This document shows positions 1-36,739 of a stretch of 36,739 bases of DNA, piece by piece. How positions within the stretch are numbered: the stretch's first letter is position 1; each line of letters starts with the position of its first letter. The stretch comes from an uncultured Akkermansia sp. (GTDB lineage: Bacteria; Verrucomicrobiota; Verrucomicrobiia; Verrucomicrobiales; Akkermansiaceae): the NCBI GenBank assembly GCA_947629715.1, contig CANRET010000016.1, forward strand, positions 1-36,739, written 5' to 3'. The translations under genes were made by a program, and so were the position numbers. The notes beneath the pieces are model-generated. The model was not told where the DNA came from, made no database searches, and saw nothing but the letters and a program-made list of their open reading frames with translations.

Positions 1-74
1 CACAGGCGAATGCGGCTTACCAGTTCAATCACCCTCCGGCTGAGTGCCGGGAACATATCATCTTCTTCATTCAT
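1..74 (-). CDS. Partial CDS, N-terminus only (unknown)
   Basis: Reading leftwards from an ATG at 74-72, an open frame of 24 codons runs off the window edge. It begins MNEEDDMFPALSRRV and continues as an amphipathic helix-like stretch. The upstream bases AGGGGAAG form a plausible ribosome binding site about five bases before the ATG. The fragment is too short to assign a family. It could be the start of a regulator or a small enzyme, but nothing supports either. Confidence 0.4.
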   Translation of the reverse strand, partial: MNEEDDMFPALSRRVIELVSRIRL

Positions 75-377
75 ACGCTTCCCCTGTACCACCTTTACGT
101 TGGCTACACAAGTTTACGTGGGTGACAATTTCGCCACATGCGGGAGGAAAGGAGTGTTTGTGTGAGGGAAGGAGATATGTTAGATGAACTGAGACACAAT
201 TTTTTAATTTTCATGCCTAAATTAAAATTAACAACAGGCTTATTTTAGTATGGAGTGAGAGAATGAGATGTGAGGGAACAGGGAGTTATGTGACGTTTAG
301 CATCGTTTGATATGCCGTCCACTCGATCTCGCGAAGGCAGCGGATGTCGGTTCCTGCTGTTGGTCAGGAAGTTTTCA
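75..377. other. Intergenic region
   Basis: About 300 bp lie between the truncated left gene and the 3' end of the HxlR-type gene. I see no convincing coding frame. An AT-only perfect 8-bp inverted repeat, TTAATTTT (204-211) and AAAATTAA (224-231), sits in an AT-rich patch. It could be a weak bidirectional terminator or a protein-binding site; nothing further is supported. Confidence 0.4.
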
Positions 378-731
378 TTACCGCTCATCCGGGGAAGGAA
401 TGCCCAGATGGCGGAAATACTTTTCGCCCCATTCGCACATGGAGAGGATGATGGGAACAATGCTTTTTCCGAGCGGGGTGAGGCGGTATTCCGTTTTGGG
501 AGGGACGACAGGGTACAATTTGCGGTGGATAATGCCATCCTCCTCCATCTCGCGTAGTTGCATAGTGAGCATTTTAGCCGTTGCCTGCGGGAGCTCGCGC
601 TGGAGTTCACTGAAGCGCATGACGCCGGAATCATTGAGGTGCCAAATGATGAGTGCCTTGTACTTGCCTGCAATGATAGCTTGTGTCGCTTCCAGAGTGC
701 AATGAAATTTCGCAAATTTATTTTTCCGCAT
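378..731 (-). CDS. HxlR-family winged-helix transcriptional regulator
   Basis: This 117-residue protein has the full HxlR/MarR-like winged-helix pattern: a conserved Cys near the start (C11, FHCTLEATQAIIAGKYK), RFSELQRELP, KMLTMQLREMEEDGII, a wing with VPPKTEYRLT and LGKSIVPIILSMCEWG. Family members are dimeric DNA-binding regulators, and several (YodB, HypR) sense thiol-reactive compounds through that N-terminal Cys. Length is normal for the family. The gene is divergent from the exported NTF2-like gene at 880, so it probably controls that gene and itself. A redox role is inferred only from the conserved Cys. Confidence 0.93.
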   Translation of the reverse strand: MRKNKFAKFHCTLEATQAIIAGKYKALIIWHLNDSGVMRFSELQRELPQATAKMLTMQLREMEEDGIIHRKLYPVVPPKTEYRLTPLGKSIVPIILSMCEWGEKYFRHLGIPSPDER

Positions 732-840
732 GAGAAAATTGTATTCGGAAGAGCTGAAAAGTCAAGTGCGATGCGGAGTTATCTTACTTTCTTTTTCCAT
801 AGTAAATACGATTTTATATAGAATATTACTAAATTGTGCA

Positions 841-856
841 TACTTTACAAAAAGTT
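841..856. promoter_or_regulatory. Candidate HxlR-type operator
   Basis: The sequence TACTTTACAAAAAGTT contains the inverted repeat ACTTT-ACAA-AAAGT (842-855). It lies 24 bp before the start of the NTF2-like gene, in the divergent gap beside the HxlR gene. It resembles the TACT-N7/8-AGTA boxes described for YodB-type members of the family. A second, wider inverted repeat (TAGTAA 800-805, TTACTA 826-831) lies just upstream. Assignment to the neighbouring regulator is inference. Confidence 0.35.
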
Positions 857-879
857 CATGAAGGGATAGAGTAAGCATT

Positions 880-1338
880 ATGCGCAAATCTCTTTTGCTC
901 ACCATCATCTGTTCCGCTGCCGTACTGGCGGCGGTTGAACTCCCAACCAATCACACCAACATGAATACGACATGCTACACTGAAGTCTCTGATTACGAGG
1001 CTATTCGCCATACCATAGGACTCTATCTCGAGGGCTGCGCCCAGGGACAAAGTTCCATCATGAAGCCTGCCTTCCACGATGGCGCCACCATGTATTGGAC
1101 AGAAAACGGGGAATTGAAGGGCGGTCCGATTCAAATCCTCTTCGACGTCATTGACAGCGCCCCGGGCGTCGGCGATCAGTCGGCCGTGATCTCTTCGGTG
1201 GTGATTGAAAAGGACATCGCTCAGGCTCGTGTGGAAACCGACAAGCAGGGAGGACCTCGCTACTCCGATATGTTCAACCTGATCAAGACGAAGGAGGGAT
1301 GGAAGATCATCAGTAAGATCTACCACAGTCATCGCTGA
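880..1338 (+). CDS. Exported NTF2-like / lumazine-binding-like protein
   Basis: This 152-residue protein starts with a Sec-type signal (MRKSLLLTIICSAAVLAAVE). The remainder has the pattern of the SnoaL/NTF2-like 'putative lumazine-binding' group: an early helix (DYEAIRHTIGLYLEGCAQG), MKPAFHDGATMYW, GGPIQILFDVID, a central strand pair with QARVETD, and the ending DMFNLIKTKEGWKIISKIYH. These small cone-fold proteins often sit beside HxlR/MarR regulators; the substrate is unknown. AAGGGA lies about 12 bases upstream of the ATG. A strong hairpin after the stop suggests it is transcribed alone. Confidence 0.8.
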   Translation: MRKSLLLTIICSAAVLAAVELPTNHTNMNTTCYTEVSDYEAIRHTIGLYLEGCAQGQSSIMKPAFHDGATMYWTENGELKGGPIQILFDVIDSAPGVGDQSAVISSVVIEKDIAQARVETDKQGGPRYSDMFNLIKTKEGWKIISKIYHSHR

Positions 1339-1385
1339 TTTCAGATTCTCCCTATTCCTCCTTCCATAGGAAGAGGAAGCAATTT

Positions 1386-1433
1386 CAGAAGCGGTTTGGC
1401 AGCTTCTCGCTCCAAGCCGCTTCTGGTGTTTTA
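1386..1433 (+). terminator. Rho-independent terminator
   Basis: CAGAAGCGGTTTGG (1386-1399) pairs with CCAAGCCGCTTCTG (1412-1425) over 14 positions with a single G-U pair. The loop is 12 bases and GTGTTTTA follows. It lies 47 bp after the NTF2-like stop and should end that transcript. Confidence 0.75.
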
Positions 1434-1482
1434 TGGAGAAAGCAAAAGCAAACGGGCGATTGCCTGGTGAGTTTTTTGCCCT

Positions 1483-1614
1483 GTTCCTTCGATTTTGCGA
1501 CCGAATAAGACAAATTTTCCTTTGAATTTGGGAAGCAAAACAACTAAAGTTCCTTCTGTTTTGGGACCAAAATGAAGCAAAATTCCTTTGATTTCGAGAA
1601 TGAACATTGATTAT
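1483..1614 (+). repeat. 33-bp tandem repeat array, copy A (4 units)
   Basis: Four consecutive units begin at 1483, 1516, 1549 and 1582. Each is 33 bp and opens with a TTCCTT core (GTTCCTTC, TTTCCTTT, GTTCCTTC, ATTCCTTT). The fourth unit degenerates in its second half. The period is 11 codons, and when read in register the units give related peptides of the type VPS-x-L-x-PK. A TGA inside unit 3 closes that frame. The array is repeated 222 bp downstream. Confidence 0.85.
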
Positions 1615-1704
1615 CAACATATTTTTAATGTGAAAGTTTGTGTGCGCAAAAGGTGGGATCGAGCCCCCAATATGCCGTCGTCTCGAAAGTCATAGATTGG
1701 GCAA

Positions 1705-1835
1705 GTTCCTTCGATTTTGCGACTGGATAGGATAATTTTCCTTTGAATTTGGGAAGTAAAATGGTCAAAGTTCCTTCTGTTTTGGAACCTAAACGAAGTA
1801 AAATTCCTTCGCTTTTGGGAAATTATATTGACAAA
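1705..1835 (+). repeat. 33-bp tandem repeat array, copy B (4 units)
   Basis: This is a second copy of the array at 1483, unit for unit. Units start at 1705 (32 bp, one base missing), 1737, 1770 and 1803. The first unit opens with the same 19 bases as unit 1 of copy A. The last three units are open in the frame of the downstream ATPase and could encode an N-terminal extension starting from TTG 1743 or ATG 1761. I judge them more likely to be upstream repeats, because the ATPase family starts at the MKREAI region. Confidence 0.85.
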
Positions 1836-1874
1836 TCAATGCATTATGGTTACGATGAAAAACGAACTGAAGCC

Positions 1875-3215
1875 ATGAAACGAGAAGCTATCAAAAAACT
1901 GGAAGAATGGCACAAGAGTCCGCGGCGCAAGCCCTTACTGCTACTGGGGGCGCGGCAGGTGGGAAAAACGTGGCTGGCAAGGGAGTTCGGCAAGGGACAG
2001 TATCAGGGGGTAGCCTATGTTCGTTTCGACAAGTCGTCGGCAATGCGAGAAGCTTTCGAGCGCAGTTCGGATGTAAAACGCCTTCTGGAGGATATCCAGC
2101 TGATTTGTGGGGTGGAGGTACGCCCTGGCGATACGTTGATCATTCTGGACGAAATTCAGGAATGCTCGGCGGCACTGTCATCGCTCAAATTCTTCTGCGA
2201 GGAAGCGCCGGAATACCATATCATTGCCGCCGGGTCGCTGCTGGGCGTGGAGTTACATCGCAGTATAGGCTTTCCCGTGGGGAAGGTGGATCGAGTGATG
2301 CTTTATCCGCTCACTTTCACTGAATTTTTGACGGCCACAGGCCATGAGCGTTATGCAGAATTGCTGCGAAAGCGGGACTGGAAAACCATCACGCGCTTTC
2401 AAGACGTGTACGAAAACTTGCTGCGGAACTACTTCTACATCGGCGGCATGCCGGAGGCGGTCAAGGCGTATTTGGAGACCGGTCAATTTGTGCAAGTGCG
2501 AAAAGTGCAGATGGGGCTGCTCGCGGATTACCGAGCCGATTTTAGTCGGCACGCTCCGGAACCCGAGGTGGTGCGTCTCTGTGACGTATGGGACTCTATC
2601 CCAACACAGTTAGCTGATAACAAGCGTTTTGTGTTGGCGGATATCGTGCGCGGCGCCAAATCGTCCACTTATCGCGCACCTATCACTTGGCTGCAAGAAG
2701 CAGGCTTGCTTCACGCCGCCTATAATGTGAGGCAACCGCAGTTGCCTCTTTCCGGGTACCGAGATGAACAATTCAGACTCTTCCCTCTCGATGTAGGTCT
2801 GCTGGCGGCACAGGCCGGACTGGCCTCCGCCGTGCTGGTGGAGAAGAATGCGGTGTTCGGACAATTCAAGGGATCGCTCACCGAGCAGTACGTCTTTCAG
2901 CAGCTGCTGGCAGAGTGCGGGCAACATCCTTACTTCTGGCTGGCAGAGAAAGCGCAGGCGGAGATAGATTTCCTGCTGGAAACGGAGCGGGGAGTTGTGC
3001 CGCTGGAGGTGAAGGCTGAACGGAACCTGCGTGCCAAGAGTCTGCGCAGTTACTGCAAACGCTATAATCCCGCAAAAATCGCCCGCACCTCCATGCACAG
3101 CTATGGTGTGTCTTCCTATACCTACAACGATTCCCACGGCGCCGCACGCAGCTGCACCTTGATTGACATTCCCTTGTTTGCCATCAGTCAACTTCCCGTC
3201 GAGCTGCTCCGTTGA
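1875..3215 (+). CDS. AAA ATPase, DUF4143 / AAA_14 family
   Basis: From ATG 1875 the protein (446 aa) reads MKREAIKKLEEWHKSP and then a Walker A motif, GARQVGKTWL, followed by Walker B LIILDEIQE and a sensor-like AAGSLLG. The C-terminal half has the DUF4143 marks: YIGGMPEAV, LTEQYVFQQLL and a final EIDFLL...VPLEVKA segment that resembles a PD-(D/E)xK core. Such genes are abundant, mobile-looking singletons in gut bacteria; their cellular role is unsettled. Family members start at the equivalent of MKREAI, so I chose 1875. In-frame upstream starts exist at ATG 1839, ATG 1761 and TTG 1743, the last two inside the 33-bp repeats. No strong Shine-Dalgarno decides between them. Confidence 0.88.
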   Translation: MKREAIKKLEEWHKSPRRKPLLLLGARQVGKTWLAREFGKGQYQGVAYVRFDKSSAMREAFERSSDVKRLLEDIQLICGVEVRPGDTLIILDEIQECSAALSSLKFFCEEAPEYHIIAAGSLLGVELHRSIGFPVGKVDRVMLYPLTFTEFLTATGHERYAELLRKRDWKTITRFQDVYENLLRNYFYIGGMPEAVKAYLETGQFVQVRKVQMGLLADYRADFSRHAPEPEVVRLCDVWDSIPTQLADNKRFVLADIVRGAKSSTYRAPITWLQEAGLLHAAYNVRQPQLPLSGYRDEQFRLFPLDVGLLAAQAGLASAVLVEKNAVFGQFKGSLTEQYVFQQLLAECGQHPYFWLAEKAQAEIDFLLETERGVVPLEVKAERNLRAKSLRSYCKRYNPAKIARTSMHSYGVSSYTYNDSHGAARSCTLIDIPLFAISQLPVELLR

Positions 3216-3286
3216 TGCTCTTGGCTTCTATGCCGGTTTTCCGCCTACGGTATAAGAAGAACGAAGGCAGGATGTTGAGCAAGGAA

Positions 3287-3314
3287 AACCTCGCCCAGAT
3301 TTCCGAGCGAGGTT
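3287..3314 (-). terminator. Terminator of the beta-barrel gene
   Basis: AACCTCGC and GCGAGGTT form a perfect 8-bp stem (3287-3294 with 3307-3314) around a 12-base loop. Read on the minus strand the stem is followed by TTCCTT, so it suits termination of the minus-strand outer-membrane gene ending at 3344. On the plus strand no T-run follows. Confidence 0.6.
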
Positions 3315-3343
3315 CGATGGCAATGAATGGTGAAAGCATGACG

Positions 3344-4183
3344 TCAGAAGCTGATAGAGACGCCGAGGCGCAAGCCAGGATTAAGGATTTGTTGTTTTGT
3401 TTTGTGTACGTCCTCAGATGGTTCAGCTGTGGAGCCGGAGAGAATGGCTGCCATCACGATCCCTGCATTGGGTGAGAGACGAATGTTGGTGCCCACTTCA
3501 ATGGAGTAGGCAAAACCAACTTCTGAAGCAGAGACAGAGCCGGAAGGGTAACCAGGAATTGTTCCTGTAGCCTTTACGTGTTGGCTCACAATGCCAAGAT
3601 TGAAGCCCCAGAAGAGAGAGGTCGAATCCGAAATAGCAGTTTCTCCTCGGTATCCGGGCATGAAGTAGAGGTTGCTGACATCAAAATCGAGGTTGTAATC
3701 GATATAGCGTCCATAGCCGACATGTACCGTATTATCCTCGTCATCGGAACCGAAAGAGTATCCAACACGGAATGTAATGGCGTTTTTGGGGTTGATGTGG
3801 TAGAGGAAGGTCAGATCGACGCCAGTGGTGTTTACCTCCGGTCCATTCCCTATGTATCCCGAATAAATGCGCCTCGTCGCAAAGTTATATGAACCGGTAA
3901 TTTCTACACTGAAGCTCGACTTATTCTCCTGTCCCATCTGGGTGATCGTAGGAGCCGGAGCCACTGTTGGAACCGACACGGGCACCATCTGGGTTTGAGC
4001 TTGCTGAACGGGAACTACTGTTTGTCCAGAAGTCGCCGGGACGTAGGTGACGTTTCCCAATTGGAAAGCCTGCCCAGGTACGACTGAAACCGGCTGAATA
4101 TATTGCTGCGCCAATGCACAAGGAAGGGCGGCAGTAGCCAAGACGCCAACTGCTGTAAAATGCTTAAAATAAGCTAATAACAA
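3344..4183 (-). CDS. Outer-membrane beta-barrel protein, start region possibly phase-variable
   Basis: The product (about 279 aa from TTG 4183) has a signal-like segment FKHFTAVGVLATAALPCALA before QQYIQP. A Gln/Pro/Val-rich linker follows, then alternating strands (SFSVEITGSYNF, AITFRVGYSFGS, YSIEVGTNIRLS) ending in GLRLGVSISF. The terminal Phe is typical of BAM-inserted barrels. There is no in-frame ATG near the start. An ATG at 4212-4210 (MKTHIT) lies in another frame and would join the gene only if the adjacent C run on the coding strand were 7 or 10 long instead of 9. The true start is therefore uncertain. Function is unknown; an OmpA/OmpW-size surface barrel is the best description. Confidence 0.75.
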   Translation of the reverse strand: MLLAYFKHFTAVGVLATAALPCALAQQYIQPVSVVPGQAFQLGNVTYVPATSGQTVVPVQQAQTQMVPVSVPTVAPAPTITQMGQENKSSFSVEITGSYNFATRRIYSGYIGNGPEVNTTGVDLTFLYHINPKNAITFRVGYSFGSDDEDNTVHVGYGRYIDYNLDFDVSNLYFMPGYRGETAISDSTSLFWGFNLGIVSQHVKATGTIPGYPSGSVSASEVGFAYSIEVGTNIRLSPNAGIVMAAILSGSTAEPSEDVHKTKQQILNPGLRLGVSISF

Positions 4184-4187
4184 ACAC

Positions 4188-4196
4188 GGGGGGGGG
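4188..4196. repeat. Homopolymeric G9 tract at gene 5' end
   Basis: Nine consecutive G (C9 on the coding strand) lie between the upstream ATG at 4212 and the signal-peptide frame of the beta-barrel gene. Such tracts mutate by slipped-strand mispairing. With 9 residues the ATG frame hits a TAG soon after the tract; with 7 or 10 it is continuous with the gene. Confidence 0.9.
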
Positions 4197-4435
4197 TAAT
4201 ATGAGTTTTCATAATAGAATGTTGCATTACGTGACAACAGGGTTATCCTACCATGTTGGACAAAAGATGCAAGGGAAAAGCATTCATTTTCGAATTTTGC
4301 GCATTCAGCTTTTTCATCTTTTCCCTGTCGATGCTGCAACTTGTGACGATTTTGCCATGCGTCATGGAGCAGAAGTTTCACGGTACATCTCTTGCGAGGT
4401 AGCGAATTGATGCGATAGAAAAGAGGTGTCACCGG

Positions 4436-5689
4436 ATGTGGTGGTGTACGATGATGAAGATAAGATTCTATTTCATACTGTTGGCTTCGGCATGTGCGGT
4501 TTCGGCTTCCGAAGGAGAGTTTAACTGGGGTGATGTTCTTGCGCGTTCATTCAAGATATTTGATGCCGAGCGTGATCATGCGGACAATCCCTACGTTCAG
4601 GAAATCAGTTTTCGCATGCGTCCACAGTACCAGTGGGGGTATGTGGACCCCGCAGGCGGTGCGGGCCGTGTGAAGGGAGCTTCTGCCGGGACCGGCAAAC
4701 GAGGTAATGATGAATGGCGAAGGTTCCGCATCGGCGTTCAGGCGAAGGTGCTGAGGCATTTTACACTGCTCAGCGATTGGGATATTGGAGGGCTGAACGG
4801 CCGGTACAAATACAGCGATGGTCGGTGGGAGCGCGGTCGTTCTCAAGCAGCGGTGTACGAGCTGTATGTGCAGGGGAATTTTAAGTCGGTCACTTTCACA
4901 CTCGGCAAAAGCAAGCCGGCGTTCATCGGCGAATACCGCATCTCGGATTCCAAGCTGCCCACAATTGAACGCAGTGACTTAGTGAACCAGCTTGCGCCGG
5001 AGGCTCTCTACGGTATTTCTTTCACCAATTCAGATGCTACTGACAAGTGGGGATGGTTGCTTGGAGCGTGGGTAAACGGGCAGCACGATAACCTGTGGCT
5101 TGAGCCTGCTTTTCATACCGACACCAGCGTGATGACCGGCGTTTCTATCAGCCGTTCCCTCAAGGAGCAGAGCAGGGTATATCTCGATTGGATGCACTCT
5201 TTCATGAACAGGAGTAGCTCAAATGGATTCGTATCCTACGAAGGACCGGGCGCGCGGGATGTTGTAGTGCTCACATGGGAGACGAAACGCGGCAAGTTCG
5301 GCTTCATGGCGGAAGCGATGACGGGTTTCAATGTGACGGCATCCACAGGCAGGCGGGAGAACGCGGAGAATGTGTGCGGCATTTCGCTCATCCCCACCTA
5401 TCGTATCAGTCCACGGGTGGAAGCTGTGTTTCGCTATGCTCTGGCCATCGGTAGTGACGCCGTGGAGAGTGGCAGCCGCTACGCTCCCCCCAATAGCGCG
5501 TATTCTTCCACTTGTGACCTCTCGCAGTCGTTCTATTTCGGAGTCATTTTTTACCTTGATCCGGAAAAGACTGACCGCGCCCGGATCATGCTCGGCGCTG
5601 AGTACACTCATGCCTCCAGTTGCGACGCCATGGGTGAACGGGGTTTTACCGGGTGGCAGTATTCTGCTTCGATTCGTACGAATTTTTGA
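4436..5689 (+). CDS. Porin, phosphate-selective porin O/P-like
   Basis: The 417-residue protein begins with a signal peptide (MMKIRFYFILLASACAVSA) and continues as a porin-like barrel. Typical pieces are FRMRPQYQWGYV, WRRFRIGVQAKVLRHFTLLSDWDI, VTFTLGKSKPAFIGEY, and a C-terminal strand ending in YSASIRTNF with terminal Phe. The arrangement matches the Porin_O_P (OprP/OprO-like) family; ion specificity cannot be read from sequence. AAGAGG at 4421-4426 is well spaced for ATG 4436. ATG 4451 and 4454 give a more standard signal peptide and remain possible. The gene is divergent from the phase-variable-looking barrel, so two surface proteins share this intergenic region. Confidence 0.8.
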   Translation: MWWCTMMKIRFYFILLASACAVSASEGEFNWGDVLARSFKIFDAERDHADNPYVQEISFRMRPQYQWGYVDPAGGAGRVKGASAGTGKRGNDEWRRFRIGVQAKVLRHFTLLSDWDIGGLNGRYKYSDGRWERGRSQAAVYELYVQGNFKSVTFTLGKSKPAFIGEYRISDSKLPTIERSDLVNQLAPEALYGISFTNSDATDKWGWLLGAWVNGQHDNLWLEPAFHTDTSVMTGVSISRSLKEQSRVYLDWMHSFMNRSSSNGFVSYEGPGARDVVVLTWETKRGKFGFMAEAMTGFNVTASTGRRENAENVCGISLIPTYRISPRVEAVFRYALAIGSDAVESGSRYAPPNSAYSSTCDLSQSFYFGVIFYLDPEKTDRARIMLGAEYTHASSCDAMGERGFTGWQYSASIRTNF

Positions 5690-5857
5690 CGTTGCTACGG
5701 CCACGAAAAATGCTTCTGTCCCCTCGTGAGCCTGTTTTTCTGAATCGCGACGAATTCTTTCCTCCGGTTATGGGTATCAAGAGGGGAGGTAATAATCAAA
5801 GCATAGGAGAAGAAATAATGCTTGAGGTACAGTGGGATGAAGGAGTAGAATGAAGGC

Positions 5858-6835
5858 ATGGAATACACAGAGATTGGGAAAACGGGAATAAAGGTATCGC
5901 GGCTGTGCGTGGGTGGCATGTCATTCGGTGAGCCTTCGGAGGATTTTCATCTGTGGACGCTGGGGCAGGAAGCGACGACGAAGACGATCAAGCATGCGAT
6001 GGAGTTGGACGTGAACTTTATCGACACGGCCAACTGCTACTCGCACGGTACGAGCGAGCAATTCATCGGTCGGGCATTGCGCGAGCTCGGAGTGGAGAGA
6101 GACAAGGTCGTGCTTGCTTCCAAGGTGTATTTCAATGAGGGGTTGCTTTCTCGCAAGGCCATCCTGCGCGAGATTGACGGCACCCTGCAGCGACTCGGCA
6201 CGGATTACCTGGATCTTTACTACATCCACCGCTTTGACTACGACACGCCCATCGAGGAGACGATGGAAACTCTGCACAGTCTCGTGATGTCCGGGAAGGT
6301 TCGCGCCCTGGGGGCCTCTGCCATGTACGGCTATCAGTTCTACAATATGCAATTGGCTGCTGAGCGTAACGGCTGGACTCTCTTTTCCGCAATGCAGAAC
6401 CACTATAATTTGCTTTATCGGGAAGACGAGCGAGAGCTTATTCCTGTGTGCAAGCAGTATAGCGTGTCGCTCATCCCCTACAGCCCGCTGGCCGGTGGAC
6501 ACCTCACTCATCGCGTTTGGGACAGTGGGACTCCGCGCAGTACAACCGACCGCAACCTGCATGGCAAATATGATCCCACCCGCGAGTCAGACGTGCGCAT
6601 TGTGGAGCGTGTCGCAGGTGTGGCGGAACAGCGCGGCGTTCCGATGAGCGCTGTGGCTCTGGCATGGCTTTATACCCGTGGTGTGGCTTCCCCCATTGTC
6701 GGCGCCACCAATGAGACTCATTTCGACGCCGCTGTCGAGGCGGCGAAGCTTCAACTCACCTCCGAGGAGATTGCCTCTCTTGAGGAGCTTTATACCCCGC
6801 ACCCTGTCGTTGGGGCGCGACCTCCGAAAAAATAA
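5858..6835 (+). CDS. Aldo/keto reductase
   Basis: This is a full-length (325 aa) NADP(H)-dependent oxidoreductase of the AKR fold. It has the N-terminal LGxTGxKVSRLxxG-type opening and a catalytic tetrad visible as D56 (FIDTANCY), Y61, K89 (LASKVYF) and H124 (YYIHRFD). The cofactor region IPYSPLAGGHL and the C-terminal ALAWLYTRGVASPIVGATNETH are also present. It belongs to the 'voltage-gated potassium channel beta / YajO-like' branch rather than to the sugar reductases. The substrate is unknown. GAAGG lies directly upstream of the ATG, with AAGGAG a little further. It is convergent with the transporter gene at 6912. Confidence 0.95.
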   Translation: MEYTEIGKTGIKVSRLCVGGMSFGEPSEDFHLWTLGQEATTKTIKHAMELDVNFIDTANCYSHGTSEQFIGRALRELGVERDKVVLASKVYFNEGLLSRKAILREIDGTLQRLGTDYLDLYYIHRFDYDTPIEETMETLHSLVMSGKVRALGASAMYGYQFYNMQLAAERNGWTLFSAMQNHYNLLYREDERELIPVCKQYSVSLIPYSPLAGGHLTHRVWDSGTPRSTTDRNLHGKYDPTRESDVRIVERVAGVAEQRGVPMSAVALAWLYTRGVASPIVGATNETHFDAAVEAAKLQLTSEEIASLEELYTPHPVVGARPPKK

Positions 6836-6911
6836 AGCTCCAAAGCGCCGGACAGCGCGTGAAGCGGCCAGTCCAGCGCATGGAGGAAATGAGCAACGTG
6901 GGGAGGGGCGG

Positions 6912-7823
6912 TCACTTCACTCCTCGGGGGGCGGAACGGATGAACTGCCAGGTGTTAAAAATGTGTTGGCAGAGAAGGTGCAGAGTGGGACCGAGGAAGA
7001 CGAGAGGGGAGCAGTAGCAGAGGGCAATGTAGATGCCAACCGCAGTATTTTTTTGCCCCAGGCATTGTCCCATTTCCATGGCGTAATTTTTGCCGCCGAG
7101 CAAGCGGCCGATGGTGAAGCCGAGGGTGCAGAGAACGGCAGACAGGATCAAATAGGGGAGAATTTGATTTGCACCGGAGCCGGTCTGAATGATACGAGTA
7201 ACCCCTGTAGCCGCGACAAGAACCATGCTGAGCATCCACAGGGAAAAAGAAAAATCGCCCAGTTTGCGGCTGATACGCTTGCTTGCCGGCAGGAGCCAAC
7301 GAAGCAGCATAGCTATAACGCACGGCAGAATGAGCATGACGAGCACTTGGTCAAGAACGACGAGAAAAATCTGGAGGCGCGATAAAGTCAGTCCCGCATG
7401 AGGGGCTATGGTGAAAGGGGCAAGAAGGGGTATGGCAATGGAAGCCATGATGCTGTTAAGCAGCAAGCCGACAGCAACGAATTCGGTTTTGCCTCCCAAC
7501 AGGTGTACCACCACCGGACTGCTTGCGGCCGCCCCGGTAATGCACGCGAGGAAGGCTGCTTCCGCCAGGTTTTCATAACCTGATAAGTGCAGACAGCTCC
7601 ACGGAAGAAGTCCCATGCAAAGATTAGCAACGAGGAGTAAAAAGTGTTCGCGATGCGGGCGCAGCCGTTCCATCTCCATGCCGGTAAGCGTGATCGTAAG
7701 CATGATTCCCACGAAATAGGGAATCAGCCACGAGTACACATGCAAGTCGGGCAACAGAGCTCCAATGATAAAAGAGATGAGTAAACCCCATTTTCTGAAT
7801 ATTCGCAGCATGGACCACCGCAT
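6912..7823 (-). CDS. BASS-family (bile acid:Na+ symporter-like) membrane transporter
   Basis: The 303-residue protein is almost entirely hydrophobic, with about nine to ten predicted helices. Family signs include ITGAAASSPVVVHLLGGKTE, a second half with ILPCVIAMLLRWLLP, and GQCLGQKNTAVGIYIAL, which matches the discontinuous-helix ExGxQN region of BASS transporters. BASS proteins are inner-membrane sodium-coupled carriers for organic anions (bile acids, pantoate, pyruvate); the substrate here is open. The gene stands alone between the AKR gene and the djlA-ended operon. Confidence 0.82.
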   Translation of the reverse strand: MRWSMLRIFRKWGLLISFIIGALLPDLHVYSWLIPYFVGIMLTITLTGMEMERLRPHREHFLLLVANLCMGLLPWSCLHLSGYENLAEAAFLACITGAAASSPVVVHLLGGKTEFVAVGLLLNSIMASIAIPLLAPFTIAPHAGLTLSRLQIFLVVLDQVLVMLILPCVIAMLLRWLLPASKRISRKLGDFSFSLWMLSMVLVAATGVTRIIQTGSGANQILPYLILSAVLCTLGFTIGRLLGGKNYAMEMGQCLGQKNTAVGIYIALCYCSPLVFLGPTLHLLCQHIFNTWQFIRSAPRGVK

Positions 7824-7910
7824 TATACGGGCGAGTTGTTTTGTGTCAAGTCATCCGGAACACGAGAAAGAGCATCAAAAAAAGGGAAGGAAGGGTGTAA
7901 AATGGAGAGC

Positions 7911-7935
7911 ATGCTACCCTTGGGGGCAAGGGCAT
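7911..7935 (-). terminator. Possible terminator of the murC-B/ddl/ftsQ/djlA operon
   Basis: CCCTTG (7917-7922) and CAAGGG (7927-7932) form a perfect 6-bp stem with a 4-base loop, about 30 bp after the djlA-like stop. Flanking ATGC/GCAT can extend it with a bulge. No strong T-run follows on the minus strand, so termination is only suggested. Confidence 0.35.
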
Positions 7936-7961
7936 TCAAGGCAACAAGACAAGAGAGACGT

Positions 7962-8795
7962 TTATTTCATCCCGCGAAGCTGGCGAATCGTGTCATAGGC
8001 TCGACCAATCTCCTGGAACTTCTCCTTTGCTCGCTGAATTGTGGCAGCGGAAAGGCCGGCGCCTTCGGCCAGGTCGGGGTGACACTCCTTGGCTTTGCGT
8101 CGGTAGGCGGATTTAACCTGCGCATCGGTGGCAGAGACGGGAATGCCTAAAATCTCGTAGCAGCGTTTCTCTGAAAAATCGGAGGCAGAGAATGTCGAAC
8201 TCTCCTGTTGCGACTCCTCCTCGCGGTACCCGGCAAAGAAGGCATCCACATCGCTCTGCACGCCCAGCACGCGCCCGGCTTCGCGGAGCATGCGCCGTTC
8301 CTCCGGATGGACAACGCGGTCTGCAACGACCAGTGAGCAGAACACCTGGGCAATGACGCGACGCGTGGTACGCGTGGCGTGGATTGCGTTCAGTTCCCCA
8401 GTCAGATTTTTGACAAAGAAGAGGAAGGGAGCGGCAGAATCACGTCCGAAATTGAATTCAAGCCCAAAACGACGTCGGGTGGGAGCGTCCAGATTCCACG
8501 CCTTCATGAGGCCTTTCACGAAAGCGGCTTCATCTTCGCTTACACGACCATCGCTCTTAGCTAACTTGCCAAGGCATTGGAAAAGGATTTGCGCGCCGCG
8601 CGCGGATAGGATGGGTCCCATCCCTTCGTTTTCCTCGATGCGGCGCTCACTCTTCTCCGCTGAGGAAAGCCCCTGGTACATGCCGTAGCAAAAGCCGAGA
8701 ATAGCGCCGAGAGGTCCCGCGAGGAGACCCCCGATAAGCCCGCCAATCAGCCCCTTTGCTAAATCATTGAAATCCATACTATCCGGTGTGGTCAC
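7962..8795 (-). CDS. djlA: DjlA-like co-chaperone (TerB-like domain + C-terminal J domain)
   Basis: The 277-residue protein has a glycine-rich hydrophobic N-terminal segment (residues 12-42, GLIGGLIGGLLAGPLGAILG). A TerB-like helical domain follows (KSDGRVSEDEAAFV...ADRVVHPEER), then a J domain over the last ~65 residues with the HPD motif at 239-241 (ECHPDLA). This order and length match DjlA, a membrane-anchored J protein that stimulates DnaK ATPase. The first codon is GTG, sharing GTGA with the ftsQ stop, which implies translational coupling. An in-frame ATG at 8777 (MDFNDLAKG) is the alternative. Its place at the end of a division operon, where ftsA/ftsZ often sit, is unusual. Confidence 0.85.
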   Translation of the reverse strand: MTTPDSMDFNDLAKGLIGGLIGGLLAGPLGAILGFCYGMYQGLSSAEKSERRIEENEGMGPILSARGAQILFQCLGKLAKSDGRVSEDEAAFVKGLMKAWNLDAPTRRRFGLEFNFGRDSAAPFLFFVKNLTGELNAIHATRTTRRVIAQVFCSLVVADRVVHPEERRMLREAGRVLGVQSDVDAFFAGYREEESQQESSTFSASDFSEKRCYEILGIPVSATDAQVKSAYRRKAKECHPDLAEGAGLSAATIQRAKEKFQEIGRAYDTIRQLRGMK

Positions 8796-9691
8796 TTCGT
8801 CGTCGGAGAATCTTCGAAGATGACAGTTGGGTTGAGAGAGGGGATGACATTAACGGCTCGGACACGGCGGTGCGTGGCGTGAGCGTGGTCGAGAATCATG
8901 GCAAGGCGATCCATTTGCTCGCGGATGTTGCGAACCTCCATGGTGACTTCTGCACCGTTGTCAAGAATGAGGCGCAGCTCCCAATCCTTGGGGTGGAAAA
9001 TTTCGGAGATGGGCGGTATCTCCTCGGGAGAGTAACGGTTGGCGGCAGCGATGAGACGGGCGATCGGACGCACTTTTTGAGCTTCAATCTTCGTATTGAC
9101 GGTCAGTTCCTGGACATCCTCGGGGCGCAGGTACCAAGTAGGCACGCCCAAAAAGTCGGCATGCAGCGTCTCATCTACGGGGAAGAGCATTCCCTCGGGA
9201 TCCATGAAGAGGCGCGTGTTGAGGCCGGCTCGTGCGCCATCTTCCCAAGTTACGTAAACAATAGGTATGCGCTCTTCAACTTCAATATAGAGAGCATCAG
9301 GCAGTTCAGCGTGAATACGAACAGAGCGAACGGCGGGATGTCGCTCCAGCTTGCGGCGCATTTCTTCGGTATTCAGCGTAGCCATATTGACGGACTCGCC
9401 CACGTTGAGAATGCGCAGAGCTTGAGCCTTGCTGATAATGTTGCGCGTGGATTTAAAATGAATTTGTTCCACATTCAGTCCGTAGGCTTTTTCCAACATG
9501 AAACGTATTCCGAGCGCCAGAAGAGCCGTCAATGGCACGAGGATGACTGCCAATCTGAGCCATTTTTTTAGGCGTAGTGCACCGCGCCGAATAGCCAACA
9601 GGCTGAAAAGACGACTCCGAATCGAGAGATGCTTCTCGAGCTCCCGCACATTGGAAACGTCGTGAGACGATATGGGATCGCGGCTCTTCAT
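8792..9691 (-). CDS. ftsQ: Cell division protein FtsQ/DivIB
   Basis: This 299-residue bitopic protein has a basic cytoplasmic N-terminus, one membrane helix at about residues 46-62 (LAVILVPLTALLALG), then a POTRA domain (VEQIHFKSTRNIISKAQALRIL...RHPAVRSVRIHAELPDALYIEVEERIP). The FtsQ beta domain follows, including FMDPEGMLFPVD and VPTWYLRPED. FtsQ scaffolds FtsB/FtsL in the divisome. It lies 17 bp after ddl and overlaps djlA by 4 bp, in the usual murC-murB-ddl-ftsQ order. No clear Shine-Dalgarno precedes the ATG, as for several genes here. Confidence 0.92.
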   Translation of the reverse strand: MKSRDPISSHDVSNVRELEKHLSIRSRLFSLLAIRRGALRLKKWLRLAVILVPLTALLALGIRFMLEKAYGLNVEQIHFKSTRNIISKAQALRILNVGESVNMATLNTEEMRRKLERHPAVRSVRIHAELPDALYIEVEERIPIVYVTWEDGARAGLNTRLFMDPEGMLFPVDETLHADFLGVPTWYLRPEDVQELTVNTKIEAQKVRPIARLIAAANRYSPEEIPPISEIFHPKDWELRLILDNGAEVTMEVRNIREQMDRLAMILDHAHATHRRVRAVNVIPSLNPTVIFEDSPTTK

Positions 9692-9708
9692 TCAAAAAGA
9701 GAAAAAAC

Positions 9709-10629
9709 TCAGCGGGGGCAGTTGATTGATATCTCAGCAATGCGGAGGCAGAGTTCAGCGTAGGAGATCCCCACGGCAGCAGCGGCCTTCGGAAAGAGGG
9801 ACGAACCTGTCATTCCAGGGATGGTGTTAATCTCCAGTACGTAGGGCAGACCCTCTTCGGAGAGCAGCACGTCCGCTCGCCCATATACCTGCACGCCCAG
9901 CGCCTTGTAGGCGCGCAGAGCCTCCTGTTGCACCACCTCCGCTTCTTCCGGCGCGATGTCGGCCGGGCAGATGTAATCCGTTCCTGCGCCGCCGTACATA
10001 GAGGGGTACTTGTTTTGCATATCGTAGAAGCCGGAGCGGGGGCAGATGTGGATGACGGGCAGGGGCTCGCCATCCAGAATCGCCACCGTCAGCTCTTTGC
10101 CGCAGATAAACTCTTCCACCAGCAACTCGTCGCTGTACTTGCCGGCGGATGCCAGCGCGGCATCCAACTGTCCGGGCTCGCGGACAATTTCCACGCCTAC
10201 GGATGAGCCCTGGCAGGGTGGTTTGATAACCAGTGGTGTGCTGAAGGAAGGCCGCTCACCCGCACGAATGACTTCACTCTTCGGCGTACACACTCCCGCC
10301 TTCTGCAACACTTGTTTGGCAAGAATTTTGTCAAAGCAGAGTTTGCTGGCGGCCGAACCGGCGCCGGTGTAGGGAATGTTCCGCTGCTCCAGGTAACGCT
10401 GAAGTCCGCCGTCTTCGCCATAGACACCATGAATCATATTGTAGCAGAGCTGCGTACCGGCGGGAATGGGTGGGTTCTCTGCATCCACCGTCACAGGAGT
10501 GACTTGGGTAAACCCGGCTTGCTGCAACGCTTCCAGTACGGCCTTGCCGGAGACAAGTGAGACTTCGCGCTCCGCTCCCGGGCCGCCCATGAGCAAAGCG
10601 ATTTTCGTGTCGTTCGTCAGATGATGCAT
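9709..10629 (-). CDS. ddl: D-alanine--D-alanine ligase
   Basis: The 306-residue ATP-grasp enzyme joins two D-Ala for the peptidoglycan stem peptide. Visible marks are LMGGPGAEREVSLVSG at the start, GVYGEDGGLQRYLE, IPYTGAGSAASKLCFDK and the Ser-containing loop PPCQGSSVGVEIV. LLVEEFICGKELTVA, the omega-loop FYDMQNKY (with the Tyr typical of D-Ala-D-Ala ligases) and VLEINTIPGMTGSSLFP complete the set. Length is normal. It starts 8 bp after the murC-murB stop, so the two are co-transcribed. Confidence 0.96.
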   Translation of the reverse strand: MHHLTNDTKIALLMGGPGAEREVSLVSGKAVLEALQQAGFTQVTPVTVDAENPPIPAGTQLCYNMIHGVYGEDGGLQRYLEQRNIPYTGAGSAASKLCFDKILAKQVLQKAGVCTPKSEVIRAGERPSFSTPLVIKPPCQGSSVGVEIVREPGQLDAALASAGKYSDELLVEEFICGKELTVAILDGEPLPVIHICPRSGFYDMQNKYPSMYGGAGTDYICPADIAPEEAEVVQQEALRAYKALGVQVYGRADVLLSEEGLPYVLEINTIPGMTGSSLFPKAAAAVGISYAELCLRIAEISINCPR

Positions 10630-10637
10630 AAAGAGAT

Positions 10638-12944
10638 TTAGAATTCAGATTCTCGTTCGCCTATAACCTGTACTTCCGTCTTGAGCGTGATTCCCCGTTC
10701 CTGTTTGACGCGCCGACGGATGAGGTCGATGAGCTCCGTGACATCAGAAGCTCTGGCTTCGCCGGTGTTCATGATAAAATTGGCGTGCAGATCAGAAACC
10801 TGAGCTCCGCCGATGGAGTAGCCCTTGAGTCCGAGATCGGAGATGATTTTTCCGGCGGGGTCAGCGTTCGGCGGATTCATGAAAGTGCAGCCGGCGCTGG
10901 GCTGCTGGGGCTGAGACATTCGACGCTTGTTGTGAAACTCCTGCATTTTCGCCTCAATTTCGGCCGGGTTGCCCGGGAAACCGCAGAAGGTGGCTCTCAG
11001 CACGATGTTGTGTTCAAACTCCGGAATGAGACGGTACTGCGCCCCTTGCATCGTCATTTTGTCGAAATGTAGCGGTTCACCCTCCTTGTCCATGGCCTCG
11101 GCGCTTTGGAAGATGCTCCACATGTCTCCGCCCATCGAGCCGGCATTCATACGCAAGCTGCCGCCTATGCAGCCGGGAATACCCTCCATCCATTCAAAAC
11201 CGGCGATGCCATTCGCTGCAGCGAAGGCTGCAAGCTTTTTGAGCTTTACCCCGGCGCCGGCAGTGATGTGGCAACCATCTGCGCTCAGCTCATCGAACTC
11301 CCCGCAACTCAGGTGAATGACTGCTCCTCGTATACCCCCGTCGCGTACGACGAGGTTGGAGCCGCGTCCCACGAAGTACACGGGAATGTTACGATCTTTG
11401 AAAAAAGCGAGCGCCGATCGGGCAACGGCTGCACTATCAGGTTCCAACCAGAATTGGGCATTGCCGCCCACGCCGATGGTGGTATGGCGGCTCATGGGCT
11501 CGTAGAGACGGGCCGTGAAGTCGGAACCGCAGTCCTGCCGCATTTCGGCAAGCAAGCGCATATCGTTGGCAATGCGCGTGCCGACATCGTGTACATTGCC
11601 GGCGCCCAGCGTGAGGAACAGGTCTCCCGGACGCAGGAAATTGCCGATCACGTGGTGCGCCCGGCATAAATCAGGCAGGAATTGCACATGCTCTCCGCCT
11701 TGCTCAAGCACAGCATCTACGATAGTCTGTCCGCTGATGCCGGGAATCGGCGGCTCGCTGGCGGGGTACACGTCCGTCACAAAAAGGCGATCCACATCCT
11801 TAAGCACACGTCCGAAGTCATCGCGCAGCAGTTTAGTGCGTGTGTAACGGTGCGGTTGAAAGAGTACCACGAGCCGCGCTGGTTTCAAACTCCGGGCAGT
11901 AGCCAGGGTGGCGGCAATTTCCGTGGGATGGTGTCCATAATCGTCCACAATGCGGTAATCGTGGGACAGATACTTGGTTTCAAAGCGTCTGCGGGCTCCG
12001 GCAAAAGAGGCTAGTCCGCGTACGATGGCAGCAAAGTCGCAGCCAAGCTCCAGAGCCAGGGCCACTGCCGCCAGCGAATTGAGCACATTGTGGCGCCCCG
12101 GAACCCCAAGTTCCACACGACCGAGGGTCTGCTCGCCGTGGCGAATGGTGAACACCGTGCGACCGCTCTTCACCTCCACTTCATCAGCGGTGTAATCGGC
12201 GTTCTCCCACCCGTAAGATATGCTGTTGGGAAAGGAGGAACAGACGTCAGATGCGCCCGGGTCGCTTTTGCAATAGATGATTTTGCCGCGCGTTTGAGCG
12301 CAGAGTCGGCTGAACACGCTTTTGATGTGGTCCAAATCACGGTAGAAATCCAAATGTTCGGCTTCAATATTGAGAATGACGCTGTACTCGGGCAGGTAAT
12401 TCACGAGCGTGCCATCACTTTCGTCCCCCTCCGCCACCAGATACTCGCTTCCCTCGTTCCAATGCGCATTGGCGCCCAGTACGGGGATCTCAGCGCCCAC
12501 GTAGTGGCAAGGGCGCAGGCGTCCCTCGCGCAGCAAGTGCGCCGTAAGCGATGAGGTGGTCGTTTTCCCGTGCGTGCCGGCCACTACAATGCCTTTTTTG
12601 CTGTTGAGGATAGCTGCCAGACATTCCGCTCGGCGAATGCAGAGCTTGCCGCTCTCGCGCGCGGCGCGCAGAGTCACATTGTCCTCGCGTATGGCGCTGG
12701 AGTACACAACCACCTCAGCATCTCGCACAGGGGTCGCGCTATGCGGGCAGTAGAAGTCCAGTCCGGCCTGCTGCAAACGCTCGGTTTCGCGACTGGTGGA
12801 ACGATCGCACCCGCTCACATGATGACCAATCTCCAAAAGCATGCGCGCCAAACCGCTCATGCCACTCCCTGCCACCCCGATCAGGTGAATGTGCAGAGGG
12901 TGTGCTCTGTCCGTCAGTTTTTCGCGTAACAGATCTGCTCTCAT
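10638..12944 (-). CDS. murC-murB: MurC-MurB fusion (UDP-MurNAc--L-Ala ligase / UDP-enolpyruvyl-GlcNAc reductase)
   Basis: One uninterrupted 768-residue frame holds two peptidoglycan enzymes. Residues 1 to about 465 are MurC: GVAGSGMSGLARML, then the ATP loop GTHGKTTTSS at 123-132, EGDESDGTLVNY and VDDYGHHPTEI. Residues ~468-768 are MurB: RHTTIGVGGNAQFWLEP, VGRGSNLVVRDGG, GIPGCIGGSLRMNAGSMGG, PSAGCTFMNP, KGYSIGGAQVSDLHANFI and a final LKTEVQVIG. The catalytic Ser expected in the PSAGS-type loop of MurB is Cys here (C686); the C-terminal Glu (E757) is kept. Such fusions are known in several bacteria, including Verrucomicrobiota-like groups. It heads the minus-strand operon. Confidence 0.95.
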   Translation of the reverse strand: MRADLLREKLTDRAHPLHIHLIGVAGSGMSGLARMLLEIGHHVSGCDRSTSRETERLQQAGLDFYCPHSATPVRDAEVVVYSSAIREDNVTLRAARESGKLCIRRAECLAAILNSKKGIVVAGTHGKTTTSSLTAHLLREGRLRPCHYVGAEIPVLGANAHWNEGSEYLVAEGDESDGTLVNYLPEYSVILNIEAEHLDFYRDLDHIKSVFSRLCAQTRGKIIYCKSDPGASDVCSSFPNSISYGWENADYTADEVEVKSGRTVFTIRHGEQTLGRVELGVPGRHNVLNSLAAVALALELGCDFAAIVRGLASFAGARRRFETKYLSHDYRIVDDYGHHPTEIAATLATARSLKPARLVVLFQPHRYTRTKLLRDDFGRVLKDVDRLFVTDVYPASEPPIPGISGQTIVDAVLEQGGEHVQFLPDLCRAHHVIGNFLRPGDLFLTLGAGNVHDVGTRIANDMRLLAEMRQDCGSDFTARLYEPMSRHTTIGVGGNAQFWLEPDSAAVARSALAFFKDRNIPVYFVGRGSNLVVRDGGIRGAVIHLSCGEFDELSADGCHITAGAGVKLKKLAAFAAANGIAGFEWMEGIPGCIGGSLRMNAGSMGGDMWSIFQSAEAMDKEGEPLHFDKMTMQGAQYRLIPEFEHNIVLRATFCGFPGNPAEIEAKMQEFHNKRRMSQPQQPSAGCTFMNPPNADPAGKIISDLGLKGYSIGGAQVSDLHANFIMNTGEARASDVTELIDLIRRRVKQERGITLKTEVQVIGERESEF

Positions 12945-13065
12945 CTTGCTCGCGCGGCATTATACAGGAACAGCGCACATATTCAAGGCCAAATGCAAAG
13001 AAAATCACTTGATGTCATGCCGCGCTCCGTCTTTCGGCTTGACTAGGCGGATATTTTTTTGGTAA

Positions 13066-13752
13066 ATGGGACAAGTGAGAAGGCGATGGACATTCGTGCT
13101 GGCGATAGGCGTGAGCCTGTGTGCATGCAAGTCAGAGCGTACTGTGTATGACGAGTACGGCCATGTCGTGAACACAGAATTGCCGAGCGGGCAGGAGAGA
13201 GACTTTGCCGACTACATGGAGAAGGAGTTCAACGCCTCCTTCTCTGAAAAGAAAAATGCTCAGGGTGTGCCGCAAGCCGTGTCCAACAAGGTGAGCAGTT
13301 TTCAGAGCAAGCTCGACGATTCCAAGCGGATCGACAAAGAGTACGTCACCTCTTCATACGTCGGAGGAGGAGAGAGCGCGCTGAGTGGCAGAAGCTATGC
13401 TGAATCCGGCAAGAGTTTTGGCTCCAAGCGCAGCTATGCAGGCGGAGACAAAAGACTTGACCGCGACTTGAATCCCGCTTTTGCCACGGCGTCGAAGGGA
13501 ATTTTCGGCGCAGATGACATGTATGCAGAGGCGACTGAGCAGGCCTCTCTTTCCGGGCGTAAGAGTTCCATGGGCGGTGAATACTACATCAAAAAGAGTC
13601 CCTATTTTTCGCGTGACAGCGAAAGCGGTTACATTGAGACGCGGAGGGGAAAAACACCGCCGCCGCCCGTCATCAGTTCTGATGAGTACATGGGACGCAC
13701 CATCGAAGAAACGCGCACTCTCCTGGGGCGCGATGACTTTTCAAAAGATTGA
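13066..13752 (+). CDS. Small putative lipoprotein, unknown function
   Basis: The 228-residue product has a basic N-terminus, a short hydrophobic stretch and a lipobox SLCAC with acylated Cys at 21, so it should be an exported lipoprotein. The mature part is polar, rich in Ser, Gly, Lys and Tyr, with no recognisable domain. It carries repeated RSYAxxG-type pieces around residues 106-130 and a PPPP stretch near 200. It is divergent from murC-murB and convergent with rsfS, 14 bp from its end. I do not recognise a function; low-complexity surface or periplasmic structure is all that can be said. Confidence 0.78.
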   Translation: MGQVRRRWTFVLAIGVSLCACKSERTVYDEYGHVVNTELPSGQERDFADYMEKEFNASFSEKKNAQGVPQAVSNKVSSFQSKLDDSKRIDKEYVTSSYVGGGESALSGRSYAESGKSFGSKRSYAGGDKRLDRDLNPAFATASKGIFGADDMYAEATEQASLSGRKSSMGGEYYIKKSPYFSRDSESGYIETRRGKTPPPPVISSDEYMGRTIEETRTLLGRDDFSKD

Positions 13753-13766
13753 AGAAAAAACAGGAG

Positions 13767-14111
13767 TCAATCTGACCCCAAGCGGTTGGCGGCGCTCCAG
13801 AAATCCTCCAGACGGTAGAAATCACGCACCTCAGCTGCCATCACGTGCACCATCACGTCAATGTAGTCCAGGACAGACCAAAGGGCTTGCGGCGTGCGCT
13901 CGGCATACACGGGCGAAACGCCGTGTTTTTCTTCCACGAGACGATCCACATCGCGAAGAACTGCCCGCAGGTGTGGCACGGACGTGGCGGTGCACACCAC
14001 AGCATAGTCGGTGATGCTGGACGTATGGCGCAGGTCATAGACCGCCACGTCAGTGGCTTTGGCGTCGCGTGCAGCGGCGGCGCAAGCTTGGGCCAAGTCA
14101 AAACTGTTCAT
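13767..14111 (-). CDS. rsfS: Ribosomal silencing factor RsfS
   Basis: The 114-residue protein has the RsfS/Iojap signature: ATDVAVYDLRHTSSITDYAVVCTATSVPHLRAV near the start (split here only for description), then ALWSVLDYIDVMVHVM and REFY-like VRDFYRLEDFW. RsfS binds ribosomal protein uL14 and blocks joining of the subunits in starvation. I chose ATG 14111; a TTG six bases earlier is less likely. It lies 17 bp after ftsH on the same strand, so the two form an operon. Confidence 0.94.
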   Translation of the reverse strand: MNSFDLAQACAAAARDAKATDVAVYDLRHTSSITDYAVVCTATSVPHLRAVLRDVDRLVEEKHGVSPVYAERTPQALWSVLDYIDVMVHVMAAEVRDFYRLEDFWSAANRLGSD

Positions 14112-14128
14112 AGGCAAGGAAGAGGAAA

Positions 14129-16465
14129 TCAGGAGAGGTCACTTGAAGTCGGCGATGGGGCATCCGGAGGTTGCGTGTCCGTGAGAGCATCCGGAGCAGA
14201 GGGCGGAGAAGGAGGCAGTTCGCGGACAGGAGGATTGACCATAGCGCCGGTTTCCAGAAGCTCCTTGACATGGGCGCCGCTCAACGTCTCATACTCAATC
14301 AGATTTTTGGCGATGAGCTCCAGACGCTCCTTGTCGTTGGTGAGAATATCCAGAGCGCGGCGGTAATTTTCCTCTACGATACGGCGGATCTCCTGGTCAA
14401 TCATCTGAGCGGTGCTTTCCGAATAACTGCGCACAGATTGAGCGAAGTCGCGAGCCAGGAAAACCTCATCGTGTCCGGATCCGTAGTCCACCGGTCCCAG
14501 CTTTTCGCTCATGCCGTAAACACACACCATCTTGCGGGCGATGGACGTAGCCTGGCTGATGTCCCCGCGCGCGCCGCCGGAAATGTCGCCGAACATCACC
14601 TCTTCTGCACAACGTCCTCCCATGGCCATCACGATATAGTCCAGCAATTCCTTTTTGTATTCGCTGTGCTTGTCTTCATCGGGGAGCATCATGGTGACCC
14701 CCAGGGCCGGACCGCGCGGTATGATGGTCACCTTGTGCAGCGGAAGGGTTTTGGCGAGCTCGGTTCTGAGCAGACAGATGGCATGACCGGCTTCATGCAC
14801 GGCAGTCATCCACTTCTCACGATCAGTAATTTCCATGGAGCGTCTCTCACGTCCCCAGCGCACCTTCTCACGCGCTTCCTCAAAGTCATCCTGAGTGACG
14901 GCAGCGTGCCCACAGCGCACAGCCGTGAGCGCGGCTTCATTCACGAGGTTGGCCAGCTCAGCTCCGGAAAATCCTGTCGTTGCACGAGCTACAGAGTTCA
15001 AATCCACATCCGGCGACATCTTGATTTTGCGAACGTGAACACGCAGAATTTGCTCGCGTCCGGCCGCATCCGGCAAGTTAACCATCACTTGCCGATCAAA
15101 CCGACCGGGGCGCAGCAAGGCGGGATCCAACACATCCGCGCGGTTGGTGGCGGCGATGACAATGATATTCTCATTGTCCGTGAAGCCATCCATTTCTACC
15201 AGCAACGCGTTAAGAGTCTGCTCGCGTTCATCGTGTCCGCCGCCCACGCCGTGGCCGCGGTGGCGTCCCACAGCGTCAATTTCGTCAATAAAGATGAGGC
15301 AGGGGGTGTTGCGCTTTGCCTCGGCAAACATGTCTCGTACACGGCTGGCCCCCACACCCACAAACATCTCCATGAAATCGGAGCCGGAGATGGTGTAGAA
15401 AGGCACGTGAGCTTCGCCTGCAATCGCCTTTGCCAACAGAGTCTTCCCGGTGCCGGGAGGGCCGACCATCAACACGCCCTTCGGGATGGAGCCTCCCAGA
15501 GCGTGGAATTTGGCGGGGTTACGCAGAAACTCCACGAGTTCCCACACCTCTTCCTTCGCTTCAGAAACCCCGGCTACATCCGCAAAGGTGATCTTGTTGC
15601 GCGAGGGGTCGATGAGTCGTGCGCGGCTCTTGGCAAACTTGATGGCGCCGTTCGGTCCGCCGGCTTGCATGCGGAAGAGGAAGATGAAGAGCAGTAAAAT
15701 CAGAGCCACGGGAATGCAATTGATGAGCAGAGCCTGCAGCGTGTTGCTTTCTACGCGGTAAACGGCGTGGCTGCCGAGCATCGTTCGTATCTGCTCAGCT
15801 TGGAAGCGACTGTCAAAGTTCACCAGCGCCCCGATGACTTGGCGGCGATTCGGCTTTTGGCGGGGATTCATGCGGTACGAGCCGGCGATGACCCCGCTTC
15901 CGTTGCCGCGCAGGTAGATGACGGGCGGGGTGCGAAGGTCGATGCGCCCTTCCTCCCCCAACGTGCGGAACTGCTCGGTGGACCAAACGCGATCGGCGTT
16001 CGGCACTTCGGTCGGCACTGGGGAATCCGCGCTTTCCAAAGCGGTGGCAGTGATGCCGTAGCGATTGCACATGGCCTTGATCTCATCGCTGTCCGTGAAA
16101 GGCATGTAGAATTTTCCCATGGGAAAATCCTGCTTTTCCCTGTACATATACGCCTTGATGATCCCGGCAGTCGATCCGCTGTTGGAGATGACTTCAATGG
16201 GGAAGCGCTGCGGATCATTGAGCACCACATTGCCCGCGCGGTACTCCTTTTCAAATTCGCTCAGCTCCATCTTTTTCGTGCCCACGCCGATGCCGTCGTT
16301 GAACACGAAAGCCAGCAAGATCACTCCCACGACAACCGAAAGCAATAACCACAGCCCCCAATTCGGCCTTCGCTGCATGGGCATCTCGGGGCCTTCGGGC
16401 GCTCTGTTCGGCTCCTCCGGCCTCTGATCTTTCGTTTTCGTATCTTCTTGCTCTTCGTCTGCCAT
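14129..16465 (-). CDS. ftsH: ATP-dependent zinc metalloprotease FtsH
   Basis: From ATG 16465 ([10 protein letters not shown]) the protein has 778 residues. An acidic, Pro-rich cytoplasmic tail precedes the first membrane helix (about 37-55). A periplasmic domain of roughly 190 residues follows, much longer than the ~70 of E. coli FtsH, then the second helix (about 247-265). The AAA domain shows Walker A GPPGTGKT (335-342), pore loop MFVGVGA, Walker B LIFIDEID (390-397) and the arginine-finger region RPGRFDR. The protease has HEAGH (557-561) and the third zinc ligand D635 (GGARGDIS). The C-terminus is a Pro/Ser-rich tail. GAAAGAG lies upstream; a start at MFKRER, eight codons earlier, is possible. 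It degrades membrane and regulatory proteins as a hexamer. Confidence 0.96.
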
Positions 16466-16871
16466 AGAAAGAACTCTTTCTCGTTTGAACATTTGCTCTT
16501 CCCATTTTACTTGACTCCTGCCTCTGTTGAAATCCCGCAGTAAGACATAATGCAAAAAATCGCGTCATTTTTCTCCCCTTTCCTCATTTCGCTTCTTAAC
16601 TAATTTTTGTCGCTAACCTCCTTGTCCATCTCATGTTGACACGTGTAACACTAACTTTGCTTTGCCCAAGGAGTCTTTTTGACTCATCTCGTTGCGCAGG
16701 CTTCATCATCTCGGCGTCATTGCTGCATCCGGTCCATGTTTTCCGAAGAATGCAAAGCTTGTCATCTGGTTCTAACCTGTTTACGAGTAATGTTACAGAG
16801 CTTGCTGAAATATCGGAAGCACATGATGTTTTTTTCTTGACATCCATCTGATTGAGGAGGTACAAGGAAGA
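16466..16871. other. Divergent intergenic region, ftsH / RHS
   Basis: About 400 bp separate ftsH from the RHS gene. I see no supported gene or RNA. TTGACA-like hexamers occur at 16636 and 16837, but neither has a good -10 at normal spacing. GAGGAGGT at 16854-16861 is a strong ribosome binding site for the RHS start at 16872. This gap marks the passage from housekeeping to accessory DNA. Confidence 0.5.
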
Positions 16872-19800
16872 ATGATGAGAAAGGCGTACACATACACAGT
16901 AAGCAACAGTTCTCCCTCCAGGCAGGCACCGCAGTACAAAGTGCGTGGGAAAGGGGGAACGACCGGGGAACTCAGGGTGACGTATAAGCATGACTACCCT
17001 GCGTACCCGACGAATGTGTTGAACAGTCCTCGAAGACAAGTAAGAGCGTGTGGAGGAGGGGCATCTGGAATCTCAGACGTTCGCGTGGAGGGGAGTGTCC
17101 GAGATTCCGGGGCAATTACGATGGGCGGAAAAACGCTGAGATCCGTGGCCGTGGCGCGTGGCGGCGAGGGAGGAGAGATATTTGACGGGGGCTTTAAGTT
17201 ACCCGATGGACTCTACGGACTTGCTTTGCAGCAATACTTGAGGGATTGTGATGAGGGACAGCAAGGTTCATATTTTGACGCGACTCTGTCAGATGTCGAG
17301 GAGGTGGAGACTGAACCGGAAGATAATGAGGAAGAGGAAGAGGAGGAGACATGTGATGAATGTGACGAGGGGTGCGAATCCAGTGATGGTGGAGGTTCGG
17401 CGCAAGCCAGATCAAGCATTGGACGTGTGATGCTGCGTGCCGACGGAAGAGGAGAGAGTACATCGGGAGGAAGCGCAGCAGTGCGGTATTCATCGGCGAA
17501 GCGGATGAAATGGTCGGTTCAGTTTGGTGTGTTTCGAGGATTGTCGGGTGTGCCGGCGGGGAGGTTGCAGATAGCAAAACAACGGGAATACGAGGCGAAA
17601 CTCGGTCGGGTGGATGGGTTGGCCTATGCTCATCCTCTGGCGGCAACTCTTGAGGTGCCGGAAGGGGGAGTGAAGAACGGTGAAATGGTAGCTCTTTGTC
17701 GAGGGAGCGGACGCCTCAACTACATGCTGGATGCATCGGGAGTTGCCTTTTTCCCGGTGGGCGCTTCCCAGCAAACAAAGACTGTCCTGGCGCCGGTGAA
17801 GAAGATGAGCCGTGCGGCGGAAGACGCATGCGCGTTGAGTGAGGCGAACTACATTCGCGCTTCCTACACGGACGGATCAGCCGCCTTCTTTGACTTGAAG
17901 AATGGGCAGAGCATGGGATTCATTAGTTCCGAAGGCAAGGAACTGAACAGCGAGCAGGCGCTGCAATATCTCAACATCATGCGCGATGAAGGAGGAACAA
18001 TTCGGCAAATTTGGAATGCATGGGATGGATTGGCGGACATTGTGGAAGTTGATGAGAATGACCCGTCAGCGGGGTACAGCATCCGAATTTATCCGCCGGC
18101 GCAGGTGGAGGAACCCTCGGGAGAAGGGGAACTTTTCACCGCAACCGGGGAGCCGGTGCGCGTTTTTACGGTGCGAGGAAATGATGAGGAATACTCTCTG
18201 CGCATCGCTGAGCGAGATATGACCCTGCCGGAGAGTATGGGGGAGTACGTCACCACGTGGAAATGGGCGCACGAGGCGTGGAGTCAGACGACAGGGGAAG
18301 GAGCGGAAGCGGTGGAGAAGCATCGCGAGGCGGCGCAGCTGGATGAGACGCATTACAGCGTTGTGGAAAGCCTGCGCAAGAATGACGTCGAAGCTCTCCG
18401 CACCTATGAGGAATACGAGGAGGGAATCACGGGCAACCTGCTCAGGAAGCGCATCGTGGGATACGAGCATGCGGGGGCACGCACCACGACCTATGAGTAC
18501 AACGATATGGGTCAGCTCATTAAAACGGTGGACCCCGGAGGCGGCGTTTCTGAAAATGTCTATGATCCGCAGGGGCGTCCCACGGTGCAAAGTTCACCAT
18601 GGCGGGAGACCGACGTGCAGAATTACCACACGGAGTATCGCAGTGACAAGGATGTTTACAGCACGGAGCCGATCAGGACGGAGCACACGTACGATAAACC
18701 CGGAGAGGTGGGCATTGCGCTGACGGAGGAATACACCTATACGGAGCAGAATCATGTCAAACGCGTTGAGAAGCGTACGCGGTGCGAAGCTAACACTCTT
18801 CTCTCCGTGAAAGAAACGTGGCTGGCCGATGCACCGGGGGAATTTGCCGCCGGAAGGATCAAGATGGAGCAGGCGGCTGACGGCACGCAGACTCATTACA
18901 GCTACGCTGCAGCGGTAGGAAAGTACAACGCCCTCTACAGCGTTACAGCTGAGGTGCGGGATGAAGAAGGTAAACTCGTTGTCGGGCAGAGCACGCGGCG
19001 CGTGAGCTACGTCACGGAGGAGGGCAACACCGTACGCGAGGAAAGCTATGTGCTGGCAGCGGAAGATCATTGGCAGCTCACCAATGGCGCCACCATGGAG
19101 TACGATGTGCTCAATCGCCGCATAGCCACGCGCTGGGACAATGGGAGGAGTGAGTCCCAGGTGCTTACCTGCCAGGGTGAGCCGCTTCGTCGGGTGAATG
19201 CCGATGGCGTGGTGACCACCTACGCGTATGACAGTGCGAGGCAGCTTATTGAAACCACGCGCAGCGCCGTGTACGATGGCGATATTTGCATCACCCCGGA
19301 AATCATCACTGAGTACGAGCGGGACGCCGCCGGGCATGCGCTGAAAACGACGGAGCGCATCGGGGCTCTCACACGCAGTACGAGTATGCGCTACGACCTG
19401 CAGGGGCGTGTTATTGAGCAGACCGACGCCTTGGGGCGCATCACTTCCTTCGCATACAGTGAAGATGGCCTCACCACCACGGTCACCACCCCGGGCGGGG
19501 CGGAACAGATTACACGGCACAACCCCGATGGGACCATTGCCGAGGAAAGCGGCAGCGGGCAACGTCATTTGCTCTATGCGTATGACTACGCTTGGGGCAT
19601 TCGCCGCACCACGTTCCTGCCGGATGGGGTGACCAAAGTTCAGGTGCGCACGGTCAACGCGCTCAACCAGCGCGTGCTGCTGCGCGAGGCCACTTCGCTG
19701 GGGAACGCCACGATGCTCGACACGCGCCGCACCTACAATGCCAAGGGTCAACTGGTGCGCGAAAAAGTGGGCCCTCTCGCTCCCACGACCTTTGCCTACG

Positions 19801-22640
19801 ACGGCATGGGCGCCCTCAGTTGCCGCACCACGCTTCTCGCGGAGAGTGAAGCGGATGATCCCACAAAGAACCGCATCAGCAAGTTCCAATATTCTTTCGA
19901 AGTTGGAGATGATGACTCAGTGTACCGTGTGACCACAATGGAGCGCAGCAACGTGGCAGGAGAATGGCTTACGAGTGTGCAGCGCGAGCTTATTTCCCAA
20001 CTCTCTCCTGCTACGGAGAGCAAAACCGCTGTCACAGATGAGTATGGCAAGACGACCACGACGTGGACAGATTACGGCAGCGGCACACAGCGCATTGAGC
20101 ATCGACAGATTCCAACGAGCAGCATCATCGCTGAGGCGATCATCTGGGATGGCTTTGTCACTTCCGACAGGGACAACGTTGGCATCGAAAACCGTTTCAC
20201 GCGTCATTACGGGGATAGAGGCGTTACTTTCACCGCAACGGATGGGCGCGGCAACACAACCACCACAACGACGGATATCATTGAGAGAACGATCAAGACG
20301 GAGAACGCTGCCGGCAATACGACGACCACCGAATACTGCCCGTGGAACAACGAGCCTGCTGTCATCACGGACGCACTGGGCTTTACCGCCTGCGCAGAAT
20401 ACGATTCCCGCAACCGCAAAGTGGCAGAGTTTGGTACGGGAGTGCAACCGGTCGTGTACGAGTATGATGATGCAAACCGTCTGGTAGCCACGACCACGTG
20501 GCGGGATGCTCAGCAGGTGATTGCCACCGACCCCCGCGGCATGGAGGGCGGCGACATCACGCGGTGGGAGTACGATGACGCTTCCGGACTCGAGCTGAAA
20601 AAGATTTATGCGGATGGCCAGGGGAATACAATGACTTACAATAACGCAAACCGCCCTGCCACTCTTCTCAACGCACGAGGCGTGCTCACCACGTACGCAT
20701 ACAACAGTTCTCTGGGCGTGGTGAACAAAATCACCTATTCGGACGCTCCGGACGCCACGCTGACCGTCCGCTACAACATAGCGGGCAAACCCTTGCAGAT
20801 CAAGGATGCGGCAGGCACTCACACATTCACATACAATCGTTATGACCTCCAGGAGACAGAATCCCGGGCGGTAGATGGCGCCAAGTTCACCCTGCAAGAG
20901 GCTTACGATGAATACGGTCGCAGCGTCGGCTTCTCCCTGCTGAAAGGTGGCAGTGCGGTACACACTGTTAGTACCGGCTATGCACAAGATGGGCGCATCG
21001 CCACAGCAGGTTTCCGCCATGCCAATTCGGATCGCACGTGCCACTTTGCTTATCTGGCGGGCAGCAACCTTCTCGCTCAGCTCACCCTTTCCAACGGCAT
21101 GACGCTCTCTCAAACCTGGGAGGAAAAGCGGGATCTGCTCACGGAGATGAACTACATGCGCGGCGGCACGCTCGTTACCTCCCGTAGCTACGAATACGAC
21201 CCCCTCGCTCGTCCCACTTCGCGCGGCACCTATTACCCCGGCAAACAGCATCTGAAACTCATCGCCAGCTTCGGCTATAACGATCGCTCAGAACTCACCG
21301 CCGCTAAGCTCGATGCTTCCCCCTACGCCTACGCCTACGACAACGTCGGTAACCGCATCTCTGCCCGGGAGGACACCGAACAAATCACCTACGAAGCCAA
21401 TAAGCTGAATCAATACACGCTCATCAAGACGAATGGCGCCGATTTCATCCCTGACTTCGATGCGGATGGCAATCAGACTCTCATCCAAACTTCCACCGGT
21501 ATCTGGCACGTCACTTACAACGCTCAAAACCGCGCCACTCGCTACGAAAGCGCGGATGGCTCCACCATCATCACCTGCGTCTATGACTACATGGGGCGGC
21601 GCGTGCGCAAGCAGGTGGTCAAGGATGGCGTCACCACGCTTGACGATCGTTTCTTTTACCGTGGATACTTGCAGGTGGCTGCCTATGACTGGCTTCCCGC
21701 CACGAAGACTTCTCGCTGCTTTCTCGTCTGGGATCCCACTCAATCTGTCGCGACGCGTCCGCTGGCCATCCGTACCGGCGGCACGGCCTACGCCTATGGT
21801 TGGGACTTGACGAAGAACATCTGCGAGCTCTACGGTCCCAACGGTTACATTGTCAACCGCTACGCTTACACTCCATTCGGCAGCGTTACCCAAACTGAGG
21901 GTTCGGTCAATCAACCTTTCACTTGGAGCAGCGAATACCTCGACTCCGATCTCGCCCTTGTCTATTACAACTTCCGCTACTACAACCCGTGTGATGGTAG
22001 ATGGACGCGGAGGGATCCGATAGGAGAAAGAGCTTCTTATTCAGCCTATGGAAATGCTGCTCCTTTTGTTGTGGATATCCTTGGTTTGTACGCGGTTCTC
22101 TGTTTTGCCTACGATGCAGGCAAAATCATTGCAGTTGACAGGGATAATCCAACTGATCAGATCGAAGTAGACAATGTTTTTTCTGGCAATGGCGATGATA
22201 TCAATAATCCCAATTCACAACACCTAGAAGATCGTGGCCCCATTCCAGAGGGAGTATATTGGATCGGCGAACAACGCGTTGTACATGGTCGTGAAAGGTG
22301 GAGACGCTTGTACGGCGATGATGGAAAAGGAGGAAAATCATATACCGATGTCCAGGTGTATGATCCAAATACGAGACAAAGAATAACCAGAGGAGGTCTT
22401 AATTTACATGTGGGTACCCGCAGTAATGGATGTGTAACAGTAACTTCTGAGATTCCCGAGGGGAGCCCAGGGTATCCACAGAGTGGAGATTATGACAGAC
22501 TAAACAATTTTATAGAACAAAAGGGTAAGCAGACACCTTTTCATAATCCACGCAGATATAAAGACACGTATCACGGCGTTATGGTGGTTGTCAGGTGCGA
22601 GAAACAATGTGAAAAAGCAATAGAAAATCTGATATCATGA
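16872..22640 (+). CDS. RHS-repeat polymorphic toxin with L,D-transpeptidase-like (Tlde1/DUF2778-like) C-terminal tip
   Basis: The 1922-residue protein lacks a recognisable signal peptide or PAAR domain. Its first ~500 residues are unassigned and include an acid/Cys run (EEEEEETCDECDEGCE, near residue 160). From about residue 530 to 1720 it is a long RHS/YD-repeat shell (TTTYEYNDMGQLIKTVDPGG; YAYDNVGNRISA; LVYYNFRYYNPCDGRW). The core ends near residue 1738 at the DILGLY hinge. The ~180-residue tip holds GPIPEGVYWIG and LHVGTRSNGCVTV, with H1846 and C1854 placed like the catalytic pair of L,D-transpeptidases and Tlde1 toxins, which attack peptidoglycan. The tip is visibly more AT-rich than the core. 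The next gene overlaps it by ATGA. Delivery route is not encoded here. Confidence 0.9.
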   Translation: MMRKAYTYTVSNSSPSRQAPQYKVRGKGGTTGELRVTYKHDYPAYPTNVLNSPRRQVRACGGGASGISDVRVEGSVRDSGAITMGGKTLRSVAVARGGEGGEIFDGGFKLPDGLYGLALQQYLRDCDEGQQGSYFDATLSDVEEVETEPEDNEEEEEEETCDECDEGCESSDGGGSAQARSSIGRVMLRADGRGESTSGGSAAVRYSSAKRMKWSVQFGVFRGLSGVPAGRLQIAKQREYEAKLGRVDGLAYAHPLAATLEVPEGGVKNGEMVALCRGSGRLNYMLDASGVAFFPVGASQQTKTVLAPVKKMSRAAEDACALSEANYIRASYTDGSAAFFDLKNGQSMGFISSEGKELNSEQALQYLNIMRDEGGTIRQIWNAWDGLADIVEVDENDPSAGYSIRIYPPAQVEEPSGEGELFTATGEPVRVFTVRGNDEEYSLRIAERDMTLPESMGEYVTTWKWAHEAWSQTTGEGAEAVEKHREAAQLDETHYSVVESLRKNDVEALRTYEEYEEGITGNLLRKRIVGYEHAGARTTTYEYNDMGQLIKTVDPGGGVSENVYDPQGRPTVQSSPWRETDVQNYHTEYRSDKDVYSTEPIRTEHTYDKPGEVGIALTEEYTYTEQNHVKRVEKRTRCEANTLLSVKETWLADAPGEFAAGRIKMEQAADGTQTHYSYAAAVGKYNALYSVTAEVRDEEGKLVVGQSTRRVSYVTEEGNTVREESYVLAAEDHWQLTNGATMEYDVLNRRIATRWDNGRSESQVLTCQGEPLRRVNADGVVTTYAYDSARQLIETTRSAVYDGDICITPEIITEYERDAAGHALKTTERIGALTRSTSMRYDLQGRVIEQTDALGRITSFAYSEDGLTTTVTTPGGAEQITRHNPDGTIAEESGSGQRHLLYAYDYAWGIRRTTFLPDGVTKVQVRTVNALNQRVLLREATSLGNATMLDTRRTYNAKGQLVREKVGPLAPTTFAYDGMGALSCRTTLLAESEADDPTKNRISKFQYSFEVGDDDSVYRVTTMERSNVAGEWLTSVQRELISQLSPATESKTAVTDEYGKTTTTWTDYGSGTQRIEHRQIPTSSIIAEAIIWDGFVTSDRDNVGIENRFTRHYGDRGVTFTATDGRGNTTTTTTDIIERTIKTENAAGNTTTTEYCPWNNEPAVITDALGFTACAEYDSRNRKVAEFGTGVQPVVYEYDDANRLVATTTWRDAQQVIATDPRGMEGGDITRWEYDDASGLELKKIYADGQGNTMTYNNANRPATLLNARGVLTTYAYNSSLGVVNKITYSDAPDATLTVRYNIAGKPLQIKDAAGTHTFTYNRYDLQETESRAVDGAKFTLQEAYDEYGRSVGFSLLKGGSAVHTVSTGYAQDGRIATAGFRHANSDRTCHFAYLAGSNLLAQLTLSNGMTLSQTWEEKRDLLTEMNYMRGGTLVTSRSYEYDPLARPTSRGTYYPGKQHLKLIASFGYNDRSELTAAKLDASPYAYAYDNVGNRISAREDTEQITYEANKLNQYTLIKTNGADFIPDFDADGNQTLIQTSTGIWHVTYNAQNRATRYESADGSTIITCVYDYMGRRVRKQVVKDGVTTLDDRFFYRGYLQVAAYDWLPATKTSRCFLVWDPTQSVATRPLAIRTGGTAYAYGWDLTKNICELYGPNGYIVNRYAYTPFGSVTQTEGSVNQPFTWSSEYLDSDLALVYYNFRYYNPCDGRWTRRDPIGERASYSAYGNAAPFVVDILGLYAVLCFAYDAGKIIAVDRDNPTDQIEVDNVFSGNGDDINNPNSQHLEDRGPIPEGVYWIGEQRVVHGRERWRRLYGDDGKGGKSYTDVQVYDPNTRQRITRGGLNLHVGTRSNGCVTVTSEIPEGSPGYPQSGDYDRLNNFIEQKGKQTPFHNPRRYKDTYHGVMVVVRCEKQCEKAIENLIS
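21509..21934 (+). repeat. RHS-core direct repeat, copy 1
   Basis: These 426 bp are identical, base for base by eye, to 28169-28594, at an offset of exactly 6660. Upstream the two copies differ only by scattered substitutions; downstream they diverge sharply four bases into the codon run after WSSE. The identity suggests recent gene conversion or tip exchange. Confidence 0.93.
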
Positions 22641-23491
22641 AAATCATCGTTCACCTCGTTACTTTTATCTTATTTGTCATGGTAATGTTCGATATGGCTA
22701 AGGCAACGGAGCAACTCACGCCAAGTGCAGAGCTTGTGCAGAGATTGGTACAGATAGCGGTCGCCAAGGACGAGGTTGGAGAAGCCGTGAGCAAAGGCAA
22801 GGACAACATAGAATTATCAGATATCCGCAGGGGGTTGGAAGAAGAAGGGTATGCAGAAGTTGAGAAAGTTATTGAAAGAGAGGGCGACGTTCGAACTCTC
22901 TATGTGGCCATCGTTTCGTTGTATGAGGAATTTAATCTCATGGAAAACGTACACGACAGAATCTTGTTTGAAGCAAGAGAGCTTCTGGAAATACAACTTG
23001 CCAAACAAGGAACGGAAGAAGCTTATCGATATTTCATGCGTTTGAAGCCCCATTACGGGCACGATGGCGCCGGATCGACTCATTACGGACTCATGGAGTT
23101 GCGATACCTGAAGAAATACTCTCAAATTCCAAAAGTTTTGCTGGAATTGAGTGATGAAAAAGCGAGCATCGGAGAGCTTGAGGCACTGCTTGCTTTGGCG
23201 CGTATGTACGCGGATGGACAGATCCCAAACGCCAGATATAAGCATCTTTATACGGCAGTTGTCGTGGCCGCACTTAAAAGGGGGAATGCGTGTGCAAAAC
23301 GAATAGTGGCAAAATGGCACACGAAAGCAGCCGAGCAAAATGATGTGGAGACGATGATGCTTTTGGCTGATATGTATATGAATGATGAATTCCGGCTTCA
23401 AGATCTTGAGAAGGGAGTGTATTGGTTGAAGAAAGCGGCGGCAGCTGGTGACCAAGAAGCGAAAGAGAAGCTGATGCGCTTCGAAAAATGA
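22637..23491 (+). CDS. Exported Sel1-repeat protein, probable immunity protein for the RHS tip
   Basis: The 284-residue product begins with a signal peptide (MKIIVHLVTFILFVMVMF...AKA), so it should act outside the cytoplasm. The middle is helical and unassigned; the last ~75 residues contain Sel1-like repeats (AEQNDVETMMLLADMYMNDE, KGVYWLKKAAAAGDQEAKEK). Its ATG sits inside the RHS stop (ATGA, 4-nt overlap), the usual arrangement for a toxin and its immunity protein. A periplasmic protein fits a peptidoglycan-attacking tip. The C-terminal repeat closely matches the third repeat type of the Sel1 protein downstream. A shortened copy occurs at 35338. Confidence 0.82.
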   Translation: MKIIVHLVTFILFVMVMFDMAKATEQLTPSAELVQRLVQIAVAKDEVGEAVSKGKDNIELSDIRRGLEEEGYAEVEKVIEREGDVRTLYVAIVSLYEEFNLMENVHDRILFEARELLEIQLAKQGTEEAYRYFMRLKPHYGHDGAGSTHYGLMELRYLKKYSQIPKVLLELSDEKASIGELEALLALARMYADGQIPNARYKHLYTAVVVAALKRGNACAKRIVAKWHTKAAEQNDVETMMLLADMYMNDEFRLQDLEKGVYWLKKAAAAGDQEAKEKLMRFEK

Positions 23492-23650
23492 GCAGAACAA
23501 GAAAGAGTATTCCGGAAAAATATGAAGAAGATGAAGGAAAAACTGGCAAGAAGGTCAAAACTGGGGCAGAGTGACGACGAATCAATGATGTCAAAACGTC
23601 CCGGTAGTGTTTCACCTCCAATTTCACGAGAAGTTCTTACCACAAACACC

Positions 23651-26077
23651 ATGAAAACAATTCTTATTTCCTTTCTCTTCTTCTCTCTCATAGGTTTGGT
23701 TGCAGGGGAGGATTTGCAGAAATTGCCGCTGACTGAGCTGGAACAGCAGGCGCAGGCAGGAGGAGCGGAGGCGCAGGCCGAGTTGGCGTACAGGTATGCG
23801 AACGGGGAAGGAACAGAAAAAAATTATGAAAAGGCGTTTGATTTAGCTAAAAAAGCGGCAGAGAAAGGGAATATAAAAGGTATGAGGGTGCTGGGCGGTC
23901 TTTATTTGGTAGGAGTGGGAGGGGCAGACAAAGATGAACAGAAAGGGGCAAAATTGATACAACAGGCGGCAGAAGCAGGTGATGAAATGGCGCAAATGAA
24001 ATTAGGAGTGATGCTTTATGTAGGAATGGGAATCCAAGTCGATAAAAAAGAAGCCGCATATTGGCTTCAGAAAGCGGCCAATCAAGGGAATGTCGAGAGC
24101 AAGACGAAGCTAGGCATCATGTACCTCAAAGGGGAAGGCGTGACGAAAGATCAGACGAGGGGAGTGTCACTTATACGGGAGGCAGAGGAGGCCGGGAGCG
24201 CAGAAGCAAGGGGAGTTATAGGCGTCATGTACCTCAAAGGGGAAGGCGTAGAGAAGGATGAGCAGAAAGGCTTGTCGCTGGTACGAGAAGCGGCAGAGGC
24301 TGGAGACGCACAAGCGCAGAGAAATCTCGCTATCGAGTACATGAATGGGGAAGTTGTGAGAAAGGGTGCAAAGAAGGCCGTCGAATGGTTGACGAAAGCG
24401 GCAGAACAAGATTACGCAGAAGCGATGAGGCTTTTGGCGAGAATGTATATGGGTGATGAATATGGGATTCAGGATTCTGTGAAGGGTATCTATTGGCTGA
24501 AGAGAGCGGCAGAGGAGGGGAACGCTGAGGCAAAGGGAGTTCTAGGCGTCATGTACCTCAAAGGGGAAGGCATTGCGAAAGATGAGGAGAAGGGATTATC
24601 ACTTACGCGAGAGGCAGCGGAAGCCGGGGACGCGGAGGCGCAGAGAAATCTCGCCGTTGTGTACTTGAATGGGGTCATTGTGGAAAAGGATGCAAAGAAG
24701 GCAATCGAATGGTTTACGAAAGCGACCGAACAAGGAGATGCAGCGGCGAGGGGGAGCCTCGGAGTCATGTACCTCAAAGGGGAGGGCGTAGAGAAGGATG
24801 AGGAGAAGGGGATGGCGCTTGTGCGGGATGCAGCGGAGGCGGGGGACGCCAGAGCAAGGAGGCAGCTTGGTTTCATGTACCTTCAAGAGGATAGCGTAGA
24901 GAAGGATGAGAGAAAGGGTTTGTCACTTTTACAGGATGCAGCGGCGGCAGGAGACGCGGAAGCGAGGGGATATCTTGGCGCCATGTATATCAATGGAGAA
25001 GGCGAGGCGAAGGATGAGGAGAAAGGCTTGTCGTTGGTTCGGAAGGCAGCGGATGCCGGAGACGCGCAATCACAGAGGAATCTCGCTGTTATATACAGGA
25101 ACGGAGAAATTGTGGAAAGGGATGCAGAAAAGGCAGTTGAATGGTTGACGAAAGCGGCCGAGCAGGATCACGTAGAAGCGATGAGGCTTTTAGCTGACAT
25201 GTACGGGAGCGATGAATATGGGATTAAGGACCCCGAGAAGGAAGTGTATTGGTTGAAGAGAGCAGCGGAGGTCGGAGACGCTGAAGCGAGGGGAAATCTT
25301 GGCGTCATGTATATCAATGGAGAAGGTGTGGCAAAGGATGAGGAGAAAGGCTTGTCGCTGGTTCGGGAGGCAGCAGAGGCAGGGGACGCAAAAGCTCAGA
25401 GGAATCTCGCTGTTATGTACAGGAACGGAGACATTGTGGAAAAGGATGCAGAAAAGGCAGTCGAATGGTTTACAGAAGCGGCCGAGCAGGAGCACGTGGA
25501 AGCGATGATGCTTTTGGTTGACATGTATATGAGTGATGAATATGGCATTCAGGATTCCGAGAAGGGTATCTATTGGCTGAAGAGAGCGGCAGAGGCCGGA
25601 GACGCGGAAGCAAGGGGAAATCTTGGCGCCATGTATATCAATGGAGAAAGCGTAGAGAAGGATGAGGAGAAAGGCTTGTCGCTGGTTCGGGAGGCGGCAG
25701 AGGCAGGAGACGCGCACTCACAGAGGAATCTCGCTGTTATGTACAGGAACGGAGACATTGTGGAAAAGGATGCAGAAAAGGCAGTTGAATGGTTGACGAA
25801 AGCGGCCGAACAGGATCACGTGGAAGCGATGATGCTTTTGGCGAGAATGTATTTAGACGATGAATACGAAATGAGGCAGCCTGAGAAGGCAGTGTATTGG
25901 CTGAGGAAAGCCGCCGAACAGGGAGATGCAGGAGCTCAATACTGTTTAGGGTTGCTTTACCTGAAGGGGATAGGAGTGTCGAAGGACAAGTTTGAGGCTT
26001 CTCGGTGGTTTGAAAAAGCGGCGGCGGCCGGAGACCAAGAAGCGAAAGAGATATTAAAAGCTTTCGATGGGAATTGA
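23651..26077 (+). CDS. Exported Sel1-repeat (SLR) protein, 21 repeats
   Basis: From ATG 23651 the protein has 808 residues: a signal peptide (MKTILISFLFFSLIGLVAG), a short linker (EDLQKLPLTELEQQAQAGG), then 21 full 36/37-residue Sel1-like repeats and a partial one. I chose this start because it gives a clean signal peptide; the frame is open 43 codons further upstream. Sel1 repeats form alpha-solenoids used for protein binding. Repeats 5-20 alternate in three types, giving a 108-residue (324-bp) higher-order period. The same leader occurs at 32985 and 35943. Being exported and next to an immunity-like gene, it may be a second immunity or scaffold protein; no partner can be read from sequence. 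Confidence 0.88.
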   Translation: MKTILISFLFFSLIGLVAGEDLQKLPLTELEQQAQAGGAEAQAELAYRYANGEGTEKNYEKAFDLAKKAAEKGNIKGMRVLGGLYLVGVGGADKDEQKGAKLIQQAAEAGDEMAQMKLGVMLYVGMGIQVDKKEAAYWLQKAANQGNVESKTKLGIMYLKGEGVTKDQTRGVSLIREAEEAGSAEARGVIGVMYLKGEGVEKDEQKGLSLVREAAEAGDAQAQRNLAIEYMNGEVVRKGAKKAVEWLTKAAEQDYAEAMRLLARMYMGDEYGIQDSVKGIYWLKRAAEEGNAEAKGVLGVMYLKGEGIAKDEEKGLSLTREAAEAGDAEAQRNLAVVYLNGVIVEKDAKKAIEWFTKATEQGDAAARGSLGVMYLKGEGVEKDEEKGMALVRDAAEAGDARARRQLGFMYLQEDSVEKDERKGLSLLQDAAAAGDAEARGYLGAMYINGEGEAKDEEKGLSLVRKAADAGDAQSQRNLAVIYRNGEIVERDAEKAVEWLTKAAEQDHVEAMRLLADMYGSDEYGIKDPEKEVYWLKRAAEVGDAEARGNLGVMYINGEGVAKDEEKGLSLVREAAEAGDAKAQRNLAVMYRNGDIVEKDAEKAVEWFTEAAEQEHVEAMMLLVDMYMSDEYGIQDSEKGIYWLKRAAEAGDAEARGNLGAMYINGESVEKDEEKGLSLVREAAEAGDAHSQRNLAVMYRNGDIVEKDAEKAVEWLTKAAEQDHVEAMMLLARMYLDDEYEMRQPEKAVYWLRKAAEQGDAGAQYCLGLLYLKGIGVSKDKFEASRWFEKAAAAGDQEAKEILKAFDGN
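24200..25927 (+). repeat. Sel1 coding repeats with 324-bp higher-order period
   Basis: Sixteen 108-bp units (repeats 5-20 of the protein) fall into types A (MYLKGEGV...KGLSLVREA), B (RNLAVMYRNG...AVEWLTKAAEQ) and C (LLADMYMSDEYGIQD). The order is ABC AB AAAB C ABC ABC, so full triplets recur. For example, the ATG of MYINGE is at 25307 and again at 25631, exactly 324 bp apart, with near-identical DNA between. This is a substrate for repeat-number change. Confidence 0.85.
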
Positions 26078-26115
26078 GCGGTTAGGGAAAAGAGAAGACG
26101 GCAAGGATTATTGGG

Positions 26116-26922
26116 ATGATGGAAAATGATAAAACGTTATTCGTGTATATGAGAAAGAAACAAAAGGAGATAGACATGAAGCTCGCGCTTATTAAAAACG
26201 CTGGGGAGTTGGTGGTGCACACAGAAATTTCACCAAATGAAATGGGGACTGAAAAAACAGTTGCGCATCATGCTTGCAGCAATTTCCGTAGCGGTATGCG
26301 CGATGCCAGGTGGACGAGAAGTGATCCGGCAGGGATGCCTTCTTCATTAAACATCTATGCATATGCAAACAACAGTATAGATATTGATTTCCTCGGACTT
26401 TCTCTTATACCTCGTCACACGCCTATTACATCCATTACTGTTAAACGTAAGAGTATCAAGTGGGTATCGATCATTTTGGAAGACGTACTGAAATCTTCCA
26501 AGACTAGACCCGGAGGAGGAGACACCTATGGACACTGGTGGATAGAATTTGGGGATGAAAGTTATGGATGGTGGCCGAAATATGCTGTTAGTTCATTAGG
26601 AGAGACGGTTTTCGGGGTCGAAGGTCAATTAAATGGTATGGATGACGATGCAAATCCTACGAGGGACGCAGATCATGGTGATTTGGCAGACTATGAATTT
26701 CATCCCATGTTATATGTGGGCAACGTATCCTCCACCTATATGCAGTATGGAGCAGGGAGAGAGAAAAAATGTACTTGCGTCAATGAGGAAGAAATTAAAG
26801 ATTGCCTGCGCACATTCGCAAGATCATATACCGGCACTTGGAGTTATCCATTTGGACAGAATTGTCATTCGTTTCAAACTGAAATGATGGATATGTGCTG
26901 CCTTAGAGCCCCACGTTTTTAA
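26116..26922 (+). CDS. Displaced RHS C-terminal toxin tip, permuted papain-fold-like
   Basis: The 268-residue frame is a chimera. Residues 1-60 derive from a leader sequence also found at 30087 but read here in another frame. Residues 62-95 are the end of an RHS core (RDARWTRSDPAG, NIYAYANNSIDIDFLGLS). The rest is a toxin-like domain with GHWWIEFGDESYGWWP (H140) and PFGQNCHSFQTEMM (C250). The order His then a C-terminal NC-H/F motif recalls circularly permuted papain folds (LRAT, PPPDE/DeSI, YiiX-type NlpC/P60). It has neither an RHS shell nor a signal peptide, so it is probably a silent or donor tip. A lipoprotein gene follows 64 bp later. The start codon is uncertain; expression is unproven. 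Confidence 0.7.
   Translation: MMENDKTLFVYMRKKQKEIDMKLALIKNAGELVVHTEISPNEMGTEKTVAHHACSNFRSGMRDARWTRSDPAGMPSSLNIYAYANNSIDIDFLGLSLIPRHTPITSITVKRKSIKWVSIILEDVLKSSKTRPGGGDTYGHWWIEFGDESYGWWPKYAVSSLGETVFGVEGQLNGMDDDANPTRDADHGDLADYEFHPMLYVGNVSSTYMQYGAGREKKCTCVNEEEIKDCLRTFARSYTGTWSYPFGQNCHSFQTEMMDMCCLRAPRF
26119..26310 (+). repeat. Duplicated leader segment, copy 1
   Basis: About 190 bp closely match 30087-30275. In the other copy the segment encodes the signal peptide of an exported protein (RIMLAAISVAVSASQA). Here one extra T (CTTATTAAAAAC against CTTATAAAAAC) shifts the frame. The similarity ends where RHS-core sequence begins, so 26303-26310 marks a recombination seam. Confidence 0.82.
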
Positions 26923-26986
26923 TGCCTTATCAAGCAATACACTCCATGAGCACGGCAGAATGAACTATTGACTGATCTTATACAGT

Positions 26987-27595
26987 ATGAAAAACATAAG
27001 GATGAACAAGAATGTAAGAGCTTTGATTATAATTACAATATTGCTTCTGAATCTTTTTTCTTGTGAAACAAAATCTCAGCCTCATATGGATTATTCTCAA
27101 TTTCAACTGATGTATTCGTACGGACAGCCTCTTCCGGCTGGAGATAGAAAGTATTATAAAATATTAAAATATTTATCCGCGCAATGGGCGCTAAGTCTCA
27201 AAGTGCGTCACTATGTATATTTTCACAACGGGGATTATTATGTATTCCACCGTTATCCTGTTACCGATAGAAGGGCGGGATATCCCACAATTATTTCGGA
27301 GGATGAAGCAGAGAGAATGATGGCGACGAATTTCCCTTTTGAAATGGATTATTCTCAATTTCAACTGGTGTATTCATACAAATTTTATTCTCGAAAAGGA
27401 GATAAGAAGTATCATAAAATAATAAAATATTTAGAGTCACGGGGCAGGACCAGTTGGCGTAGGGATAACTATATATATTTTTATGATGGATATTATTACA
27501 TATTCCGCAACTTCCCTGTTACTGGTAAAAAAGTATTACCTCCCATAACTATTTCAAAAGATCGAGCAGAAGAGATCATGGCAGCGAATCCGTAG
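26987..27595 (+). CDS. Lipoprotein with internal duplication, candidate immunity protein
   Basis: The 202-residue product has a signal with lipobox (LLLNLFSC, Cys at about 26), so it should be lipid-anchored outside the cytoplasm. The mature part consists of two similar halves, each opening with MDYSQFQLxYSY and containing KYY/HKIxKYL, a YxYFxxGxYYxF stretch, FPVT/YPVT and a final SxDxAExxMA. The halves cover about residues 34-112 and 119-201. I do not recognise the family. Its place directly after a displaced toxin tip suggests it is the cognate immunity protein; the base composition is very AT-rich, unlike the RHS core. The second Met (27002) is an alternative start. Confidence 0.72.
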   Translation: MKNIRMNKNVRALIIITILLLNLFSCETKSQPHMDYSQFQLMYSYGQPLPAGDRKYYKILKYLSAQWALSLKVRHYVYFHNGDYYVFHRYPVTDRRAGYPTIISEDEAERMMATNFPFEMDYSQFQLVYSYKFYSRKGDKKYHKIIKYLESRGRTSWRRDNYIYFYDGYYYIFRNFPVTGKKVLPPITISKDRAEEIMAANP

Positions 27596-27668
27596 CGAAG
27601 CGGTCGATTACTAAATTACTAAGCAAGATGTGTGAATCGTAAGAATAGAGGTAATAGGAGAAAGATAG

Positions 27669-29303
27669 ATGGAGAGTCTCAGCTCAAGCTACAAAGCTAA
27701 ACGCGACCTGCTCACGGAGATGCTCTACACACGGCTCAATGATGTGAGGAAGAAGGTGGAGGTGACGCGCCGCGGGTATGCGTACGATGCGCTGAGGCGC
27801 CCGACTTCCCGCACGCAGGTTTACCCACCACAGCAGAAGTTTGCGCGAGAGGATCCCTTCGACTATAACAGGCGCTCTGAAAGCGCCCGACGGCTGGCAG
27901 GGCGATTGGACAGAAGCGCAGCTTTTGCCCCGGAGGGGCGAGGTCGAGTCAACTCACCGGTGCGAAGCTCGGGGAGGCTCCTTATGCCTATTCCTACGGA
28001 CAACATCGGCAACCGCATCACGGCCCAGGAGGATGCTGAGAGTGTCACTTACGAAACCAATGAGCTGAATCAATACACGCTTATCAAGACGAATGGCGCC
28101 GATTTCACCCCTGACTTCGACGCGGATGGCAATCAGACCCTCATCCAAACTTCCACCGGTATCTGGCGCGTCACTTACAACGCTCAAAACCGCGCCACTC
28201 GCTACGAAAGCGCGGATGGCTCCACCATCATCACCTGCGTCTATGACTACATGGGGCGGCGCGTGCGCAAGCAGGTGGTCAAGGATGGCGTCACCACGCT
28301 TGACGATCGTTTCTTTTACCGTGGATACTTGCAGGTGGCTGCCTATGACTGGCTTCCCGCCACGAAGACTTCTCGCTGCTTTCTCGTCTGGGATCCCACT
28401 CAATCTGTCGCGACGCGTCCGCTGGCCATCCGTACCGGCGGCACGGCCTACGCCTATGGTTGGGACTTGACGAAGAACATCTGCGAGCTCTACGGTCCCA
28501 ACGGTTACATTGTCAACCGCTACGCTTACACTCCATTCGGCAGCGTTACCCAAACTGAGGGTTCGGTCAATCAACCTTTCACTTGGAGCAGCGAGGCGTA
28601 TGATGAAGAGCTGGGGCTCGTGTACTACAACTTCCGGTATTACAACCCGTGCGATGGCAGGTGGATGCGGAGAGAGCCGGGGATGGAATACTTCTCCATT
28701 AATCTCTACGCGTTTGCCTTAAATAACACCATGACATATCATGATGTATTGGGATTCTGGAATGATGGGAGTTATGGTGACGAAAACGCTGCTTATAAAG
28801 ACCGAGGGCATAGTGATTTTCCGGGTCAGGGTATGTTTGATTACACAAAAGAAGATAATGATCTTAGTACAAGCCCTTTTAATCCGGCATCTACATGGCG
28901 GCATTTTCGGGATTTACCAGAAGTTGAGGATGAATTACTTGATGCGGTCAAAGAATGCGATAAAGGGAAATATGAAAGTAGGGCACACCAAATGCAAGAC
29001 TATTTCTCCCACTACAAACAGGGGTTCGAAAGCTCCCCTCTCTTGCCCTTGTATATAATAATTTCCTTTATTCCTGGCCTTGTTAGTTGGGTTCTGAGTG
29101 GACATGCAATAGAAACGCGTGTACAACGAATTACACACCAGGGAAAAAAGCCTGATAATCCAGAAGATTATCGGGAAGACTATGAAGCCGCAAAAGAACG
29201 TACGCAAGCTTGGTTGGATTTGTGGTCAAAATGCTGTAAACAAGTAGGAGGACAATGGGAACGCGATAATTGCACAGATTGCAGTCATATAGATATTCCA
29301 TAA
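27669..29303 (+). CDS. Truncated RHS protein with HxxxDxxxH (phospholipase C/nuclease-like) tip
   Basis: The 544-residue frame starts at an ATG with a well-placed AGGAG (27656-27660). Residues 1-335 are the last part of an RHS core (KRDLLTEMLY..., DNIGNRITA, LVYYNFRYYNPCDGRW), matching the full RHS gene; residues ~71-110 are foreign, from a GC-rich insertion read out of the original frame. The tip starts after TMTYHDVLGF (about 362). It contains RAHQMQDYFSHY, giving H440-D444-H448, the HxxxD pattern of zinc phospholipase C/P1-nuclease-type folds. A hydrophobic segment (PLYIIISFIPGLVSWVLSG, 460-478) and a Cys-rich end (CCK, NCTDC) follow. With no signal or shell, it is probably a displaced tip. 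Confidence 0.8.
   Translation: MESLSSSYKAKRDLLTEMLYTRLNDVRKKVEVTRRGYAYDALRRPTSRTQVYPPQQKFAREDPFDYNRRSESARRLAGRLDRSAAFAPEGRGRVNSPVRSSGRLLMPIPTDNIGNRITAQEDAESVTYETNELNQYTLIKTNGADFTPDFDADGNQTLIQTSTGIWRVTYNAQNRATRYESADGSTIITCVYDYMGRRVRKQVVKDGVTTLDDRFFYRGYLQVAAYDWLPATKTSRCFLVWDPTQSVATRPLAIRTGGTAYAYGWDLTKNICELYGPNGYIVNRYAYTPFGSVTQTEGSVNQPFTWSSEAYDEELGLVYYNFRYYNPCDGRWMRREPGMEYFSINLYAFALNNTMTYHDVLGFWNDGSYGDENAAYKDRGHSDFPGQGMFDYTKEDNDLSTSPFNPASTWRHFRDLPEVEDELLDAVKECDKGKYESRAHQMQDYFSHYKQGFESSPLLPLYIIISFIPGLVSWVLSGHAIETRVQRITHQGKKPDNPEDYREDYEAAKERTQAWLDLWSKCCKQVGGQWERDNCTDCSHIDIP
27882..27952 (+). repeat. GC-rich palindromic insertion inside RHS core
   Basis: Compared with the full RHS gene, about 71 bp are inserted between the codons for SE and LT. 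The insert region contains two hairpins: GGCGCT/AGCGCC spanning its left edge, and GCCCC-GGA-GGGGC at 27927-27939. One extra G at 27998/27999 brings the total to +72, so the frame is restored. It looks like an interspersed REP-like element; only one copy is seen here. Confidence 0.6.
28169..28594 (+). repeat. RHS-core direct repeat, copy 2
   Basis: This segment is identical over 426 bp to 21509-21934 of the full RHS gene. It ends just before the variable tip, the position expected for homologous exchange of toxin tips. Confidence 0.93.
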
Positions 29304-29325
29304 TAGTAAAACCAACAACGTTAAA

Positions 29326-29997
29326 ATGTACAGTCTGTTGATAGATAACCCAAGAGTGTATGAGTGCATTTTTTTTCTTTACTGCACGGTCATATGTCCA
29401 TTGATTCTTTTTATTCATCTGCTGACCTGCCGGATTAAGAACAGGGACCTCCCCCTACCGGTGCTTCTACTTGGTCTGTTTGCTCCCGATTTTACCTACT
29501 TGCCCTGGGTGCTATGTGTCTGTTTTCTGAGCACAATCGGGTGGATACAGGATCAAATGCCGTCGTTAGTTGAGTCAAGTTGGGGTCCCGTATTCGTCAC
29601 TTGTACGGCTATCCCGATCTTTTTACCCCTATGGAAGAGGTCTCGCTTTTGTACGGCAGTAGCTCTTCATCGGCTCATGCAAGTAGCCGCTATCATATAT
29701 GGTTTTTTCCCCTTGAGTCAATGGAATGGTCATGGGAGCGACGAAGTCCTGCTGGTCTCCACTGTAGGAGGTGGATGTATTGCACAAGTATCCGGGATTG
29801 GGGCAATTTTAGTGGCGTATTTCTTGAATCCCGTTGTCACGCGTACTATTCGGGCGAGACGACTCAATAAGGTATCGCGGTTTCCATTGATGTCGCTCAA
29901 GAAGAAAATATATAAGGCTGTGCCCTTACTCTACATCTTGTCGCCTTTCATCCTCATCGGGATCATCTACGCTATGAGACTTTTATGGACACCGTGA
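29326..29997 (+). CDS. Polytopic membrane protein, candidate immunity protein
   Basis: The 223-residue protein has about six hydrophobic segments (for example FFLYCTVICPLILFIHLL, LPVLLLGLFAPDFTYLP, GPVFVTCTAIPIFLPLW, AVPLLYILSPFILIGIIY) with basic loops between. It belongs to no family I recognise. It begins 22 bp after the HxxxDxxxH tip gene, so it is the natural immunity candidate. An integral membrane immunity protein would suit a toxin that acts in or at the membrane. The ATG has no strong ribosome binding site, which suggests translation coupled to the upstream gene. Confidence 0.7.
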   Translation: MYSLLIDNPRVYECIFFLYCTVICPLILFIHLLTCRIKNRDLPLPVLLLGLFAPDFTYLPWVLCVCFLSTIGWIQDQMPSLVESSWGPVFVTCTAIPIFLPLWKRSRFCTAVALHRLMQVAAIIYGFFPLSQWNGHGSDEVLLVSTVGGGCIAQVSGIGAILVAYFLNPVVTRTIRARRLNKVSRFPLMSLKKKIYKAVPLLYILSPFILIGIIYAMRLLWTP

Positions 29998-30086
29998 CAA
30001 CATCTGCCCAGACGAGTCGCCAGGGGGACCATTCTCTTCTTCAAGCGGACAAAAGGAGAGAGCTCAACTTTTATGCATATTGTAAA

Positions 30087-30275
30087 ATGGAAAACGATAA
30101 AATGTTATTCGCGTATATGAGGAAGAAACAAAAGAAAATTGACATGAAGTCCGCACTTATAAAAACGCTGGGGAGTTGGTGGTGCACACAGAAATTTCAC
30201 CGAATGAAAAGGGGACTGAAAAGACAGTTGCGCATCATGCTTGCAGCAATTTCCGTGGCGGTAAGCGCGAGCCAG
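30087..30275 (+). repeat. Duplicated leader segment, copy 2
   Basis: This matches 26119-26310. Here it leads in frame into the exported protein starting at ATG 30204. Just upstream, 30047-30086 reads RRELNFYAYCK in the same frame, which resembles the end of an RHS core and may be the remnant of a lost tip. Confidence 0.8.
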
Positions 30276-31241
30276 GCAACGGGAGAAGAATGGAGATATG
30301 AGTTCGTATTCGAAGATTTGGATCCTCAGTACTTCCCCGCGCATTATCTCCGTGCCTATAAAGGGGAAAATAGGCGGATCATCCACACTTCATCGAAGAC
30401 AATCGAACGCTTAAATGTGGAGGCAAAAGGGTGGAGGTTTTATGAGGATCACATGGTAGCACATATGGGAGGAGATAAAGTCGTCGTTGTACGTGAACCG
30501 GAGGATGGCTCTCTTCCGCATGAGATGATGGTAACACGTGATGGTGAAGATCGAACGGTGAGATATAGATATGACAAGATAGAAAAGATCAACTCAGAGG
30601 AGGGAGCTCTTGATTTCACGCTCGAGATGACGCAAAGGGGAGATTTGGATCCGAGTATTCAAGGAGAGCAAAAGTGGAAAGTCTATTATCACTTGAGCGA
30701 GGTGCAACAAACTCAAGGCGAGCAGACATGCCCGGCAAAAGCGGGTCAAGAGGAGGAAATGGTGTTAGACGGGTGGAAGTTACATATCGAGAAAGGTGAG
30801 GATGGGTATGATCTCTCAGCAGAAAAAGGTGGGCAAATTATTGAATGCCTGCTTGTATCGGATACCCCCATAGAACACATTGCAACGTGCGGTCCCTATT
30901 GGATAGGACGAATTGGCAATTGGTGGGAACCGCCGGGGAAGCGAATTGTGGTGCTCGCCTCTATCCCCAACGCTGTTTATCCGCAGGTGATATTTGTTTC
31001 CTGTGATCCATGGCGTGATCCTGAGTCCACAAGGGATGATACCGTAGAACGAGTAAGTTATGATAAGGGGGAGTTGTCCATACAGTTTCGTGTTTCCATT
31101 CGAGAGAAAGAAACTCTTCTGACGAAAAGATATCTCTGCAAAATTCGTATCGATTCAGGAGCTCCAGGAGACGGAAGTTTTCCTAATAGCTCTTCGGGCA
31201 TCTTATCTAAGGCTGTGAATCTCGTAAAAAAATGGTTCTGA
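30204..31241 (+). CDS. Exported protein of unknown function
   Basis: From ATG 30204 (MKRGLKRQLRIMLAAIS) the protein has 345 residues with a basic N-terminus and a signal peptide ending near ASQATGEE. The frame is open another 73 codons upstream, but those starts would bury the signal. The mature part is mostly beta-rich and polar, with EEWRYEFVFEDLDPQYF at the start, VVVVREPEDGSLPHEM and GPYWIGRIGNWWEPPGKRIV. No family is recognised. The stop overlaps the next ATG (TGATG), so it forms a coupled pair with the large membrane protein. The leader is shared with the displaced papain-like tip region, linking it to the RHS cassettes. Immunity or accessory roles are guesses. Confidence 0.72.
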   Translation: MKRGLKRQLRIMLAAISVAVSASQATGEEWRYEFVFEDLDPQYFPAHYLRAYKGENRRIIHTSSKTIERLNVEAKGWRFYEDHMVAHMGGDKVVVVREPEDGSLPHEMMVTRDGEDRTVRYRYDKIEKINSEEGALDFTLEMTQRGDLDPSIQGEQKWKVYYHLSEVQQTQGEQTCPAKAGQEEEMVLDGWKLHIEKGEDGYDLSAEKGGQIIECLLVSDTPIEHIATCGPYWIGRIGNWWEPPGKRIVVLASIPNAVYPQVIFVSCDPWRDPESTRDDTVERVSYDKGELSIQFRVSIREKETLLTKRYLCKIRIDSGAPGDGSFPNSSSGILSKAVNLVKKWF

Positions 31242-32875
31242 TGAAAAAAGAGGTGATGGAGAAGGGTGTTAGGTGGCTGTACGCCTCGCGTGCCGTTATG
31301 GGAATTTTGGGGAGCGTGTCGGTTCTGGAGCTTCTTTCTGGTTTAGGGGTTACCGGAGTGTGTGTCATGATCGGGGAAAAAGCGGAGGAGGCCTTGCCTT
31401 ATGAGTGTTGGATTGTGTATGTTCTTGGGATGCTCTATTTTACGCTAGTATCCTACGTGCTCCAGGAAAAAAGAAGCGATTTAATCAAGAAGGACTTGGT
31501 TGAGGGCGTATCAGGATTGTGCGTGGCGGGGGGCTTGTTCTTTGTCGGGGAAAGCTATGGGAGGGAATGGGTGAGAGAAGCTTTTGAGTTGCGGTGGAGC
31601 ACATTGACCTGCATGATGTTACTCCTTTATTTTGCTCTTGCAACCGCACTCAATGCATGGGCGTTCTACAGGTGCAAGAGTCGGACTATAAAAAGCGAGG
31701 GAAGAAAGGGTGAAAAGATGCTACACGCAGCGGCGTTTGTGTCGATGGCTGTGTTTGTTCCCTCTACGGTCGTAACAGGGTGGTTCATAACTCAGCTTGT
31801 CCCCTTCCTTGGAGGGAGTGTTCAGGAATGGGAGAGGGCTACCCCAGAAGATCAGTTACTCCTCTGGGTGTGGGAGCATGTTTTCGAGATAGTCGGCGCA
31901 GGACTACTAATTTTATGCGCTGTGTGGCATACAAAGATGCAGAGACGCGTGATGGCATTCATATCCGTGGCGCTGCCCCTCATTTACATGGGGCTGCTCG
32001 GGTGGATCTCATGTCATCTTGTCTCCTTCGGAGGGAATACTCAGGAATGGAGTGGAGAAGCCCTCATTGATCATGTGCTCTTCTATGTGTGGAACCAGGT
32101 TTTCATGATAACCGGTGCAGGTTTGCTGATTCTATGTGCCGCATGGCGAGCGTGTGAAGTAGCCTTTACAGGAACGTATCGTCAAATGCCGGCGACGTGG
32201 AGAGAAGCGTGGAGGAGTTGGGTAAAATTCACAAGTTGTCTCTTGCTGCTCATGGCGTTTACTGTCAGCATCAATTGGGCGCAAATCCTGAATTATTTCA
32301 ACGGACTCGGCTTGTATCTCGCCTCAGTGGGCTGGGCTCTGGCGTTCATCGTCATCGTCGGCACTGTCATAGCTGTGTGCAGTTGGGTGTCCCATCTCCG
32401 GTTACAGGCTCAAGATACCACCCGGGGGCAAAAAGACGTCATGCAAACAGGGAAACGAGACTTGTTCTTGACCACTATCATCCTCGTTGTGGAAACTGCT
32501 TTTGTCGTCTGCTGTGCGCTCAATCGTGACACGAACGACCCGTTCATGAGTGCCCTATTTCTCAGGTCAACCTATCATAAGTATTTGCTTGCTCTTGCAA
32601 GCATGATCGCATGGGTCTGGACAATTCCCGGCGCGACGTGTTGGGACGATGATGGTAGCCAAGAGCTTGGATTCTTCAAAAGACTGTGTGGTTCAAAACG
32701 CTGCTGGCTTGCCATCCAAACGGTGACGCTCTGTGGTCTTATGTGTGTGATCAATCCTCCGGGAAGACCAACGGAATTTATGGCTCTGCTCATCATCATC
32801 ATGACGCTGTTGGCAGGGCACACTCTTTTGTATGTCGTTCTCGGGCATTTCAAGTTTTTTTGTTGGAAAAGCTGA
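31241..32875 (+). CDS. Polytopic membrane protein, unknown function
   Basis: The 544-residue protein has roughly twelve hydrophobic segments. Two neighbouring blocks are similar: LVPFLGGSVQEW...VWEHVFEIVGAGLLILCAVWHT and LVSFGGNTQEW...VWNQVFMITGAGLLILCAAWRA, so an internal duplication of about 85 residues is present. The C-terminal part has further helices and ends FKFFCWKS. No transporter family is recognised. The ATG at 31241 overlaps the preceding TGA; ATG 31232 would give a 10-nt overlap instead. With the exported partner upstream it may be an envelope defence or immunity complex, which is inference only. Confidence 0.7.
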   Translation: MKKEVMEKGVRWLYASRAVMGILGSVSVLELLSGLGVTGVCVMIGEKAEEALPYECWIVYVLGMLYFTLVSYVLQEKRSDLIKKDLVEGVSGLCVAGGLFFVGESYGREWVREAFELRWSTLTCMMLLLYFALATALNAWAFYRCKSRTIKSEGRKGEKMLHAAAFVSMAVFVPSTVVTGWFITQLVPFLGGSVQEWERATPEDQLLLWVWEHVFEIVGAGLLILCAVWHTKMQRRVMAFISVALPLIYMGLLGWISCHLVSFGGNTQEWSGEALIDHVLFYVWNQVFMITGAGLLILCAAWRACEVAFTGTYRQMPATWREAWRSWVKFTSCLLLLMAFTVSINWAQILNYFNGLGLYLASVGWALAFIVIVGTVIAVCSWVSHLRLQAQDTTRGQKDVMQTGKRDLFLTTIILVVETAFVVCCALNRDTNDPFMSALFLRSTYHKYLLALASMIAWVWTIPGATCWDDDGSQELGFFKRLCGSKRCWLAIQTVTLCGLMCVINPPGRPTEFMALLIIIMTLLAGHTLLYVVLGHFKFFCWKS

Positions 32876-32984
32876 TTTTCAGAATAAAAGGATAAAATCA
32901 AGAATCCGTCGAGAAATGAGTACATCCCGGAAAAAAGAAAAGATACGGTGAAAAAGCCAACGAGAAGTTTTTACCACGAACACC

Positions 32985-33090
32985 ATGAAAAAAAATTCTC
33001 ATCTCATTTCTCTTCTTCTCTTTCATAGGTCTGACAGCAGGGGAAGATTTGCAAGGATTGCCGCCCCTCTGCCAAGAAGAAATGCTCTGA
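32985..33090 (+). pseudogene. Decayed Sel1-protein 5' end
   Basis: From 32961 the DNA resembles the leaders at 23627 and 35917, including the ATG and signal-peptide codons. After the ATG there are eight A where the intact copy at 35943 has seven, so the frame is lost. Restoring one base gives a signal peptide and EDLQGLPPL, then a stop at 33088. No Sel1 repeats follow. The 300-bp gap 32876-33178 holds nothing else I can support, though the shifted frame is open to 33185 (66 aa). Confidence 0.7.
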
Positions 33091-33178
33091 CCTCTATGAT
33101 GCTTGCATACTTGGATGTTGAGGAGGCAAATGGCCCACGGAAACTCCAGGCGTTAGATTTTATTGAGAGTTTGATTGT

Positions 33179-34039
33179 ATGTTAGATTACATATTTGATA
33201 CGAATCTGTATTACTATGCGGAAGGAACAGGCGAGCTGTGTACCACGAGAATTGCATTGACCTATCCGTGGAAAAGGAAAAGTCCTCATACTCGTGATGT
33301 CTTACGATGGATATGCTTTGACCATACGTGCTCTCCATTCTTTGGGAAACATCCCCTAACCCTTTTAAGAGAGGCGTGTACCATATTAAGCATGGAACTC
33401 AGCGAAAGAGCATACTTTTTTAAATATGAGGATGCTGTCTCTCGTGATATGAGCAAATCTTTTCACAGTGAAAGATACATTTCCGTATACAAGCAAATAA
33501 TGAGCGCAGTAAGAGAACGAATCAGGAGCTTGGAAAAGAAGCAAAAACAGATGGGAACTGCTCCGCCTGTTTATCAAACAGAAGAAAAATGTGAAAAACT
33601 ATTAAAACGAGAGGAATACCAAAATCATTTACAGAAGTATCCGAATGCACAGAGCAGAGAGATGGAGTTTTATTACTATACGCCCAAAAAGGGAATATGT
33701 ACGTTGAGCGCACGCGAATGGGCTCCTGTAGAAATTAAAGCAGGACTTTGGGCATACAAGCCGTGTGTCATAGAGGGAAGTTCCTCCTCCCCTTTAGAAG
33801 GGGGAGAGACGACAGATCCGCTTCACGCATTGATCAATTCCTTGCAAAGCATTACTCAATATTTAGTGACTTATGCAGAGGAACACGGTATTCTCCGGTA
33901 TTTTGTTGTGAAGGAGGGGGGCGTTGCAACTGAAGGGAATTCTTTAGATGTATCTTTCCTCAAATATACATTGAAAGCTCCCGTATTATGGGGATTAGCT
34001 CTTAGGATGGAACCTTCCGGTGATCTAATTATGGATTGA
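33179..34039 (+). CDS. Hypothetical protein (286 aa)
   Basis: A cytoplasmic-looking protein without signal peptide. It begins MLDYIFDTNLYYYAEGTG and includes a charged helical stretch around residues 110-160 (VRERIRSLEKKQKQM; EEKCEKLLKREEY). Later pieces are MEFYYYTPKKGICTLSAREW and LHALINSLQSITQYLVTYAEEHG. I recognise no family. The start has no clear ribosome binding site and lies at the end of the Sel1 relic frame, so it could be a few codons off. It is the first of four small unknown genes between two Sel1 blocks. AT-rich composition fits the accessory tips and immunity genes. Confidence 0.6.
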   Translation: MLDYIFDTNLYYYAEGTGELCTTRIALTYPWKRKSPHTRDVLRWICFDHTCSPFFGKHPLTLLREACTILSMELSERAYFFKYEDAVSRDMSKSFHSERYISVYKQIMSAVRERIRSLEKKQKQMGTAPPVYQTEEKCEKLLKREEYQNHLQKYPNAQSREMEFYYYTPKKGICTLSAREWAPVEIKAGLWAYKPCVIEGSSSSPLEGGETTDPLHALINSLQSITQYLVTYAEEHGILRYFVVKEGGVATEGNSLDVSFLKYTLKAPVLWGLALRMEPSGDLIMD

Positions 34040-34089
34040 TTTAGGATACGCGAATTGCAAGAACAAATGCAACGGAGAAGGAAGACACC

Positions 34090-34578
34090 ATGATGACTTA
34101 TCCGAAAACTGCAAGGGAGGTGCGAGTTGGAGACGCCGTTTGGATCAACGATGGACGGTGGCTTGTTCGCGTGGTGAGGCTCACTCGAGCAAGTTGTCCG
34201 AATGAGAAAGAAGGATTCTATTTCTCCTATGAAGCGAGTGAGAAATATGGAGAGTCATTTGGATTTATGCCAAAAGCGCAGATGCAGGGGGACGGGGTTT
34301 GTCCTCTGACAGGGGAGGAAGAGTTGGGGGTGAGACTACTTATCCATAAATTGGCAATAGAATACGGTCTCTCTGAACATGATTTGCATTATTCTCTCTC
34401 ATACCGCATGCACGCTGATGGAAATAATGACGCTTTTGATTGGAAAATAGGGGTGATCAATGGAAAACAAATGGGGAAAATGAGACGGTTCATCTATCAT
34501 GAAAAAGAGGATCGATTTGAAGAACTTCAACAAATAGATGGACAAATGATGGACCTATTTGTCTGGGCCGTTCAATGA
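34090..34578 (+). CDS. Hypothetical protein (162 aa)
   Basis: The frame starts at ATG 34090 (or 34093) after GGAGAAGGAAG, a good ribosome binding site. The N-terminal part, VRVGDAVWINDGRWLVRVVRL, looks like a small beta-barrel or SH3-like strand set; the rest (LLIHKLAIEYGLSEHDLHYS, RFIYHEKEDRFEELQQID) is mixed alpha/beta. There is no signal peptide. No family is recognised. It is 10 bp upstream of the next gene, so they are likely co-transcribed. Confidence 0.66.
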   Translation: MMTYPKTAREVRVGDAVWINDGRWLVRVVRLTRASCPNEKEGFYFSYEASEKYGESFGFMPKAQMQGDGVCPLTGEEELGVRLLIHKLAIEYGLSEHDLHYSLSYRMHADGNNDAFDWKIGVINGKQMGKMRRFIYHEKEDRFEELQQIDGQMMDLFVWAVQ

Positions 34579-34588
34579 AAATCAGGTA

Positions 34589-35065
34589 ATGACAGAGGAA
34601 CAATATAAAGAGATTTCAAAATGGGGATGTTTCTGGTTCCGCAGTGGAGGCGAAACTAAGGCTCTGTTTTTAATGAATAGTTCTCTGTATGTTGACCACG
34701 AGTCAAGCTCGAATGATCGTTCATGCCGTTTGGTTTGTTCATCTTGTCCATTCTGCAACAATGCGGATGTTTCTCTCTCACTCAAGACTCTTGACTCAGT
34801 TCGGTCGATGACAGATCGTGAAATTTCGTTTGTTGTCATCATGTTCCACTATCTTGCCGGGCACTTGAGAAGAAAAATTGATTTAGAAAGAAATGCCGCA
34901 ATGCTTTCGTACAATGACTGTGCAACCGACTGTGTGTGGCGCATGTCTTTCATAGATTCCTCTCCTTCTTCTACGAGGCAATATTATCTTCTCTTTGAAT
35001 CGGATTTGCATATAGAGGAAGATGTAATTTCAAATGGCAGGCGAAGGGACTGCGCTTCATCGTAA
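34589..35065 (+). CDS. Hypothetical protein with Cys cluster (158 aa)
   Basis: From ATG 34589 (MTEEQYKEISKWG) the protein contains CRLVCSSCPFCNNADVS, a Cys-rich segment with C-x3-C-x2-C-x2-C spacing that could bind a metal. DREISFVVIMFHYLAGHLRRK is a hydrophobic helix, and the end is polar. It has no signal peptide. A TTG ten codons earlier is open but overlaps the previous gene. I recognise no family. It lies in the same short cluster as the genes on either side. Confidence 0.6.
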   Translation: MTEEQYKEISKWGCFWFRSGGETKALFLMNSSLYVDHESSSNDRSCRLVCSSCPFCNNADVSLSLKTLDSVRSMTDREISFVVIMFHYLAGHLRRKIDLERNAAMLSYNDCATDCVWRMSFIDSSPSSTRQYYLLFESDLHIEEDVISNGRRRDCASS

Positions 35066-35097
35066 TTGTATGGAAAAATTGGCTAGAGCGCGAAGAA

Positions 35098-35301
35098 ATG
35101 AAACAGAAAATACCAAGGCATTTGAGAAAGGAACTGAAGGAGTTCCATCGAACTCTGCAGGATCACACCCAGTGGGAGAAGAGGAACCTTCCTCTTCGCG
35201 CGCGGGAGAGTACGGATGAGATCCTCAAAGAACTCAAAATGGAGATTGTGGAGGCATTCGCCGGGGTGACGTGTCACACGGAATACAAGGTTTCAATGTA
35301 G
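35098..35301 (+). CDS. Small hypothetical protein (67 aa)
   Basis: The frame begins MKQKIPRHLRKELKEFHRTL and is rich in Lys, Arg and Glu, predicted all-helical. GCGAAGAA upstream is a weak ribosome binding site. It follows the Cys-cluster gene by 32 bp on the same strand. No family is recognised. It may be a real small gene or a remnant; its codon use looks like that of its neighbours. Confidence 0.4.
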   Translation: MKQKIPRHLRKELKEFHRTLQDHTQWEKRNLPLRARESTDEILKELKMEIVEAFAGVTCHTEYKVSM

Positions 35302-35337
35302 CATTTGCAAGAGAATGGGGAGGGATTATGTGCTCCG

Positions 35338-35865
35338 ATGAATTTTATGATTACCTATCCTCCAATGAGGAACGGGATGATTGGCACAGGTTTGCTCCTA
35401 ATGTTCGATATGGCTAAGGCAAAGGAGCAACTCACATTGAGTGATGAAAAAGCAAGGATCGGAGAGCTTGAGGCACTGCTTGCCTTGGCGCGTACGTACG
35501 CGGATGGACAGAGCCAAAGCGCCAGATGTAAGCATCTTTATACGGCAGTTGTCGTGGCCGCGCTTGAAAAGGGGAATGCGTGTGCAAAGCGAATAGTGGC
35601 AGAATGGCACACGAAAGCAGCCGAGCAAAATGATGTGGAGGCGATGATGCTTTTGGCTGATATGTATATGAATGATGAATTCCGGTTTCAAGATCTTGAG
35701 AAGGGAGTGTATTGGTTGAAGAAAGCGGCGGCAGCTGGTGACCAAGAAGCGAAAGAGAAGCTGAAGCGCTTCGAAAAAAGAGCAAAAGAAGAAAGAGCCT
35801 TCCGAGGAAAAAATGAAGAAGATGGAGAAAAAACTGGCAAGAAGGTCAAAACTGGGGTAAAGTGA
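35338..35865 (+). CDS. Internally deleted copy of the Sel1 immunity-like gene
   Basis: From MFDMAKAKEQLT onward the protein repeats the gene at 22637, but about 142 residues (equivalent to 22720-23147) are missing. MFDMAKAKEQLT joins directly to SDEKARIGELEALLALARTYADG. The C-terminal Sel1 part is nearly the same, then a 30-residue Lys/Glu tail (KRAKEERAFRGKNEEDGEKT) replaces the stop, because the equivalent of TGA at 23489 is AGA here. The N-terminus is new (MNFMITYPPMRNGMIGTG) with no convincing signal peptide, so export is doubtful. The start is uncertain (TTG 35305 and ATG 35401 are possible). It is probably an orphan or decayed immunity gene. Confidence 0.66.
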   Translation: MNFMITYPPMRNGMIGTGLLLMFDMAKAKEQLTLSDEKARIGELEALLALARTYADGQSQSARCKHLYTAVVVAALEKGNACAKRIVAEWHTKAAEQNDVEAMMLLADMYMNDEFRFQDLEKGVYWLKKAAAAGDQEAKEKLKRFEKRAKEERAFRGKNEEDGEKTGKKVKTGVK

Positions 35866-35942
35866 CGATGAATCAATGATGTCAAAACGCTCCGGAAGTG
35901 TTTTCACCTCCAATCTTACGAGAAGTTTTTACCACAAATACC

Positions 35943-36739
35943 ATGAAAAAAATTCTTATCTCATTTTTCTTCTTCTCCCTCATAGGCCTGACGGCAGGAG
36001 AGGATTTACAGAAATTGCCGCTGCCTGAGCTGGAACAGCAGGCGGAGGCAGGAGGAGCGGAGGCGCAGACCGAGTTAGCGCGCAGGTATGCGTACGGGGA
36101 AGGAGTACCGCAGGACTATGATAAGTGCTATAAGCTGGCTGTTCAGGCGGCTGAGAAAGGAAATGCGCGGGCGATGCGGATGATTTCCACTTGTTATGCG
36201 CACGGCATCGGTGGAGTGGAAAGGGATATGCAAAAGGCATTGGAATGGACCAAGCGTGCTGCTGACGCGGGAGATATTGTTTCCTTGGGCAATATTGGAG
36301 CGATGTATTATCAGGGCATGGGGGTAGAGCGAGACGAGAAAAAGGGGCTCCAAATGCTTGAGCAAGCGGCAGGGGCAGGAGATGCAGGCGCAAAGAGTAA
36401 CTTGGCTGTTATATACCTCAAAGGGATGGGCGTGACGAAGGATCAGAAGAAGGGAGTGTCACTTTTGAGGGAGGCGGCGGATGCCGGAAGCGTTACGGCA
36501 AAGGGCGTTCTAGGCGTCATGTACCTCAAAGGGGAAGGTGTGGCGAAAGATGAGGAGAAAGGCTTGCCGCTTGTGCGAGAGGCGGCAGAGGCAGGAGACG
36601 CGCAGGCACAAGTTAATCTTGGATATGCGTACGAGCACGGAATTGGGGGGCGAAAGGATATAACGAAAGCGTTTGAATGGTGGGAAGAGGCAGCCAAACG
36701 TGGAAATGTTGAAGCGCAGATCAACTTGGCCAAAATGTA
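35943..36739 (+). CDS. Exported Sel1-repeat protein, 3'-truncated by window edge
   Basis: An open frame of 265 codons runs off the right edge. It begins with a signal peptide (MKKILISFFFFSLIGLTAG) and EDLQKLPLPELEQQAEAGG, then Sel1 repeats (AQTELARRYAYGEGVPQDYD; VSLGNIGAMYYQGMGVERDE; VLGVMYLKGEGVAKDEEKG). Leader and upstream DNA match 23574-23760, so this is the second copy of the immunity-like/Sel1 pair. After the leader the first repeats differ from the first copy (VPQDYDKCYKLAVQAAEKGN), so the genes have diverged or recombined. Its function is as uncertain as that of the first copy. Confidence 0.85.
   Translation, partial: MKKILISFFFFSLIGLTAGEDLQKLPLPELEQQAEAGGAEAQTELARRYAYGEGVPQDYDKCYKLAVQAAEKGNARAMRMISTCYAHGIGGVERDMQKALEWTKRAADAGDIVSLGNIGAMYYQGMGVERDEKKGLQMLEQAAGAGDAGAKSNLAVIYLKGMGVTKDQKKGVSLLREAADAGSVTAKGVLGVMYLKGEGVAKDEEKGLPLVREAAEAGDAQAQVNLGYAYEHGIGGRKDITKAFEWWEEAAKRGNVEAQINLAKM

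Follow-up and report, generated by a model that had tools for sequence, protein, structure and literature searches.

A poly-C tract within a shared leader as a probable translational phase-variation switch of secreted-protein genes in an Akkermansia lineage

Introduction

Whether a homopolymeric tract placed directly after a start codon could switch an outer-membrane protein on and off is the question raised by a locus of an uncultured Akkermansia sp. The window, i.e., the whole stretch of DNA that was analyzed (36,739 nucleotides), is an entire contig of a 2.2 Mb genome. The first-pass annotation of this DNA had proposed such a switch for one outer-membrane protein gene.

The repeats of the Neisseria pilC and opa genes, which toggle surface proteins, are located in the part coding for the signal peptide. 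According to the relevant passages of a published survey, the repeat is genic in both cases, with 9-20 G in pilC and 7-21 copies of CTTCT in the multi-copy opa genes (PMC5953494). Within Akkermansia, a G9/G10 homopolymer frameshift switch linked to mucus binding was described in 2026 for Amuc_1413 of A. muciniphila MucT, a Wzz/Wzc-like exopolysaccharide export gene; the paper places the tract within the coding sequence, in one passage at residue 55 and in another with 72 unaffected residues (PMC13055324). In addition, a passage of the 2011 genome paper on A. muciniphila mentions 17 genes with homopolymers longer than 8 bp and puts forward phase variation as a suggestion (PMC3048395). In view of these two reports, the annotation's remark that phase variation is little described in this group has to be given up.

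Results

Reading frames at the C9 tract

The tract was read from the sequence as C9 at positions 4196-4188 of the minus strand, which corresponds to G9 at 4188-4196 of the plus strand. It is preceded by an ATG (4212-4210, minus strand), with AAA ACT CAT ATT A between the two, and this ATG is the putative start codon on the basis of its presence in all seven orthologues, the spacing of the leader and the in-frame reading of tract-less relatives. With nine C's, the frame from ATG 4212 reads ATG AAA ACT CAT ATT ACC CCC CCC CGT GTT TGT TAT TAG, giving a peptide of 12 codons, MKTHITPPRVCY, which stops at TAG 4176-4174 (OFF-frame short ORF, 4174-4212, minus strand; phase 2). With seven or ten C's, the same ATG is in frame with LLLAYFKHFTAVGVLATAALPCALA and the barrel. 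In the list of ORFs, the longest ORF of the barrel frame as assembled begins at GTG 4432, and no in-frame ATG was present near the barrel start. The coordinates and frame arithmetic given in the first-pass annotation thus proved right on re-reading, as did its statements on the seven- or ten-C frames and on the missing in-frame ATG.

On the minus strand, the tract is followed by the spacer GTGT (4184-4187), for which leader comparison gave a family range of 2-5 nt, and by a signal-peptide-like segment, LLLAYFKHFTAVGVLATAALPCALA, that extends over 4109-4183 from TTG 4183, the rival start codon. This segment shows the pattern LLLxxxK(R/H)F, which is common to the ankyrin and Sel1-like members described below; its cleavage site was placed by eye. 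The outer-membrane beta-barrel frame occupies 3344-4180 (minus strand, including the stop codon). Upstream of the ATG, a -35-like TTGCAT (4267-4272, minus strand), kept in all seven orthologues, is separated by 16 nt from a putative -10-like TAGGAT (4245-4250, minus strand).

The C9 tract is the sole run of at least seven C or G within the window. As 0.24 + 0.02 runs of at least nine G or C would be expected in the window from first-order base composition, the tract by itself is weak evidence. The weight of the sequence evidence is carried by the position of the tract together with its conservation in all seven orthologous genes and in 89 leaders from 12 genomes.

Two very long ORFs of 1922 and 851 codons were also observed in the window (16872-22640 and 23522-26077, plus strand), as was a strong GC and AT skew around 23-26 kb.

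The barrel gene and its orthologues

The 278-codon frame matched PF13505 (OMP_b-brl) in a Pfam profile search with an E value of 4.3e-08 and 34 bits, the cut-off being 28.7. The NCBIfam profile search with the barrel protein gave no match, the PDB sequence search gave no relative at E <= 1, and the AlphaFold2 model built from the seven aligned orthologues was unusable (mean pLDDT 29.5). Matches at E <= 1e-30 were found in 8 of 76 genomes of the genus, one of them (G026) at just 39% identity. The barrel orthologues represent seven species with a single genome for each; the six named records with an orthologue are MAGs of "uncultured Akkermansia sp." whose samples bear the label Lapin, and the related named records are MAG consensus assemblies.

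An ATG, a K or R codon at the second position and a tract of C7-C9 were found at the equivalent site in all seven orthologues, with TTGCAT-16-TAGGAT upstream and TTGTTATTAG downstream of the tract, replaced in one orthologue (L036) by CTGTTATTAG. Both the spacer and the tract vary among the seven. In none of them was the ATG in the barrel frame as assembled (six were determined by script and L036 by hand), an outcome with a chance of (2/3)^7, or about 6%. All seven barrel ORFs are free of internal stops, and a dN/dS of 0.12-0.28 over the 21 pairs indicates purifying selection. The gene is thus maintained and presumably expressed at times.

Three adjacent barrel paralogues are located on another contig of the same genome (G000:C15:26972-30601) and form a natural set for comparison that lacks the leader. 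Since these relatives carry ordinary MKKT... signal peptides, we infer that it is the barrel lineage in the window that seems to have acquired the leader. A Porin_O_P-like gene (PF07396; 4436-5689, plus strand) and the barrel gene are oriented divergently, the former lying some 220 nt from ATG 4212, and the two may share regulatory DNA.

A leader shared by many secreted-protein genes

In the genome containing the window, 36 distinct tracts of at least eight C's were counted on both strands, and several of them belong to the motif ATG...TA-C8/9-NN-TTTGTTATTA, with which further large ORFs begin. Of the 76 genus genomes, 13 contained the pattern CCCCCCN{0,5}TTGTTATT and 63 did not; the reversed control pattern gave five hits in total over all 76. 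One of the 13 genomes (G034) had a lone site without a convincing gene. From 83 distinct motif sites, 74 leaders were retained that had an ATG 10-30 nt upstream of the tract and a downstream frame of at least 100 codons. The nine sites dropped (L070, L080, L117, L118, L133, L156, L178, L179, and L183) lacked such an ATG or had a downstream frame below 100 codons; among them, L118 has a real-looking leader in phase with an ORF that ends after 75 codons. The distance from ATG to tract was 16 or 19 nt in 70 of the 74 leaders, which may reflect two ancestral forms.

When the conserved N-terminus of one ankyrin-repeat member was used as the query, independently of the motif, 17 of the 76 genomes gave matches. 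The 40 further members examined from this search are a partial set, as the weakest few matches were left out. A tract of at least six C's was found in 15 of them and a tract-less leader in 12; two had a shifted ATG start (L210 and L212), two were cut by contig ends (L190 and L191), and nine had no recognizable leader (L206, L215, L216, L217, L220, L221, L222, L224, and L225). In total, 89 tract leaders (C6-C11; 74 with and 15 without the motif) were obtained in 12 genomes, the barrel orthologue L036, which has CTG in place of TTG 4183, lying outside this number. Besides the leader of the barrel gene, the genome containing the window contributed seven of them (L044, L047, L075, L076, L078, L083, and L218). 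They share one layout, consisting of a promoter-like motif, ATG, 13-16 nt, C6-C11, 2-5 nt and a signal peptide.

The leaders precede 74 ankyrin-type, 6 barrel and 5 Sel1-like proteins, and 4 proteins could not be typed from the downstream sequence. In the Pfam search, Ank_2 was above the cut-off in all three ankyrin-type proteins chosen (E values of 4.5e-38, 5.8e-35, and 1.4e-29), and among three proteins chosen for the Sel1 profile, L140 scored above the cut-off of 30.7 (88 bits) and L170 and L159 below it (about 23 bits). The named NCBIfam models tried for the ankyrin protein were rejected because their scores were far under the cut-offs and reflect ankyrin repeats only. The leaders of L125 (G016) and L185 (G096) were identical at 45 of 45 positions and the N-termini behind them differed, in an ungapped comparison that overstates downstream mismatch counts wherever spacers differ. 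With near-identical 45-nt leaders before different proteins, the leader appears to behave like a cassette. The leaders are related by descent, so that none of these counts are independent.

The promoter-like motif, TTGNNN-N14-20-(TGATA, TAGGAT, TGGTA or TATACT) located 25-60 nt before the ATG, was found in 64 of 74 leaders versus 0 of 70 control windows; it is a post hoc motif, chosen after the sequences had been inspected. A strict sigma-70 scan of 3200-4450 detected no promoter and no terminator. Should the motif act as a promoter, the tract would be part of the transcript, and control would then more likely be translational than exerted through promoter spacing.

Further tracts were observed in the same genome. 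Related C9 and C8 tracts in C-strand orientation lie near position 1500 of contig C17 (L062) and near 1501 of contig C33 (L073); their context is shared between the two and unlike that of the leader, with TTGATTTTCAGCGTTTTGCATAACTA following the tract. Near the end of contig C62 (L081), a C13 tract at positions 27-39 of the C strand is preceded by ATGTTGAGGAACTACC and resembles the leader of L155 in G026, the downstream frame being different. On contig C42 (L077), a C8 tract is located shortly after an ATG and upstream of an open frame of 500 codons that has its own internal ATG with a signal-peptide-like start; this is possibly another kind of tract-bearing leader.

The start codon of the leader genes

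The barrel might be translated from TTG 4183 in all cells, in which case ATG 4212 and the tract would be irrelevant or would form a short upstream ORF. This explanation is unlikely, although it has some points in its favor at the barrel locus: six of seven orthologues have the TTG, the segment starting from it (LLL...KHF...) is by itself a plausible normal signal peptide, and none of the seven barrels is ON, yet the ORF is under purifying selection. The family-wide comparison points in the other direction. If the ATG were irrelevant, about one-third of the tract leaders would be in frame with it by chance, and ON leaders should not be depleted; the 89 leaders comprised 12 ON and 77 OFF (p 2.6e-5, indicative only as the copies are related), which favors the ATG for the family. 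Tract-less relatives were mostly continuous from the ATG, 9 of 12 being in frame compared with the 12 of 89 having a tract (Fisher p 2.1e-5); the 12 were classed by hand, with L201, L204, L205, L207, L208, L209, L211, L213, and L214 in frame and L187, L194, and L199 out of frame.

The would-be TTG start is also lost in several members. This position is occupied by TCA, TCG, CCG, or TTA in 8 of the 15 motif-less members with a tract, leaving these 8 without a start codon there, a proportion that gives no family-wide rate since the 15 were selected for motif absence. In 5 of the 74 motif members (L146, L150, and L154 of G094; L166 and L167 of G095), the TTGTTATT string containing the TTG is out of the gene frame, an additional clue that translation does not begin there. 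Moreover, the barrel paralogues on contig C15 begin with ATG. Taken together, tract-less members that read through from the ATG and tract members lacking a later start codon support phase variation based on the ATG, and the family evidence speaks against a TTG start for the leader family. For the barrel gene itself, with its six TTG codons and no ON allele, the TTG start survives with low weight.

Variation in tract length and phase

ON members were found in 8 of the 12 genomes with at most two per genome, and the OFF members were divided between the two OFF registers (42 and 35). The leader family therefore holds both ON and OFF alleles; the barrel gene has no ON allele among its seven orthologues, at one genome per species. 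Among 12 pairs whose flanks are at least 93% identical (some members shared), which compare species or paralogues, nine differed in tract length and seven in phase. For example, L140 (G008; C9, OFF) and L174 (G014; C10, ON) had one mismatch over 195 flanking positions, and a single assembly (G025) contained both L161 (C7, ON) and L164 (C8, OFF). Judging from these near-identical pairs, the tract seems to change more rapidly than the sequence on either side of it.

Slippage could also take place in RNA polymerase or the ribosome instead of in the DNA, so that a genetically OFF gene would give a constant low amount of full-length protein. The predominance of OFF leaders in consensus sequences (77 of 89), together with a barrel that is still under purifying selection, would fit this explanation. 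It is nevertheless rather improbable as the whole account, for near-identical copies differ in tract length as DNA slippage predicts, and the distribution over two OFF registers and the ON register reveals no single fixed offset. The two kinds of slippage could act together.

As a third explanation, the tract could act as a regulatory element at the RNA or DNA level, e.g., a target of an sRNA or protein, whose length tunes expression with no frame switch. The tract lies inside a presumably transcribed leader downstream of the promoter-like motif, and homopolymer length-dependent regulation of this kind is reportedly exerted by RepG on tlpB in Helicobacter. This explanation is very improbable, as it accounts neither for the in-frame reading of 9 of 12 tract-less members nor for the retention of the ATG. 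A chance homopolymer or an assembly artefact in a decayed gene, to which the only mildly unusual run of nine would conform, has a negligible probability given the 89 leaders and the intact, selected barrel ORF, and a mere chance run is ruled out by conservation at seven of seven orthologous sites. The G9 run alone was likewise rejected as proof of a switch, in view of the number of such runs expected.

Discussion

The C9 tract is probably a translational phase-variation switch within a leader shared by many secreted-protein genes. Translation would begin at ATG 4212, and the tract would code for a short run of prolines that separates the start from the signal peptide's hydrophobic part. During replication, slipped-strand mispairing at the poly-C, which we infer to occur within a strain, would add or remove C's and bring the downstream frame into or out of register. 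Nine C's would then yield only the 12-residue peptide (OFF), and seven or ten C's the exported barrel (ON). With the same leader, numerous secreted proteins in this Akkermansia lineage, predominantly those with ankyrin repeats, would each be under a switch of their own.

The proposal that a tract turns an outer-membrane protein on and off was accordingly strengthened in one respect and widened in another. It gains support from the conserved layout of ATG and tract, the ON and OFF members, the near-identical OFF/ON pairs, the continuous reading of most tract-less members from the ATG and the loss of the would-be TTG in several members; the restriction to one gene did not stand, the leader being common to many secreted-protein genes. 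As in a contingency locus, the tract seems to be placed between the start codon and the protein so that changes in length would shift the frame, and its length differs between near-identical copies, as compared across species or paralogues. Rather than being an isolated case, the arrangement resembles a collection of random on/off switches spread over the genome.

The class of mechanism is already established by Neisseria pilC and opa and by Amuc_1413. As in the Neisseria genes, a simple repeat within the coding region would toggle surface proteins, a functional analogy drawn from the passages mentioned (PMC5953494). Unlike those genes, the present ones belong to a different phylum and encode unrelated proteins; the Akkermansia leader is shared among several protein families, with ankyrin-repeat proteins in the majority, and its poly-C lies right after the start codon. 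Amuc_1413 shares the genus and the homopolymer frameshift, but is, in the passages cited, a single gene with an internal tract, whereas the poly-C described here is part of a shared signal-peptide leader. The words "ankyrin" and "Sel1" do not occur in the main text of that paper (PMC13055324). The passages of the 2011 genome paper name capsule genes (PMC3048395), and the leader motif is absent from the 63 genus genomes noted above. In the open-licence literature on phase variation in Akkermansia or Verrucomicrobia, poly-C tracts and ankyrin repeats, surveyed partly by title, no description of a poly-C leader common to several genes was found. What appears to be new is a portable leader through which one lineage would possess its own set of switchable secreted proteins.

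More tentatively, promoter, ATG, poly-C, and signal peptide might form a portable cassette that has spread among unrelated secreted-protein genes and recombines between them. Such a cassette would maintain a mostly OFF repertoire, in which each cell line makes only a small part of as many as 14 or more proteins, and could constitute a system of antigenic or receptor variation in a gut commensal.

If the switch operates as proposed, one lineage within a well-studied commensal genus associated with mucus would diversify its secreted proteins through dozens of slippage switches that act independently, a way of life otherwise mainly tied to mucosal pathogens. Differences from colony to colony would be predicted, and the presence of a gene in a MAG would not imply its expression. 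The part played in the gut by secreted ankyrin-repeat proteins could also be tested by comparing ON with OFF populations.

Follow-up and report, generated by a model that had tools for sequence, protein, structure and literature searches.

What is the C-terminal tip of an RHS polymorphic toxin directed at in Akkermansia, and which protein protects the producer from it? The question is raised by a locus in an uncultured Akkermansia sp., where the gene of a large RHS protein overlaps a gene whose product is predicted to be exported. Bacteria of Akkermansia and related groups are prominent in the gut; our literature search found no study on their RHS weapons. The window, by which we mean the whole stretch of DNA analysed (36,739 nucleotides), comes from a genome of 2.2 Mb, assembled in 116 contigs and 97.6% complete (G000); the toxin and immunity genes with their domains, the neighbouring Sel1 gene and the two repeats described below lie on its forward strand. 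We read the locus as an antibacterial RHS toxin-immunity pair, whose tip, a Tlde1-family enzyme of L,D-transpeptidase fold, would act in the periplasm and be blocked by the product of the overlapping gene. We give this reading a probability of roughly 0.78. The pair is a concrete, testable candidate for a cell-wall-targeting toxin with an unnamed immunity family.

The open frame at 16872-22640 encodes 1922 residues. Its RHS repeats and RHS core are genuine by profile search, with matches to PF05593 (4e-21), TIGR01643 and TIGR03696 (8.7e-13). The protein has the make-up of an RHS polymorphic toxin, namely repeats, a conserved core end, a variable C-terminal tip and a linked downstream gene for its putative immunity protein, and the same RHS core carries differing tips, both within the window and in relatives. 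Neither an N-terminal signal peptide (by reading) nor a PAAR domain (by Pfam scan) was recognised in it.

The tip itself, residues 1740-1922 (22089-22637), starts past the DxxGL motif that closes the RHS core, a limit drawn from the sequence and from an AlphaFold2 model. An earlier note on this DNA had taken it for an L,D-transpeptidase-like domain of the Tlde1/DUF2778 kind, and both profile and fold bear this out. Against the isolated C-terminal end, PF10908 (Tlde1_dom, formerly DUF2778) scored 51.6 bits (1.6e-13), above its curated cut-off of 30.1; against the full protein of 1922 residues, it matched residues 1768-1884 (22173-22523) at 4e-12. The AlphaFold2 model of residues 1737-1922, computed from an alignment of 14 sequences, was confident (pLDDT 90.4, pTM 0.87), and the PDB matches listed for it in a fold search were all L,D-transpeptidase-fold enzymes. 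Best-scoring were the L,D-carboxypeptidases Pgp2 (6xj6, Z 13.1) and Csd6 (4xzz, Z 11.4). Salmonella Tlde1a (7uo3) was also among the best matches, with a Z of 10.8 and an rmsd of 2.6 over 123 residues, at 20% identity. Since the Foldseek E-values were just ~1e-3, weight was placed on the uniformity of the match list and on the PF10908 profile match. A model made from 6 sequences had a pLDDT of 46 and an empty fold search, and was left unused; pLDDT reached 90 once phage-borne relatives were added. Searches of PDB sequences with single-sequence phmmer and with an 8-sequence profile of the tip found no true match, so that it was the fold search alone that tied the tip to the Tlde1a structure. 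A tblastn search of phage records had no hit, and no relatives came up in three viral_contigs scans. Profile and model together place the tip in the Tlde1/DUF2778 family, as an enzyme with the L,D-transpeptidase fold.

The two motifs quoted for the tip are in place, GPIPEGVYWIG from residue 1789 and LHVGTRSNGCVTV from residue 1845, with His at 1846 and Cys at 1854. The predicted catalytic residues, within 22407-22433, are His1846 (22407-22409), Ser1851 (22422-22424) and Cys1854 (22431-22433), all invariant in the alignment of 14 tip homologues, in which W, R, H, G, S, G and C are kept throughout. As in PF10908, a catalytic His and Cys are found, with a Ser ahead of x-G-C. The counterparts in Tlde1a are R115, H121, S128 and C131 (PMC9638812), the Arg of the tip standing 6 residues before its His, and the Ser 3 residues before its Cys. 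At the position of Tlde1a H129, the second His of (S/T)HGC, the tip has an Asn. This residue is E, D, L, A, K or N in the other family members read and, being so variable, the second His does not define PF10908. In Tlde1a, the H129A variant still exchanges D-amino acids but has lost most of its cross-linking and some of its carboxypeptidase activity, and is no longer toxic (PMC9638812). By analogy, given its Asn, the present tip may be inclined to exchange or trimming activity.

That His and Cys lie 8 apart had been taken as a possible mark of a new subfamily. We found the same spacing in Akkermansia, in other verrucomicrobial members, in Oscillatoria (cyanobacterial) and in several phage-borne Tlde1 members, while Ensifer-type members have 10 and a Rahnella member has 11. 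A spacing of 8 is thus ordinary within the family, and a subfamily defined by it was rejected.

The stop codon of the toxin gene overlaps, by ATGA, the next open frame (22637-23491), which encodes 284 residues. The product begins with a plain predicted signal peptide, MKIIVHLVTFILFVMVMFDMAKA followed by TEQ (residues 1-23, 22637-22705), recognised by reading of the sequence and positive in a hydrophobicity test. Overlap and signal peptide had both been reported in the earlier note, in agreement with the open frames and the N-terminal sequence. The signal peptide is followed by a conserved domain (22706-23158) with the motif AREL..L.A..GTxEAYxYF..LK..YG, common to the Sel1-free relatives. The C-terminal part contains a single Sel1 repeat (PF08238; residues 239-272, 23351-23452), which at 31.1 bits is barely above the cut-off of 30.7, and which is missing from the homologues of G028, G003, G087, G073 and G076. 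PDB sequences searched with a profile of the immunity domain gave no convincing match.

G008 and G028 also have this gene linked to the tip. Of the intact copies of the locus that we found, the nearest lies on a contig of 61,374 bases in G008 (uncultured Akkermansia sp., isolate Lapin-001__bin7), with a tip 92% and a partner 96% identical. The pair in G028, of the Akkermansiaceae, is diverged (tip ~49%, partner ~32% identical), and its partner is an exported protein of 170 residues, the homology of which is limited to residues ~28-165. In G026, the tip has been reduced by recombination to its last 60 residues, and the partner is whole and 98% identical. The partner domain also stands alone in G003, G087, G076 and G073, and at a second locus of G028; with the exception of G028, these genomes have no Tlde1 tip. 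Retention of the pair in G008 and G028, the stand-alone copies, and survival beside the truncated G026 tip together show the pattern typical of an immunity gene; this, most probably, is the role of the overlapping exported gene towards the tip. It is possible that the orphan copies are retained as defence. The stand-alone GTxEAY domains L034, L035, L036 and L138 (in G003, G087 and G028) adjoin ordinary genes and are candidates for acquired defence; one of these copies, in G028:C37, is interrupted by stops.

We propose that the Tlde1-family enzyme serves as an exchangeable C-terminal tip on the RHS shell, and that it would be released into the periplasm of a neighbouring cell. There, Cys1854, activated by His1846, would attack peptidoglycan stem peptides at the bond that joins residues 3 and 4 (mDAP-D-Ala). 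Tetrapeptide trimming and/or D-amino-acid exchange would follow, causing normal cross-linking to fail. The 22637 product would be soluble in the periplasm and block the tip. The part most likely to do this is the N-terminal domain (residues ~28-165), to which the Sel1 part would be an added module.

The proposal that the Sel1 protein neutralises the tip, made in the earlier note, stood as far as the gene is concerned, the exported overlapping gene behaving as an immunity gene, but found no support for the Sel1 repeat as its active part. That the Sel1 part binds and neutralises the tip, with the N-terminal domain as a spacer, would fit the fact that Sel1 repeats bind proteins, and a large Sel1 protein is encoded downstream of the pair. 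The Klebsiella effector VgrG4 also has a Sel1 immunity protein (PMC7108748). However, the diverged tip of G028 is accompanied by the 170-residue homologue of the N-terminal domain, without Sel1, and N-terminal domains stand alone without Sel1 elsewhere, so that this domain alone is retained. Moreover, the Sel1 part is found separately at 35399-36104 of the window, and in G094, which carries residues 167-284 of the partner alone, at 88% identity. We hold a neutralising Sel1 part to be quite unlikely; the repeat is probably not what protects, and since it is a separate module, a better name would be GTxEAY-domain immunity with a Sel1 extension. It is improbable, too, that the 22637 gene is unrelated to immunity and encodes a Sel1-family protein serving some separate function. 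N-terminal-domain relatives do occur away from RHS genes, adjoining ordinary genes, but the ATGA overlap with the toxin, the conservation of the pair despite divergence of the tip to ~49%, and the persistence of the gene beside the truncated tip of G026 argue otherwise. We give least credit to the explanation that the pair is a non-functional orphan, decaying within a recombining array, with neither tip nor partner still active. The array is rich in fragments, copies of the tip are truncated in G026 and G008:C37 and interrupted by a stop in G059, and evolution has been faster in the tip than in the RHS core (dN/dS 0.75 versus 0.20, with few changes counted). Nevertheless, the window copy is full length, all its catalytic positions are kept, and the entire RHS frame is open.

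Another reading takes the tip for a Tlde1 effector sent by a type VI secretion system (T6SS), as in Salmonella. TssC was present in 13 of 76 genomes of the genus, including G008 (C9, C82), which has the nearest pair, and G026, which has the tip remnant and an intact immunity gene. In contrast, neither TssC nor TssK was found in the genome of the window, at its 97.6% completeness and in 116 contigs, and both were likewise missing from two closed genomes with Tlde1-RHS tips, G059 (its tip has an internal stop) and G067. The RHS protein, moreover, has no recognised PAAR domain. We found no study describing a T6SS of Akkermansia-like genomes in the literature. Secretion of the tip by a T6SS appears unlikely, and the delivery route in the strain of the window is probably a different one. 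The pair raises the question of how RHS toxins exit from cells without a T6SS.

Several known systems resemble the locus in part. The Tlde1/Tldi1 pair of Salmonella is alike in PF10908 and fold, in the active-site W, R, H, S and C, and in its exported partner. Tlde1, however, is a small free T6SS effector, whereas here the enzyme is the tip of an RHS protein, in a genome without T6SS markers. Tlde1a differs from the tip by its His-Cys spacing of 10 instead of 8 and by H129 in place of Asn, and the Tldi1 gene lies upstream of Tlde1 (PMC10434147), whereas the immunity gene lies downstream here. The RHS toxins with Tox-LD-peptidase tips (Zhang et al. 2012, PMC3482391) share the RHS repeats, the C-terminal L,D-peptidase and the linked immunity gene, and an attack of these tips on the cell wall was proposed in 2012 by comparative genomics (PMC3482391). 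Their listed spread is without Verrucomicrobia, whereas the present tip is verrucomicrobial. Their partners are Imm16 and Imm57 (PMC3482391), whereas ours has an unnamed domain, with or without Sel1; for our partner, the Pfam scan named neither Imm16 nor Imm57. Sel1E of Klebsiella VgrG4 (PMC7108748) is likewise a Sel1-repeat protein encoded next to an effector, but its toxin is different, and in our partner conservation lies outside the Sel1 repeat. Finally, Csd6 (4xzz) and Pgp2 (6xj6), in spite of their top structural scores, are housekeeping cell-shape enzymes with 12-14% identity to the tip, no RHS and no immunity gene. The locus is of the kind predicted in 2012, in a lineage unlisted there and with the T6SS apparently absent. 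RHS L,D-peptidase tips with linked immunity genes (PMC3482391) and Sel1 immunity proteins (PMC7108748) are already known; new are the unnamed immunity family, the modular way in which Sel1 is fused to it, and the excess, across the genus, of RHS partners that are exported.

This excess became apparent from the genes downstream of other RHS tips. Downstream of the Tlde1-RHS tips in another clade (G008:C57, G059, G067, G093) lies a membrane protein of ~110 residues; the tip of G051 is followed by a lipoprotein of 121 residues, and that of Oscillatoria by a WG-repeat lipoprotein, also with a 4-base overlap. These partner types look unrelated to one another. Every one of them is either exported or bound to the membrane, which is what one would expect of a tip that acts in the periplasm. 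In Akkermansia genomes, an export-like N-terminus, defined by a hydrophobicity rule rather than by a signal-peptide program, was found in 23 of 32 ORFs downstream of RHS genes, against 52 of 202 (26%) in the background (Fisher p 7e-7, a value that overstates independence, as several of the 32 ORFs are homologous pairs). Further Akkermansia cases were export-like in 6/6, and those of the more distant G051 in 7/13. By this rule, export is a general trait of RHS partners in the genus, beyond Tlde1 tips. Since exported partners follow most RHS tips of the genus, the fact that the partner is exported tells less about this tip than it appears to.

The effectors to which Rhs repeats are fused usually act in the cytoplasm (PMC12994826), in contrast with the exported partners seen in Akkermansia, which suggest an arsenal directed at the periplasm. 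More tentatively, and at somewhat less than even odds, the RHS proteins of Akkermansia-like bacteria would form a T6SS-independent arsenal against the periplasm of rivals, and the GTxEAY domain a mobile periplasmic immunity module, alone or fused to Sel1. This takes in metallopeptidase-like and papain-like tips in addition to the Tlde1 tip; proteobacterial Rhs tips are mostly cytoplasmic. Signal peptides, lipoboxes or membrane segments were read after most RHS tips of G059, G067, G008, G025, G026 and G028, and in the window at 21867-28754. The N-terminal region of an RHS toxin of G067 (L040) contains a very long serine run.

The surroundings of the pair contain repeated segments. Within the window, there is a partial second copy of the immunity gene at 35399-35865, lacking the N-terminal domain: segments 22683-22719 and 23146-23812 are repeated as adjoining blocks at 35399-36104, 92-97% identical, with just that domain missing. 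The end of the RHS core (21292-22019) is repeated at 27951-28679 with 92% identity, inside an orphan RHS fragment (27669-29303) that has another tip, and this repeat offers material for tip exchange. The fragment with its different tip is followed by a multi-pass membrane protein (27669-29997). Beside the pair, 23522-26077 encodes a Sel1-repeat protein of 851 residues, with 21 Sel1 stretches and a signal-peptide-like stretch at an internal start, the repeats of which are 63% identical to residues 224-279 of the immunity protein. In G008:C8 and G026:C71, too, the immunity gene has a large Sel1 gene downstream. Further on, the region 26116-27595 holds an orphan RHS tip of 268 residues with a papain/NlpC-like look (HWWIEFG ... 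NCHSF) and, downstream of it, a lipoprotein of two similar halves, probably another toxin-immunity cassette.
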